Source: Aliamphritea spongicola
GTDB taxonomy: Bacteria > Pseudomonadota > Gammaproteobacteria > Pseudomonadales > Balneatricaceae
NCBI GenBank assembly: GCA_024347235.1
Contig: AP025283.1
Location: 310,001-374,000, forward strand
Reading direction: 5' to 3'
DNA length: 64,000 bases
A program made the translations under genes and the position numbers. Below the pieces are notes generated by a model, which saw nothing but the letters and a program-made list of their open reading frames with translations, did not search any database and was not told where the DNA came from. How positions within the stretch are numbered: position 1 is the stretch's first letter; every line of letters begins with the position of its first letter. Positions 1 through 64,000 of the stretch are shown piece after piece.

Positions 1-729
1 AGGGTCAATAATCGATACCCCCAGACCTTCCTTAACCAGCGCCTGCACGGTAATGAACATTGGCGTTTCAATCGACTGCCGGGGGTGAATATGTTTCGCC
101 TGCAATGCCGCATCGATCCGGTAACGGGTTAACGGATTCTGTTCGCCGATGGTCACAAAATCCTGTTCGTGGAGATCTTCCGCGATGATTTCCTGGCGGT
201 CTGCGTAGGGATGATCTGCGTTACAGATAAACCGGCAGTGGGTGCGATAACAACGGTGAAATGTCAGTTCACGGGCATCGACCGGGAGCATCACAATGCC
301 CAGATCAAACTGCTGAGAACCGACCATTTTCGCGACATTCACCGAAGATCCCGGCGTAAGGGTTAAAGAAACATCTTCCCGGGTTTGCATGAAATTACTC
401 ACTACCCGCGGCAATACACTGTATGCCAGTGCGGGCATGGCGGCGATCCGTAAGCGGCCGGTACGCAGGGTTCTGATTTGCTCAACACTCTGGGCCAGCT
501 GATCCATGCCCATGAAGTGGCGTTTGACTTCCTGATAGAGAGATTCTGCCTCGGGGGTGGGAAACAGCCTGCTGCTGCGGCGTTCGAACAGTGCAAAACC
601 ACAGCGGTCTTCCAGGTCTTTAATCAGGCGGGTTACGGCAGGCTGAGAGATATAGAGCATTTTTGCCGCGCCAACTGTGCTGCCGGAGATCATTACTGCG
701 CGGAATGCGGCTATTTGCTTCACATTCAT
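1..729 (-). CDS. LysR-family transcriptional regulator (partial, runs off the left edge)
   Basis: The minus strand reads open from an ATG at 729 to the window edge, 243 codons. It starts MNVKQIAAFRAVMISG and has a typical LysR winged helix (AAKMLYISQPAVTRLIKDLE, about residues 22-41, then FALFERR) followed by the substrate-binding core (RIAAMPALAYSVLP, later LVKEGLGVSIID). The C-terminal 50-60 residues lie outside. It is divergent from the RidA-TRAP-oxidoreductase cluster and is the obvious candidate regulator of it, probably responding to the transported substrate. The sequence resembles the LysR at 51374, which sits beside the other transporter/oxidase set. No frame breaks are seen. The ligand is unknown. 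Confidence 0.9.
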   Translation of the reverse strand, partial: MNVKQIAAFRAVMISGSTVGAAKMLYISQPAVTRLIKDLEDRCGFALFERRSSRLFPTPEAESLYQEVKRHFMGMDQLAQSVEQIRTLRTGRLRIAAMPALAYSVLPRVVSNFMQTREDVSLTLTPGSSVNVAKMVGSQQFDLGIVMLPVDARELTFHRCYRTHCRFICNADHPYADRQEIIAEDLHEQDFVTIGEQNPLTRYRIDAALQAKHIHPRQSIETPMFITVQALVKEGLGVSIIDP

Positions 730-878
730 ATGTTTAAACCATCTTTCTCTACCGCCTATAACATTAGCTGATAGATCGATCTTTATATTGTATTGGAAAT
801 TATTGACCCTGATTTAAATAATAGCAACGTCACATCGTTGCTCAGCATTTGTACAGCGATGTATCCACGAGATCAGCG

Positions 879-1247
879 ATGAAGAGGAATATCAGGGTGT
901 TGCAGCGAATTGGAGTAGGTGAGCGCATGAGCCGGGCAGTTATTCACCAGGGAACGGCGTATTTCTGTGGTCAGGTGCCAAAAGACGAAACTGAGGATAT
1001 GCAGGGGCAGACCCGTAGTCTGCTGGAAAAAGTTGATGCGTTGCTGGCTGAAGCCGGCAGTGATAAACGCCACATCCTCTCCGTCACCATCTACATCAAT
1101 GATATGGCGGAGTTTGCTGCCATGAATGCTGTCTGGGATGCCTGGGTTGCCGAAGGGCATGCTCCGGCCCGTGCCTGTGTTGAAGCACAGATGGCGCGCC
1201 CCTCCCTGAAGGTTGAAATGTCGGTCATTGCAGCCGTCATAGCCTGA
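879..1247 (+). CDS. RidA/YjgF-family imine deaminase
   Basis: A 122-residue protein of the Rid superfamily, which hydrolyses reactive enamine/imine intermediates released by PLP enzymes and amino-acid oxidases. Visible family marks are [17 protein letters not shown] near the N-terminus, [25 protein letters not shown] in the middle, and PARACVEA near residue 103, whose Arg matches the substrate-carboxylate-binding arginine of RidA. ATG 879 is chosen over a TTG 30 bases upstream. It is the first gene of a set leading into a TRAP transporter and a DadA-like oxidase, so clearing the imino acid made by that oxidase is the natural inference. It belongs to a Rid subgroup that I cannot name exactly. 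Confidence 0.85.
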
Positions 1248-1308
1248 TGCTTCCACAACCCGGGAAGCAAGTTCCTGATTTCACAATAAAAACAACTGAG
1301 GACATACC

Positions 1309-2315
1309 ATGCGATATTCAATGGCAAAATTAACCAAAGCCGTGGCTCTGACGACGCTGACCCTTGCCGGCAGCCTGACAATGGCGGCGGATAAGTGGGA
1401 TATGCCAATGGCGTATACCGATTCAAACTTCCACACTCAGAACGGTAAATCTTTTGCCGAAGCAATTGAGGTTGCGACTCAGGGTAAGCTGGATGTGAAA
1501 GTGCATGGTGGCGGCTCGCTGTTTAAAGGCAGCGAAATTAAACGGGCAGTTCAGACCGGCCAGGCGCAGATCGGTGAACGTATCCTGTCCAGCCATGCCA
1601 ATGAAGATGCGGTTTTCGGCTTTGATTCCGTGCCTTTCCTGGCAACCTCTTTTGCCGATTCTGAAACCCTCTGGAAAGCAGCCCGTCCGCATTTTGAGAA
1701 GCTGTTAGACAAGCATAATCTGGTGCTGCTGTATTCTGTGCCATGGCCACCGCAGGGAATCTATTCGAAAAAGCCGCTGAACAGTATTGCCGATATGGAA
1801 GGGGTTAAGTTCCGCTCATACAGCAATGCAACCGCCCGGCTGGCTGAGCTGGCGAAAGCGATTCCGGTACAGGTGGAAGCATCTGAACTGAGCCAGGCGC
1901 TGTCCACCGGCGTGGCAGAGTCGTTCATTTCTTCCGGTGCGACCGGTTATGACCGAAAGGTTTGGGAACAGCTGACCCACCATTATGTTGTGAACGCCTG
2001 GTTACCCCGTAACTATATTTTCGTGAATAAACAGGCCTGGAATCAGCTGGACGAAGCTACACAGAATGTTGTCCGTGGCATTTCCCTGATGGCTGAGAAA
2101 GCCGGTACTGCCCGCTCTGAACAGCTGACTGGCTGGTATCTGGAACAGCTGGCCTCTAACGGTATGACAGTGACTGAAGCCGGCCCGCAGCTGAAAGCTG
2201 ACTTTGAAAGATTGGCGCCACCATGACAGCGGAATGGCTGAAAGATGCCGGCGATGTTGGTCAGGCGATCATTGATGACTACCGTGCCGCGCAGCAGAAG
2301 CTGGCGCACAACTGA
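1309..2315 (+). CDS. dctP: TRAP transporter substrate-binding protein, DctP family (one frame break)
   Basis: Periplasmic solute-binding subunit of a TRAP transporter. An N-terminal signal peptide ends near SLTMAAD (about residue 27), followed by the DctP fold (HGGGSLFKGSEIKRAV, then MEGVKFRSYSNA with the conserved Arg region, and QALSTGVAESFISS). The uninterrupted frame stops at 2226, but the next frame continues as MTAEWLKDAGDVGQAI to the TGA at 2315. Adding one G to the GG at 2214-2215 joins them into 335 residues, the usual DctP length. The small and large membrane subunits follow. The ligand cannot be read from sequence; the adjacent oxidase and RidA suggest an amino-acid-like carboxylate. 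Confidence 0.9.
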
Positions 2316-2387
2316 TCCTGAGGGATACTCCAGATTCACTTCACCGTGAATATTGACCGGTGCCGGGTAACGGCCTGAGCACCGGTA

Positions 2388-2423
2388 TTTTTCCGGTACT
2401 TTTTCCAGTAGTTTTTCCGGTAT
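2388..2423. repeat. Three tandem 12-bp repeats between dctP and dctQ
   Basis: Three back-to-back 12-mers with consensus TTTTTCCGGTAN occupy 2388-2399, 2400-2411 and 2412-2423; the middle copy has CCAGTAG in place of CCGGTAC. They lie in the 164-bp gap between dctP and dctQ. No protein is read across this stretch. It may be a small variable tandem repeat affecting expression of the membrane subunits relative to the binding protein. Confidence 0.7.
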
Positions 2424-2479
2424 TGGGCTGCCCGCACAGGTTTTACCGTCCGGGTGGCCCTCTTCCTGAAGGTTCAGTT

Positions 2480-3058
2480 ATGAATACTCAAACCCACACA
2501 CAGGCAGCAGAATTCTGTGCGCCGGATCTGGCGTCTGTCAGCCCGCTGCGACGTTTTCTGGATGGCCTGTATAACCTTTGCGGCGGCATTGCTGCCGTAT
2601 TTCTGCTCGCGATTCTGAGCATCATTGTGCTGCAGATGGTAGCCCGCTGGAGCGGTGTCCAGTTTCCGGGATCGGCAAACTATGCCGGTTATTGCATGGC
2701 GGCGGCATCGTTTTTCGCCCTTGCTTACACTCTGAACCATGATGCGCATATCCGCGTGACTTTATTTCTTTCCCGCCTGACCGGCTGGCCAAAGCGGCTG
2801 GCGGATCTCTGGTGTCTGGGCGTGGCGACTTTCTTTGCGGCGTACATGAGCTGGTTTGCGGTGAAGAATGTGTATATCTCGCACCTGATTCATGACATTT
2901 CCCAGGGGCAGGATGCGATGCCGCTGTGGATTCCGCAGTTACCGGTCGCCATTGGCAGCTGCATATTTACGCTGGCGCTGGTGGATCATCTGGTACGGAC
3001 CCTTCGCGGCGCCGATGACACCTTTAAAGAACAGTTACCGGTGATAATGGAGGATTAA
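2480..3058 (+). CDS. dctQ: TRAP transporter small membrane subunit (DctQ)
   Basis: A 192-residue four-helix membrane protein. Hydrophobic segments lie near residues 35-58 (IAAVFLLAILSIIVLQMVA), 70-95, 112-135 and 158-180; HDAHIRVTLF after the second helix is typical of DctQ. ATG 2480, preceded by GAAGG, is preferred over an upstream in-frame start that would add 40 Pro/Phe-rich residues read through the intergenic repeat. It forms a complex with the DctM protein that starts 3 bases after its stop codon. The gene is intact. Confidence 0.9.
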   Translation: MNTQTHTQAAEFCAPDLASVSPLRRFLDGLYNLCGGIAAVFLLAILSIIVLQMVARWSGVQFPGSANYAGYCMAAASFFALAYTLNHDAHIRVTLFLSRLTGWPKRLADLWCLGVATFFAAYMSWFAVKNVYISHLIHDISQGQDAMPLWIPQLPVAIGSCIFTLALVDHLVRTLRGADDTFKEQLPVIMED

Positions 3059-3061
3059 CTG

Positions 3062-4371
3062 ATGAATGAAGTACTTGCTACAGGCATCTTCCTGTTTACC
3101 TTGTTTTTCCTGCTAGGCAGTGGTGTCTGGATTGGCCTGGCCTTGCTGGGTGTTGCTTATGTGGGCATGGAGCTGTTCACCACCCGTCCGGTGGGTGATG
3201 CCATGATCACTGCCATCTGGTCCAGTGCATCGGGCTGGTCACTGACGGCCCTGCCCCTGTTTATCTGGATGGGTGAAATACTCTACCGGACCCGGTTGTC
3301 TGAAGATATGTTCCGCGGGCTGGCACCCTGGATGTCGCCATTACCGGGGCGTTTATTGCATACCAATGTGGTCGGTTCCACCATTTTTGCGGCGGTATCC
3401 GGCTCATCGGCAGCAACCCTGACAACGGTGGGTAAGATGTCGATTCCTGAGCTGGATAAACGTGGCTATCCGGAATTTATGGTCTTCGGTACGCTGGTAG
3501 GTTCGGCAACGCTGGGGCTGATGATACCGCCGTCTCTGACGCTGATTGTATACGGCGTTACGATTAACGAATCGATCTCCAAACTCTTTATGGCAGGGAT
3601 TCTGCCGGGGTTAACACTGGCCTTGCTGTTCATGGGATATGTGGCGGCATGGTCATTCTTCAAACCGTCTCAGGTACCGCCGGCGGAGCCGGGTATGAGC
3701 TTTGCTGAAAGGGTGAAGGAATCCCGTTTTCTGATTCCCGTGATTATCCTCATCGGTGTGGTGATCGGTTCGATTTATACCGGTACAGCCACGGCGACTG
3801 AATCGGCGGCTTTCGGTGTGATCGGCGCGTTATCGTTGGCATTTTTCCAGGGCTCCCTGACCCGGGATACCTTTGTTAAAAGCCTCATGGGGGCTACCCG
3901 GACCTCCTGCATGATTGCCCTGATTCTCTCCGGCGCAGCGTTTCTTGCACTGGCAATGGGCTTTACCGGTTTGCCGTCGCTGGCTGCTGAATTTATTGCT
4001 GGTCTGAGCTGTCACCGCTGACGCTGATTCTGGCGCTGATGGTGTTTTACATCATCCTTGGCTGCTTTCTGGATGGCATTTCTTCGGTAGTGCTGACCAT
4101 GGCAGTGGTTGAGCCAATGATCCCGCAGGCGGGGATTGACCTGCTCTGGTTTGGTATCTTCATCGTGGTGGTGGTTGAGATGGCTCAGATCACACCGCCT
4201 ATCGGTTTTAACCTCTTTGTTCTGCAGGGGATGACGAAGAAATCCATTGGCTATATCGCCCGCTGTGCCTTCCCGATGTTCCTCATCATGGTGCTGATGG
4301 TCGGCATACTGATTTTATTCCCGGAGCTGGCCACCTTCCTGCCTGAGAACATGCGTCAGGGGCCGGGTTAA
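3062..4371 (+). CDS. dctM: TRAP transporter large permease (DctM, one frame break)
   Basis: Ion-coupled permease of the TRAP system with about 12 membrane segments. Family signatures include SGWSLTALPLFIWMGE, GSTIFAAVSGSSAATLTTVG (about residues 100-120), GTLVGSATLGLMIPPSLTLIVYG and, near the C-terminus, EMAQITPPIGFNLFVLQG. The frame stops early at 4021. Restoring one G at about 4006 converts the break to GLELSPLTLILAL and continues to TAA 4371, giving 436 residues. GGAGG lies just ahead of the start. It is translated together with dctQ. Confidence 0.92.
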
Positions 4372-4468
4372 CCCGCGCGGATCTCCCCGCCGGTCCGATC
4401 AGAACGTGCCTGTTGAACAGGTGTCTGAGCGGGCCGGCTTTTCCGAATAACAGTAGAGAACAGACATT

Positions 4469-5721
4469 ATGAATGCTTTACAAACTGCGCCGCAGGTGAC
4501 CGTCATCGGTGCCGGCATCGTAGGGATTTGCTGTGCGCTGGCATTACAGAAAAAGGGTTTCAGGTCCGGGTGGTGGATAAATTTGCCCCCGGTGAAGCGA
4601 CGTCATTTGGTAATGCGGGGGTATTGGCTGAATGCGGCTGTGTTCCTGTGAATCTGCCGGGCTTTGTGAGCAAGGTGCCGCAGCTGATGCTGGACCCTCA
4701 GGGCCCACTGTCTATTTCAGCCGGGTACATGCATCGTATCGCGCCATGGGGAATATCCTTCATGCTGAACAGCCGTCGCAGTAAGTTTGAGCAGGTCGCC
4801 GATGCTATGAGCAGCCTGCTGAGCGGTGCCACGGCGCGTCATGTTGCGCTGGCTGCTGAGCACGGTGCATCAGACTGGGTATGTGCCTCGCCTTATTACT
4901 ATCTGTACCGGGATGAAACGGATTTTATGGCCGACCGTACGGCCTGGCAGGCCCGTGAACAGCGGGGGATAACCTACGATATTCTGCAGGGAGACGGGTT
5001 GGCACAGGCTGAGCCGGCCATTGCCGAAGAGTATCGTTATGCCGTGTCATTGCACGGTCACGGGTTTAGCCGTAATCCTGAAAAACTGGTCAAGGCACTG
5101 GCAGCCAGCTTTGTGGAAAAAGGCGGCGAGCTTGTGCAGGCGGAAATCCGCGATGTGATTGTTGAGGATAACCAGCCGGTGGGGTTACTGACCCATAAGG
5201 GTGTGCTGCCGGTCAGTAAACTGGTGGTGGCGGCAGGTGTCTGGTCCCGTCAGTTGGCGGCCCGTTTTGACCGGGATATTCCACTGCAGTCGGAACGGGG
5301 GTATCACGTCGAAGTGCATAACCCCGGGATTTCATTGCAGCAGCCCATTATGTACGCCGCCGGTAAGCTGGTGGCCACGCCGGTGGAAAACGGGATTCGT
5401 TTTGCCGGGCTGGTTGAGTTTGCTGAACTGGACAGCCTGCCTGACAGAAATTTCTGTCATCGCCTGCTGTATCATGCCCGGCGTTTGTTCCCAACGATTT
5501 GTCTGGATGATTTTACGGAATGGATGGGTAACCGGCCTTCCATGCCGGACAGTCTGCCGGTGATCAGCCGGTCAGAAAATTTTTCAGACGTGTTTTATGC
5601 CTTTGGCCATCAGCATATGGGCTTAACGCTAGGGCCGCATACCGGTGAGCTGATTGCCGATCTGGTCAGCGGTGCCCGGCCCGGGGTTGATCTGCAGCCA
5701 TTCAGTATCAGCCGTTTTTAG
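4469..5721 (+). CDS. FAD-dependent D-amino-acid dehydrogenase-like oxidoreductase (one frame break)
   Basis: DadA/DAO-family flavoprotein. The N-terminal Rossmann motif VIGAGIVGICCALALQKKG (from about residue 10) binds FAD; ATSFGNAGVLAE and the C-terminal WMGNRPSMPDSLPVI and FGHQHMGLTLGPHTGELI are typical of the DadA family. A missing T at 4558-4560 splits the gene after KKG; with it restored the frame reads KKGFQVRVVDKFAPGEAT and closes at 5721 with 417 residues. It follows the TRAP permease and is co-oriented with RidA, so it probably oxidises the imported substrate to an imino acid and passes electrons to the respiratory chain. D-amino acid versus another secondary amine cannot be decided. 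A paralog lies at 45989-47227. Confidence 0.88.
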
Positions 5722-5726
5722 ACGTT

Positions 5727-6477
5727 TTACAGCGTGTCGTGGCCGGCGGCAAAAGTCCTGTGGATTGTTGCTGATCACAGCGTCGACACCCCAGCTCCAG
5801 AGGGATCTGAAGGCTTCAGGATCATTAGCAGTCCAGCAGAAGATCGGGTAACCGGCGTCCTTCACTTCCCGGGTCTGGTTATAACTGAGGTTTTGCCAGT
5901 CCAGATGAATGCTGAAGGCGTTCAGTGCCCGGGCCTGATCCAGCCAGTTTTCCGGCAGTTCATCGTACAGCAGACCTAATGGAATCTCAGGGGCAAGCCG
6001 GTGAAAACACTCCAGTAATTCGTAACTGAAGCTGGATACAACCAGCCGGGAATAATCGTTAAAGTTGGCTTCCAGTTCAGCAATGATCGGCCGGATGATG
6101 TCTTCGGCAGGTACACCGTGATCCTTGATCTCCAGATTCATACCCAAATCCAGCTCGTTGAACAGATCAAGTACCTGACGCAGGGTTGGCACGGGCTCTG
6201 CCGGCCAGTCCGGGAAGAGGGCGGCGTTGTTGATAGTGCTCAGTTCAGCTGTGGTCAGGTCATCCAGCGAAGCTTTCCGGTCACTGCAGCGGTCAGTGCT
6301 GTTGTCATGGTGGACGACGGTGGTGCCGTCTCCCAGCAGGGAAACGTCCAGTTCGATCCAGCGGGCGCCCAGTTCGGCGGCTTTGCGGAATCCGCCCAGT
6401 GTGTTTTCCGGTGCGACGCTGGGGGCGCCCCGGTGGCCCATGATTTTGCTGAAATTAACCGTGACTGACGCTGGCAT
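5727..6477 (-). CDS. ugpQ: Glycerophosphodiester phosphodiesterase (GDPD family)
   Basis: TIM-barrel phosphodiesterase releasing glycerol-3-phosphate from glycerophosphodiesters. The start has the signature MGHRGAPSVAPENTLGGF (residues 13-30), then WIELDVSLLGDGTTVVHHD with the metal-binding Glu/Asp and His, NLEIKDH and CWTANDPE. As read, the frame runs to 5629 and overlaps the convergent oxidoreductase by 93 bases with an atypical basic tail. Removing one base from the A4 at 5751-5754 (T4 on the coding strand) gives the end DFAAGHDTL and a stop at 5727-5729, which abuts the neighbour cleanly (249 residues). That would be the only net insertion among the frame problems. No signal peptide, so cytoplasmic, like UgpQ. 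The symbol is by similarity. Confidence 0.85.
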
Positions 6478-6650
6478 TTTTTATTGTCCTGTTTCTTATT
6501 GTTCTTAGGGTTAAAGAATCCGGCTTATGGTTGTCTGAAACCGGTTATGAATCAAGACTGTTTTGTCTGAACGGATAAAATCCGGGGCGGCGCCTGTCAG
6601 TTTCTTGCTAATTTGCCGGTTGGTTATGGTCTGACCCCGTACGGGCAGGG

Positions 6651-7415
6651 TTATGTGAGTGCGGGTTGATGACTGCGGGGATGCACTTCAATGGCGGTAA
6701 ACGTTGTATCGTCGTGGCTGAAGTTTGACTGGCAGGTGTGACGGCGCAGGGCGGCAATGACCTGATGTTTGATGGTTTGCGGGCTGGCATCACCATGCTG
6801 GTCCAGCAGCTTCATCAGGCGCTCAATGCCAAAGCATTCGCCGTCGGGAGAGGGCGCTTCAATCAGTCCGTCGGTGTACAGGAAAACTTTGTCGCCGGTA
6901 TCAAAAGGAATATCACACTGGCTGTATTCAGCATCTTCATCAATGGCCAGGGGGCAGTCAGCAATACGCTCAACCAGTGGCAGTTGCAGCTCATGCCAGT
7001 TCAGCTCTCCGGCCCGTTTGATCAGCACCGGATGGTGGCCGGCATAGCTGAAATATAAGCGGTCAGTATTGAGGTAATAGGCAATGATGGCGGCCGTGGT
7101 CATGGCTTCATAGCCGATATCATTGGCCTGCCGGTTCAGCTGTCGCAGAATATGACTGCCATCTACCATATTCATATTGTCGTGCAGTGCCCGGTACAGC
7201 CAGGCGCTGGTGTCGCGGGCGGCTTTGCCGTGGCCCATGACATCGGCGACGACAATGCGGGTCAGTTTATCGGTTGAGCAGACACTGAAATAGTAGATAT
7301 CGCCACCGCTGTCACCGTCGGCAGCGCTGCTGTAGACACTGGCTTCCACACCGCAGGTGCGGATATCTTCATCGATATTACGGATGCCCCCAGACTTCCT
7401 TACATTTGATGTCAT
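6651..7415 (-). CDS. PP2C-like serine phosphatase (SpoIIE/RsbU family), stand-alone
   Basis: A 254-residue protein consisting almost only of the PP2C-like catalytic domain. Metal-binding motifs are visible: GGDIYYF (about 38-44), VVADVMGHGKAA (about 56-67), FLYTDGLIEA (about 173) and HDDTTFTAIE near the C-terminus. Such enzymes usually dephosphorylate anti-sigma-factor antagonists or output proteins of signalling systems. Most homologs carry an N-terminal receiver or sensor domain; here only about 35 residues precede the catalytic core. No partner kinase or STAS protein is nearby. The upstream neighbour is a DUF2339 membrane protein, with no clear functional link. The start at ATG 7415 has only a weak ribosome-binding site. 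Confidence 0.85.
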   Translation of the reverse strand: MTSNVRKSGGIRNIDEDIRTCGVEASVYSSAADGDSGGDIYYFSVCSTDKLTRIVVADVMGHGKAARDTSAWLYRALHDNMNMVDGSHILRQLNRQANDIGYEAMTTAAIIAYYLNTDRLYFSYAGHHPVLIKRAGELNWHELQLPLVERIADCPLAIDEDAEYSQCDIPFDTGDKVFLYTDGLIEAPSPDGECFGIERLMKLLDQHGDASPQTIKHQVIAALRRHTCQSNFSHDDTTFTAIEVHPRSHQPALT

Positions 7416-7699
7416 GCATGCTGTTTTCTCAACGGGTAAGTGGTACAGGCTGCAGTCAATATCCTCAATGATTCTCTCCGGGTAAACAACCGGTCAGGGT
7501 CTCATTATGAACAGGGCATCAGCGCACGATGCATTACCTTGCAGTGTAGATGGTAATTTCGCCATGATGCAGATCAGCCGGCAGGCATATTCCGCATTTT
7601 AGTGACAGAGCTGCATAGCGGCTGCCTGATTTCCGGGATGCGCACAGTGCCGGTATTCTTTGAATGCCAGCACTCTTTTGAATGTCGATACTGTCGCTG

Positions 7700-10572
7700 T
7701 CAGATATCAGGGGTGCCCGGGGCTTTCTCTGCAGTGTTGTCTGACGTGTTTTCTGTCTCATCATCTGCCGGTTTTTCGGCGGTGCCGGTGAGAAATAGCC
7801 GACAACCAGTAACAGCAGACCTACCACGATGAAGGATACGATGCGTTCTACCGTGCCGCGGTCAGACAGGTCAAAAATAAACAGCTTGGCAACAACTACG
7901 CCCATCAGTGCGGCGCCGATGATCCATATCTGACGTTTTTGCAGCCGGGAAGCGGTGACCATCAGGCTCAGGCCGATGATGGTCCAGCTGACCGACAGGG
8001 CCATCTGTACCCGGGCTGAGCCTAACAGACTGTCTGGACGGTAAGGAATGGCGCTGTATACGTGCAGGGTTTTGCACAGCATTACATTGAACCAGATGAA
8101 GCAGAATGCTCCGAGCAGATAACCTGCCAGAGATGCGTCAATGTTCAGACTGGCTGTGTTGCGGGTGTTGTTGTACCAGTGCAGGCAGATCAGTAATACC
8201 ATTAACTGGGCCAGGTCTACCGGGTTCAGTAATGGCAGGTATGGCAGCGGCGCTGGCAGGTTAACCTGAAAGAAGTTACCGATAACGGACCACCAGGCCA
8301 GTATCAGCAGCAGGCCGTATGCAGCGACGGTGCTATACGCCAGAGGCCAGCGGTTAAAGGGCCAGCGGGGTCTGAACGTGGTCAGTAACAGCGCCAGGCT
8401 GAGGGTGACCACTGGCAGGCTCAGTTTCCAGGCACCGCTCATTTCCCTGTCATTGAGCAGCCAGTAAACCTCAAACGCCAGAATCAGACTGCCCAGCAGG
8501 TAGCTGATACTGTGCAGACCGTTTGGCCAGCGCAGGGCAAACCCGCGAAGCTCGCTGCACCGCAGGCCGGTATAAATCACGGTAAAGGCCAGCAACCAGG
8601 CGTCAAAGTTATTCAGGCTGAGGAAATGATAGGCCGGGCTGTTCCACAGGTAGGAAATCAGGGTGCTGACGGCGCAGAACAGCAGCGGAATAACCAGTAA
8701 CCAGGGGGCAAAACTGAACAGTTGCCAGCGCAGCCAGAGCGTTGCCGCCAGCCAGGTCAGCGCTGAGAGGCTGAAAAACAGTACCGCAATACGAACTTCA
8801 TCAAACCTTCCGAAGGTTTCGGTTTCAATCAGCCCGCCGGCATACCACCAAAGCAGTCCCCAGATCAGGTAACCCACAGCCACCGGTGTACGGATTTTGT
8901 CAGCCACAGGGGAGAATGTCAGAGCCGTCCGGCTGAGTAACCAGGCGGTGATAATGCCGGGCAGAGCGACCATGATCATGCTCAGGAAGTGACCGTTCAG
9001 GAACGGTGTATCGGCATAGTTATAGTGATAGTCATCCAGCAGCAGTGCGCCACCGGCCAGCTGGATGAGGCAGCCAAAAAGAACCGGCGCCAACCGCTGC
9101 TGACGCAGGCCTATCCAGATCAGACCACACCCTTCAACCGCCCAGACGGCTGCGCTCCAGCGGCCGTCCAGTTCAAATGCAATGCTCAGTGTGGCGAATA
9201 CCACACCGATGGCGAGGAAGGCTTCTGCCAGCAGACGCATCTGAAGACGCTGCCACAGAAATCTGGTCAGCAGCAGATATACCAGCGCCATCACCAGCGC
9301 GCTGAGGCTGAGGCCATGTTCAAAGTCACTGACCATGCTGGCCTGTAAACTGAAGGCTGCGACCGGCAGACCAAACACCAGACTGCCGTCGATCAGGCCC
9401 CGCAGTTTTGGCGGTTGTTTGGTGGCAAACAGCACGGCGATGGTCAGGTAAATGAGGAAGAAAATAATCAGAAAGGGTTCGACGCTGGCGAACATGTCCG
9501 GGCGGTAACGGTCCACGCCCCACAGCAGACTGATGGCAAAGGTAAAGTAAAAACCGGTGACGTTCAGTAGCCGCCAGGATTTCAGCCAGGCAACCGCAAA
9601 AATTGCCAGATTCAGCACGCTGTAATAACTGAACAGCGCCACATAGTTACCGCTGCCGGTGGAGGCCAGTACCGGTGCTGCAAAACCGCCGGTGATCGCG
9701 GTCACGGCCAGGGCTTTGGAGTTCTGTATCACCGCCAGTGACATGCCCAGAATGCTCAGCAGGATCAGCAGTGGGAAGGCCAGCCCGGCGCCAATAATGG
9801 CGTACATTTTGAAACTGGCAAAGCTCAGCAAGTACAGAATTGCAATGGCTCCGCCCTGCATCATCAGGCCGTAATCCGGCCGTTTCAGGCGCAGTTTCCA
9901 GCCAATGGCCAGCATGATCATTGCGCCGATGGCGGCGGCTGTGAGGCGGAATTCGATGGGTAACAGGGCATTGTCGATGGAGTATTTCACCAGGAAGGAA
10001 ATGCCGAAAAACAACACGATGATGCCAATCCGGATACTTAGGTTGCCCTGGGTGAAATAGTTAACAATCCCCTGTTGTATCCGGGTAAATATATTCCCCT
10101 GTTGCGGTACATCTGCGGCGGGGGTGGTTGCTGCCGTGGCGATATTTTCAGCCGGTGGCCGGGGTTGTCCGGTCCACGGATCTGCGGCTTCAGTTGTTTC
10201 GGTCAGGGGTTGTGCAGGCGTTGTTTCTGTCACGATGACCGGCGTGGCGTCAGGTGTTTTCGGCGTGACGGTAATGTTGTGGACAGGTGCGGGAGCGGGT
10301 TCATCCAGAATAACCGGTGTGGTGGCCGGCTCAGTATTTGCGGTCTGCTGAGCGGCTTCTGCCTGATCTGCTGTGTGCGGGGCAGGCTCAGGGCGGGTGT
10401 GCTGTTGTTCTGCTGTCAGTCTGACAACATGCTGTTCCAGGGTTTTGATCCGCTTGCTCTGCTGTAACAGGCTGGCAAATAAATAGCCGATGAGTGCGCC
10501 GATGACGGCACCGGGAATTTCCAGCATTAACAGCCCCAGTACGGCGCCGCTGATCAGCAGTATCCAAAGCAT
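7700..10572 (-). CDS. DUF2339 multi-spanning membrane protein (one frame break near C-terminus)
   Basis: A very large membrane protein. Residues 1-25 are hydrophobic, followed by a heptad-like stretch (SKRIKTLEQHVVRLTAEQQ), then a Pro/Thr/Ala-rich linker to about residue 150, then some 20 or more closely packed transmembrane segments, the DUF2339 architecture. It ends in VERIVSFIVVGLLLLVVGYFSPAPPK. Past that point the uninterrupted frame gives an unlikely basic tail to 7534. Adding one A to the run at 7772-7776 yields KKPADDETENTSDNTAEK and a stop at 7700-7702, a natural acidic tail and 957 residues. The family has no established function. ATG 10572 is preceded by AGGA. Confidence 0.85.
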
Positions 10573-11292
10573 CGTTATTCATCCTGTTTAACGGTTTTAT
10601 CCTGCGAGCGTCGATCAATATACCATTTCAGATAGCGGCTGGGGATTTTCCCTTGCAAGCTGTTGTTATGTCGATTGAATCTGTTCATGTGAACCGGGGA
10701 AATATTCATACATAAGGATGAGATTTTGCGTATTTTCCCGGTGGCAACCGCTATAATTATGCCGCGCTGTGAGTAGGGTCTCAGCGCAAACCTGAATGGT
10801 CAGGTTCAGAGCGTTTACGGTAACTGCTTAATTACCGTAAAGCGGTTCTTTAGGATCTTTGAGTGGTGAAAACTGGCAATTTTGCTCCGATTAATTGTCG
10901 TATTTTATCCATACCGGAGGTTCTGCCACTAAGGCCATTTGCTTCGGAACTGTCCCTGAATATGTTTTGCCGTGTTTGATCCGGTGCTGCAAACCCTTCG
11001 TACTGCCCCGTGACAGAGGGCGTTACGGCGGGTGTCGTAAATTCGCACCCGGGCGACGTGTACAAGCATATGTTGAGGCGTGAGGGCGTTAATATTGGCA
11101 GCATTGGGAGTTGTCTTCGATGTCCTACCACTGATGCTACGCAGATTATGCTGTGTTTATCTCCCGAAAGTCGCCGAATTGCTCAGCCATGAGCAGGGGA
11201 CAATAAGAATAAATTAAAATTTGAGACGTATTCATTTCGCTGAAGCGAAAGGTGCTCTCTATGTTACTCGGCTGTAAGGCTAGGAGACTTCA
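10573..11292. other. 720-bp gap ahead of glyA1; no convincing gene
   Basis: Short open frames exist on both strands but none shows recognisable protein character. The stretch contains a TATAAT at 10752-10757, three consecutive perfect or near-perfect hairpins at 10764-10840, and a small hairpin TTTCGC/GCGAAA near 11234. AGGAGA (11282-11287) is the ribosome-binding site of glyA1. I looked for glycine-riboswitch landmarks and did not find them. Confidence 0.6.
10752..10840 (+). promoter_or_regulatory. Candidate promoter -10 box and three-hairpin RNA element upstream of glyA1
   Basis: A consensus -10 hexamer TATAAT (10752-10757) lies just ahead of three hairpins in series: GCGCTG/CAGCGC (10764-10787), AACCTGA-ATGG-TCAGGTT (10789-10806) and TTACGGTAA-CTGCTTAA-TTACCGTAA (10815-10840). 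No good -35 box at 17-bp spacing is visible. None of the hairpins is followed by a T run, so they do not look like simple terminators. The element lies about 450-530 bases upstream of glyA1. It could head a long structured leader or be a separate small RNA; both are inferences. Confidence 0.4.
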
Positions 11293-12557
11293 ATGTTTAC
11301 AAAAATGACCAGATTCAGGGTTATGATGATGTTGTTTGGGCGGCGATTGAGAAAGAGACTCAGCGTCAGGAAAATCACATCGAACTGATTGCTTCAGAAA
11401 ACTACACCAGCCCACGCGTTATGCAGGCTCAGGGTTCTTCTCTGACTAACAAGTACGCTGAAGGTTACCCTGAGAAGCGTTATTACGGTGGTTGTGAGTA
11501 CGTTGACGTTGTTGAACAGGCAGCGATCGAACGTGCTAAAGAACTGTTTGGTGCTGACTACGCGAACGTACAGCCACACTCCGGTTCTCAGGCAAACGCT
11601 GCTGTTTACATGGCGCTGTGCGAGCCGGGCGACACTGTTCTGGGTATGAGCCTGGCACACGGTGGTCACCTGACTCACGGTTCTCACGTAAACTTCTCCG
11701 GTAAAATCTACAAAGCAGTTCAGTACGGTCTGAACGAGCAGACTGGCGAAATCGACTACGATGAAGTTGAAGCGCTGGCAATGGAACACAAGCCTAAGAT
11801 GATCGTGGCTGGTTTCTCTGCTTACTCCGGTGTTGTTGACTGGGCGCGTTTCCGCGAAATCGCTGACAAATCTGGCGCTTACCTGTTTGTTGATATGGCA
11901 CACGTTGCCGGTCTGGTTGCTGCTGGCGAATACCCTAACCCGGTTCCTTACGCTGACGTTGCAACTACAACGACTCACAAAACTCTGCGTGGTCCACGTG
12001 GCGGTCTGATCGTTGCCAAGTCTAACCCTGATCTGGAGAAGAAGCTGAACGGTGCTGTTTTCCCGGGTGGCCAGGGTGGTCCTCTGATGCACATCATCGC
12101 GGCGAAAGCGGTTGCTTTCAAAGAGGCGCTGGAGCCAAGCTTCAAAGCTTACCAGCAGCAGGTTAAGAAGAACGCTTCTGCGATGGCTGAAGTATTCATC
12201 GAGCGTGGCTACGAAGTTGTTTCCGGCGGTACGCAGAACCACCTGTTCCTGCTGAGCCTGATCAAACAGGGTCTGACCGGTAAAGATGCAGATGCTGCTC
12301 TGGGCCGTGCTCACATCACTGTGAACAAGAACGCTGTTCCTAACGACCCACAGTCTCCATTCGTAACTTCTGGTCTGCGTATCGGTTCTCCGGTAGTGAC
12401 TACCCGTGGTTTCGGTGAAGCTGAATGTCGTGAACTGACTGGCTGGATCGCTGATCTGCTGGACGTTCTGAACCAGCCTGAAGCGCTGGAAAAAGAAATT
12501 ATTGAAGTTCAGGGTAAAGTAGAAGCTCTGTGCGCTAAATTCCCAGCGTACAAGTAA
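11293..12557 (+). CDS. glyA: Serine hydroxymethyltransferase, copy 1 (one frame break)
   Basis: PLP enzyme interconverting glycine plus 5,10-methylene-THF with serine plus THF. Visible are [45 protein letters not shown] and the active-site-lysine stretch [14 protein letters not shown] (Lys about residue 230). The first codons read MFTK and then shift; adding one A to the A5 at 11301-11305 gives [16 protein letters not shown] and a 421-residue protein ending at 12557. A good ribosome-binding site (GGAGA) precedes ATG 11293. It lies ahead of soxBDAG and can consume both sarcosine oxidase products. Codon use is biased (GCT, CGT, AAC, GGT), as in highly expressed genes. A second copy lies at 40429. 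Confidence 0.95.
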
Positions 12558-12575
12558 GCTCTTTTACTCTTCATG

Positions 12576-12602
12576 CCGGCTCCTGTTCTGGAGCCGGTTT
12601 TG
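12576..12602 (+). terminator. Rho-independent terminator between glyA1 and soxB
   Basis: GC-rich hairpin CCGGCTCC-tgttct-GGAGCCGG (12576-12597) followed by TTTTG. It sits in the 107-bp gap between glyA1 and soxB, so soxBDAG may depend partly on readthrough or on its own promoter. Confidence 0.8.
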
Positions 12603-12664
12603 TAATCTAAGAGGCCTGGCGCAGATCCCTGCGACCGACCAGGCAACAAATCGGAGCTGATGAT

Positions 12665-13918
12665 ATGCAGCATTATTCAGGTTTCGGGCTGTTTAAGCAC
12701 AGCTTGAGTCACCACGAGAATTGGCAGCGCGCCTGGCGCAACCCTACGCCAAAGAAGAAGTATGACGTCATCATTATCGGTGGTGGTGGTCATGGTCTGG
12801 CGACGGCTTATTACCTGGCGAAGAACCACAATGTGACCAACGTAGCGGTTATCGAGAAGGGTTATCTGGGTGGTGGTAACACCGCACGTAACACCACTAT
12901 CGTACGTTCTAACTACCTGTGGGACGAAGCAGCTCACCTGTATGAGCACGCCATGAAGTTGTGGGAAGGTCTGTCACAGGATCTGAACTACAACGTAATG
13001 TTCTCCCAGCGTGGTGTACTGAACCTGGGTCATACCCTGCAGGATATGCGTGATATCGAACGCCGGGTAAATGCTAACCGTCTGAACGGCATTGATGGTG
13101 AAGTGGTTGATCCGCAAACCATTAAAGAAATCGTGCCACACATGGACTGCTCTGATAATGCCCGTTACCCGATCATGGGTGCTTCCTGGCAGCCACGCGG
13201 CGGTGTAGCCCGTCACGATGCTGTTGCATGGGGCTTTGCCCGTGGTGCGGACTCCTTCGGTGTTGATCTGATTCAGCAGACCGAAGTGCAGGACCTGATT
13301 ATTGAAGATGGCACCATTGTTGGCGTGAAGACCAACCGCTACGGTGACATCATGGCAGACCGCGTAGGGTCTGTTGTAGCCGGTAACTCCGGTGTGGTTG
13401 CCAAGATGGCCGGCTTCGAGCTGCCACTGGAATCTCACCCGTTGCAGGCAATGGTATCCGAGCCGATCAAGCCGATCCTGGATACAGTTGTAATGTCTAA
13501 CCACGTACACGGTTACTGCAGCCAGTCCGATAAGGGCGACCTGGTAATCGGTGCGGGTATCGACGGCTATGTTGGTTACGGCCAGCGTGGTTCTTTCCCG
13601 ACTATCGAGCACACTATGCAGGCGATCGTTGAGATGTTCCCAATTTTCAGCCGGGTACGTCTGAACCGTCAGTGGGGCGGTATCGTAGATACCTGTCCGG
13701 ATGCCTGTCCGCTGATTACCGAAACGCCTGTGAAGAACCTGTTCTTCAACTGTGGCTGGGGTACCGGTGGCTTCAAGGCGACACCGGGTGCGGGTCATGT
13801 CTTTGCTGACATGCTGGCCAACGGTGAAGCAAACGAAATGGCGAAGCCGTTCAGCATGTACCGTTTCCATAACGGCGCACTGATTGATGAGCACGGCGCT
13901 GCCGGTGTTGCGCACTAA
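12665..13918 (+). CDS. soxB: Sarcosine oxidase beta subunit
   Basis: The 417-residue beta subunit of heterotetrameric sarcosine oxidase, which oxidises N-methylglycine to glycine and gives methylene-THF. The FAD-binding motif [19 protein letters not shown] is at about residues 35-53 and [13 protein letters not shown] follows. The segment GGVARHDAV (His about 184) lies where this family carries the histidine that links FMN covalently. The C-terminus has [14 protein letters not shown]. Intact, with GGAG upstream. First of soxBDAG, 14 bases ahead of soxD. Confidence 0.96.
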
Positions 13919-13932
13919 GGGAGAGAACTGAC

Positions 13933-14220
13933 ATGTTATATATCTACTGCCCGCATTGTGGCGAGCACCGCGAAGAAGAAGAGTTTCACCCGAAAGGTCA
14001 GGCGCACATTGCGCGTCCGTTAGATCCGGATAACTGCACCGATAAAGAATGGGGTGAGTACCTGTATTTCCGTAAGAACCCACGTGGTCTGCACCACGAA
14101 CTGTGGGTACACGCTGCCGGTTGTCGTAAGTTCTTCAACATGACCCGCGACACCGTGACATACGAAATTAAAGAAGTTTACAAGATTGGCGAACAGCCAT
14201 CTGTAGTTGCTGACAGTTAA
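13933..14220 (+). CDS. soxD: Sarcosine oxidase delta subunit
   Basis: A 95-residue zinc-binding delta subunit. It begins MLYIYCPHCGEHREEEEF; Cys6 and Cys9, with the His-rich LHHELWVHAAGC segment (Cys about 68), form the zinc site expected for the family. Length and order (B-D-A-G) are canonical. It is the structural subunit of the tetramer. GAGAGAAC precedes the ATG. Its stop codon TAA is followed at once by GGAG, the soxA ribosome-binding site. Confidence 0.95.
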   Translation: MLYIYCPHCGEHREEEEFHPKGQAHIARPLDPDNCTDKEWGEYLYFRKNPRGLHHELWVHAAGCRKFFNMTRDTVTYEIKEVYKIGEQPSVVADS

Positions 14221-14231
14221 GGAGCGGATTC

Positions 14232-17200
14232 ATGACACAGCAAAACCGCCTCCAGTCCGGAGGACGAATCGACCGTTCAAGTCCTTAACCTTTTCCTACA
14301 ATGGTCAGGAATTTAAAGGTTACCAGGGCGACACACTGGCATCTGCGATGCTGGCGAACGGCATCGACGTAATTGGTCGTAGTTTTAAGTACAGCCGCCC
14401 GCGTGGTATCGTTGCTGCCGGTGCTGAAGAGCCGAATGCGGTAATGCAGCTGGGTGCGACTGAAGCAACTCAGGTACCTAACGTACGTGCTACTCAGCAG
14501 GAACTGTTCCACGGTCTGGTGAGCAAGTCGACTAACGGCTGGCCGAACGTAGACACCGATATCATGAGCCTGCTGGGCAAGGTCGGTGGCAAGATGATGC
14601 CTCCTGGCTTCTACTACAAGACCTTCATGTATCCGCAGTCTATGTGGGATACCTATGAGAACCTGATCCGTAAAGCAGCCGGTTTAGGCCGTTCGCCGCT
14701 GGAAACTGATCCGGATACATACGACAAGGTTAACCAGCACTGCGACATCATGATTGTCGGTGCCGGCCCTGCGGGTCTGGCTGCTGCACAAACTGCTGCA
14801 CGCAGTGGTGCCAGCGTCATCATCGCTGACGAACAGAGCGAATTCGGTGGCAGCCTGCTGAGCAGCAAAGAACTGCTGAACGGCAAGCCAGCCGGTGACT
14901 GGGTTGCTGAAGTTGTTGCTGAGCTGGAAGCGGCTGACAATGTGCTGGTACTGCCACGTTCTACTGTGAACGGCTACCACGATCACAACTTCCTGACGAT
15001 CCACGAGCGCCGTACTGACCACATCGGTGATCTGGCGCCTGCCGGTCAGGTGCGTCAGCGTCTGCACCGTGTCCGTGCTAAGTGGGTTGTTCTGGCAACC
15101 GGTGCGCACGAGCGTCCGCTGGTATTCGCGAATAACGACGTACCAGGCTGCATGGTTGCGAATGCGGTATCTACTTACATCAACCGCTACGGCGTTGTAC
15201 CGGGTAAAGAGCTGGTACTGATGACCACCAACGATAACGGCTACCAGGCTGCTATCGACTGGGCGGAAGCCGGCCGTAAAGTTGTTGCAATTGTCGATAC
15301 CCGTCAGTCACCTGCCGGTGACCGTATCGATGCTGCCCGTAAGCTGGGTATCAACATCATTACCGGTTCTGCAGTGATTGAAGTGCAGGGCAGCAAGCGT
15401 GTTACCGGTGTCAGCGTTGCGCCAATCAGCAGCGATGGCAGCATGGTAAGCGGTTCTGTTCAGCGTCTGAGCGTGGACACTGTTGCCAGCTCCGGTGGCT
15501 GGAGCCCGGTTATTCACCTGTCCTGCCACACTGGCAGCCGTCCGGTATGGAATGAAGAAATCGTTGGCTTCCTGCCTGGCCCGACTGTTCAGAAGCAGCT
15601 GGTTGCCGGTGGTATCAACGGTAGCTACGCGACCGGTAAAGCGATGGGTGAAGGTGTTGAAGCCGCAAACAGCGCGATTGCTTCCCTGAACCTGGATGCT
15701 GTATCTGTTGACCTGCCAACCACTGAAGAAGTGGCTGAAGGTCCTGTACAGACACTGTTCCACATCCCTCACACTAAGCCGACTTCAGCTGCACCTAAGC
15801 AGTTTGTTGACTACCAGAACGATGTAACTGCATCGGGTATCGAACTGGCGTGTCGTGAAGGTTATGAGTCTATCGAGCACGTTAAGCGTTACACCGCAAT
15901 GGGCTTCGGTACTGACCAGGGTAAGCTGGGTAACATCAACGGTATGGCGATTGCAGCGAAGACGCTGAACAAGAGCATCCCGGAAACCGGTACGACTATT
16001 TTCCGTCCTAACTACACACCGGTAACTTTCGGTGCGCTGGTTGGACGTGACTGTGGTGAGCTGTTTGATCCTGAGCGCTACACCGCGATGCACAAGTGGC
16101 ACCTGGAAAACGGCGCCAAGTTTGAGGACGTAGGTCAGTGGAAACGTCCATGGTACTTCCCGAAAGCGGGTGAGACCATGCAGGAAGCGCTGAACCGTGA
16201 ATGTCTGGCGACCCGTGAGAGCGTCGGTATTCTGGATGCATCCACACTGGGTAAAATTGATATTCAGGGTAAAGATGCCCGTGAATTCCTGGGCCGTGTT
16301 TACACCAACCCATGGGCCAAGCTGGCGGTCGGTAAGTGCCGTTACGGTCTGATGTGTGGTGAAGACGGTATGGTCTTCGATGACGGTGTAACTACCTGTC
16401 TGGGTGAGAACCATTTCCTGATGACCACCACTTCCGGTGGTGCGGCACGGGTATATGAGTGGCTGGAACTGTATCATCAGACTGAATGGCCTGAGCTGGA
16501 AGTTTACTTCAACACAGTAACCGATCACTGGGCGACCATGACGATTTCCGGTCCGAACAGTCGTAAGCTGCTGGAAGAAGTCTGCACCGATATTGATCTG
16601 TCTAACGAAGCCTTCAGCTTCATGGACTGGAAAGCGGGTACGGTTGCAGGTGTTCCTGCACGGGTATTCCGGATTTCCTTCACCGGTGAACTGTCTTACG
16701 AGATTAACGTTCAGGCGAACTACGGTCTGCAGGTTTGGGAAAAACTGTTCGAGCACGGTGAGAAGTACAACCTGACGCCTTACGGTACTGAAACCATGCA
16801 CATTCTGCGTGCAGAGAAAGGTTTCATCATCGCCGGTCAGGATACTGATGGTTCTGTTCACCCGCACGATCTGGGTATGAGCTGGTGCGTATCTGACAAG
16901 AAGCCGTTCAGCTATATCGGTAAGCGCGGTATGAAGCGTGAAGACTGTGTCCGTGAAAACCGTAAGCAACTGGTGGGTCTGAAGACTAAAGATCCGATGG
17001 TTGTTATTCCGGAAGGTTCGCAGGGTGTGTTTGATAAGAATGCGCCAATCCCGATGCCAATGGTTGGTCACGTAACGTCCAGCTACTACAGTGCCGTTCT
17101 GGGCCACAGCATTGCCATGGGCTTTGTGAAAGGTGGTCTGAACCGTATGGGCGAAACCGTTTACTATCCACAGGCGGATGGTAGTGTCATTGAGGCTGAA

Positions 17201-17251
17201 ATTTGCAGCCCGATCTTCCTTGATCCTAAAGGGGAGCGTCAGAATGTCTGA
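14232..17251 (+). CDS. soxA: Sarcosine oxidase alpha subunit (one frame break near the start)
   Basis: Large subunit of about 1006 residues. Order: an N-terminal ferredoxin-like fold (SFTYNG-type segment, GDTLASAMLANG), a pyridine-nucleotide/FAD-type Rossmann domain ([21 protein letters not shown], about residues 172-192), and a C-terminal GcvT-like folate-binding domain (about 600-1006; ISFTGELSYEINVQ, GHSIAMGFVKGG). ATG 14232 follows TAAGGAG and gives the canonical start MTQQNRLQSGGRIDRS; one A lost at 14279-14280 breaks the frame soon after. The longer start at 14207 overlapping soxD is rejected. The folate domain traps the methyl carbon as methylene-THF, the co-substrate of GlyA. Confidence 0.95.
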
Positions 17252-17888
17252 TAACGAAGTATTTGCAGCGGTTATGAACCAGCTGCCGGATGCCAGCATC
17301 CCAGGTTACTCGCCGCTACATCACGCGGATCTGGAAACACTGGCTAAGCAAGGCCCACAGCAGGGCGGTGTTCACCTGCGTGAACACGCACTGTTAGGTC
17401 ACCTGGTATTGCGCTGCAACCCTGAAAACCCGGAGCACCTGGCGGGTGTTGAGCGGGTTCTGGGCGTGGCGCTGCCGTTAGAGCCGCTGTCTTCAGTAAC
17501 CGAAGGCAACGTTACTGTAATGTGGACCTCTCCGGATGAGTGGATAGTCATCGTTCCGGGTCTGGAAGCGTTTGATTACGAAACTAAGTTCCGTGCAGAA
17601 ATGTCCGGTCACTACTCGCTGGTTAACGTCAGCGGTGGTCAGACGCTGGTGGAAGTATCCGGTGCTAACGCTGTGGATATGCTGAAGAAGTCCTGTCCGC
17701 TGGATTTCAATGCTAAGAAGTTCCCGGTGGGTAAAGTAGCCGGTACTGTATTCGCCAAAGCAGGTGCTGTTGTGCGCCGTACCGGTGAAGACCGTTTTGA
17801 GCTGATTATCCGTCGCAGCTTCGCTGACTACCTGTGGCTGTGGCTGCAGGACGCCAGCCGTGAGTACGGACTGGTGATCGAAGCGTAA
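17244..17888 (+). CDS. soxG: Sarcosine oxidase gamma subunit
   Basis: The 214-residue gamma subunit, starting MSDNEVFAAVMNQLPD at ATG 17244, which overlaps the soxA stop by 8 bases and has GGGGAG just upstream, so the two are translationally coupled. The body resembles the GcvT-like fold of family members (WTSPDEWIVIVPG, LVNVSGGQTLVEVSGANA) and ends FADYLWLWLQDASREYG. The last 80 or so bases of the gene, plus its terminator, recur as degenerate copies immediately downstream. Confidence 0.94.
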   Translation: MSDNEVFAAVMNQLPDASIPGYSPLHHADLETLAKQGPQQGGVHLREHALLGHLVLRCNPENPEHLAGVERVLGVALPLEPLSSVTEGNVTVMWTSPDEWIVIVPGLEAFDYETKFRAEMSGHYSLVNVSGGQTLVEVSGANAVDMLKKSCPLDFNAKKFPVGKVAGTVFAKAGAVVRRTGEDRFELIIRRSFADYLWLWLQDASREYGLVIEA

Positions 17889-17910
17889 CAGGCTTTAGTT
17901 GCTGCTAAAG

Positions 17911-17940
17911 AAATGCCGGGCTGTTCAGCCCGGCATTTTT
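17911..17940 (+). terminator. soxG terminator (unit 1)
   Basis: Hairpin TGCCGGGC-tgttca-GCCCGGCA with a TTTTTG tail, 23 bases after the soxG stop. The final terminator of the soxBDAG genes. Confidence 0.92.
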
Positions 17941-18100
17941 GTTTGTGGTGGATTATCCGCCGCAGCTTCGCACTTTTCAGAAGAGCTTTGCCTGTGGCTG
18001 TGGCTCTGATTGTGATGACAGTACGCCAGCCGTGAGTACGGACGACTCATATTTAAAGAGCACCGAAGCGTAATACTCTTCAGTTTCGCTGCTAAAGAAA

Positions 18101-18127
18101 TGCCGGGCTATTCAGCCCGGCATTTTT
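18101..18127 (+). terminator. Copied terminator (unit 2)
   Basis: Hairpin TGCCGGGC-tattca-GCCCGGCA plus TTTTTG, nearly identical to the soxG terminator and part of the second repeat unit. Confidence 0.88.
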
Positions 18128-18274
18128 GTTTCTAAAGCTGATCATTCATCGCAGCTTCGCACTTTCCAGCAGAGCTTTGCCTGCGGCTGTGGCTGCATGA
18201 CGCCAGTCGTGAGTACGGACTACTCATATTTAAAGAGCACCGAAGCGTAAAGGCTTTAGTTGCTGCTAAAGAAA

Positions 18275-18314
18275 TGCCGGGCTGCTTATTTTGATATAAG
18301 TGCCCGGCATTTTT
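18275..18314 (+). terminator. Copied terminator (unit 3, enlarged loop)
   Basis: Stem arms TGCCGGGC (18275-18282) and GCCCGGCA (18302-18309) followed by TTTTTG; the loop has grown to about 19 bases compared with 6 in units 1 and 2. Confidence 0.8.
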
Positions 18315-18607
18315 GTTTGTGGCGGATTATCCGTGGCTGTCTCGTACTATTTCTGAGACTAAGGTAGGAATCAGAGGGCCTTTGCTCCTCAATCTGAGAT
18401 AAAAGGGGCAATCACGTGCTTGATAAGGCTTTTGACTCTGGGGTAGCGTAGTGCCGGGCTTTCAGATACGGCTACAGACAGCCGTCACTTATCGCGTTTT
18501 GCACGCTGCATTCTTCGTTACATGACGCGGAATCAGGGATGAGTCTGAAGCCTGTATCAGAACAAGAAACTACTATGCTGTCGCAAAGCTAAGAGGTCGG
18601 ACAAAGA

Positions 18608-20209
18608 ATGTATAGCCATATTGCAGGTGGAATCGACAAAGCGCTAAGGGCCTTGGGGGCTAAAACCCTGAACGCTCAGTTTATGTTGTCTTATGCGTTA
18701 ATTTTCTTACTGGCAGCAACCGCTGCTGTTTCCCTGTACATGAGTATGGCGATTAATCCGGAAACGATTAATGACGCCGGCCGCCAGCGTATGCTGAGCC
18801 AGCGGATAGCCAAAGAAGCCTTGCTGGTCGCGGCGGGTGTTGAACAGCAGACCGCACTGGCGAGTACGATCCAGTTATTTGAAAGCTCTCACCGGACAAT
18901 TCTGGATGGTGACAAAAGCCGCGGCATGAATCCGATTACAGATCCTGCCATTGTTGCTCAGATGCAGCATGTCGAAGGCCTGTGGAAAAGTTATAAAGCC
19001 GTCATTAATCAGCATGTGGCGAACCCGGGTGAGCAGACCCTGAAGCAGATACAGCAACAATCGCCGGTGGTGCTGAAAGAGATGAATAAAGCGGTAGGTA
19101 TGATGACCACCGCAGCCAATGAAACGGTCAGAACTCAGTTACTGATTGCTTTTGTCTGCATCATCGTGATTCTGGTACTGGTGGTGCTGGGCCGTCAGTT
19201 TGGTCTGACCATGCTGATGAACAACATTGAGCGTCTGCGTAAACGTATGTCTGAAGTGGGTAACGGCGACTTCTCCCACCGCTTTAACGTTGACCATGTG
19301 GATAACGAAGTAGGCCAGCTGTTTAATTCCTATAACGAGATGCTGGAACATGCCAGTGAGTTACTGGATGTAGTGCAGCGTGTATCTGCGAACACCGAAA
19401 ATCATATGGAAGAAATGATCCGCCTGACCAATGCGGCGGATGAAGGTGTAGCCCGTCAGTATGAAGATATCGAACTGGTTGCCACTGCCATGACTGAAAT
19501 GGCAGCGACGGTGCAGGAAGTGGCCAGTAACACCAATGAAGCAGAGAAAGCAGCCAGCACCACCGGTGAACAGGCTAAACATGGTGGCGATGTGGTTAGC
19601 CAGGCGGATGCTCAGGTTCAGCAGATGCTGCAAAGTATTCAGCGTACCTCTGAACAGATTCAGCAGCTGAAAGATGAAACCATTGAAGTGGGTAAAGTGA
19701 CTTCCGTGATTGATGACATTGCGGAACAGACCAACCTGCTGGCGCTGAATGCTGCGATTGAAGCGGCCCGTGCCGGTGATCAGGGCCGTGGTTTTGCGGT
19801 AGTGGCAGATGAGGTCCGCACCCTGGCGCAGCGCACTCAGGAATCCACAACACAGATCCAGAACATTGTGGGTGAACTGCAGCGGATGGCTGAGCAGTCA
19901 GTAACCACGATGGAAGAGAATAATCAGTTGGCCCAGCGCAGCAGTGAGCTGTCGGTTGCGGCAGCGGATTCCCTGCGGGAGATTATCTCCTCTACGGATA
20001 CCATTTCTTCAATGAACGTGATGATCTCCAGCGCGACGGATCAGCAAAGCAGCGTGGCGAATGACATTGATCAGCGGGTGGTGAATATCACCAATGTAGC
20101 GGCGGAAACCAAGACTGAAACTCAGATGGTGGTAACAGCGATTCAGGAGGTTCGTGAGAATCTGCAGGAACTGAATCAGCTGACCCAGCGGTTTAAGTTA
20201 CGCAACTGA
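18608..20209 (+). CDS. Methyl-accepting chemotaxis protein with PilJ-type sensor domain
   Basis: A 533-residue transducer. Transmembrane segments lie near residues 22-45 and 178-198. The periplasmic part contains [18 protein letters not shown], the signature of the type IV pili methyl-accepting (PilJ) N-terminal domain. A HAMP-like linker follows, then a cytoplasmic signalling domain with hairpin tip [20 protein letters not shown] (about 372-391) and [18 protein letters not shown]. The protein would signal through CheA/CheW. Intact, about 280 bases downstream of the soxG-tail array and followed by a terminator, so monocistronic. The ligand is not evident. Confidence 0.93.
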
Positions 20210-20230
20210 CCGATACTTGCTGTTATAGTT

Positions 20231-20258
20231 AAAAAGCCGGACTCTGATCCGGCTTTTT
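20231..20258 (+). terminator. Rho-independent terminator after the PilJ-type chemoreceptor
   Basis: AAAAAGCCGG-actctgat-CCGGCTTTTT, a symmetric hairpin with T run 21 bases after the stop codon. Confidence 0.9.
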
Positions 20259-20285
20259 ACATTCTGAACCGCTGGAGTTTTCCGG

Positions 20286-20678
20286 ATGACAGATAAACAG
20301 GCAAGGCAGTGTTTCGTTCGCCAGAGTAGTTTTGATGAATTGCTGGATGATCTGACCCCTGCACAGCAGACAATATGCACAGTGCTCCGTCAGCAGGTGC
20401 TGGCATTGCCGGAATTCCTCAGTGAAGTGGTCTGGCGGGCGCAAAAACGCGTAACCTATGGATTAATTAGGGGCGATGCCGCGGTGGCGGACAATTTTGC
20501 CTATATCAGTATTGATCATGAGGTCCGCCTGGGATTTTATTATGCCGGGGCGCTGGATGATCCGGCAGGATTGCTCAGCGATCAGGGAACTGTGGTGATA
20601 GCCAATAGTAAAACAGGGACGCAAGCGGCGCTGGCTGATTTGCTGATGGCAGCCCTGTTACAGAGGAAACATGCGTGA
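20286..20678 (+). CDS. DUF1801-type small protein
   Basis: A 130-residue soluble protein. The arrangement (about 45 residues, then LPEFLSEVVWRAQKRVTYGLI and a short beta-rich part, FAYISIDHEVRLGFYYAG) resembles DUF1801/YdhG-like proteins, a fold of unknown biochemical role. It is followed with an 8-base overlap by a NUDIX hydrolase and a LysE-type exporter, so the three are probably co-transcribed. Function not assigned. Confidence 0.65.
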   Translation: MTDKQARQCFVRQSSFDELLDDLTPAQQTICTVLRQQVLALPEFLSEVVWRAQKRVTYGLIRGDAAVADNFAYISIDHEVRLGFYYAGALDDPAGLLSDQGTVVIANSKTGTQAALADLLMAALLQRKHA

Positions 20679-21137
20679 GGAGATGCTTGTGAGCACTGCT
20701 TTATTGCCGGATTTATCGGCGGCCTGCGACTGTGTGGTGTTTTTACTGGTGCGTGATGGTCAGATGCTGCTGGAAAAACGCGCCATGCATAAAACATCCG
20801 GGCCGGGGCTGCACAGCATTCCCGGTGGTCATGTTGAGTCCGGGGAGAGTTGTGAGCAGGCGTTGTTACGGGAAATGCAGGAAGAGCTGGGGGTACAGCC
20901 CTTACGCTGGCAGCATTTCTGTACCCTGTATTATCAGACCGCAGAGTTACAGCGTAATCATTATTATCTGGTGGATGACTGGCAGGGGATATTCAGTGCT
21001 TCGAGGCGGAGTCTCTGCACTGGGTTGGCCTGGATGAAACTGAACGGCTGGATGTGCAGGAGGACCGAATGGCCCTGCAAGCCTGCCGGCAACTGATGGC
21101 AACCGTGCGTGGTGCCGGTACCGCAAAGGAGACATAA
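20671..21137 (+). CDS. NUDIX hydrolase (one frame break)
   Basis: Nucleoside-diphosphate-linked pyrophosphohydrolase with the complete Nudix box from GGHVESGESCEQAL to REMQEELGV (about residues 49-71), including the metal-binding REMQEE. As read, the frame goes off after DDWQG and ends in an odd basic tail at 21096. Adding one G to the G4 at 20985-20988 gives GDIQCFEAESLHWVGLDE and a stop at 21135-21137, 155 residues. It starts inside the end of the preceding gene; ATG 20671 is preceded by AGAGGAAA. The repaired end carries the AAAGGAG that serves lysE. The substrate is unknown. Confidence 0.85.
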
Positions 21138-21138
21138 C

Positions 21139-21771
21139 ATGGAACTGATGGTTTCACTGATGCTGATTGCAGGTGCGCTGCTGCTGGGAGCGATGAGCCC
21201 GGGGCCGAGCTTTATCGTGGTGGCCCGTGCAGCGGTCAGTCGCAGCCGTCGGACGGCGCTGGCGACTGCCGTGGGTGTTGGGGTCGGCGGTCTGATATTT
21301 GCTGTGCTGGCGTTATTGGGGCTGCAGGCGGTGCTGCAGAGTGTGCCGCAGCTGTATTTACTGCTGAAGGTTCTGGGTGGCGGTTATTTGTTGTATCTGG
21401 GCTGGAATATCTGCCGGGGAGCCGCCCGGCCATTGCAGGTTCAGACAGGCACCGCGAATCAGGATCGCTCTTCATGGCTGAAAGCATTTGCCACCGGCCT
21501 GCTGACGCAGCTGAGTAATCCGAAAACCGCACTGGTGTTCAGCAGTATTTTTGCAGCACTGTTGCCGGCAGAGCAGCCCGGGTGGTTTTCGGCGCTATTG
21601 TTAGTGGTGGTGGGAACACTGGAAATAGGCTGGTACTGCCTGATGGCGCTGGTGCTGTCAGCTCCGGTGTCACAGCAGGGCTATTTGCGGGGTAAGCGCT
21701 ACTTTGACCGTATTGCCGCCGCCATGATGGGCGCGCTGGGCGTCAGGTTGCTGACGCACAGCGGGAGCTGA
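21139..21771 (+). CDS. LysE/RhtB-family amino-acid exporter
   Basis: A 210-residue inner-membrane exporter with about six hydrophobic segments and the family motif GAMSPGPSFIVVARAAVS (about residues 15-32) followed by GVGVGGLIFA. LTQLSNPKTALVFSSIF in the second half is also characteristic. ATG 21139 lies 1 base after the repaired NUDIX stop with AAAGGAG just ahead; an upstream in-frame start is less likely. The exported amino acid cannot be told. A distant relative lies at 56217. Confidence 0.9.
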   Translation: MELMVSLMLIAGALLLGAMSPGPSFIVVARAAVSRSRRTALATAVGVGVGGLIFAVLALLGLQAVLQSVPQLYLLLKVLGGGYLLYLGWNICRGAARPLQVQTGTANQDRSSWLKAFATGLLTQLSNPKTALVFSSIFAALLPAEQPGWFSALLLVVVGTLEIGWYCLMALVLSAPVSQQGYLRGKRYFDRIAAAMMGALGVRLLTHSGS

Positions 21772-21772
21772 A

Positions 21773-22743
21773 TTAAACCGCCGCCTGAGGTTTGGCAGGC
21801 TTTGGTAGGTAGTGCATGACGTAGCGCAGTGCTACATAACTGACCACTGCAGTGGCGATCCACAATTCCGCCTGAGCAATCATTTCTACCTGCCGGGTCA
21901 GTGTTGCATCAATATTCCGTTCGGCCAGGAAGCCTGCTGTTTTGAACAGCGCGGTTGCGCCGATCACCACCGGGAAGGTGAAGGCCGCATATGCGGGGCT
22001 GAACGGCAACCGCAGCAGTACAAAGAAGGCGATATAGACCACGGCAGTCATCAGCAGGGCGATGCCCAGCATGAAGAGTACAAACAGCATGGACGGCTCC
22101 GGAGTCAGGGCCAGATAGCCGGCCAGACACAGGTTAGGCGGCGCTGCCAGAATGGCGATGGTTGGTTTGGCTGTATCCATCACCGCTTCACTGAATATCA
22201 GCCGGAACAGCATCAGCGGAACCATGATCAGATAGGTGATGATCCCGAACTGCAGTAGCAGGTCTGCGGTAAACATGCAGCTTTCACCGGGACAGGTCAG
22301 CGCGCCGACAACCAGACCCACCGGTGGTACAAACCAGCTGGGCAGCATGTGTGAAATGTGAAACCGCTTTGCCCGGTTGGCAATGAAGATCAGTAAAAAT
22401 CCTACATGCATGGCAATGGCGGAATACCAGATAAAGATTCCCAGGGTTTCATCCAGCATGCCCAAAGTTTTGCTGATCACCATCCAGGTCATCGCCAGTG
22501 TCGGTATGACCGAACCGACCACCGGATGGGCCAGTTCATTCAGAGCACTGCCGGATTGAGCAGGAATTTTGCCAGCAGGGTCAGGGCGATCAGCATGGCA
22601 ATATAGGCTGCACCGGTCTGCACCAGGCCGCCGGCAGGCATCATGGAAGTTTCCCAGCACCATCCAAGGCTGGCAATGCCCAGGGCAAGGCCGGCAGCAG
22701 GGGTAGGGAAAGTCGCTAAGCGATGACGGGTTGCAGTAACCAT
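21773..22743 (-). CDS. TDT/SLAC1-family transporter (one frame break)
   Basis: Ten-helix membrane protein of the TehA/SLAC1 (tellurite-resistance/dicarboxylate, sulfite) family. It starts MVTATRHRLATFPTPAAGLALGIASLGWCW, contains AHPVVGSVIPTLAMTWMVIS and ends with about eight further hydrophobic segments. A lost base (CC at 22551-22552) splits it; restoring it gives FLLNPGSALNELAHPVVG and 323 residues. ATG 22743 is used; a TTG 30 bases upstream is possible. A LysR gene is transcribed divergently 94 bases away and probably controls it. Substrate (sulfite, C4-dicarboxylate or other anion) undetermined. Confidence 0.82.
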
Positions 22744-22837
22744 GAGAAGTGTCCGGTTAAATTTAAGTTGCAACCATCATAGCCCGCTGGCTAGTATTAA
22801 TAATATCTAAACATTTTCTACCTAAGGTTTTAATATT

Positions 22838-23738
22838 TTGAACATTAATGCACTGACGCTGAAGCAGTTACGGGCCTTCACCAGCGTTGCCCGGCTGGGC
22901 ACGCTGACGGCGGCAGCAGAGGAATTGTCGCTGACTAAAGGCGCGCTTTCAGTGGCTCTGCATGAGCTGGAAAAGCAGCTGGGCCATCCGTTGTTTGATC
23001 GGGTTAAAAACCGTCTGGTGATGAATGCTTACGGGCAGCAGCTGCGGCCTCTGGCGGATGAGTTGTTACAGCGAACCATGACCATTGAGAGTCTGTTTGG
23101 ACAGGGAACCTGGCCGGTACCCTGCATATTGGCGCCAGTTACACCGTGGGTGAACACTTACTGCCAATGCTGGTGGGTAACTTTATGCAGCGCCATGAAT
23201 GCCAGCGGCCGCATCTGATTGTGGAAAATACTTCGCACCTTTGTCAGCTATTGGAAAGTTATGAGCTGGATCTGGCGTTGGTGGAAGGGCAGGTCAACTC
23301 TCCGTTGCTGACGGCCCGCCCCTGGTTGCAGGATCAGATGCTGGTGGTGGCGGCCCCGGCCATCCGCTGGCACAGCAGGCTGACTTACCGCTTAGCGCGC
23401 TGGAAGGTGAGAACTGGGTGGTGCGGGAAGCGTTTTCCGGTACCCGCGAACAGTTTGACCGCCGGCTGGCACCGCTGCTGGATAACTGGCAGCTGGGGCT
23501 GGAATTTAACACCAATACTGCGGTGATCAGTGCCGTGGCCAGTGGCATCGGGCTGGGATTTATTTCTGATCTTGCAGCGGCGGATGCGCTTTGCTGCGGG
23601 CGGATTGTACGGCTTGATCTGCAGCAGAACTGGACCCGGCAGTTACAGCTGGTATGTGCGGCAGATAAATATCAGACCCCGCTGATGGGGACTTTCATGG
23701 ATTATGCATTGCAGTGGCAGGGCTTGCAGAATGGCTGA
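22838..23738 (+). CDS. LysR-family regulator, divergent to the TDT transporter (two frame breaks)
   Basis: It starts at TTG 22838 (MNINALTLKQLRAFTSVARLG) with TAAGG upstream. The helix-turn-helix AAAEELSLTKGALSVALHELEK is at about residues 25-46. The frame breaks at 23109-23110 (C lost) and 23358-23359 (G lost). After repair the protein reads GTLAGTLHIGASYTVGEHL and PGHPLAQQADLPLSALEG and ends at 23738 with 300 residues, the usual LysR size. SAVASGIGLGFISD near the C-terminus is typical of the effector domain. It likely regulates the divergent transporter. Confidence 0.87.
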
Positions 23739-24168
23739 TCCGGACAGTGATCAGGGCGGCGACTGCGCTGCCGAACTCCCTGGAAAGTGTTCCTTTTATG
23801 CGGTTTCAGGCAATAAGTTGTCTGATTGCGACGCATACACAAAGTAAGTAGTAAAGCCCGGTGAATTGCTTGTATTGATTCTGCTGCGACTTTAGGCTGA
23901 TTTGCAGCATGTAGTGAGTATTTCAATCGAAATAGTTCTCTGCTATGCCCTTGAGGTAAAGGAAAGACGCAGTGCAATACAACAGGAAATAAACTGGCAG
24001 ATCCCGTTACAGGCGGATTCTGAGGTGCCGCCATCCGGATTATCATCCGGCTGGTAATCAGATCACTCCGATACAGGTTCAGGTAGGTTAAAGCACGCTC
24101 AAGGTACTGATTTTTAGAGGGAAAAAGTCAGGTATTTAACCCCGTCGTGAGTCTGACAGGAGAGAAGA
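23739..24168. other. 430-bp gap before the NIT-type chemoreceptor
   Basis: No protein-like frame. It holds the promoter region of the chemoreceptor; no clear sigma-28 box (TAAA-N15-GCCGATAA) was found. AGGAGAG at 24158-24164 is the ribosome-binding site of the next gene. Confidence 0.5.
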
Positions 24169-26168
24169 ATGTTTTTATTCGTAATCTGCCGATACGTGTA
24201 AAGATGACGCTGCTGGTGCTGATACCACTGCTGCTGAGCATCAGTTACATTGCACGGGATCTGTACGGCAACTATGAGATCTACAAGGTTTTAGAGCAGG
24301 CTGAAGAAGTTTCAGAAGTCGCTTTTGTAGGTGCTCAGCTGGTACATGAGTTACAGAAAGAACGTGGTCTGACCACGGTGCACGTAGATACCAAGGGCAA
24401 AACAGACACAGCACCGATACGGGCTCAACGACAGTCAGTTGATAACAAAATTACCGAGTTTCAGGCCATTCTTAAGGCGGATGAAGCATCCATTATCAGC
24501 AACGGCCTGAAATCCAAAACCGATCTTGTAATTGAACAGCTTGCGACCCTTGGGGAGTTCCGCAGCCGGGTAGACCAGGTGGCGCAGGTGAAGATGAAGC
24601 TCAAAGAGTCTTTCACCTTCTACAACGATTTGAACCGTTCCCTGTTGGGTATTACCGCAGCTCTTTCCAGCTCTGCTAATGACACCGAGATCAGCCGTTT
24701 AGCCTCCGCGTATTATTACCTGCTGCAATATAAAGAAGCCGGTGGTCAGGAACGGGCGATGCTGGCAATTACCTTCGGTAAAGATAAGTTCAAGCCGTCT
24801 TCTATCCGTAAGAGTTTTAATCAGAATCTGGTGGCGCAGGAGTTCTACCTGTCGACCTTCAAAGAGTTTGCACCTGAGTCAGACATCACATTACTCAATG
24901 ACACCCTGGTTGGCCCCAGTGTCGATAAAGTGGCTGAGCTGCGGGAGCTGGCAACCTATCAGAGCCGCAGCTTTGGGGTAGAACCGAAGGTCTGGGTGGA
25001 TGCATCCACTGACCGGATTAACCTGCTGTATGATTTTGAACAGCAGATTGAAGCCAACCTGCATGCCGCAATTGAGACTAAAATTGATGCTCAGGTTGCC
25101 TGGCTGAGCACTCTGGTTGGTATTGCCGCGGTGGCGCTGTTGCTGACCATCCTGCTGAGTGTTTATCTGGTGCGGCTGATCATTAAGCAGATCAACCTGA
25201 TTTCTTTTGCAGTGAACCGTATCAGTCAGCATTCCGATCTGACCCATGTGTGTGAAGCAATCAGCACCGATGAGCTGGGCGGTCTGGCCAATGAATTTAA
25301 CCAGATGACCTCACACCTGAGCCAGCTGACCCGCAGTGTCAGCGGCGCGACTGAGCAGATTACCAGTGCCGTGGGTGGCATGCAGTCGATCTCTACCCAG
25401 GTGGATGACCGGGTCAGTGAAGGTATGCGCGAAACCGACAGCATTGCTGTATCGGTGCAGGAAATGTCTTCTTCGGTGATGGAAGTGTCTGAAAACTGTA
25501 ATCAGGCGGCGGAGCAGTCTAAGCATGCGGTTGAAGCGGCCAACGAAGGCAGCACCCGGGTTAATGACGCCAATCAGGCCATGGGTGATCTGAACGAGCA
25601 TATTAACCGCGCGGTAACCGTGATCAACCAGGTGGCGGACGACAGCAGCGAAATCGGCGGCATTCTGGATGTGATTAAGAGCATTGCCCAGCAGACAAAC
25701 CTGCTGGCGCTGAATGCGGCCATCGAGGCTGCCCGGGCAGGCGAACAGGGCCGCGGCTTTGCGGTTGTAGCCGATGAGGTTCGCAACCTGGCACAGAAGA
25801 CACAGCAGTCCACTGAGCAGATTGAAACCATGATCGAACAGCTGCAAAGCGGTAGTACGGAAGCGGTTAAGACCATGGAGCAGAGCCATCAGCGCACCAC
25901 TGCCACCATGGAAACGGTGACGTCGATTCAGGATCAGCTGGAAAATATCATTAAGCAGGTAACCCTGGTGAATGATATGAACCTGCAGAACGCCGCTGCC
26001 ACTGAGGAGCAGAGTGCGACGGTGAATGAGATCAACCGTAACATCGGTATGATTCAGGAGCAGTACAACAATACCAACGCTTCTGTCAGTGATCTGCGTG
26101 AGACTACTGAATCCATGCACAGCCTGTCTGATCAGCTGAGCGGTGAAGTGAGTCGCTTTAAGATCTGA
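24169..26168 (+). CDS. Methyl-accepting chemotaxis protein with NIT-type sensor domain (one frame break at the start)
   Basis: A chemoreceptor of about 666 residues. After the first transmembrane segment ([17 protein letters not shown]) comes a long periplasmic domain with [16 protein letters not shown], characteristic of nitrate/nitrite-sensing (NIT) domains. Then come a second transmembrane segment near residues 315-338, HAMP, and the signalling hairpin with [20 protein letters not shown] and [25 protein letters not shown] lies 5 bases before ATG 24169, but that frame closes at once; adding one T to T5 at 24172-24176 gives [13 protein letters not shown]. The alternative intact start is GTG 24147, without a good ribosome-binding site. 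Nitrate sensing is inferred from the domain only. Confidence 0.92.
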
Positions 26169-26193
26169 TAACCCTCAGGCTCTATATGCAACC

Positions 26194-26221
26194 AAAAAAC
26201 CGCGCCATGGCGCGGTTTTTG
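26194..26221 (+). terminator. Terminator after the NIT-type chemoreceptor
   Basis: AAAAAACCGCGCC-atg-GCGCGGTTTTTG, a strong symmetric hairpin that could also serve the convergent ABC gene ending at 26247. Confidence 0.9.
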
Positions 26222-26246
26222 TGGGCGGTGGCCGGGCTTTTCAGGG

Positions 26247-28810
26247 CTAGTTGAGCGCAACCAGTCCTTCATTGTCGATCCGGAAATTACGGCTGTGCAG
26301 CGGTGTATACACGGTGCCACTGCGCAACAGAATGATGGTCAGTTCCGGCATCAGATGGCGAATACCTTCCAGCATTTCCAACTGCTCATCCGGCGTTTTG
26401 TGTTCCAGAGCATCATGCAGAATGAGGATTTTGGGCCGTTTCACCAGGCAGCGTAACAGCTGGATATTCAGCTTGGCCGCTAGCGGGAGACGTTCGCCCC
26501 GGATACCCACCGGAGAAAGACCGATGGTGATCAGCACCAGTGATTCTGCGTCGTTGGCAATCAGGGCCTGTTCGACAATTTCCACCAGTTCTCCATGATT
26601 ACCGTTATGATTCGGTGATACTTCAATGCCCCAGACAAGGTTTTCCATGACACTCAGTCTGGCGTTAATCCGGTTTTCGTTCAGCGGTTCAAGCTCAGTG
26701 AGAATCTTTTGTTTATCCTGCTCGATCAACCAGTGACGCAGTTCGACTATCTGTTTCTGCAGATCTGCGTGGATATGTTCTTCACCGGAGTCGACAATCC
26801 GTACCTTCAGGGCCATTTCCAGCAGGAACTCACAGGCCGGCAGATAATCCGGACGGCCGATGCACTGGGTCAGCTGATCACGGATGCACTCGCTGTCATA
26901 CTGGCTGAGGTGCGGCTTCAGCTGGCCCTCAGGCCCCACTTCGCACAGCTCCTCAATGATGTTCTTGGAGACTTGCTCACCGGCATCCCGCAGGGGTTTA
27001 TACAGGTTTTGCTGCTGCAGAATGCGGACAAACTCATCATTGCCGGTCAGGGCCCGGATCAGCGGTACCTCATCTTCTGACTTGATCAGACCAAAGCCGA
27101 TATTTTCCAGCACGGACAGGTGCGGGTGGTAGCTGTTGATGTCGAAGCGCTTCACATAGTGGTCCAGCTGCTGGCTGTGCCACTGATGGGTCAGGTCGTT
27201 ACGGGTCTCAATAAACTTTTCTTCGATGACTGTCGGCATATCCGTCGGGTCGAAATAGTCTTTCAGGCCCAGCTCAAATACCATCCGCCGGGAACCGATG
27301 GCCACCATCATTTCCTGCAGCCAGTTGCGCATTTCCCGCCAGTTTTCCACCCCGGCCATGTCGAAGTCTGTCCAGATATCGTGGGCGCTGGCCGGGCTGT
27401 TACCGGAGGCTTTTGCTTCTTCGATTTCAGTTAAACGTGCCGGTGTCAGGTCGGCGGTGTCTTCTTCAGGCGGTTTGCGGCGCAGACCATAGTTAATGTT
27501 CTGCAAGATAGTACCGTCAAACAGAATCGGTTCAGGTCCCGCATAGCTGACATTGCGGGTCAGGCGCTCGGTGGATATCTGGTTAATTTCCTGATCGCCA
27601 TAGCTGATATAACCTGCTGCGGGACGGTCAGTACGCATCAGGCTTTGCGCCATTTTACGCAGCAAAAACGGACTGTTGGAGTGAATGTTAACCAGTTCGC
27701 CCTGTTTGACATCCAGGCTGATGTTCTGGGCAATGTATTCACCCCGGTCATTTGTCAGATACAGGCTGTTCAGGCTGACGTCGCCGTTGAGGCTCTGCGG
27801 TTCGTCTTCGATAGCCGGTATCGGCTGAATAATATCCGGTGGATCAAAGTTTTCCAGAATCTGTTCGTAGCGAATCTTGGCATCCTGATACTGCTGGTAG
27901 TACGCCAGAAGCTCTTCCAGGGGGCGACAAGGTCTTTGTAGGCGGTCAGGGCTGCTACCAGTGCGCCCATGCTCAGATGGCCCTGAATGACCAGCACGCC
28001 GCCAACCGCATAAAACATAATCGGTGGCAGCTGGTTGAGGAAGTTATTGATGAACTTCATCAGGAATTTTTGCTGAAAAATATTCAACCGGATGGTGAAC
28101 AGCTTGCCCAGAATCTGGGAAAAATGTGCCAGATGATAGTTGTGGGTGCCGTAAATCCGGACTTCACGGTTGCCGTCGACACTCTCACCGATCTGGCTGG
28201 CCAGTACCCGTACCTGCCGCACCCGTTCTTTTTCAGGGCGTTCAGTTTTTCTGCATGCGGGGAATGATGTAGGCCTGCAGCGGGATCATTGAAATCGCCA
28301 CGATGCCAAGAATCGGGTCCTGAACAAACATAAAGGTCAGGATGGTAATCATGGTGCCGCCCTGGAACAGGGGCTGGGCCAGACTGTCGCCGATAAAGCC
28401 GGCCAGCGGTTCCGTTTCAGAGGTGACAGTGGCGATTATTTCACCCTGAGATACCCGCTGGAACTGACCGGGAGGAAAACGCAGAACCCGCTCCAGCAGC
28501 AGGTAGCGCAGCCGGCGTACCATGCGTTCACCGATCACGCCCTTATAGGTGTTGATGCGCATTTTAAATGCACCGCTGATCAGTACGGTCAGCAGAAGCA
28601 TGCCGCTGAGCAGCAGAAGGAATTCGATTGGCTGCCATTCCATGCCCAGAAAGCTACTGGTTTCGGCGCCATCGATTGCCCCGTTAATGATGGTTTTGGG
28701 CAGTTCAGGGACAGATAGAGGATCGGGAAAAATAACAGGGTCAGCAGCAGTACACGTATCTGATCACGCAAACTGTAGCGGTAAATAAACTGAGTTATAC
28801 GACGATCCAT
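26247..28810 (-). CDS. ABC exporter-like protein with degenerate, enlarged nucleotide-binding domain (four frame breaks)
   Basis: After repair (bases lost near 28706, 28246-28250, 28229-28233 and 27915-27916) it is one 855-residue protein. Residues 1-330 form a type I exporter membrane domain with about six segments (MERYLL-type GERMVRRLRYLLLERVL, then QGEIIATVTSETEPLAGFIGD). The NBD is recognisable by order but lacks catalytic residues. Walker A is replaced by NIHSNSPFLLRKM (about 375), the signature by GIRGERLPLA (about 770), Walker B by KILILHDALE (about 795), and the H-loop His by LLRSG. About 300 extra residues sit between the Q-loop region and the signature position, with three similar motifs: TILQNINYG, LSVLENIGFG, LSVMENLVWG. 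Transport by ATP hydrolysis looks unlikely unless it pairs with an active NBD. Flanked by chemoreceptor genes. Confidence 0.8.
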
Positions 28811-29024
28811 AATGATTTCCCGGTGGCTTCGGCCCATAGATGGGGCTCAACACTCAGCCTTCAATAGCAGGCTGGAAAAATAACTGTCAGTTTTTGAAGA
28901 TACGTCCATATAGCCTAGCAGCCAGCGTAGGCTAAATGGCCCGATTATATAAGATGTGACACGAAAAATTTTAATATGTGCATTTTCAGACGTGACAGAA
29001 ACAAAGGACGTCAGCGCGCCGGTA

Positions 29025-30734
29025 TCAGTTGATACAGAAGCGCTGGCTGTTGGTCTGTAGCTGATTGGCCAGTACGGCGAGTTCTTCACTGGCGTGGCTG
29101 GTTTCCCGGGTGGATGAGGAGGTTTCTTCCGCAACCCGCCGGATGTTGGTGATATTGCGGCTGATTTCTTCAGTGACTGCGCTCTGTTCTTCGGCAGCAC
29201 TGGATATCTGAATATTGAAACTGCTGATTTCCCGGACGGCGCTGGCAATGCTGTTCAGGGCCTGGCTGGCGGCATCGCTCTGGGTCAGCACTTCGTTGCT
29301 TTGCTGCTGGCCAGCTTCCATGGCTGCCATGGCAGCCTCAGAACCCTGTTGCAGGTCTTCGATCAGGGTGCGGATCTGGTCGGTCAGGTTCTGGGTGCGG
29401 GAAGCCAGTTCGCGCACTTCATCTGCTACCACCGCAAAGCCTCTGCCGGCTTCCCCGGCCCGGGCGGCTTCAATGGCGGCATTTAACGCCAACAGGTTGG
29501 TCTGCGCTGCCACCGACTGAATGACATCCAGCGCGGCTGAAATGCCCTGGGAGCTCTGGTTGACGCCGGAGATGATGCTGGCGGTCTGGTTAACCTGCTG
29601 TTCCAGAGCCTGCATACCGCTGAGGTTATCGCTGACCACCCGGATCCCTTCATTGACCGCATTGGATGCGGTTTCAGCAGTCTGGCTGGCGTTTTCTGTT
29701 ACATTGGCAACATCGCTGGCGGCACTGGCCAGCTGATTGATGGCGGTGGCGATCTGGTCGGTTTCATTGTATTGCTCGCTGACAGCGGCATTGCTCTGGG
29801 TTGAAATGGCTGACAGTTCTTCGGAAGCCGACGCCAGCTGACCGGATGCCATACAGACTTCTTCGATACTGTTACGCATAATACTGAACAGGTTATCCAG
29901 ATCCCGGGACAGGTGCCCCAGTTCAGTATTGCCGGAAAGGTTAATACGGCGGGTCAGATCCAGATTGGTGGCGACATCATCAATGGTATTACGTACATGG
30001 TTGATACTGCGGATGATCTGGCGGCCAATCAGATAGCTGATCAGTAAAATCAGCAGGGTAGCAATGCTGCCAATGACAAGCACCAGGGTAATGGCCTGTT
30101 CCTCATGGGCTTCAGCCCGCTTGCCGGCGGCTTCTGTAAAAGCGCTCAGATCCAGCAATACCGTTTCAACTTTCTGATTGAGAATATCTTCTTCCTGTTC
30201 CACTTTACGGCTTAGCTGATCGGCTTCGGACAGGTTACCTGCGGCCAGTACCGTAAATACCTCATGGGCATGTTGTTCGTAGGCGCTGTGCATCTGAGCG
30301 ATCTGGGCAAATTCGGCTTCAAACTGCTTTAGCTTTGCAAGGTCGCCCGGATTGGTGGCGTGTTCTTCTGCCAGGAGCACGAAGCTTTGTGCCTGTTTCA
30401 GGGTGCTGTCTACTGTCTGGCTGAGGCTGTCAAAGTGCTGGCGGGCTTTTTCAAAACCGGTTCGGGCATAGCTGTTGTCCTCCAGGGTCATCAGGGTGCC
30501 GTAGTGCAGGCTGCGTTCGAACTCAACGGACTGTTCCAGTTGTTTGAGGGCCGTTTCGGTGACCATGGAGGTCATTGGGATATCTTCTTCGGCAACGGCA
30601 ACCAGCTCGTCCCGAATATTCAACAGCTGAACAGTGGTGCTGCTGATAACTGTAAGCAGAGCAATGATTGCCAGCGATGACAGGGTGATGAGCTGGTGTC
30701 TGATAGAGATGTTTTTCAGCAGGCGTTGCAGCAT
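29025..30734 (-). CDS. Methyl-accepting chemotaxis protein
   Basis: An intact 569-residue transducer: transmembrane segment near residues 13-34, a helical periplasmic domain of about 165 residues ([28 protein letters not shown], four-helix-bundle type), second transmembrane segment near 210-230 ([19 protein letters not shown]), HAMP, then the signalling domain with [20 protein letters not shown] and [18 protein letters not shown]. The C-terminus has no CheR/CheB-tethering pentapeptide. ATG 30734. The ligand is unknown. Confidence 0.93.
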
Positions 30735-30971
30735 GACTATAGTCCTTTACGGTCAGATACAGAGTGGCCCGTAAAACACGGGCTGTAATAGGCTTAAGCT
30801 ACAGCGTAGTAGGGATTTTGCCCCCGTCAAAAAATATTGGCAGTATTAAAATAATCGATACTCAGTTTGTGTAATGTTGCGATTCAAGCTTTTAAATCAG
30901 GCGGTTAGGCGAGCCGTTATGCGGTGTTGGCAGGCCGCTCACACCGCATTGAACAGTATCGCACTGAAGAG

Positions 30972-31852
30972 TTACTGCATTTCTTTCAGGAGCCAGTCGA
31001 GCAGAGCTTTGGCATTCGGGTTAAGCGGCTTGTGTTCCGGCGCAATAATATGAAACGGCTGATTGGTGGCAATCTGCTGTTCAAACGGGGCGACCAGTTT
31101 GCCCTGCTGGATCAGTGGTCCGACGATGTGTTGCCAGCCCAGCGCCAGCCCCTGACCTTCCATGGCTGCCTGCAGAACGATGGAGTAATCGTTGTAGGTT
31201 TCATCGCCCCGTGAACTGTGCGGTGAAAGATTGCAGTCATCAAAAAGTGCTGCCAGTTGTACCGGGAGTTATAGCGTTCCTCCAGATGAATCAGGGAATG
31301 TCATTAATGGCGGATAGATTGTGCAGCTGATGCTTGTAGGCAAATTCCGGACTGCATACGGGAGTCAGTACTTCTTCTGCAAACTGCCAGCGCTGAAAAC
31401 CGGTTTCCGGGGCGAGTCCCAGTGGAATACACAGGTCGAAGCGGCTTTCCTGCAGGCCCTGATCTGTATCCTGGGTAATGCAGTGCAGCTGTACTTCAGG
31501 GTACAGGTGCTTAAAGCGGGCAATCCGGGGCATTAGCCAGTGACTGGCGACAGAGGTGGACACCAGCAGGGTGATTTTTCCGGCTGGGTATGGCTGAGTG
31601 CTTCTTCCAGCCCGAGCTGGATTTCCGCCAGCCCGCGCTGAATACGCCGGGCCAGTTTTTCACCCATTTCCGTCAGAATGACCCCTTGCGGGTTACGTTC
31701 AAAAGCTCTACGCCGAGGCGTTCTTCTAACTGGCGAACGCCATGGCTGATGGCCGGTTGGCTGACATTCAGGGTATCGGCGGCCTTGGTAAAACTGTTTT
31801 CCTGGGCGGCCAGATGGAAGGCCAGAATGGATCTGCTGGTTAGCAGGTGCAT
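30972..31852 (-). CDS. LysR-family regulator, divergent to the MttB-like gene (four frame breaks)
   Basis: It starts MHLLTSRSILAFHLAAQENSF at 31852 with helix-turn-helix KAADTLNVSQPAISHGVRQLE (about 22-42). Bases are missing at 31701-31704, 31575-31579, 31294-31296 and 31242-31246. Repaired junctions read VELFERNPQGVILTEMG, QPEKITLLVSTSVASHW, DIPLIHLEERYNSRYNW and HFFDDCNLSPH, giving 294 residues. The ending resembles the GcvA branch of LysR regulators (GQGLALGWQHIV). It is 99 bases from the divergent methyltransferase, which it probably controls in response to a methylated amine or its product. Confidence 0.87.
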
Positions 31853-31951
31853 ATTAATTTTTTCATATCGGGCATTATCACAAGGCTAGTGGCTAGCCCA
31901 GTCTAGCGCTGATAAATTGGTTTCACAAATCAGGAATTAGCGGTCAGTGCC

Positions 31952-33496
31952 ATGAATTCAAATAATAATATACGCCCATCCCGTAACAGTCGCCGACGCC
32001 GTCAGGTTCGACAGGAAGCTGCCCCTCAGCCGGCTGCTGCATATATTCAGCGCAATATTCCCCATTACAATTTGCTGAGTGATGAGGGGCTGGAAGCCAT
32101 TGAGCATCATGCGGAAATTATCCTGCATGAGTTCGGTATTCAGTTCCGGGATGATCCGGAAACGGTGCGGTTATTTGTGGAAGCCGGTGCTGAAGCGAAA
32201 GGGGATATTGTGCATTTTCCTCCGGGGCTGATCCGCAAGCTGATTGCCACCGCACCCGCTGAGTTTACCCAGCACGCCCGTAATCCGGCCCGTACTGTGC
32301 AGATCGGCGGGAATAATACGGTGCTGGTGCCGGCCTACGGCTCGCCATTTGTGTATGACCTGGAGAAAGGCCGTCGCTACGGATCACTGGAGGATTTTCA
32401 GAACCTGGTGAAGCTGGCCTATATGAACCCGTATCTGCATCACAGCGGCGGTACGATTTGTGAGCCGGTGGATGTGCCAGTGAATAAGCGTCATCTTGAT
32501 ATGCTTTACAGCCATATGCGTTATTCAGATAAAGCGTATCTTGGTTCAATTACCTCGCCGGAACGGGCGGCAGATTCAATAGAGATGTCAAAGATTCTGT
32601 TTGGCGATGATTTTGTGGATAACAACTGTGTGGTGATGGGCAATATTAACGCCACTTCACCACTGGTGTTTGACGGCGATGTTACCCGGGTAATCCGTAC
32701 CTATGCCGCTGCCGGGCAGGGTATGGTGATATGTCCGTTTGTGCTGGGCGGGGCGATGGGGCCGGTAACACCGGCGGGTGCGGTTGCTCAGGCGCATGCA
32801 GAGTCGCTGATTGGCGTCGCCCTGACTCAGATTGTCCGTCCGGGAGCGCCGGTGATTTACGGTAACTTCCTGACCACCATGTCATTACGTAACGGTTCGC
32901 CGACCTTTGGTCAGCCGGAAGCCAGCCTGGCGTATTTTGCCATTGGTCAGCTGGCCCGCCGGGCGGGTTTACCTTTGCGTTGCGGCGGTTCGTTTACGTC
33001 ATCCAAGGTATCTGATTTTCAGGCCGGGCAGGAAAGTGCGGATGCACTGATGCCAGCGCTGCTCTCCGGTGCCAACTTTGTGCTGCATTCGGCAGGCTGG
33101 CTGGAAGGTGGCCTGACCATGGGCTTTGAGAAATTTATGCTGGATGCCAACCGGCTGGGCATGATGGCGAAGATGATGGGCGGTATGGCGCTGGATGAGA
33201 ATGCCTTTGCGCTGGATTCGTACCGTCAGCGTACCGAGCATAATGAACACTTCCTGGGTACTGCCCATACCATGGCCAACTATACGGATGTGTTTTATGA
33301 GTCGAATACGGCAGATGCCAATTCTTTTGAACAGTGGGAAATAGAAGGCAGTAAAACCGCCGAGCAGCGTGCCCATGAGCTGTTTAAGAAGCAACTGAGC
33401 GAATATCAGGCACCGGAGATTGATCCGGCGGTGGATGAGGCGTTGCAGGCTTATATTGCTACCAAGAAAGAGTCGATGCCGGACCGCTGGTATTGA
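31952..33496 (+). CDS. Trimethylamine methyltransferase-family protein, non-pyrrolysine (MttB/MtgB superfamily)
   Basis: An intact 514-residue COG5598-type protein. A basic leader (RNSRRRRQVRQ) is followed by YIQRNIPHYNLLSDEGL, then the barrel with ILHEFGIQFRDDPE, HHSGGTICEPVDVP, LGGAMGPVTPAGAVAQAHAE and LRCGGSFTSSKVSDFQAGQES. There is no in-frame amber codon, so it is not the pyrrolysine trimethylamine enzyme. Relatives without pyrrolysine include glycine-betaine:corrinoid methyltransferase MtgB, which needs a corrinoid protein and a second methyltransferase; neither is in this window. It lies between a LysR gene and purine salvage. A quaternary amine substrate is plausible given the sarcosine/serine genes elsewhere, but not shown. 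Confidence 0.88.
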   Translation: MNSNNNIRPSRNSRRRRQVRQEAAPQPAAAYIQRNIPHYNLLSDEGLEAIEHHAEIILHEFGIQFRDDPETVRLFVEAGAEAKGDIVHFPPGLIRKLIATAPAEFTQHARNPARTVQIGGNNTVLVPAYGSPFVYDLEKGRRYGSLEDFQNLVKLAYMNPYLHHSGGTICEPVDVPVNKRHLDMLYSHMRYSDKAYLGSITSPERAADSIEMSKILFGDDFVDNNCVVMGNINATSPLVFDGDVTRVIRTYAAAGQGMVICPFVLGGAMGPVTPAGAVAQAHAESLIGVALTQIVRPGAPVIYGNFLTTMSLRNGSPTFGQPEASLAYFAIGQLARRAGLPLRCGGSFTSSKVSDFQAGQESADALMPALLSGANFVLHSAGWLEGGLTMGFEKFMLDANRLGMMAKMMGGMALDENAFALDSYRQRTEHNEHFLGTAHTMANYTDVFYESNTADANSFEQWEIEGSKTAEQRAHELFKKQLSEYQAPEIDPAVDEALQAYIATKKESMPDRWY

Positions 33497-33525
33497 GCAG
33501 GTTGTGGGGATAACAAACGGGCATA

Positions 33526-33557
33526 AAAAGGCTGATCCGGTAACGGCTCAGCCTTTT
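33526..33557. terminator. Bidirectional terminator between mttB-like and hpt genes
   Basis: AAAAGGCTGA-tccggtaacggc-TCAGCCTTTT lies between two convergent genes and has A/T tracts on both sides. Confidence 0.85.
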
Positions 33558-33578
33558 CTAATATCGCGGTTGCGAAAA

Positions 33579-34144
33579 TTACATGCCGTATTCTTCGTAG
33601 ATCTCTTTCAGACCTGGCTTATTGGCAATGGCTTCTTCGCGGGTTAGGCCCTGAAGCTCGTGCGGGAATACCAGCCAGTCAGAAGATTCGTGGATGAAGT
33701 AATCCGGAACCAGACCGTCAGTCTTGTTATTCGCCGGCTTGTACCATGGGGTAGCAATGCGGATGTCGTGTGGCGTGTTCAGACGGGCTTTTTCTTTCAG
33801 CGTCTTGATCACAGCTTCAACACTCAGACCGGTATCAAATACATCATCGACAATCAGCAGTGAGTCCGGGGCATTCACGTTACGGATCAGGTAATCCAGA
33901 CCGTGTACGCGGACTTCTTTAGCACGGGAATCGATGCCGGTGTAAGACGAGGTACGGATCGAAATATGGTCGGTTTTTACATCCAGGGTTTCCAGCAGTT
34001 CCTGTACGGCGATGCCCACAGGTGTACCCCACGCCAAACACCGACGATGAAGTCAGGACGGAAACCACTGTTGTACACCTCAATTGCCAGACGGAATGAA
34101 TCTTCCAGCAGCTCCTGAGCGCTTAAATATACTTTGTTAACCAT
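33579..34144 (-). CDS. hpt: Hypoxanthine phosphoribosyltransferase-type enzyme (one frame break)
   Basis: Purine salvage transferase, 188 residues after repair. It begins MVNKVYLSAQELLEDSF with RPDFIVGVWRGG, and the PRPP-binding loop LLIVDDVFDTGLS (about residues 97-109) is diagnostic. The frame is lost at the C4 of 34027-34030 (one G missing on the coding strand), which hides the first 38 residues; WRGGTPVGIAVQ is the restored reading. ATG 34144. It is divergent from a purine permease, forming an import-plus-salvage pair. Guanine or xanthine may also be used. Confidence 0.88.
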
Positions 34145-34557
34145 AATCGGGCCTATCTTCTGCTGACCGGGGATCTTCCCGGTGCCGCTGAATTTTTAAG
34201 TGGGGTTCTGCCAGAGTCAATTCTGCCCGGCGTCTGTTAATCAGATGCCGTTACTGAGACCAGTAAAGGAAGAGCGTCGCTTCAGGCGTGAACAAATACG
34301 ACATTATAGTGAATAACCTTTGCGCTGTAAGCTTGATGTGGGCAGTTTTTGTATTTTTACCATCTGGTATGACCAACAGTCTTGTATCTCGAAAGCACTC
34401 CCTATAGCCTTAGCCGCTTTTTCGGGCAGTGCTTTTGGGGCGGGTAAAAATAACCATAAAACCGGCTGCAAACTGACGGCAATAACAATAATCAGCCTTA
34501 AGCGACACCATTCACCGCGACGATAAAATTTTCCATTTCTGAGAAGGATGACTGAGC
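34145..34557. other. 413-bp divergent promoter region between hpt and the purine permease
   Basis: No gene visible. The stretch must hold both promoters. I looked for a purine-riboswitch core and saw none. AGAAGGA near 34541-34547 is the probable ribosome-binding site for the permease. Confidence 0.5.
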
Positions 34558-35853
34558 ATGCAAGCTCTGATGAGTTATTTCAAAATCGCTGAACGTGGCA
34601 GCGATATTAAAACCGAGATCCGGGCGGGTATTACCACCTTCCTGACCATGTCTTATATTCTGTTTGTAAACCCGCAGATCCTCAGTCTGGCGGGCATGCC
34701 TGCTAACGACGTAGCGATTGCGACGGCGCTGGCAGCGGCAATTGCCACCATGATCATGGGTATCTTTGCGAACTTCCCGTTTGCACTGGCACCGGGCATG
34801 GGCCTGAATGCTTACTTCACCTTCGGGGTGGTAAAAGGCATGGGCGTTGACTGGCAGATCGCGCTGGTGGCGGTTTTCCTGGAAGGTCTGATCTTTATGG
34901 CACTGGCAATGACCGGTGTACGTACCAAACTGATCAATGCAATTCCCCAGTGCATTAAGATTGCGACCATGACCGGTATCGGCCTGTTTCTGGCCATTAT
35001 CGGTTTTCAGGGTGCGCAGCTGACGGTTGACCACCCGGCAACACTGGTAACCCTGGGTAACCTGCATGATCCGGGGTGCTGCTGGCGCTGGCGGGTATTG
35101 TGCTGATTTCTGCACTGATGATCCGTGAAGTGAAAGGCGCGATTCTGATCGGAATCGTGACAGTTACCCTGATTGCATGGTTTACCGGTCTGGCACCTGC
35201 CCGGAAAGCATTGTGGCAATGCCATCCCTGCCGAAAGAAACCTTCATGGCGCTGGATTTCTCCCAGATCTTTAATGCCACGCTGATCACTGTAGTGATCG
35301 CCTTCCTGTTTGTGGATATCTTCGATACCGCCGGTACCCTGATGGGCGTTGGCCGTCTGGGGGCTTCCTGAACCTTAAAGGTGAGCTGCCGGGCGCAGAC
35401 CGTGCCTTTATGGCGGATGCCACCGGTACCACTGCCGGTGCATTAGTGGGAACCAGCACCGTAACCACTTACATTGAGTCGGCTACCGGTATTGAAGAAG
35501 GTGGCCGTACCGGTCTGACCGCGGTGGTTGTGTCCATTCTGTTCCTGTTGTCACTGTTCTTCACGCCGCTGTTTACGGCTGTACCGGCGCTGGCAACGGC
35601 CCCGGCACTGATTGTGGTGGGTGCGATGATGATGTCTGCCGCCCGTGAAATGGACTGGACCAAGCTGGAAGATGGTGTTCCGGCTTTCCTGACCATCATT
35701 GCGATGCCGTTCACTTACTCTATTGCCCACGGTATCACCCTGGGTGTGATTTCCTTTGTGCTGATCCGGATTCTGACCGGCAAGCTGAACGAGATCCATC
35801 CGCTGATGTGGGGTCTGGCGGTTGCGCTGGTTGCCTACCACGGGTTTATGTAA
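34558..35853 (+). CDS. NCS2-family purine permease, AzgA/GhxP-like (three frame breaks)
   Basis: Nucleobase:cation symporter with about 12-14 membrane segments, 432 residues after repair. It starts FKIAERGSDIKTEIRAGITTFLTMSYILFVNP, diagnostic of the AzgA-type guanine/hypoxanthine/adenine branch, with FALAPGMGLNAYF (about 80) and FLFVDIFDTAGTLMGV (about 258). DATGTTAGALVGTSTVTTYIESATGI is the conserved C-half motif. Losses at 35073-35076 (G), 35200-35202 (C) and 35359-35363 (G) are repaired to DPGVLLALAG, GLAPAPESIVAMP and GRLGGFLNLKGE. It is divergent from hpt. Confidence 0.92.
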
Positions 35854-35868
35854 GCCGTTGAGTGATAT

Positions 35869-35897
35869 AAAAATCCCCGCTGTTGCGGGGATTTTTT
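35869..35897 (+). terminator. Terminator after the purine permease
   Basis: AAAAATCCCCGC-tgtt-GCGGGGATTTTTT, a strong hairpin with T run 15 bases after the stop; the next genes are convergent. Confidence 0.92.
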
Positions 35898-35927
35898 GCT
35901 TTTAACAGCGCTTGTAAAGAGCGCCTT

Positions 35928-36161
35928 TTAATAGGGCAGGGAAGAGCTGATCAGGTCGAGACGGATGCGGCGCTTTTCGCCGTCCGGTGTATCGGCGATC
36001 AGGTATTCTTCGCTGTTACTGATTTCAATGTCCATGAAGCGGAGCGTTTCGATGTGTTCTCCGGCATCATCATGCCAACTGACGATGTGTTCAGCCTGGC
36101 GCATGCAGGCCAGTTCATAACCGTCGTGCAGTTCACACTGAATGGGTTGATAGTCTTTCAT
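35928..36161 (-). CDS. rof: Rho-binding antiterminator, Rof/YaeO-like
   Basis: A 77-residue protein starting MKDYQPIQCELHDGYELACM, matching the Rof pattern (YxPIxCxxHDxLE), then a beta-rich body and RIRLDLISS near the end. Rof binds Rho and inhibits termination. It is a single small gene next to dodecin; the two may share a transcript (35-bp gap). Intact. The assignment rests on the N-terminal motif and size. Confidence 0.8.
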   Translation of the reverse strand: MKDYQPIQCELHDGYELACMRQAEHIVSWHDDAGEHIETLRFMDIEISNSEEYLIADTPDGEKRRIRLDLISSSLPY

Positions 36162-36196
36162 AGTGTTCCTTAGCCGGTCTTGTCAGAGAGCCGGGC

Positions 36197-36400
36197 TCAG
36201 AGGCGGTAGCCTACTTTGAGGGTTACCTGATAGTGGCCGACCTTGCCGCCAACGATATGGCCGCGGGTTTCGGTGACTTCAAACCAGTCCAGATGGGTGA
36301 GGGTTTTGTTACATTCGGCCAGCGCGTTTTCAATGGCGTCTTCAATGCTGGTTTTGGACGAGCCGACAATTTCTACTTTCTTATATACATGATCAGACAT
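36197..36400 (-). CDS. Dodecin (flavin-binding)
   Basis: A 67-residue small flavin-storage protein forming dodecamers. The sequence [22 protein letters not shown], the segment [15 protein letters not shown] with the flavin-stacking Trp, and [15 protein letters not shown] are family-typical from end to end. Intact; ATG 36400 with GAGGAGACA upstream. Confidence 0.95.
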
Positions 36401-36537
36401 CTGTGTCTCCTCAGGTCAGGGAATCTCGGAAAACCTGATCTCAGTGTACGCAGAATTTCACGTTATAGGCAATTGGCGGATGAATAAAGGCGGCCCCCGC
36501 TGCCTGGCTGGGGGAATGGCAGGGAGCCGCAGACCGG

Positions 36538-37638
36538 TCAGACGACCATGTCAACCTGCTGGACCGAGCCGGAACCTCCCGCTTCTGTCAGATAAAAGCC
36601 GGTGGCCCGAACCCGGCCATTGGTCTGGTTATCACTGCCTTTAATGTCGAACGGGGTTTCGGCAGATCCCAGATAAATCGCGCCGATGCCCCGATCAGCC
36701 AGTGACTCTAGCTTGTCTTCAGTGGTGGTTTTGGTCCACAGCTGGAGGCTGTCGAAGATACTGTCGTTTTCATCGATGTAGCCGTTGCCGTCTTCATCGT
36801 ACTGGGCGAGATCGGCAAAACCGTCGCCACTGCGTGCGCCGAACAGTTCGCTGCCGTCGTTAATCACGCCGTCGTTGTTTTTATCCAGGGCCAGCATGGC
36901 GCTGTTGCCGTTCAGGTAGCTGATCAGTTCAGCGTCGCCGTCGGTGTCCAGGTCAAAGCTGTATTTCTCATCACTCAGGTCGGCGGCTTCCCCTGGAAGT
37001 TAATGATCAGCGGGTCAGCGAAGGTGACTTCTTTGGTCATTTCGAATTCCCGGGTTTCGGTGTAGCTGCGTTCCATCTTCAGTTGCATGGAAAGATCAAA
37101 TTCACGGCCGTCGGCGGTTCTGACGATGCCGCAGCTGGAGAACTCCGTGCATTCATATTCAGACACGGTTTCTTTCATTTTGACCGTGACCTCAAGTTTG
37201 GCAGGCTGAATTTCTGGGGATTGTGGCGTTTCTCCGGCGTTTGCCTGCTGGATCTGACCAATCAGTGCCATGATGCTGCTGTTGTCTGTAGTGGCCGTAA
37301 CCCGCTGGCCACTGACGGCCTGTAACAAACCCTGAAACAGGCGGTCGTGGGTCAGCTGTTGCTGGTCAGTAATCTGCTGTTGTTCCGCCGTGTCGCGAAA
37401 GCGGAAGCCTTCGTCGGTCATAATCAGAATGGACGGGGTAGTATTCTGTCCGTCGTCTTCCGTCTGGCTGTTATCAGTTGTCTGGGAAGTATTGGCCAGA
37501 TCGCCCGGCTCAAAATAGTCTTTGGCATCGAGAAAAATTTACCGAACTGCAAGCCGCTGGTCAGTGATGCGCTGAAGCTGCGGGATTCGGTCTTTCATGA
37601 CTTGCACTCAGATTGATGTAACTGGTGTCGATGATCAT
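36538..37638 (-). CDS. Hypothetical protein with calcium-binding DxDxDG loops (three frame breaks)
   Basis: After repair (losses at 37593-37595, 37533-37537 and 36990-36993) this is one acidic, Gln/Thr-rich protein of 367 residues starting MIIDTSYINLSASHEKTESR with GGAG 7 bases ahead. Residues 1-200 are low-complexity and helical (DTAEQQQITDQQQLTHDR). The C-terminal third has EF-hand/dockerin-like loops: SFDLDTDGDAEL, ALDKNNDGVINDGSELFG and QYDEDGNGYIDENDSIF. No signal peptide or membrane segment. Proteins of this layout occur in many gammaproteobacteria without known function. A calcium-responsive role is inferred only from the loops. Confidence 0.75.
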
Positions 37639-38546
37639 TGTCATACTCCGTGTCGTGCTGAAAATAGCACCCGTCCCGGTCGTCGCTGTCAGCCTTTGCA
37701 GGTCACCTTTACTCCATGGTTTCCTTATTTAGCGCGCAGGTTCCCCTGTGCCATCAGACTGAGCGGATAGCGGAAAACTGTCTGCAGGCCAGACGCCGGA
37801 CGAGCATACCCCTGGGAAACGGAATCGGTGCCGGCCGTTTGCCGACAGATTCAACTGTTCCCATTTCTTCGGGCAAAGGGGGCTGTGACATCTGATAACG
37901 CAGATACCCCGGCTCGAAACTGTGCACTGAAAATTACAACTGGCGCGTGGCGTGCTGCTGCAGTCAGTTTTCTGGCTGCAAGGAGGCACCTGCCTGTCTG
38001 AGCGGTAAGTCTTTAAAACTTACCTGTAGTGGCCTAATGCGTTGATTTTCAATGTTTTATAGCTGCTTCTGTAAAAACGTCGTAATGCTTACTCCTGTGT
38101 GGATAACCTGTGCCGGCTGATAGCCCAACTGTCGGCGTCGCCTGTAGCTGCCGTTAGTTCGTTCATTTCAACCGGCCGTGCAGGTCGAAGTTAAAAACTG
38201 GCAAAAGGAATAAAGCAAAAAGCGGGCCTAAAACGAAAATTCTGTTATGCAAGAAAAATTTCTTATCGTGAAAACGAAAACAGGCGGGGATAAAACAGGG
38301 GTTCTGGATCCAGTAAGGTCGATAAGTTGGCCTTATCTGTGTCGATATTTGTCTAAAATGCGGCGATATTACGCACTTTTGCCCAGGGGATTCCGTTAGT
38401 CTGTAGGCTGGCGCTATTCGCTATATGACGTTTGGTATTAGTCGCGCCGGTACAAAAATATACATTTTTGTTTACGACGCTTGCCTTTTAAAAGTCTTAA
38501 GGCAGCATCGTGAAAAATAATTACAAATTTCACGAAGAGCATAACA
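37639..38546. other. 908-bp gap before the aminotransferase; no convincing gene
   Basis: An 86-codon open frame on the minus strand (37729-37989) is Ser/Cys/Pro-rich with no family look. From about 38200 the DNA becomes A-rich and contains dyads: GATAAG-ttggc-CTTATC (near 38321) and ACAAAAAT-atac-ATTTTTGT (38452-38471), about 75 bases ahead of the aminotransferase start. The latter is a candidate operator. Confidence 0.5.
38452..38471. promoter_or_regulatory. Palindrome upstream of the aminotransferase operon
   Basis: ACAAAAAT-atac-ATTTTTGT, 8-bp perfect arms with a 4-bp spacer, in the A/T-rich region upstream of the start at 38547. It may be a transcription-factor site. No regulator gene lies adjacent to the operon. 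Confidence 0.4.
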
Positions 38547-39674
38547 ATGACTAATATTTCATCTCCTGTGGATCCTAACGGTCTGCTTGAATATTCCGTG
38601 GTTTATACCGACCGTTCCCTGAACCACATGTCCAAATCTTTCCAGAGCGTGATGAACGATATTTCCCGCACTCTGAAATCTGTTTATCAGGCTGACGCTG
38701 TTGCTGTGGTACCCGGTAGTGGTACGTTCGGTATGGAAGCGGTTGCCCGCCAGTTTGCTAACAACAAGAAAGCGCTGGTTATCCGTAACGGTTGGTTCAG
38801 CTTCCGCTGGACTCAGATTTTTGAAATGGCTGACCTGCCATCCAGCTGTACAGTAATGAAAGCCCGTCAGACTGAAGAAGGTAGCCAGGCGCCTTTCGCA
38901 CCGGCACCGATCGATGAAGTTGTGGCTGCAATTCATGCTGAAAAACCGGATGTTGTGTTTGCACCTCATGTAGAAACCTCTTCTGGCATGATCCTGCCGT
39001 CTGATTACATTCAGGCTGTTGCTGAAGCCGTTCATGCGGTTGGCGGCCTGTTCGTACTGGACTGCATTGCTTCCGGTGCGATCTGGGTAGACATGAAAGC
39101 CCACGGTGTTGATGTACTGATCAGCGCACCACAGAAAGGCTGGAGCGGTTCTCCTTGCTGCGGTCTGGTGATGATGAACGAGCGCGCCCTGGCTGTCCTG
39201 GAAACCACTGAAAGCAACAGCTTTGCCTGTGACCTGAAAAAGTGGCTGCAAATCATGAATGCCTACGAAGGTGGTGCACACGCGTATCACGCGACCATGC
39301 CAACCGATTCACTGGCCAGCTTTGCCCAGGTGATGAAGGAAACCGAAGAATACGGTTTTGATAAAGTCTGTGCTGCTCAGCAGGAGCTGGGTGACAAGAT
39401 CCGTGCACTGCTGGTCAGCAAAGGCATTAAGAGTGTTGCTGCTGAAGGCTTCCAGGCACCGGGTGTTGTGGTTAGCTATACCGGTGATGCCGGATTCCAG
39501 AATGGCAGCAAGTTTGCTGCTGAAGGTATGCAGATCGCTGCGGGCGTACCCCTGCAGTGTGATGAACCGGCAGATTTCCAGACGTTCCGTCTGGGGCTGT
39601 TCGGTCTGGATAAGCTGTACGATGTTGATGCAGCTGTTGCCAAGTTTGAGCAAACTCTGGAGAGAGTTCTGTAA
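38547..39674 (+). CDS. Class V PLP aminotransferase (alanine/serine-glyoxylate type)
   Basis: An intact 375-residue fold-type I, class V aminotransferase. VPGSGTFGMEAVARQF (about 56-71) is the cofactor-phosphate region, FVLDCIASGAIWVDMKAHGVDVLISAPQKGWSG (about 170-202) carries the PLP Asp and Schiff-base Lys, and QTFRLGLFG near the C-terminus holds the carboxylate-binding Arg. It is close to alanine-glyoxylate and serine-glyoxylate aminotransferases. It leads a set of GlcG-like protein, glyA2, sdaA and ETF-QO, so glyoxylate/glycine/serine interconversion is the best inference. The aspartate-glyoxylate type (BhcA) is an alternative. Codon use suggests high expression. Confidence 0.88.
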   Translation: MTNISSPVDPNGLLEYSVVYTDRSLNHMSKSFQSVMNDISRTLKSVYQADAVAVVPGSGTFGMEAVARQFANNKKALVIRNGWFSFRWTQIFEMADLPSSCTVMKARQTEEGSQAPFAPAPIDEVVAAIHAEKPDVVFAPHVETSSGMILPSDYIQAVAEAVHAVGGLFVLDCIASGAIWVDMKAHGVDVLISAPQKGWSGSPCCGLVMMNERALAVLETTESNSFACDLKKWLQIMNAYEGGAHAYHATMPTDSLASFAQVMKETEEYGFDKVCAAQQELGDKIRALLVSKGIKSVAAEGFQAPGVVVSYTGDAGFQNGSKFAAEGMQIAAGVPLQCDEPADFQTFRLGLFGLDKLYDVDAAVAKFEQTLERVL

Positions 39675-39699
39675 AGAACTGGAGTTTGTTCTACCGTCG

Positions 39700-39755
39700 C
39701 GGCGCTCATAGCTGAGCGCTCCGGGCACCTGCGGTGATCCCGCAGGCAGGCCCGG
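39700..39755 (+). promoter_or_regulatory. Two adjacent hairpins after the aminotransferase gene
   Basis: GCGCTCA-tagc-TGAGCGC (39700-39717), then CCTGCGG-tgatc-CCGCAGG (39728-39746) enclosed by CCGGGC/GCCCGG. No T run follows, so this is not a standard terminator. It could be a processing or mRNA-stability element separating the aminotransferase from downstream genes. Confidence 0.45.
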
Positions 39756-39917
39756 GAATCAGCGTTTTGTCACGCATTGCGGAATCTGCCGGTAGGTTAC
39801 AACTGGTACGCAGATTTCATATTAGGGCACCGAAAAATAACAAATGTAGTGAAAAACGATACCGGACGTCAAAACCCGGCTATGATGTTTTTCAAACAAA
39901 CTTAAATGGTGAATCAA

Positions 39918-40343
39918 ATGAGAATGATGCCGAAGCTGACGTTGCAAGATGCGCAACTGATCATGCAAGCCTGCGTTGCAAAAGCAGAAGAAATTAACGT
40001 TGATATGGATATTGCCATCACTGATGACAGTGGCAACCTGCTGATGTTCCAGCGCATGGATAATGCCCGCATCACCAGTATCGATATTTCTATGGGTAAG
40101 TCTTTTACCGCCTCCGCCGCCCGTAAATCCACCCGTGAATACGGTGAAGTAAGTGTGCCGGGTAAACCTGCGTTCGGTATCAATACCAGTAACCAGGGCC
40201 GTTTTTCCATTGTTGCCGGCGGTGTACCGATTTTTGCCGGTGAGCACATTGTTGGCGGTGTGGGCTGCAGTTCCGGCACCCCGGATCAGGATGAAATCGT
40301 TTCCCAGGCCGGTGTGGACGCGTTTCTTGCGTCACTGAAGTAA
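39918..40343 (+). CDS. GlcG/HbpS-family protein
   Basis: A small protein of about 141 residues: LTLQDAQLIMQACVAKAEE, then VDMDIAITDDSGNLLMFQRMDNA, SFTASAARKSTREYG and VAGGVPIFAGEHIVGGVGCSSG, all typical of the GlcG/HbpS (DUF336) family. Relatives bind heme, or occur beside glycolate, diol and C2/C3 catabolic genes with an unclear role. GGTGA lies 5 bases before ATG 39918; an in-frame ATG at 39906 is the alternative. It sits between the aminotransferase and glyA2. Confidence 0.88.
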   Translation: MRMMPKLTLQDAQLIMQACVAKAEEINVDMDIAITDDSGNLLMFQRMDNARITSIDISMGKSFTASAARKSTREYGEVSVPGKPAFGINTSNQGRFSIVAGGVPIFAGEHIVGGVGCSSGTPDQDEIVSQAGVDAFLASLK

Positions 40344-40428
40344 TCCCTTTTTGAATTGATTCCGGGCCCGGTTTTGCCGGGCTCGTTTAGTTGCCGGTGT
40401 CTGTTTATCGGCAAGAGGTAAGAAGAAT

Positions 40429-41676
40429 ATGTTTAATAAACAAGACCGTATCGACGCGTTTGATGCAGAGCTGTGGACCGCAATGCAGGCTGAAGAAGCC
40501 CGTCAGGAAGAGCACGTTGAGCTGATTGCATCTGAAAACTACACCAGCCCGCTGGTTATGCAGGCCCAGGGTTCCGGCCTAACCAACAAGTACGCGGAAG
40601 GTTATCCGGGTAAGCGTTACTACGGTGGCTGTGAGCACGTTGATGTGGTTGAACAGCTGGCGATTGACCGTGCCAAAGCGCTGTTCGGTGCCGATTACGC
40701 GAACGTACAGCCGCACTCCGGTTCCCAGGCGAACTCTGCTGTCTACATGGCGCTGTGTGAACCGGGTGATACGGTTCTGGGCATGAGTCTGGCCCACGGT
40801 GGTCACCTGACTCACGGTTCTAAAGTGAGCTTCTCCGGCAAGATCTATAACGCGGTTCAGTATGGTCTGAACGATGCCGGCGAGATCGATTACGCAGAAG
40901 TTGAGCGTCTGGCGAAAGAACATCAGCCAAAGATGATCGTGGCAGGTTTCTCCGCTTACTCCCGGATTATTGACTGGCAGAAGTTCCGTGACATCGCCGA
41001 TGCGGTAGGTGCTTACCTGTTTGTGGATATGGCACACGTGGCCGGTCTGGTTGCGGCGGGTCTGTACCCGAACCCGGTACCGGTGGCGGATGTTGTCACT
41101 ACCACGACCCACAAAACCCTGCGGCCCGCGCGGCGGTCTGATCATTGCCCGCGAGAACGCGGAGATTGAGAAGAAGCTGAACGGTGCGGTATTCCCGGGT
41201 GGCCAGGGTGGCCCGCTGATGCACATCATCGCTGCTAAAGCCGTCGCATTCAAAGAAGCACTGGCCCCTGAATTCAAGGATTATCAGCAGCAGGTTCTGG
41301 ATAACGCCCGGGCAATGGCTGAGGTTTTCATCGAGCGTGGTTACGATGTTGTCTCCGGCGGCACCGATGATCATCTATTCTTATTAAGTCTGATCAAGCA
41401 GGGCATTACCGGTAAAGACGCCGATGCTGCACTGGGCCGGGCCAACATTACCGTGAATAAAAACTCGGTACCGAATGATCCTCAGTCTCCGTTTGTTACC
41501 AGCGGTCTGCGGATCGGTACACCGGCGGTTACCAGCCGCGGCTTCAATGTTGATGATTGCCGTCAACTGACCGGCTGGATCTGCGATGTACTGGAAGACA
41601 TGGATAACCAGGCCGTTATCGATGATGTAAAAATAAAGTTCTGGCGCTGTGCGCAGAACATCCGGTTTACCGCTAA
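40429..41676 (+). CDS. glyA: Serine hydroxymethyltransferase, copy 2 (two frame breaks)
   Basis: The second SHMT, very similar to the copy at 11293. [16 protein letters not shown] is followed by [20 protein letters not shown] and [21 protein letters not shown]; the catalytic [14 protein letters not shown] straddles a break at 41121-41130, where two bases (CG) appear lost. An A missing at 41629-41633 disrupts the tail; repair gives [18 protein letters not shown] and TAA at 41674-41676, 416 residues. In a row with sdaA, so it probably acts to make serine for deamination. Confidence 0.94.
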
Positions 41677-41740
41677 GCGATAAGCCACTTACGGGCAGGG
41701 TATTCAGGCGGTGAGGGCCTGAATACCGGAGGGCAAAAAG

Positions 41741-43125
41741 ATGAATATCAGCGTTTTTGATCTGTTTAAAATTGGTATCGGACCGTCCAGTTCACATACT
41801 GTGGGGCCAATGCGTGCGGCACTGGACTTTGTGGCTAAGCTGCGTGAACGCGGCTGCCTGCAACAGGTCAGCGGTGTGAAAATTGAACTGTTCGGTTCAC
41901 TCGGCGCGACCGGCGTGGGCCACGGCTCCGGGCCGGCAGTCATTCTGGGTCTGGAAGGTCAGGCACCGGAGACAATTGATCCTGCGTATATGCAGCCCCG
42001 GCTGGATGAGATTAAGCAGCAGGCGAAGCTGTCGCTGGACGGTGAGCATGAGATCAGTTTTGTCGAAGACGATGACCTGCTATACATCTTTGCCCCTCTG
42101 CCACAGCATCCGAACGGCATGCGTTTCAGTGCCCGAGACGCAGCCGGTATCTGTCTGTATACCCGGGAGTATTTCTCGGTTGGCGGCGGTTTCGTAGTGG
42201 ATGAAGATGAAATTGAGTCGGCAGAACAGGCGGTTCATGACGATGACGATACGGTGCTGCCATACCCGTTCGAAACCATGGAACAGTTATTAGGTCACTG
42301 TAACGCCAGTGGTCTGTCCATCAGCGAAATTATGATGGCTAACGAGACTGTACATCGCAGTGCTGAAGAGGTCCGTCAGGGCTTACTGGATATCTGGCAT
42401 GTAATGCAGGCCTGTGTGCAGCGTGGCTGCGATATCGACGGCACACTGCCCGGTGGCCTGAACGTTAAACGCCGTGCCCCTGAGCTGTATAAAAGCTGAT
42501 GGGGCGCCCTGAAGCTGCCCTGCGTGATCCGCTGTCTGCGCTGGACTGGGTGAATCTGTACGCCCTGGCAGTGAATGAAGAAAATGCCGCCGGTGGCCGG
42601 GTTGTAACAGCTCCGACTAACGGTGCGGCAGGTATTGTGCCGGCAGTGCTGCACTATTATATGCGTTTCTATTATTCCGGCAGTGAGAGCGGTGTGGTGC
42701 GCTTCATGCTGACCGCTGCAGCGGTGGGGATGCTGTGTAAGCGCAATGCGTCTATCTCCGGTGCTGAGGTAGGCTGTCAGGGCGAGGTAGGTTCTGCCTG
42801 TGCAATGGCGGCGGCCGGTCTGGCGGCGGTATCCGGCGGTACCCCTGAGCAGATTGAAAACGCAGCAGAAATTGGCATGGAACATAATCTGGGTCTGACC
42901 TGTGACCCGATTGCCGGTCTGGTACAGGTGCCCTGTATCGAGCGTAACGCGATGGCCTCCATCAAAGCGATTAACGCCAGCCGTATAGCCCTGAATGGTG
43001 ATGGTGAACACTTCGTCAGCCTTGATAAAGTAATCAAGACGATGCGGGATACCGGCGCCGATATGCAGAGTAAATATAAAGAAACTTCGCAGGGTGGTCT
43101 GGCGGTTAACGTAATCGAGTGTTAA
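41741..43125 (+). CDS. sdaA: L-serine ammonia-lyase, iron-sulfur type (one frame break)
   Basis: Deaminates L-serine to pyruvate. It starts [27 protein letters not shown] with the conserved SSSHT substrate motif. The catalytic half has [17 protein letters not shown] and the cysteines expected to hold the 4Fe-4S cluster ([24 protein letters not shown]). An A lost at 42491-42494 splits it at [20 protein letters not shown] is the repaired reading, giving 461 residues. It follows glyA2 by 64 bases, so the pair converts glycine plus a C1 unit to pyruvate. The cluster makes it oxygen-sensitive, as in family members. Confidence 0.94.
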
Positions 43126-43334
43126 AACGCGACCTTTGACGACGCATTTGGCTAAATATTGGACACTGGTCTTATTGCGGCTACGATATGTCGTTTTTAG
43201 TATGTACCCAAGAGTGAAAAGTCGTAAATAATACCGCTTTCCCGAATGCGGGCTATATCCCTGTGGATAAAGCCTTTTCGGGCAGCAATAATAAACAATA
43301 AAAGAGCCAACCAGCTTAATAGAGGTAGTGAGTA

Positions 43335-44975
43335 ATGGAACGCGAATCCATGGAATTTGATGTCGTCATCGTCGGTGCCGGACCTGCAGGTCTGTCTACC
43401 GCATGTCGACTGATGCAACTGGCCAACGAGAAAGAGCAGGAACTGACCGTCTGTGTGGTCGAGAAAGGTTCCGAAGTCGGTGCACATATCCTGTCCGGTG
43501 CGGTGGTTGAACCCCGCGCACTGAATGAACTGTTCCCGGACTGAAAGAGCAGGGCGCCCCGCTGAACACCGCGGTGACTGAAGACCAGATTTTCATGCTG
43601 AAAGATGCTGAAAACGCGAAGAAAATTCCAAACGCACTGGTTCCTAAAACCATGCACAACGAAGGCAACTACATTGCCAGCGTTGGTAACCTTTGCCGCT
43701 GGTTGGGTGAGCAGGCTGAACAGCTGGGTGTTGAAGTATTCCCGGGCTTCCCTGCTGCAAACGTAATTTACGGTGATGACGGCCGTGTTGCCGGTATCGG
43801 TACCGGTGATATGGGTATCGACGCAGACGGCGGTCAGAAAGATTCTTACATGCCGGGTATGGACCTGCTGGCCAAGTACACCATCTTCACTGAAGGTTGT
43901 CGCGGTCACCTGGGTAAAGAACTGATTGCCAAGTTCAACCTGGACGAAGGTAAAGATGCCCAGCACTACGGTATCGGTATTAAAGAACTGTGGGACATCG
44001 ATCCGGCTAAACACCAGCCAGGTCTGGTTGTACACGGTGCCGGCTGGCCACTGACTGACGCCAGCGGCGGTTTCTTCCTGTACCACACTGATAACAATCA
44101 GGTGGTTGTGGGTCTGATTACCGACCTGAACTACTCGAACCCGCACCTGAGCCCGTTCGATGAGTTCCAGCGCATGAAACACCATCCGGAACTGAAACAG
44201 TATCTGGAAGGCGGTACCCGTGTTTCTTACGGTGCCCGTGCGATTGCTAAGGGTGGCCTGAACTCCCTGCCGAAAATGACTATGCCTGGCGCACTGCTGC
44301 TGGGTTGTGATGCCGGTACTCTGAACTTCCAAGATCAAGGGTACGCACACTGCAATGAAGTCCGGCATGATTGCTGCTGAAACGCTGTTTGATGCCCTGA
44401 GCGCCGGTGATGAAGGCGGTCGTGATCTGACTGCTTACGCTGAGAACTTCAACGATTCATGGCTGTATGAAGAACTGTACAAGAGCCGTAACTTCGGCCC
44501 TGCAATGCACAAGTTCGGTACGATTCTGGGCGGTGCATTCAACTTCATCGATCAGAACCTGTTTAGCATTCCGGTTACCCTGCACGATGACAAGCCTGAT
44601 TATGCTGAAATGAAGCTGGCCAGCGAGTGCCCGGTGATTGAATATCCGAAGCCGGACGGTGTGATCAGCTTTGATAAGTCTTCTTCTGTGTTCTTGTCGT
44701 TCACAAACCACGAAGAAAATCAGCCGTGCCACCTGAAACTGACAGATGCGTCTATTCCGATGACGTCTAACCTGCAGAAGTTTGCAGAACCTGCACAGCG
44801 TTTCTGTCCGGCGGGTGTTTACGAAATTGTTGAAGACGATGATGGCTCACAGCGCTTCCAGATCAACTCGCAGAACTGCGTTCACTGTAAGACCTGTGAC
44901 ATTAAAGACCCTGCCCAGAACATTACCTGGGTAACCCCTGAAGGGGGCGGCGGTCCTAACTATCCAAACATGTAA
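43335..44975 (+). CDS. Electron transfer flavoprotein-ubiquinone oxidoreductase (two frame breaks)
   Basis: Membrane-associated flavo-iron-sulfur protein that passes electrons from ETF to ubiquinone; 547 residues after repair. FAD motif [17 protein letters not shown] (about 10-26) and [18 protein letters not shown] come first; the C-terminus has CPAGVYE and [13 protein letters not shown] for the 4Fe-4S cluster. Breaks: one G lost at about 43543 (repaired [14 protein letters not shown]) and two bases lost at 44329-44330 ([16 protein letters not shown]). It is downstream of glyA2-sdaA and a likely acceptor route for dimethylglycine- or sarcosine-type dehydrogenases coded elsewhere. Confidence 0.94.
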
Positions 44976-45102
44976 GCTTGAAAAAGCTTGTGAGGAAAGC
45001 GTGACAAAACCCATTGGCCGCGCTTTCTTCGAGACCAGTTTTGGCTCAGGCAGCGTAGGGATACGTTGCCAACTTTTTACCTTGTGTATTAACATGTGTA
45101 AT

Positions 45103-45133
45103 AAACCTCTCCCGGTTTGGGCAGAGGTTTTTT
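45103..45133 (+). terminator. Terminator after ETF-QO
   Basis: AAACCTCT-cccggtttgggc-AGAGGTTTTTT closes the 38.5-45 kb gene set. Confidence 0.88.
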
Positions 45134-45187
45134 GAAAAAAGAGCAGATGGACTGCTCTTAATACTTGAAGCATAAGGGAGGACGCTG

Positions 45188-45904
45188 TCAGGCAATGGTC
45201 CGGTTAACGGTTGCAGCAACCATCCGGGTCAGGCTGGTCAGGTCGAATACCGGCAGTGCAAAGCGCTTCTGCAGGGCTGGCGCGAAATGCGACAGGTCGG
45301 TACATTCCAGCACAATTGAGCCCACTTCCGGATTGTTGTTCAGCATGTTTTCAACGACGGTGCACAGTTCCTGTTCGAACAGCGCCATATCAAGATCATT
45401 GTATTTTGCCTGAAGGATCACGTCGCTGAACTGTTTCTGATCCTGCATACCTGCAACCACAATCGGTTCATCAGCAATACCGACACCGGTTAAATGATCG
45501 GCTGTCAGGGCTTCGCTATTCGCCACAACCACGCCGACTTTCTGGTCGGATCTGAGCATGCGTGATACCAGGGGTACCTGAATCAGGCTGGACATAAAGA
45601 CCGGAATGCCAACGGCGTCCGCCAGGGCTTTCTGGTGCAGTGCTAAAAAGCCGCAGCTGCCGGTAATGGCTTTCACGCCTTCGCTTTCCAGCTCTTTAGC
45701 CGCATCAATAAAAGGCTTCAGCAGTTCCGGGTCCCGCTCGCGGATCAGGCGGTCAATGGTTGCGCCTTTAACGGTTTTATACAGAATTGGGAAGTCAAAA
45801 CAGGCAGGGTGTTTAATGTGCCCGTTTGGTTTAGGGAAGTAAGATTCCAGGGAGATGACTCCGACAGGAACGTCACAGATGTTATAGCCACCCTGTAAAA
45901 TCAT
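45188..45904 (-). CDS. Aspartate/glutamate/hydantoin racemase-family protein
   Basis: An intact 238-residue protein. It has the two half-site cysteines of the cofactor-independent racemase superfamily: AITGSCGFLALHQ (about residue 83) and GSIVLECTDLSHFAP (about 200). The N-terminus is VPVGVISLESYFPKPNGHIKHP. It is 84 bases downstream of a DadA-like oxidase on the same strand. A racemase beside a D-amino-acid oxidase suggests conversion of an L- or D-amino acid followed by oxidation. The actual reaction may be racemase, isomerase or decarboxylase, all known in this superfamily. Confidence 0.8.
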   Translation of the reverse strand: MILQGGYNICDVPVGVISLESYFPKPNGHIKHPACFDFPILYKTVKGATIDRLIRERDPELLKPFIDAAKELESEGVKAITGSCGFLALHQKALADAVGIPVFMSSLIQVPLVSRMLRSDQKVGVVVANSEALTADHLTGVGIADEPIVVAGMQDQKQFSDVILQAKYNDLDMALFEQELCTVVENMLNNNPEVGSIVLECTDLSHFAPALQKRFALPVFDLTSLTRMVAATVNRTIA

Positions 45905-45988
45905 AGTGATACCTTTTGTTAATGGGTTTATACGGAATAAAGTGTAAACAATGTTCGTGATAACCGGCGAATAACCGTTATACCTGTG

Positions 45989-47227
45989 TCAGCTGAAGCG
46001 CTCAGGTGCAAAAGCTTCCAGGTCCACACCACCGGGTTCGCCCTGTATCGCACAGGATATCAGCTGACCGGTGACGGCACCGAAGGTCAGCCCCAGATGG
46101 CCGTGGCCGAAGCCCAGGCTGATCTGAGGATAACGTTTCAGCGGGCCGATGACCGGCAATGAGTCCGGTGTTGAAGGCCGGCTGCCGACCCAGGTTGATG
46201 TGATGTGTGGCGTTTCACCGAGCATGACTTTGGCATGTTCCAGCATCGTCTGTGCTTTGGATTCATCCAGCGGTGCATCCGCTGCCGCAAACTCAGCGGT
46301 ACCGGCGAGCCGGACACCACCGGACATCGGTGTCAGAAATACGGATTTGTCTAACCAGCCGACAGGACGCTGCAGTTGTTTTTCACCAAGATCCAGCGTC
46401 AGGTGATACCCCGCTCGCTGACCATAGGCATTTTAACGCCCAGCGGTGTTAACAGTTCTTTGGATGCCACGCCGGCGCAAATAACCAGATGGTCGAAATC
46501 AAGGGTTTCATCCGTCAGCTTTACACTGACGCCGGGAATCTTTGGTGTAACGGATAAGGCCTGATCGCGGAGGATTTTACCGCCGTTATTGGTGAAGTGT
46601 TCTGCATATCGGCGGCACAGCCCCAGCGGGCTGACGGTAAACCGGGTATCCGGATAGAAAACACCGCCGGCATGAAAGGCCGCCAGATCCGGTTCCAGAT
46701 CTGCTACCTGACCGGCGTTCAGAAATTCAAGGTTAACCCCTTGCTGGCGGCGTTCAAGCAGGTCTCCCTGCTGTGCATTCTCAAAGTCCTGCTGATCAGC
46801 AAACAGTCCCAAACAGCCCTGTGCCTTGACCAGATCATGCGCGCCACTGATTTTGAGCACGGTTTTATCGGCCTCTACGGTGTGCTGGTGTAACTGGGAT
46901 AAAGCGACTTTGCCTTTGGCGTAATTGTCTGCGAAACAGGCTTTGAAAACCGCCAGCCGTAGGGGAGCAGTTTAGGAATATAGTTGCTATGCATTGAAAG
47001 CGGGCTGGAGCTGTCCATTAACAGCCCCGGCATTTTCCGCATCATGGAAAAGCGGGCGAAGGGTAAACGTGCATAGTCGGCAAACAGGCCGGCGTTACCA
47101 AAAGATGCGCCCATGCCCGGCAGGTCTTTGTCGATAAGGGTGACCTGATAACCTGCTTTTGCAGCCATAGTGCCGTCGATAAACCCACGACACCGGCGCC
47201 AATAATGCCAATCTGAGAATCTTGCAT
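45989..47227 (-). CDS. FAD-dependent D-amino-acid dehydrogenase-like oxidoreductase, second copy (three frame breaks)
   Basis: DadA family, 413 residues after repair. MQDSQIGIIGAGVVGLSTALWLQ opens the Rossmann fold; GMGASFGNAGLFADYARLP is the family glycine-rich loop, and STWVGSRPSTPDSLPVIGP plus FGHGHLGLTFGAVTGQLI are near the C-terminus. Losses at 47157-47160 (A on the coding strand), 46946-46949 (T) and 46409-46412 (G) are repaired to QKAGYQVTLIDKD, WRFFKACFADNYAKG and SERGYHLTLDLGEK. It is co-directional with the racemase-family gene and divergent from the TTT transporter, forming a second uptake/oxidation module like that at 0.9-5.7 kb. Confidence 0.88.
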
Positions 47228-48037
47228 AATCACGTAACCCGCTGAAAACAGGCCCTAAATATTCTTATCGTCTTTGGAGTTAACCCGCTGCAGATTACCT
47301 GTGAAAAAGTTTGATGGTCTGCAGTGAGCATTGGCAGTGAACACCTGTAATGCATTGGCGGGAAACCCCGGGCTCAGGTGGACACTTAAGGTTTTAAAAT
47401 GACAAGGGCAAGGGAAATCACGACTTAAATTTAAGTGGGAATGGATATACCGGCATCTGAAATTTAGCGTTTTGGTTTTGCACTTATTGTTATTTTTGGC
47501 CTGCTTTTATTCGGGCCCAAACCTTCACGAACTTATTATTTGCGGCAATCTTTATAATCGCAAATCGTATTTTTTAAGATTTCATCAGATTTATTTATGT
47601 TTTTATAATGTGACCGAATTCGGACTGTGCCGCTTATCAGGGGTAAAGCTGATGGCTGTATTTGCGGTCAGGAAGCCGGCAATCTGGTGCTGAATATGTG
47701 TCGGATACCGGCGGTTGTGGCCGTTTATGCGGGGCTTCCGGCTTGTATAAGCCGAATGAAACAGGTTAATTCTGTCTTGAATAAAAACATAAGCAGAATT
47801 TATATAATCAAATATATTTTCGATTTGTATCTATGAACGGTTGAATTAGACTGGTTAATAATCGCGCACTGTCACCAGGGAATATATAAAACAGGATTTC
47901 AGGGTTTGTTGCCCATCAGTCTGCTGTTACTGAGAGATTTACAACAACGCAGCAGATGTCAGAAAAGCGCCAATAATTAAATAAATGCCCGTCCTTAAAA
48001 ATACCGAGGCATATAACAATAAAAATTCGGAGGACCA
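47228..48037. other. 810-bp A/T-rich divergent region between dadA-like and tctB
   Basis: No credible gene; the one plus-strand frame of about 70 codons is Leu/Phe-rich without family character. Base composition falls well below the surrounding genes from about 47400 to 48030. It includes a perfect 14-bp palindrome at 47423-47436. The stretch probably carries both divergent promoters; CGGAGG at 48028-48033 is the tctB ribosome-binding site. Confidence 0.55.
47423..47436. promoter_or_regulatory. Perfect palindrome ACTTAAATTTAAGT
   Basis: A 14-bp perfect palindrome without spacer about 200 bases upstream of the dadA-like start, in the A/T-rich divergent gap. A candidate binding site; no direct evidence. 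Confidence 0.4.
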
Positions 48038-48499
48038 ATGGACAGACGTAAAGTCGATGTCGTACTTGCGACCGTGCTCATTATTATTTCCTGATCATAC
48101 TTACCAGTGATCAGCTGGTGGAAGGTGGCGCCGAAACTGATTTAGGTTCGATGTTCCTGCCCCGCATTGTTGCGGTACTGATCATAATTTTCTCCGCCAC
48201 CATCGGTATTGAGTCTCTTAAAAGCTACTACAGCGCAAAGAGATGGAAGATAAAGAACTCATTGTCACGAACGGTTATGGCGGCATCTTTATCTACATCG
48301 GTATTTTCATTGCCTACTGGTTGCTGGTGCCTGTTTTAGGCTTCCTGGTTACTACGCCTTTTGTAATGTTCAGTGTTGCGCTGCTGCTGGGTGGCCGTAA
48401 CTGGATACCAATAACGGCTGTTTCGGTGATTACACCGATCCTGATTTTTATGGTTCCAGTCACTTCCTGCGGGTGTTTCTGCCCACCTGGTCACTGTAA
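48038..48499 (+). CDS. tctB: Tripartite tricarboxylate transporter small subunit (three frame breaks)
   Basis: A 154-residue TctB-family protein with about four membrane segments: MDRRKVDVVLATVLIIISLIILTS, then FLPRIVAVLIIIFSATIGI, YIGIFIAYWLLVPVLGFLVTTPFVMF and ILIFYGSSHFLRVFLPTWSL. Losses at 48090-48091 (C), 48237-48239 (A) and 48445-48449 (T) break the frame; after repair it stops at 48497-48499, 15 bases before tctA. CGGAGG precedes ATG 48038. Order B-A-C is a known variant of the TTT operon. Confidence 0.88.
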
Positions 48500-48514
48500 G
48501 TAAGGGGTGTAGTA

Positions 48515-50022
48515 ATGTTTGATAATATTTTAAGTGGCTTTGGTGCAATTCTTTCTGTTGGCCCGATCCTCGGTATTATTGCCGGTGTCATCATCGGTAT
48601 TATTTTCGGCGCAATTCCGGGTATTTCCGGCATCATGGCCATCGCCATTATTCTGCCGCTGACGTTTTATGTTGATCCTATTATCGGTATCACGATGCTG
48701 CTGGCGGTGTATAAGGCCGGTATCTATGGCGGATCTATTTCAGCCATTCTGATTAATACACCGGGGCTGCTGCGTCCTTTTAACCGCGGTTGACGGTAAC
48801 GCGCTGACCAAAGCCGGTAAAGCCGGTAAAGCGCTGGATATTTCGCTGTTCTCTTCTGTTTCCGGTGAGATGCTGGCGACGCTGGTTCTGATCCTTGTGG
48901 CGGCGCCGATTTCGGCAATCTCGTTGCAGGCGGGGCCGATTGAAAAAGTCTTCCTGCTGCTGTTTGCCTTTACGGTTATCGGCACGCTGGCGGGTGAATC
49001 CATTCCCCGTGGTTTGCTGTCCTGCTGCTTAGGTATGCTGTTTGCGATGGTGGGTATGTCGACGATCACCGGCGCGTCCCGCTTTACATTTGGCTATACC
49101 GAACTGATGGCAGGCTTCACGTTCACGCCAATGCTGATCGGTATTCTGGTAATGCCGGAAGTGATCAATGTAATTCGCCGGCGGAGGGTGCCGCATCATG
49201 AAATGATGATTACCCACTCTCCCAAGCCGGAAGATAACCGCATCAGCTTTAAGGAGTTCCGTTCTGTCTTCCGTACGATTCTGAAGTCCAGTGGTATCGG
49301 TACATTCATCGGTGCATTACCGGGTCTGGGTTCCAGTACCGCTGCTTTTATTGCTTACGGTGAAGCCAAGCGTACTTCGAAAAACCGGAGGAATACGGTA
49401 AAGGTTCTGTAGAAGGTATCGCTGCGGCGGAGTCTGCCAATAACGCGGTATGTGGCTCCAGTATGATTCCGATGCTGACCCTGAGTATTCCCGGTGATGA
49501 TGTGGCAGCTCTGCTGATGGGGGCGTTCCTGATCCACGGTTTAACACCGGGTCCGTTAATCTTCTTTGAGCACACAGAAACCATTTATGCGATCTTCGCA
49601 GGCTTCCTGATCACTGATCTGTTCCTGCTGGGGATTGCCAAGTTAGGCTTCCGATTCTTTGTGAAGGTTGCCTCACTGCGCCGTTATTACATATTCCCTG
49701 TGTGACAGTGTTTGCTTTCACCGGCGCCTTTACCGCAGGCCAGAATATGAATGACATTCTGATCCTGATTGCCTTCACCATCATGGGCTACTCCATGCGG
49801 GTATTCGGGCTGAATCCGGCGGTGTTCATTATCGGCTTCATTCTGACGCCGTTCCTTGAACAGAACCTGGATCAGGCACTGGCGATTGTCGGTACTGACT
49901 ACCACTTATTCTTTGCTTCACCTTTCTCCTGGGTATTTATCGCCCTGTCAGCTTTCTTCGTTTATTCGAGTATTCGGATGCGTAATAAGGCTGCCAGAGC
50001 ACCACAGGAAAAAGCTGTATAG
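48515..50022 (+). CDS. tctA: Tripartite tricarboxylate transporter large permease (four frame breaks)
   Basis: A 503-residue TctA-family permease with about 11-12 membrane segments. GIIFGAIPGISGIMAIAI (about 30-47), SAILINTPGAAASFLTAVDG (about 75-94), and in the second half FIGALPGLGSSTAAFIAYGEAKR and IPGDDVAALLMGAFLIHGLTPGP are diagnostic. Losses at 48763-48766 (G), 48778-48781 (T), 49380-49384 (A) and 49700-49702 (G) are needed to join the pieces. It starts 15 bases after tctB and probably couples proton or sodium flow to uptake of a carboxylate. Confidence 0.92.
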
Positions 50023-50120
50023 CCGGAATTATGAACCCCAAACTTCACACCGACTAAAGCTAAGGGCAGTCCGGTGCGGATAAACATAACTTAAATAAAA
50101 ATAAAGCTAGGAAATAAAGT

Positions 50121-51064
50121 ATGAAAAATACCCAAAAACCTTGTTAGCCTTGGCCGGTGCTTTAGCGGTTTCTTTCTCTGCAGGTGCGATGGCGGAGTAT
50201 CCTGAAAAACCGATCAACGTAATCGTGCCTTACGGTGCAGGTGGTGATTCCGACCTGACAACCCGTATCTGGGCAGATGCTGTTGAGAAAGAGCTGGGTG
50301 TACCAGTTGTTGTTATCAACAAAGCTGGTGGCGGCGGTGTGGTTGGTACCTCTTTCGTTGCTAACTCCAAGAACGACGGTTACACCCTGATCAATGCCGG
50401 TCTGGGTAACATGCTGGTAACGCCTAACTTCAGCAAGACACCTTATGACTTCGACAGCTTTGAGCCGATCGTTAAGATGACTGCTGTACCGCTGGCGGTT
50501 GTGGTATCAAAAGACAGCCCTTACACCAACTTTGATGAGTTCGTTGCCGGTGCTAAAGCCAACAAGCTGACTCAGGGTTCTTGGGGTGCTTCATCTTCCG
50601 GAACCATTCTGGCAAACATCATTGCTGACCAGGCCGGTTACAGCGTTAAGTACGTTCACGCGAAAGGCGCTGCTGCATCCATGGTATCTGTAGTTGGTGG
50701 TCACATCGATTCTGCAGTTTCTTTCCCGCCGGCATTCGGTCCTCATGTTAAGGGTGACCGTGCCCGTGCACTGGTTATGAACCAGAAGATGGATGCTTTC
50801 CCGGGCGTACCGACGTTCGCAGACTACGGTATCAAGGGCAGCTTCGAAGGTTGGTCCGGTGTATTTGCGCCAAAAGGTGTACCGGAAGAAGTAATTACAA
50901 AACTGAAAGCTGCTACAGCTAAAGTAATGACTGATCCAAAAGTACTGCAGAGCTACGAGAACATCGGCGCAGTGGTTGATTTCCGATATGGTCCTGAGTG
51001 GGTTGCTGATATGAAAGTGACTTACGACATCATGAAAGACGCTGCTGCTAAGGTGAAGAAGTAA
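50121..51064 (+). CDS. tctC: Tripartite tricarboxylate transporter substrate-binding protein (one frame break)
   Basis: Periplasmic TctC/BugD-type binding protein, 314 residues. The signal peptide MKNTQKTLLALAGALAVSF ends near SAGAMAEY; one A lost at 50134-50138 hides its first codons. The mature part starts YPEKPINVIVPYGAGGDSDLTTR, the Bug signature, with KAGGGGVVGTSFVANSKNDGYTL and HAKGAAASMVSVVGGHIDSAV. Bug proteins clamp carboxylates through water-bridged contacts; the ligand here is unknown. The A/T-rich leader with AGGAAAT sets the start. Codon use is strongly biased, unlike tctAB, consistent with high expression of the binding protein. Confidence 0.94.
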
Positions 51065-51373
51065 GCCATAGCACTTACTCCGGCAGCCTGACAGGCTGCC
51101 GGATACTTCTGTAAAAGCCTGTTTTATTCCCTTCTTTTTCTGCTTTTAATCTTTTTCAGTTTTTTATTTGTTCTTTTGGTTGGTTCTGCTGTGTTTATCT
51201 TTACGGAATGCGTTGGATAAACGGTTGCTTCTGTATTTGAGAGTCATTACTTTCAGACTGTTTTTGCCAATATTCATCAGATAAACTGATATTTTGTAAA
51301 TGTCATTTGCTGTTAATAACGTGCTGTGCCTGTTGATGGCCGGATCAGTTCAGTGCACTTCTGAGGAGAGACT
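51065..51373. other. 309-bp gap between tctC and the LysR gene
   Basis: It begins with a hairpin CCGGCAGCCTG-a-CAGGCTGCCGG (51080-51102), probably the tctC terminator although the T run is weak, followed by T-rich DNA with no gene. GAGGAGAG at 51362-51369 is the LysR ribosome-binding site. Confidence 0.6.
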
Positions 51374-52314
51374 ATGAACCTTAACCAGATGGAATCTTTT
51401 CGTGCGGTGATGCTCACCGGCTCAGTCTCTCAGGCAGCTAAGCAGCTTTACCGGACCCAGCCGGCGGTCAGCATGGTGATCAGCTCACTGGAGAAGCAGA
51501 TTGGTTTTCAGCTGTTTGAGCGCCGCAAGAAGCGGCTGTATCCGACGCCGGAAGCGAATTACTTATACGCCGAGATTGAGGCGATCTTTTCACGTATCAA
51601 TGACGTCAGCCAGACCCTGCAGGATATTCAGAATAAGCAGTACGGGTTCCTCCGGATTGGTTGTATGCCAGGACCGTCTAACTTCTTTGTACCGGATCTG
51701 GTTGCCGACTTTCTTGAAGAGCACCCGAAGATTCAGGCTTCTCTGCAAACCCGGACATCAGAAGGGGTGCGTGAGTGGGTGGCTTCAGACCAGTATGACA
51801 TCGGTCTGACGGAGCTGACCGAGCGGGATTCTGCGATCGATAAAGAAGTGTTTTCCCTGTCTTGTCTGTGTGCCTTGCCAGCAGATCATCCGCTGGCGGT
51901 GCATGAGGTGATTACACCGGAACATCTGGACGATGAACCGATGATTACCCTGCACCCGGACCACTCCACGTATTATGCCCTGCAGCAGTTATTTCAGTCT
52001 TCGGGGTACCGTATGAATGTACGCCTGCAGACCCGGTTCTTTATTCCTGCGCTGCGATTTATCGAACGGGGGCTGGGGTTTGTATTATGGACCCGATATC
52101 CGCCGCCAGTTATTGCTCTTATGCACAGCCCGGTAAGGTGGTGTTTCGCCGTTTTGATTCTGATGTCTGCTTAAAGTTGGGGATTATTTATCCGGCTAAC
52201 AAACCCCGTTCTTTGATCACACAGGATTTTGCAGACCAGTTACGTAGCCGTATTCAGGCCCTTGATGAGCAGCCGGAAGCCTTGTTTGCCTGGGGAAAGG
52301 CTGAAGACTCCTGA
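51374..52314 (+). CDS. LysR-family regulator downstream of the TTT transporter (one frame break)
   Basis: A LysR protein of 313 residues: MNLNQMESFRAVMLTGSVSQAAKQLYRTQPAVSMVISSLEKQ with the winged helix, then FELFERRKKRLYPTPEAN-type wing and an effector domain (LRIGCMPGPSNFFVPDLV, RFIERGLGFV). One T lost at about 52084 breaks the frame; the repaired junction is GFVFMDPISAASYCSYAQPG, and the end is at 52314. It resembles the LysR at the left edge, which serves the TRAP module. It likely regulates tctBAC and perhaps the divergent dadA/racemase pair. Confidence 0.88.
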
Positions 52315-52368
52315 GGTATTGCTGGGCTGAAAGAATGCCGGGCCTGAAGAAATGCCAGAAGAATCTGG

Positions 52369-52403
52369 CTGCCACCTTATCCCCGCAAGGAATAAGGTGG
52401 CAG
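52369..52403. terminator. Convergent hairpin between LysR and copA
   Basis: CTGCCACCTTAT-ccccgcaagga-ATAAGGTGGCAG, a 12-bp perfect stem in the gap between two convergent genes. The T tract is poor (TTAGCTTTGCTT), so the terminator call is tentative. Confidence 0.55.
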
Positions 52404-52413
52404 TTAGCTTTGC

Positions 52414-54616
52414 TTAGTTACCGGGCTTAAACAGCCGTAAACGGTTGGCGTTACTGATAACGCTGATGGATGACAGGGCCATGGCGGCACCGGCGACCAC
52501 CGGGCTGAGCAGAATCCCGGTAAACGGGAACAGCACGCCGGCGGCGACCGGAATACCCAGGGTGTTGTACATGAATGCGGCAAACAGGTTCTGTTTGATG
52601 TTGAGCAGGGTCGCACGGGATATATCCACCGCGTCAGCGATACTGTCTACAGAGCTGTGTAGCAATACCATGTCAGCGCTTTCGATGGCGATGTCAGTCC
52701 CCTGGCCGATGGCCAGACCCACATCTGCCCGGGCAAGGGCCGGCGCATCATTAATGCCGTCACCGGCCATGGCAACTTTGCAGCCCATCTTCTGAAATTC
52801 TGCTACCTGTTCAGCTTTGTCTGCGGGCATCAGACCTGCATAGAAGTCGTCCAGCTTCAGTGCGGTAGCAACTGCCTGCGCGGTCTGAGGATTGTCCCCG
52901 GTCAGCATGATGACTCTTAATCCCTGACTTTGCAGACGGGCAACAGCAGTACGGCTGTCTTCACGGATCGGGTCGCTGATACTGATCATACCGGCCAGCT
53001 GCTGGTCAACCGCAAGAAATACCGGTGTCTGGGCGCTGTCCATCCCCAGAGTCAGGCTGTACATATCTGCCAGATCAATGCCCAGGGTTTCCATATAGGC
53101 TTCATTACCGAGATGCAGCTGGCGACCAGACTGTTCGCCGGTGACACCGCGGCCAACAATGGCACTGAAGTTTTCCACCGGCAGTACTTCTGCCGTATTG
53201 GCCTGACAGATAGCCGCTGCCAGCGGGTGTTCTGAATGCTGTTCCAGTGAAGCGGCAAACTGCAGCAACTGGCTGTCGGTGATGCCGCTGGCTCTGGTCT
53301 GGGTGACCTGAGGTTTACCTTCTGTCAGGGTACCGGTTTTATCCAGCATCACCGTATCTATACCGGCGGCGCTTTGCAGTGTTTTGGCGTTACGGATCAG
53401 GATGCCGTAGTCGGCAGCCTTGGCAATACCCCGCATGACAGCCATCGGTGTGGCCAGTCCCAGCGCGCAGGGGCAGGCGATGACCAGTACGGTGGTGGCT
53501 GTAATCAGCATATAGGTCAGCTGCGGTTCCGGACCGAACAGGTACCAGATGGCAGCAGTGACTGCGCTGATGACCAGTACTACCGGCACAAAAATCGCAG
53601 AGATTTTATCCGCCAGCCGGGCAATTTCCGGCTTGCTGGCCTGAGCCTGCTGTACCATATCTATGATCTTGCTGATGACGGTATCAGCCCCTACTTTCTC
53701 TGCTTCGATCAGCAGGCTGCCGGTTTGGTTCAGCGTACCGGCAATCACCTGATCGCCGGTGGTTTTAGTGACCGGAACAGGCTCCCCGCTGAGCATGGAC
53801 TCATCTACCAGGCTCTGACCTTCCACGACCCGGGCGTCCACCGGAATCTGCTCGCCGGGGCGCAGCTGGATATGATCACCCACCTGAACCTCTTCAAGGA
53901 GTACTTCCTGAGCGGAACCTTCACGGATCAGCCGGACTTGCTTGGGTTGCAGGTTGAGCAGTTTTTCTACCGCGCTGGAAGTCTGGCGCTGGCCACGGAT
54001 TTCGATCGCGTTGCCCAGATTGATCAGGCCGATAATCATGGCGGAGGCTTCAAAGTAAACGTGGCGGGAGCCGTCAGGGAACAGGTCCGGAAACATTACC
54101 ACAGCCATTGAATACAGCCAGGCGCTGCCGGTGCCCAGCGCCACCAGAGAGTCCATAGTAGCGCTGCGGTGTTTAAGGGCATTCCAGCCGCCGGTAAAGA
54201 AGTGCCGGCCGGGAAACACCAGTACAGCCAGTGTCAGCATGCCGACTGCTGCCCAGATCATCTGATCCTGCACAGTGGTGATATTCATGCTGTCGGTCAG
54301 CCAGCCAATCAGCATCAGTGGCAGGCCTAACGCCAGCGCCAGTGCGGCACTGCGCAGCCGCAGCCGGTAAGTATTCTCTTCCTGTTGCTGCAACTGGGCA
54401 CGATACTCAGGGCTGTTCTGATCTACTTTGGCACCAAAGCCGATGTCTTCGACCGCGTGGATCAGATCTGCTTCGCTGATGTCACCTTCCACACGCAAAC
54501 GGCGCTGGGGAAGTTAACCCTGGCCTGGCTGACGCCAGGTGTTTCTGCCAGCCCCGCTCTATTTTGCCGACACAGCCGGCACAGCGGACACCTTCAAGGA
54601 TAAGGGTGGTAGCCAT
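52414..54616 (-). CDS. copA: Copper-exporting P1B-type ATPase (two frame breaks near the N-terminus)
   Basis: Cu+ efflux ATPase, 734 residues. It has one N-terminal heavy-metal domain with [12 protein letters not shown] (CxxC about 12-15), then eight membrane segments including the metal-site CPC in [15 protein letters not shown]. The phosphorylation site is [32 protein letters not shown] and [14 protein letters not shown] complete the ATPase core. G is missing at 54552-54555 and C at 54507-54510 on the coding strand; repair restores [29 protein letters not shown] 54616 follows CGGAG. A CueR-like box lies upstream and cueR is nearby. Confidence 0.96.
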
Positions 54617-54659
54617 GTTAATGCTCCGGAATTACACACTGATGGAATCTTTTTCAGGG

Positions 54660-54687
54660 AGTGTAAAGCTTCCCAGGGGAAGGTCAA
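54660..54687 (-). promoter_or_regulatory. CueR-type copper promoter of copA
   Basis: On the minus strand: TTGACC (-35, 54687-54682), then the dyad ACCTTCC-CCTG-GGAAGCT (54684-54667) and TACACT (-10, 54665-54660). It closely resembles the E. coli copA promoter, whose CueR box is ACCTTCC-N7-GGAAGGT. Here the dyad spacer is 4 and the -35/-10 spacer 16, each 3 shorter than the MerR-family norm (7 and 19), so either bases were lost in this sequence or the promoter is atypical. Confidence 0.55.
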
Positions 54688-54798
54688 GGCAGATATTGAG
54701 CTGTATCAAAACCGCAGGGTAATACGCAATTTCCCTTGATTTTCGCGGCGGAAGCAACGAGTCTATAAAAGAAACTGCATAACTGAAATTGCTTTTAG

Positions 54799-55147
54799 AT
54801 GATTAAATCCGTACACAACAGCTTTATATCACGACGCCACTGGCTGCTGATTTTGCTGACACTGATATTCCTGACGGGTCAGTGGATAGCAATGGCTCAG
54901 CCGGTGTCTGCTGCTGTGCCTGTGACAGGTGCGGCAATGGAGATGGCAGATTGTGATGGCTGCGGGCACGAAGCTGCAGACTACTGTGACAGCATCTGTG
55001 CGCTGGGTACGGGGTGCTCACCACAGATCGGGAAACACAGTACTGGTGTTGCCGAAGGCCGGATTTGTGCGGGTTGATTATCAGACAAGCTATCAGTTTC
55101 GGTATGCTGAACCCATCTATCATCCTCCCATACAGATCCATACATAA
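54799..55147 (+). CDS. Small Cys-rich exported protein in the copper cluster (two frame breaks)
   Basis: It starts MIKSVHNSFISRRHWLLILLTLIFLTGQW, a signal or anchor helix with a cleavage-like VSAAVP, followed by MEMADCDGCGHEAADYCDSICALG with four cysteines and a His. As read the frame ends at 55077. Adding one G to the G4 at 55011-55014 and one A to the A3 near 55034 gives GVLTTDRENTVLVLPKAGF and a C-terminus YAEPIYHPPIQIHT stopping at 55145-55147, 116 residues. Small exported Cys/Pro proteins of this kind occur beside copA/cueR in other gammaproteobacteria. A periplasmic copper-binding role is inferred from cysteines and context only. Confidence 0.6.
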
Positions 55148-55180
55148 GCTTGTTAACTTTTTGTTTGTGGATACTGATGT

Positions 55181-55576
55181 ATGAATATTTCTCAGGCCGC
55201 AGCGGCCACCGGACTTAGCGCGAAGACGATTCGTTATTACGAACAGCAGGGTGTTGTTGCCCCGGCTGAGCGTTCCGATAACGGTTACCGGACCTATTCG
55301 CCGGCACATATTGATGAACTGAGGTTTATCAAACGGACCCGCAGTCTTGGGTTTTCGCTGGAAGAGGCCCGTGATTTGTTGCGCCTTGCTCAGGATCCCA
55401 ACCGCACCAGTGCAGAAGTGAAGAGTAAAGCACTGGAGCATATTGAAAAGATCACCGGGCAGATCGAAGCATTAGAAGCGATGCGCGATGCTTTACTGCC
55501 GATTGTTGAGCAGTGTCAGGGCGATGAATCCGTTGAATGCCCGATCATTGATCAGCTGAGTGGTCGTACCCAGTAA
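55181..55576 (+). CDS. cueR: Copper-responsive MerR-family regulator CueR
   Basis: An intact 131-residue MerR protein: helix-turn-helix MNISQAAAATGLSAKTIRYYEQQGVV, wing NGYRTYSPAHIDELRFIKR and dimerisation helix. Cys112 and Cys120 in QCQGDESVECPIIDQL match the Cu+-binding pair of E. coli CueR in position and spacing. It activates copA from the dyad at 54667-54684. It lies between the Cys-rich protein and a DUF411 gene. Confidence 0.95.
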   Translation: MNISQAAAATGLSAKTIRYYEQQGVVAPAERSDNGYRTYSPAHIDELRFIKRTRSLGFSLEEARDLLRLAQDPNRTSAEVKSKALEHIEKITGQIEALEAMRDALLPIVEQCQGDESVECPIIDQLSGRTQ

Positions 55577-55617
55577 CAGATTATCCGGTATATTTTCATA
55601 CCCGATCTGGAGTGATG

Positions 55618-56125
55618 ATGAAGAATTTTTCCGGGCCGGCCAGCGTGCAGCCCTGCTTTTGTAACTGTTTTAATGAGTGTTTCCTTCTCTGCTGTGACTC
55701 AGGCGGCGGACCCTTTCTGGAAAGAAAGTAACGATAATACGGCGTATCCTATCACGGTTTATCGCAGTACTACCTGCGGTTGCTGTAAAGCCTGGGTAGA
55801 CCATCTGAAGGACCATAACTTCAAAGTGAAGGAAATCACCGATTCAGAAATGACGGCGGTGAAAAAGGCCTTTGGTGTGCCGCAAAATATGGCCTCCTGC
55901 CATACGGCGTCCATTAACGGCAAAATCATAGAAGGACATGTTCCGGCTCAGGATATTAAACGGATGCTGGAAACCGATAACGATATCCGTCTGCTGACTG
56001 TGCCGGGTATGGTTTCCGGCACCCCGGGGATGGATATGGACGGTGCCGAAAAGCATGACTTCAGGGTTTATGCTGTTAAAAACAACGGTGATCAGTCCGT
56101 CTTTAATACCTATGCGGACTACTGA
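55618..56125 (+). CDS. DUF411 periplasmic metal-binding protein (two frame breaks in the signal peptide)
   Basis: A 169-residue protein of the DUF411 family common in copper/metal resistance loci. The repaired N-terminus MKNFFRAGQRAALLLVTVL is a signal peptide ending near TQAADPF; losses are T at 55626-55630 and G at 55661. The mature part has YRSTTCGCCKAWVDHLK (CxCC-type metal site, about 50), MASCHTASINGKIIEGHVPA and the Met/Asp-rich loop VSGTPGMDMDG. GGAG precedes ATG 55618. It likely binds Cu+ in the periplasm and is probably co-expressed with cueR. Confidence 0.9.
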
Positions 56126-56216
56126 TCCGGCATAAAACCCTCCTTTTCCATGGTTGCCGCCTGGCTGACAGGCGGCGTATCATGGCCTGAACTGAAACGG
56201 ATCAGGCCGGAAACTG

Positions 56217-56824
56217 ATGGAAAATTACCTGTTATTCATACTCATTGCGGCGGCTGTAATTGCCAGTCCCGGGCCGGGTATTGTCCTGACGCTGAAAAAT
56301 ACACTGCAGTATGATTTCCGGGGCGCTTTGCCAGGGATCGCCGGTGTGGCGCTGGGCATGTTGCTGATCGCCGTATTGTCGGCGGCCGGGTTAGGTTTGT
56401 TGCTGACCACGTCTGCACTGGCGTTTACGGTGCTTAAATATCTGGGGGCAGCTTATCTGATTTATCTGGGTATTAAGCTGTGGCGCAGCAGTGGTCAGGT
56501 GGCGGATTTGTCTGCCGGACGGCGTCATTCAGTAAGAAAACGGTTTTCAGAAGGTCTGGGGATAACGGCCCTTAACCCTAAACCGATCGTATTTTTCTAT
56601 CACTGTTTCCGCAATTTATTGATCCGGCGACGGCTTATATTCCGCAGTTTGCTTTGCTGGCGCTGACTTTTAGCGCTTTGGTGGTAGTTATACACTGTGG
56701 CTATGCTGCAGCTGCTACTCTGGCCCGTGATAAACTGCGTACACCCAGAGGCAGTGAAGTTATCAATAAAGTGAGCGGAGGAGTATTTGTATGTTTTGGC
56801 TTAGCTCTGACATCAAGCAAGTAA
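56217..56824 (+). CDS. LysE/RhtB-family exporter (one frame break)
   Basis: A 202-residue membrane exporter. MENYLLFILIAAAVIASPGPGIVLTLKNTL has the family SPGPG motif near residue 18; LGAAYLIYLGIKLW and ITALNPKPIVFF follow. A T missing at 56592-56596 shifts the last quarter; the repaired sequence is FFLSLFPQFIDPATAYIPQ and ends FVCFGLALTSSK at 56824. The last 34 bases overlap the next gene, whose GGAGGAG ribosome-binding site lies inside this one. The substrate is unknown. Confidence 0.87.
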
Positions 56825-57038
56825 GTATTAAGAACGTTGCTATCGGTATTTTTCTGCTGATTCTGGCGGGATACGGGTATTTTGGCGACGGTTCAGGCTT
56901 GTTGCCGGAACTGAATGACAAGCAGAACATGCTGATCATTGCTGTGATCGGATTTGGCAGTTTGTTTTACGGTGTGAAGGATTATTTTTCTATAAGCCTG
57001 AAGATGAACCGGAAGACGAACCGGATTCAAAAGAGTAG
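56791..57038 (+). CDS. Small membrane protein overlapping the LysE-type exporter (one frame break)
   Basis: Starts at ATG 56791, 7 bases after GGAGGAG, within the exporter's 3' end in another frame. An 82-residue protein with two hydrophobic segments (NVAIGIFLLILAGYGYF and MLIIAVIGFGSLFYGVKDY). As read it has a basic tail to 57054; adding one T to T5 at 56985-56989 gives DYFFYKPEDEPEDEPDSKE and TAG at 57036-57038, a plausible acidic end. No family recognised. The 34-bp overlap suggests translational coupling to the exporter. Confidence 0.65.
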
Positions 57039-57104
57039 TAATAGCTGTGAATAACAGGTGACGCCTGATATGCATCACCTGTCACTCTGACAGGACAGAA
57101 CGTC

Positions 57105-57401
57105 TTACAGCTTCTCGTTAACGCTGTCGATTTTGTCCTGAATAGTCTGCGCTTTATCGGTACGGGTACCCAGTTTCATGTGGCTGGTGATACGTACTGC
57201 ACCCATCTCGTGAAGATCTTCGTGGCAACGCTTAACCGCGGCCAGAACGTCATCCCACTCGCCTTCAACGTTAGTGCCATAGCTGTGCATCTGGTGGCTC
57301 AGGCCTGCTTCCTGAAAAATTTTCTGGCAGTGTGCCACGTACGGTGAAACGGATATGCCAACGCCACCCGGAGACACCATGATATCCATGATTACGAACA
57401 T
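57105..57401 (-). CDS. MTH1187/UPF0045-family thiamine-binding protein
   Basis: 98 residues from ATG 57401 (GAGGAA upstream): MFVIMDIMVSPGGVGISVSPYVA, HQMHSYGTNVEGEWDDVLAAVKRCHEDLHEMG and RITSHMKLGTRTD are typical of the MTH1187/YkoF-like family, ferredoxin-like tetramers shown in some members to bind thiamine or hydroxymethylpyrimidine. The longer in-frame start at 57467 is rejected for lack of a ribosome-binding site. Single gene, intact. Confidence 0.88.
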   Translation of the reverse strand: MFVIMDIMVSPGGVGISVSPYVAHCQKIFQEAGLSHQMHSYGTNVEGEWDDVLAAVKRCHEDLHEMGAVRITSHMKLGTRTDKAQTIQDKIDSVNEKL

Positions 57402-57691
57402 GTTAATTCCTCTCAAATTCAGTGATACCGGGCATAATAGCACTGCCGGGTAAGGACAGAAAATCACCCTATTTAGTCTAATGCAGCACTTCAGTAAGGT
57501 ATATTGAGTAATTTTTAAGTGATTAATATTTTCTTCAAAAGCTGTGTTTGTTGAAATTATTAACAGTAAATGGCGTATTATTTTGTGTTTTTGGCTTGTC
57601 TGTTGAAGGTTGCTTCTCTATGATCTGTGGCAATCATTATTAAAAGATGGGGGCCTGAGTGCAGGTCAACACCCCGATAGGAGTATCTGCC

Positions 57692-59118
57692 ATGTTGTAT
57701 AAACGCGATTTTTACATCAACGGAGCCTGGGTGGCACCGAGCCAGGCCAATGACTGCGAGGTAATCAACCCTGCAAATGCCGAGCCCTGTGCGGTTATTT
57801 CTCTGGGTAGCCAGGCGGATACTGATGCGGCGGTTGCGGCTGCGCGGCAGGCGTTCGACAGCTGGTCGGAAACTCCGAAAGAAGAACGCCTGAATCTGCT
57901 CAAGGCACTGTTGCGTGAATACGAAAAGCGTAACGATGATATGGCGGCGGCGATTTCGATGGAAATGGGCGCGCCGATTGATCTGGCAACCCGCGCGCAG
58001 GCCGGTTCCGGCAGCGAACACATTGAAGGCTTTATCGAAGCGTTTGAGAACTTTGAGTTTGAAAAATCACTGGGTAATAACGAACAGCTGATTCACGAGC
58101 CGATTGGTGTGTGCGGCATGATTACGCCTTGGAACTGGCCGATGAATCAGGTCACGCTGAAGGTCATTCCTGCACTGGCCGTAGGCTGTACAGTGGTACT
58201 TAAGCCTTCAGAAGTGGCACCGCTGTCTTCCATTGTCTTTGCAGAAATGGTGGATGCTGCGGGCTTCCGCCGGGTGTTTTCAACATGGTGAATGGTGACG
58301 GTGTCGGCGTTGGCAGCCAGCTGTCCGGCCATCCTGATGTGGATATGCTGTCTTTCACCGGCTCCACCAGAGCAGGTGCGCTGATCAGTAAAGCGGCGGC
58401 GGATACTGTGAAGCGGGTGACACTGGAACTGGGCGGAAAAGGGGCCAATATCGTATTTGCTGATGCCGATGCCAAAGCGGTGAAACGCGGTACCTTCCAT
58501 TGCTTTAACAACACGGGGCAGTCCTGTAACGCGCCGACCCGGATGCTGGTGGAGCGTTCGGTATACGATCAGGCGGTGGAAGAAGCGATTGCTGCGGCCG
58601 CTGCCACTGAGATTGCAGATCCGTCATTACCGGGTAAGCACATTGGCCCGGTGGTCAGTGAAATGCAGTACAACAAGATTCAGGAGCTGATTCAGGTCGG
58701 TATCGATGAAGGTGCGCGGCTGATCGCCGGTGGTACCGGTAAGCCGGAAGGTCTGGAGCAGGGATACTTTGTTAAACCAACCATCTTTGCTGATGTGAAC
58801 AATGACATGCGCATTGCCCGGGAAGAAGTGTTTGGTCCTGTGCTGACGATGATTCCGTTTGATACGGAAGAGGAAGCCATCCGTATTGCCAACGATACCG
58901 ATTACGGTCTGACTAACTATGTTCAGACTCAGGATCCGGAAAAAGCCCGTCGCGTTGCCCGTAAACTGCGCAGTGGCATGGTGCGGGTAAACGGTATTGA
59001 TGCTGCCGGCGCATCTCCTTTCGGTGGTTACAAGCAGTCAGGTAATGGCCGTGAAGGCGGTGTCTGGGGGCTGGAAGACTTCCTGGAGATTAAACACGTG
59101 ACTGACTGGCAGAGCTGA
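57692..59118 (+). CDS. NAD(P)-dependent aldehyde dehydrogenase (one frame break)
   Basis: A 475-residue ALDH-superfamily enzyme. GMITPWNWPMNQVTLKVIPAL (about 135-155) is the cofactor/oxyanion region, FTGSTRAG the Rossmann turn, LELGGKGANIV holds the general-base Glu (about 246), and NNTGQSCNAPTRMLV the catalytic Cys (about 280). EEVFGPVLTMIPF and ASPFGGYKQSGNGREGG close the fold. C is missing at 58267-58268; repair gives GFPPGVFNMVNGDG. GGAG precedes ATG 57692; an in-frame start 33 bases upstream is less likely. No neighbouring gene reveals the aldehyde; BetB-type activity is not supported by context. Confidence 0.93.
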
Positions 59119-59138
59119 TACGGCTCTGAGACGGTACT

Positions 59139-59169
59139 AAAAAATACCCCGCTGCTGCGGGGTATTTTT
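59139..59169 (+). terminator. Terminator after the aldehyde dehydrogenase
   Basis: AAAAATACCCCGC-tgct-GCGGGGTATTTTT, 21 bases after the stop codon. Confidence 0.92.
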
Positions 59170-59257
59170 GCCTGTTACAGGCTTAATGTGCTGCATATAT
59201 CGCCTGAAAGCGTTTAATGCGCTGGGGCTTACTAGTCGAGCTGATAGTTAGTCGAGC

Positions 59258-60192
59258 TTACAGCGCGCTGTATTCCGCAGCGATCTTAGCGGCTAACCGG
59301 GCGTTGTTCAGGACCAGCTGAATATTGGCTGCCAGACTCTTACCTTCGGTTACTTCTGCTACCCGGGCCAGCAGGAACGGGGTGCTTTCCTGCCGCTGAC
59401 ACCCTGTTCATCCATCTCCTGCAGGGCCTTATCGATGACGCCGTCGATCATTGTCTGATCCAGTGCGTGGGCTTCAGGGATCGGGTTGGCAACCACTACG
59501 CCACCTTCCAGCCCCAGCTGCCATTTTGCCTGCAGTGCCTTAGCGATGGTCGCAGGATCTTCCAGCCGGTAATCCACACCGAATGGGCTGTTACGGGTGT
59601 AAAAGGCTGGCATGGTTTCAGTTTGGTAGCCCACCACCGGTACACCGTGGGTTTCCAGATATTCCAGGGTCAGGCCAATATCCAGAATGGATTTAGCGCC
59701 GGCGCAGACCACCGCCATTGAAGTGCCGGCCAGTTCCTGCAGGTCTGCAGAGACGTCCATGGTGGTTTCAGCACCCCGGTGAACCCCGCCGATACCGCCG
59801 GTTGCAAATACCCGGACGCCAGCCATGGCGGCAATGATCATCGTAGAAGCAACGGTGGTGGCGCCGTCCAGTTGCTGGGCAACAATGAACGGAATATCCC
59901 GGCGGCTGGTTTTGATCACGGCTTTGCCGGTTTTGCCTAGATAAGTAATTTCTTCTTCGCTCAGGCCAACTTTAAGACGGCCGTTGATGATGGCGATCGT
60001 GGCTGGCAGGGCACCGTTTTCACGGACGGTCTGTTCCACTTTTAAAGCGGTTTCAACATTTTGCGGGTACGGCATGCCGTGGGAAATAATGGTGGATTCC
60101 AGTGCCACAACCGGCTGGCCGGCAGCCAGGGCGGCGGCAACGTCAGGGTGGATATCCAGATACTGTTTCAGGTTGGCAGATTGTGCTGACAT
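59258..60192 (-). CDS. psuG: Pseudouridine-5'-phosphate glycosidase (one frame break near the C-terminus)
   Basis: Cleaves the C-C bond of pseudouridine 5'-phosphate to uracil and ribose 5-phosphate. Family marks: [18 protein letters not shown] (about 27-44), [42 protein letters not shown] (about 130-156) and [15 protein letters not shown]. As read it ends early at 59359; adding one base at 59393-59394 restores [21 protein letters not shown] and an end at 59258-59260, 311 residues. ATG 60192 has GGGA 6 bases upstream. It forms an operon with psuK, 16 bases downstream of it. Confidence 0.93.
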
Positions 60193-60208
60193 GTTTATTC
60201 CCATGTTC

Positions 60209-61311
60209 TTACATTGATTCGGACAGGAGCTGTGCCACGTTCAGGCGGGACATCTCCGGGTTTATTGTGGTTTGGCTGGCCAGGGCCAGATTGGCGGCGG
60301 CCAGTGCAAAACGGCAGGTTTGGTCTGCCGGCATCTGTTGCAGCCAGCCATGGCACAGGGCGGCCATCAGGGCATCGCCGGCACCGTTACTGTTAATAAC
60401 TGTGTTGCAGCTGAGCTTGTGGTGGCAGGATTCGCCGTTACGGTGGCTGTAAAACAGCCCTTCGCTGCCCAGGCTGATAAACAGCCGCTCGACGCCTTCC
60501 TGATGAAACCAGTGGGCGAGGGTTTGCAGAGCGCTGTCGGAAAGGTCCGCCGGGTCAGTGTGAATACCGGAAATGGCTTCGGCTTCTGCAAGGTTAGGCT
60601 TAAGGGTATGAATACGGGACAGAAACGGCCGGATTTTAGGGGCTTTGCTGCTGGATACACAATCAACAAAAAGCGCTGCTCCGGTAACTGACCGAACAGA
60701 CATTCCAGGGTGCTGTTTTTCAGGTTGGTATCCAGTACCAGCAATTCAGCCCGGGCCAGCAAGCCTAAATGTTTACGCAGGTAATCCGGGCCGAAGGCAT
60801 CGAGAATGGCCATGTCGGCAATGGCTTGCTGCATTTCGCCCTGTTCATCCACTAGTGACAGATAGCTGGAGGTGGCATGGCCGGGGATGGTGACCATCTG
60901 GCTGGTATCGATACCCGCCTGGCTGCTGAGTTCGGTGAGTTGCCGGCCGCTGTGATCATCACCTACCGGTGCAATCAGGTAGCAGTCTTCTCCCAGGCGG
61001 GCGAGGTTTTCGGCAATATTACGGCCGACGCCACCGGGGCTGTAACTGACGGTGCCAGGGGTAGAGCTGCCCGGTGTCAGTGCCTGACCGGGGGTGCCGA
61101 GAATATCCATATTGGCCCCGCCGATGACGACTGAATAACGCCGTTCACTGAGGATATAACCCCGGCCTTTAATAGCGCCCTTGGCGGTCAGGTTGGTCAG
61201 GTGGGTAGCCACGGCAGAACGGCTGATGCCCAGTGTTTCTGCCAGTTCCTGCTGGCTGATCAGTGGGTTTGCCTGCAGCAACTGTAAGAGCTGACGTTCA
61301 CGATTGGTCAT
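60209..61311 (-). CDS. psuK: Pseudouridine kinase with N-terminal DNA-binding domain (one frame break)
   Basis: A 367-residue fusion: an N-terminal winged helix (MTNRERQLLQLLQANPLISQQELAETLGISRSAVATHL, about 1-55) joined to a PfkB-family carbohydrate kinase (VVIGGANMDILG about 73, SPGGVGRNIAENLARLG about 103, catalytic NSNGAGDALMAALCHG about 310). One T lost at 60668-60672 splits it; LPEQRFFVDCVSSSKAPK is the repaired reading. ATG 61311 is preferred to an upstream start at 61365 that would run through a direct repeat. The kinase phosphorylates pseudouridine for PsuG; the DNA-binding part may autoregulate the operon. Confidence 0.92.
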
Positions 61312-61316
61312 TTCTG

Positions 61317-61344
61317 GAATTTTGTCCGTAATTTGAATTTTGTC
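61317..61344. promoter_or_regulatory. Direct repeat GAATTTTGTC x2 upstream of psuK
   Basis: Two perfect 10-bp copies (61317-61326 and 61335-61344) spaced 18 bp start to start, immediately upstream of the psuK start codon and within the psuK/lrp divergent gap. A candidate operator for the HTH domain of PsuK or for the Lrp-type regulator. Confidence 0.5.
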
Positions 61345-61492
61345 TATTTTATGGTTGTGGGACAAACAGTCAAGGCCCGTCCTTTATTCCGCCAGTAAAT
61401 AACGGCCGGATGTTGCGCAACGGAGCTTTGCAGATTGCATTTACCAGCCTGCCGGGGATGCTTATGCCTCACGACCGGTGAGGATGACTTGT

Positions 61493-61931
61493 TTGAAACT
61501 TGACAGTAAAGATCAGCAAATTCTGGCGCTGTTACAGAAAAATGCCCGTTTACCTACGGCTGAGATTGCCCGGGCAGTGAATCTGGCCCGTTCGACGGTG
61601 CAGGAGCGTATCCGGCGGCGAAGAGCAGGGCGTTATTGAGGGCTACAGTGTTCGGCTGAATGTGCAGTTATTGCCACGGCCGCAGTTTTTCAGCCGGGTA
61701 TCGGTCAGTGTGCTGGCGCCTTATCAGTCGGCGGTTATCGGCCATCTGGAAACCGTTCCTCAGGTATATTGCTGTGAAACTGTCAGTGGCAGTGTTGATC
61801 TGATGCTGGAAGTGCGCGCCCATGATGCGGCAGAACTGGATGCGGTGATTGAAAGATCAGTGCGCTCAAGGGTGTTGAGCGCACTGAGTCCGGATCGTGC
61901 TGCGGGAGTTTTCCGGCGCGACCTGCCGTGA
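61493..61931 (+). CDS. Lrp/AsnC-family transcriptional regulator (one frame break)
   Basis: 146 residues after repair: MKLDSKDQQILALLQKNARLPTAEIARAVNLARSTVQERIRR is the Lrp helix-turn-helix, followed by a RAM/effector domain (SVSVLAPYQSAVIGHLETVPQVYCCETVSGSVDLMLEV). The break at about 61617-61621 is best explained by two lost bases within the expected IRRLEEQGVIEGYSV. TTG 61493 with GAGG 9 bases ahead is chosen; ATG 61484 abuts that GAGG. Divergent from psuK and convergent with the agmatinase-like gene; the target is unknown. Confidence 0.85.
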
Positions 61932-61937
61932 TTGAGC

Positions 61938-62753
61938 TTAGGCTTCCCGACAGTCCCTGAGTAGCAGAGCAGCAAGCTCTTTATAGAGTTTTGCGCATAC
62001 CATGGCGGTCATGCCGTTGATATCCCGTGAGGGGTTATATTCAACAATATCAGCCCCGATAACAGGTGCATCCAGCTGTTGCAGGATACTGAGAATATCC
62101 CGTACCGTCAGCCCGCCAGGTTCATGATGGGAGACCCCGGGAGCAAATGCCGGATCCAGGGCATCAAGGTCGATGGAGATGTACACCGGCCCTTTAATGT
62201 CCAGTGTTGGGACCCCTGCCAGTGACGCATTTCATGTACTTCTACACCGAACCTTTCCGCCTGCTGACGCTGGTGGTCATTGAGGGTGCGGATACCTACC
62301 TGAATCAGCCGGTCTGCCAGTTGCTCTTCCATGATTCGGGCAAACGGGCAGGCGTGGGAGTGGCGGTTGCCGAGTAACTCATCGTAGAGATCCGGATGGG
62401 CGTCAAAGTGCAGGATCGTCAGAGGCTCTCTGTCGGACTGTAGCCCACGGATCAGCGGGTAAGTCACGGAGTGATCGCCTCCCAGGCTAAGCAGTTTATG
62501 CCCGTCGCGACGAATGGCTGCAGCCCGCTGTTCGATACAGTCAAATGCACTTGCCTGATCGGGCCAGTCCAGCATGCCTGCGTCCTGCAGGCGGGTATCC
62601 TGCCAATATCCACTCCCGACTCGCTGCTCAGGTTCGCCGAGCCGTTGTGCAGCACTTCCTGAATAATTGGCGGTGCTGCCGCGCTGCCGGTCAGGTGTGA
62701 GGAATTAAAGTCGAGGGGATGCCCAGTACCGATACCGCCTGAAACGTCATCAT
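61938..62753 (-). CDS. Agmatinase/ureohydrolase-family enzyme (three frame breaks)
   Basis: Binuclear manganese ureohydrolase (arginase/agmatinase/formiminoglutamase family), 272 residues after repair. Metal motifs: LLSLGGDHSVTYP (about 108), ILHFDAHPDLYDE (about 132), and YISIDLDALDPAFAPGVSHHEPGGL (about 190-215). Losses at 62715-62718 (C on the coding strand), 62603-62604 (C) and 62193-62195 (A) are repaired to GIPLDFNSSHLTG, DIGQDTRLQDAGMLDW and LKGPVYISIDLD. Its neighbour is a polar amino-acid binding protein, suggesting arginine, agmatine or another guanidino compound as substrate. Confidence 0.9.
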
Positions 62754-62762
62754 AAATACCTG

Positions 62763-63523
62763 TTAATAAATGCTGAAAGGGAAGTAGCGGCTGTTAATGT
62801 CGGCATAGCGGCCATCGGCGACAATGGCACTGATAGCGTCACTGAACGCCTGCTTCAGGTCAGAACCTTTGCGAACGGCAATGGCAACCTTATCCTGAAT
62901 GTCGATGTCAGCGCCTTTAAATTCAAAGGCTTGCCCATCGGCTGACTGCAACCAGTCCCAGGCCGGGCATTTATCGGAGACCAGCAAATCAATCCGCCCG
63001 GACTTCATATCAAGGTAGGCATTTTCCTGTGTGTCGTAGAGTTTGATATCCACGGTGCCACTGAAGTTGTCTTCCAGATACTGGCTGGACACAGTGGAAC
63101 GGTATGCGCCGACAGTCAGGCCTTTCAGGCCGCTGTCTGAGATCTCAAAGCTGCGGTCTTTCGGCCCCAGCATCACCAGCACATTGGAATAGTAACGGTC
63201 GCTGAAGTCGACCACTTTAGAGCGCTCTGCGGTCACTGACATGGAGGAAATAATCGCATCAAATTTCTTTACCCTTAAACCGGGGATCATGCCGTCCCAG
63301 GGTTGGGAAACAATCTCACAGTCGGCCTGCATTTCCTCGCAGAGGGCGTTGGCAATGTCCACATCAAAGCCGCTCAGCTGGCCGCTGGCGTCAACGACCG
63401 CAAAGGGGGCGTATGAGCCGTCAATGGCGATGCGGATAGTGTCTGCCTGGCTGGTCAGGCTCAGGCTCAGGCTGCTAAGGGCAACTGCGCTTAGTGCCAG
63501 CCATTTTTGATCCGGTATGTCAT
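62763..63523 (-). CDS. Polar amino-acid ABC transporter substrate-binding protein, family 3 (one frame break)
   Basis: 253 residues. The signal peptide MTYRIKKWLALSAVALSSL ends near TSQAD (one A missing at 63504-63508 hides its start), then IRIAIDGSYAPFAVVDASGQLSGFDVDIANALC, the family-3 signature, WDGMIPGLRVKKFDAIISSMSVTAERSKVVDFS and GLTVGAYRSTVS. It resembles lysine/arginine/ornithine-binding proteins. ATG 63523 has AGGA 7 bases upstream. It is followed by the agmatinase-like gene with a 9-base gap; no permease or ATPase gene of the system is visible here. Confidence 0.9.
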
Positions 63524-63808
63524 AGGTGATTCCTGATTATTTTTATTGGTGGTTGTGAGTTTTTATCTTGCCGGGGCTGGCTGGCCGGAAAATACCGTCA
63601 GAGCGCCGGAAATGATGCCCGTCACCGCTAAAACGCCGGAAGTGGATGGTTTTCAGTGGACAGCTTACGAATCGTAAGTAAAAGCTGCTAATAACTTTGA
63701 TTATTAAAGTAGATAGCCGTTACTTCGTTAGTAAGGCTCTGTCGCGTTGCTGGGATAGCGGCTTAAAATAGCCGCCTGTTTGTGGTTTCTTGTCTGGAGT
63801 GAAACGAA

Positions 63809-64000
63809 ATGAGTTTTATCAGCCCTGCACATTTATTGCTGATCAGTGTGGCAGCAATCTGGGGTTTCGCCTTTGTCGCGCAAAGTGCCGGTATGGATTA
63901 TCTGGGCCCGCACAGTTTTAACGCGGCCCGTTTTATTCTGGGGGCTTTGTCACTGGTACCGCTCTGGATTCTGATGGGTAAACAGCGTCTGCCCCAGGGC
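63809..64000 (+). CDS. EamA/DMT-family transporter (partial, runs off the right edge)
   Basis: 64 codons of an EamA-type permease: MSFISPAHLLLISVAAIWGFAFVAQSAGMDYLGPHSFNAARFILGAL, with the AAIWGFAFVA first helix typical of drug/metabolite transporters. CTGGAG lies upstream of ATG 63809. The remaining roughly 230 residues are outside the window. Confidence 0.85.
   Translation, partial: MSFISPAHLLLISVAAIWGFAFVAQSAGMDYLGPHSFNAARFILGALSLVPLWILMGKQRLPQG

Follow-up and report, generated by a model that had tools for sequence, protein, structure and literature searches.

The locus described here raises the question of what is done by a protein that has the architecture of an ABC exporter and has lost the residues with which an exporter hydrolyzes ATP. 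The initial annotation of the window, the 64,000-nucleotide stretch of the Aliamphritea spongicola genome which was analysed as a whole, described one such gene from the sequence alone and proposed that its product is a maintained pseudo-ATPase membrane protein, or half of a heterodimer. The peptides of the nucleotide-binding domain (NBD) on which that proposal was based were recovered in the window exactly as quoted and are listed with the other features of the gene in Table 1. The gene stands alone between two genes which, by sequence, resemble chemoreceptors (MCP; window 24147-26168 and 29025-30734).

Table 1. Location of the exporter-like gene and its parts in the window.
Feature	Position	Strand	Basis or remark
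Whole gene, predicted ATPase-dead exporter-like protein	26247..28810	-	open reading frames, comparison with L002; three or more frame changes
Exporter-type transmembrane domain (L002 residues 1-307)	27893..28810	-	Pfam ABC_membrane; boundaries from L002
Degenerate NBD, N-terminal part (Walker A and Q-loop positions)	27486..27892	-	motif alignment
Walker A position NIHSNSPFLLRKM, without GKS/T	27651..27689	-	motif alignment
Peptide LFDGTILQNINYG	27486..27524	-	located as quoted
323-residue stretch with the ~293-residue insert	26517..27485	-	spacing versus ordinary exporters; mostly helical in the AF2 model
First ENxxxG segment TILQNINYG (post-Q-loop segment as in ordinary NBDs)	27486..27512	-	located in translation
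Second repeat unit, end LSVLENIGFG (27090-27119)	27090..27236	-	end exact; 49-residue length from profile match
Third repeat unit, end LSVMENLVWG (26628-26657)	26628..26774	-	end exact; 49-residue length from profile match
Degenerate NBD, C-terminal part: signature position GERLPLAAK, Walker B ILILHD, no H-loop His	26250..26516	-	
Signature-position peptide GIRGERLPLA	26478..26507	-	located as quoted
Peptide KRPKILILHDALE	26403..26441	-	located as quoted

The reading frame of the window copy differs from that of its intact congener L002 by the changes counted in Table 1, which lie near 28.62-28.74, 28.23-28.26 and 27.91-27.92 kb; the initial annotation had spoken of four homopolymers. L002 codes for 855 amino acids from the Met within an open frame of 872 codons, and the congeneric copies are unbroken, with open frames of 858-873 codons and identities to a 472-residue query of 94% (G001), 89% (G012), 86% (G002) and 63% (G004). 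Because the congeners are intact, the window assembly is 78% complete and other genes of the same genome (G000), a glycosyltransferase and an importer SBP, are also broken, the frame changes are most simply read as assembly errors. The gene is present as a single copy in G000, G001, G002 and G012. Among L002-L004, dN/dS is 0.015-0.067 in the transmembrane domain (TMD), the NBD parts and the insert, 1 of the 12 values not being computable; between the window and L002 it is 0.01-0.06 for the NBD parts and insert, and between L002 and the more distant L005 it is 0.06-0.15, a distance at which synonymous sites approach saturation. By these ratios the gene is under purifying selection in the genus and, with no homolog of intact motifs in 131 aligned rows, its description as a maintained pseudo-ATPase rather than a decaying gene holds.

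Loss of the catalytic motifs is a property of the family. In the window the Walker A position reads SNSPFLLRK, not the GxxGxGKS/T of an ABC ATPase, the signature position reads LPLAA, not LSGGQ, and HD, P and S are found at the positions of the Walker B Asp and catalytic Glu, the Q-loop Gln and the H-loop His, respectively, as the initial annotation had recorded for Walker A, the signature, the Walker B Asp-Glu and the H-loop His. In the homolog alignment which that annotation recommended, the losses are common to the family and a complete motif set is found in none of the 131 rows, the best of which have four of the seven motifs, compared with seven of seven in all 5 control exporters; the rows score 0 in 52 cases, 1 in 44, 2 in 23, 3 in 7 and 4 in 5. 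A homolog that retains Walker A/B and LSGGQ, named beforehand as the counter-evidence, was sought in these rows and not found, LSGGQ occurring in no aligned family row and being approached most closely by LTGGQ (L122) and LSAGQ (L042). Residue by residue, 23 of the 131 rows retain the Walker A Lys, 20 the adjoining Ser/Thr, 8 the Q-loop Gln, 6 the H-loop His, 51 the Walker B Asp, 22 the catalytic Glu and 102 the D-loop Asp position. The corresponding counts in the 66 rows of a subset of <72% identity are Lys 16, Ser/Thr 7, Gln 7, Asp 22, Glu 17 and His 5.

These rows comprise 15 members from the relatives of the window genome, 81 proteins from 80 named loci, 4 gammaproteobacterial proteins, 30 loci from a search with a model of the insert only, and the window. 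The 81 proteins were taken as the best-matching ones for a degenerate query among at least 354 relatives, a choice biased toward degenerate loci which the insert-only search of 398 genomes, the source of the 30 loci, was intended to offset. Included in the count are four truncated contigs (L031, L032, L090, L102), numerous Ruegeria entries that hardly differ from one another, and L118, which duplicates L050; L113, which a pattern filter placed outside it, also has dead motifs. When 57 relatives were searched, 19 matched and the 12 with >400 residues matched were counted. The seven dropped proteins (G017, G022, G023, G032, G034, G040 and G049) matched over 59-82 residues, and the four of them examined carry canonical motifs. 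Decay is uneven over the family, the window clade, in which the Walker A Lys and glycines are all lost, being among the most decayed in a quick tree (no bootstrap, long outgroup branches, root unused). The least decayed members (e.g. L042, L048, L099 and L108) read GPxGGGKD ... LSxxQRQK ... LILNEATSALD, while L131-L133 retain GKS and VVDEG, without signature, Gln or His; going by these residues, ATP binding may persist in L131-L133.

The remainder of the protein is that of an exporter. Pfam ABC_membrane (PF00664) matches two N-terminal pieces of the window gene, one with E 3e-16 and the other with 2e-5, below the cut-off, and it matches 5 of 5 full-length relatives examined, which bears out the exporter-type membrane domain noted initially. 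A six-helix exporter membrane domain is indicated by PF00664 together with the long-helix pattern, as in exporters, of the full-length AlphaFold2 (AF2) model of L048 (pLDDT 84.8, weak at residues 161-175 and 290-296). Pfam ABC_tran is detected only below its cut-off, over residues 7-83 of the 472-residue ORF. The NBD fold of a type IV ABC exporter is nevertheless present in the predicted model of a 555-residue part of the window protein (46 rows; pLDDT 85.6, pTM 0.78), whose NBD core matches PCAT1 and TM287 with Z 23.5 over 228-236 residues at an rmsd of 2.2-2.6; with the chains of PCAT1, TM287/288 and TAP taken together, the values are Z 22-23.5, rmsd 2.2-2.7 and 222-236 residues. These PDB matches concern the NBD core, the models having folded the insert together with the rest. 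As modelled, the protein has one NBD core plus a mostly helical insert. Three NBD-like lobes, for which a structure prediction had been suggested, are rejected on this model. The protein thus resembles the homodimeric type IV exporters MsbA and PCAT1 in PF00664 and in the predicted fold of its NBD core (Z 23.5, ~230 residues), and it differs from them in belonging to a dead family without a complete motif set in 131 rows and in carrying the ~293-residue insert. Judged from its sequence, it would be an ABC-exporter-fold member by descent that very probably does not hydrolyze ATP.

The gain of about 300 residues within the NBD was confirmed by spacing: the distance from the Q-loop region to the signature position is 340 residues in L002 and 344 in L042 versus 47-48 in three ordinary exporters, giving an insert of ~293 residues. 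The three similar segments reported in this region proved to be two repeats and one look-alike. The ENxxxG segments are spaced by 132 and 154 residues, in agreement with the initial description, and the unit ending in the second matches the unit ending in the third over 49 columns (hhalign probability 98.9, E 2.1e-17), a value not reached by any of 60 column-permuted controls. The stretches following these two units also match (92.7%, above all 60 controls). The stretch after the first segment matches those after the other two weakly (15 and 24%), yet above all 60 controls each; this match falls in a later helix and not in the ENxxxG segment, so that TILQNINYG resembles the other two segments through the short motif. 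In the models the second and third units have the same layout of short strand, ENxxFG helix and short strand, the elements in the window model being E254-256/H268-273/E275-277 and E408-410/H422-427/E429-431, respectively, and likewise in L048. By profile comparison the second and third units are true repeats, and the insert may have grown from copies of the Q-loop/helical-subdomain region.

Many members carry a further domain. A C-terminal cNMP-like domain is detected in 70 of 130 relatives with a local profile, built from five members, and Pfam agrees in 5 of 5 cases examined, four of these being among the five from which the profile was built. The window clade is without this domain; at some loci a separate cNMP-binding protein is encoded next door. 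In one protein (L108:8001-11615), cNMP and GGDEF domains are fused behind the dead NBD, bringing second-messenger binding and making together.

Comparison among genomes links the gene to a surface-glycan locus situated elsewhere in the genome, a link which is new here and lies beyond what can be read from the window. In the 57 relatives a GT28-type gene (A5) and the exporter-like gene are both present in 12 and both absent from 45 (Fisher p 1.4e-12, kinship ignored), and an importer SBP is found in the same 12 of 57. Of the 17 genomes in the window's genus, 5 carry both genes and 12 neither one. In 398 Pseudomonadota, 27 have both, 4 the insert only, 4 the glycosyltransferase only (at E 1e-60) and 363 neither. 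The four insert-only genomes (G444, G548, G556 and G674) are of one genus with divergent proteins, and the four glycosyltransferase-only genomes have weaker matches of at most 320 bits; these exceptions, 4 of 31 in each direction, count against the link. Members L142-L145 are divergent, come from one genus, align poorly in the membrane domain and include two long branches (L142, L144); a matching glycosyltransferase was not found for them at E 1e-60. As a control, the window gene at 31952-33496, which we take to be MttB-like (trimethylamine methyltransferase family), was compared in the same 57 relatives, giving 6 with both, 6 and 7 with one only and 38 with neither (p 0.02). Kinship can, on the evidence of this control, explain part of the co-occurrence signal, not the exact match. 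The window genome contains five matches to the control gene, this copy among them.

The genes of the glycan locus are partly seen beside the family members themselves. GT28-type genes lie in the flank of 13 of the 80 best-matching named loci, GT1-type genes in 12 and an importer SBP in 11, the GT28-type gene being absent from the other 67 flanks. The fullest locus, L048, has two GT28-type and two GT1-type genes, a histidine phosphatase, a cNMP-binding protein, a protein with a sub-threshold DUF2334 match and an Opp-type ATPase; L050 adds a SAM methyltransferase, and a similar set accompanies the family member on an Azospirillum plasmid. In G001 the glycan locus lies at 4.443-4.462 Mb, apart from the exporter-like gene at 0.346 Mb, and includes two UDP-sugar dehydrogenases, an MscS-type channel, two GT28, two GT1, a histidine phosphatase, an Opp-type ATPase, an SBP and two permeases. 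A MurJ-like flippase gene adjoins this locus (L156, L157: 4.434-4.465 Mb). In the window genome the glycan genes lie at ~4.21-4.22 Mb and are frame-broken, ~1.1 Mb from the exporter-like gene if the contig is circular. Given this distance, and the 67 of 80 flanks without GT28, the glycan link of the window gene rests on co-inheritance, by which the exporter-like protein is likely to be linked to a surface-glycan system.

A member in Sinorhizobium meliloti offers a connection to a described polysaccharide. In the pSymB member the insert is recognised by its profile (E 3e-102), and an alignment of 856 columns gives 30% identity to L002; its motifs are dead, reading GGTSGGGEA, GKRLTSGQRQK and FNQPL at the motif positions. 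It was matched in Rm41 (NC_018701, 875651-878362) and in strain 1021 (NC_003078.1, 841723-844435); the strain 1021 copy has 2713 bases versus 2712 in Rm41 and may be frame-shifted or misread. Its surroundings hold a similar glycan set together with an adenylate/guanylate cyclase, a polysaccharide lyase, a cNMP protein and an Opp-type importer, a histidine phosphatase not being listed among these neighbours. About 18 locus tags before it stand genes for a sulfotransferase, then an aminotransferase and a PIG-L deacetylase, which fit the descriptions of smb21249, smb21248 and smb21247 in the part of PMC5498481 consulted. Because of this spacing the member is placed, by gene order, near smb21267, in or beside smb21252-smb21271. 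According to the portion of PMC10128002 consulted, the phazolicin-protecting polysaccharide (PPP) requires nine genes of the stretch smb21252-smb21271, and cAMP reportedly regulates genes that may be involved in it; 7 of the 9 genes are induced under Myxococcus predation (PMC10315480, in part). The PPP cluster thus resembles the loci described here in having a family member, matched to the cluster of PMC10128002 by gene order and not by name, and in having glycosyltransferases and an importer as at other loci; it differs in that the gene of the window organism is unlinked from its glycan locus. In the excerpts of open-licence PMC literature searched for smb21265-smb21270, smb21265 alone was found.

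How such a protein works can be considered against these findings. We tentatively favour, at somewhat below even confidence, a pseudo-ATPase of exporter fold that is a dedicated inner-membrane subunit of a surface-glycan ('PPP-type') system and acts as a non-hydrolytic translocator or gate, with the dead NBD as its scaffold and regulator; transport or gating as such, rather than pure scaffolding, is about an even call. Two copies would form an exporter-shaped dimer, the membrane domain of which would be the route or gate for a glycan, a lipid-linked precursor or a trimmed product, with a gradient or the assembly reaction, instead of ATP, driving the movement. The dead NBD and its ~300-residue helical insert may provide a docking and gating platform, which would be addressed by the fused cyclic-nucleotide-binding domain in about half of the relatives and by a separate neighbour protein in some. 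Independence from ATP hydrolysis is favoured by analogy, because SbmA has an exporter-type TMD that works without an NBD (PMC13316013, as excerpted) and a D-loop mutant of TAP became a nucleotide-gated facilitator (PMC7756269, as excerpted). SbmA/BacA (SLiPT), derived from an ABC ancestor according to the same excerpt of PMC13316013, is like the proposed protein in an exporter-type membrane domain that would not need ATP, and unlike it in having no NBD, whereas the family keeps a dead NBD, with the NBD fold in the predicted model, and an insert under selection. A family of exporters degenerate in all copies examined would be a test case, alongside SbmA, for an ABC membrane domain without its motor; no paper on an ATPase-dead exporter family with an insert was found in the portion of open-licence PMC literature searched. 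The MurJ-like gene adjoining the G001 locus makes another translocator available, which counts against the translocator or gate. It is possible, and more doubtful, that the family as a whole has exchanged the ATP stroke for second-messenger control, gating glycan export or assembly that is not driven by ATP, the dead NBD having grown the duplicated helical insert and the cNMP (once GGDEF) domains.

The main rival is a transport-free scaffold or regulator in which nothing is moved, the fold anchoring glycosyltransferases or the Opp-type importer and signalling through the NBD and cNMP domain. This is rather unlikely, even though it accommodates the family-wide loss of catalytic motifs, the glycosyltransferase and importer genes that lie near in some loci and are co-inherited, the cNMP-like domain in 70 of 130 relatives and the GGDEF domain in L108. 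The membrane part is, as read from the alignment, under tight constraint, because 45 columns are invariant in the first 304 residues of 45 diverse members versus 11 in the rest; this speaks against a scaffold, although the TMD of an ordinary exporter is also better conserved. That the TMD is more strongly conserved than the NBD was dropped as evidence, the ordinary exporter pair L025/L026 being alike in this respect (identity 0.93 and 0.87).

A nucleotide-gated facilitator, in which ATP would be bound, not hydrolyzed, and would gate the membrane domain, is improbable. It would suit those members that keep GxxGxGK and LSxxQRQK (L042, L048, L099 and L108) or GKS and DE (L131-L133), as well as the widely kept D-loop Asp position (102/131); it does not suit the window clade, devoid of the Walker A Lys and glycines, or a family with the Lys in only 23 of 131 rows.

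The other proposal of the initial annotation, half of a heterodimer, fared worse: a pairing with an active exporter, in the manner of TM287/288 or TAP, is very unlikely. Degenerate sites are typical of heterodimeric exporters, as the part of PMC7756269 consulted states, and degenerate motifs in an exporter NBD are what the family shares with TAP, TM287/288 and TmrAB, in each of which one site is degenerate. In the family, however, all copies examined are degenerate, and a search for an adjacent active partner (blastp E 1e-20, 70% coverage) found no full-length ordinary exporter in the flanks, of up to 8 kb, of the 80 best-matching loci, so that a heterodimer with an adjacent partner was rejected; the single copy in four genomes of the genus argues in the same direction. 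Tandem or near-tandem pairs of family members do occur in G027 (L006, L020) and L029 (4270-6834, 8001-10565), and there the partners are themselves dead. These pairs might form a heterodimer of two dead halves.

A pseudogene or sequencing artefact, suggested by the frame-shifted window copy and its 78% complete assembly, has practically no probability as the source of the motif loss, which is ruled out as a sequencing product by intact congeners carrying the same residues and by the low dN/dS, and which is family-wide.

The family is not rare, the insert being carried by 31 of the 398 sampled Pseudomonadota genomes, the window's included, and by S. meliloti pSymB. The protein, annotated as an ordinary ABC transporter and named 'ABC transporter transmembrane domain-containing protein' in the plasmid records, is a candidate membrane component of an uncharacterised surface polysaccharide. 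One member, L061, is from a MAG labelled Anaerolineae and is closest to proteobacterial members, perhaps through a binning error.
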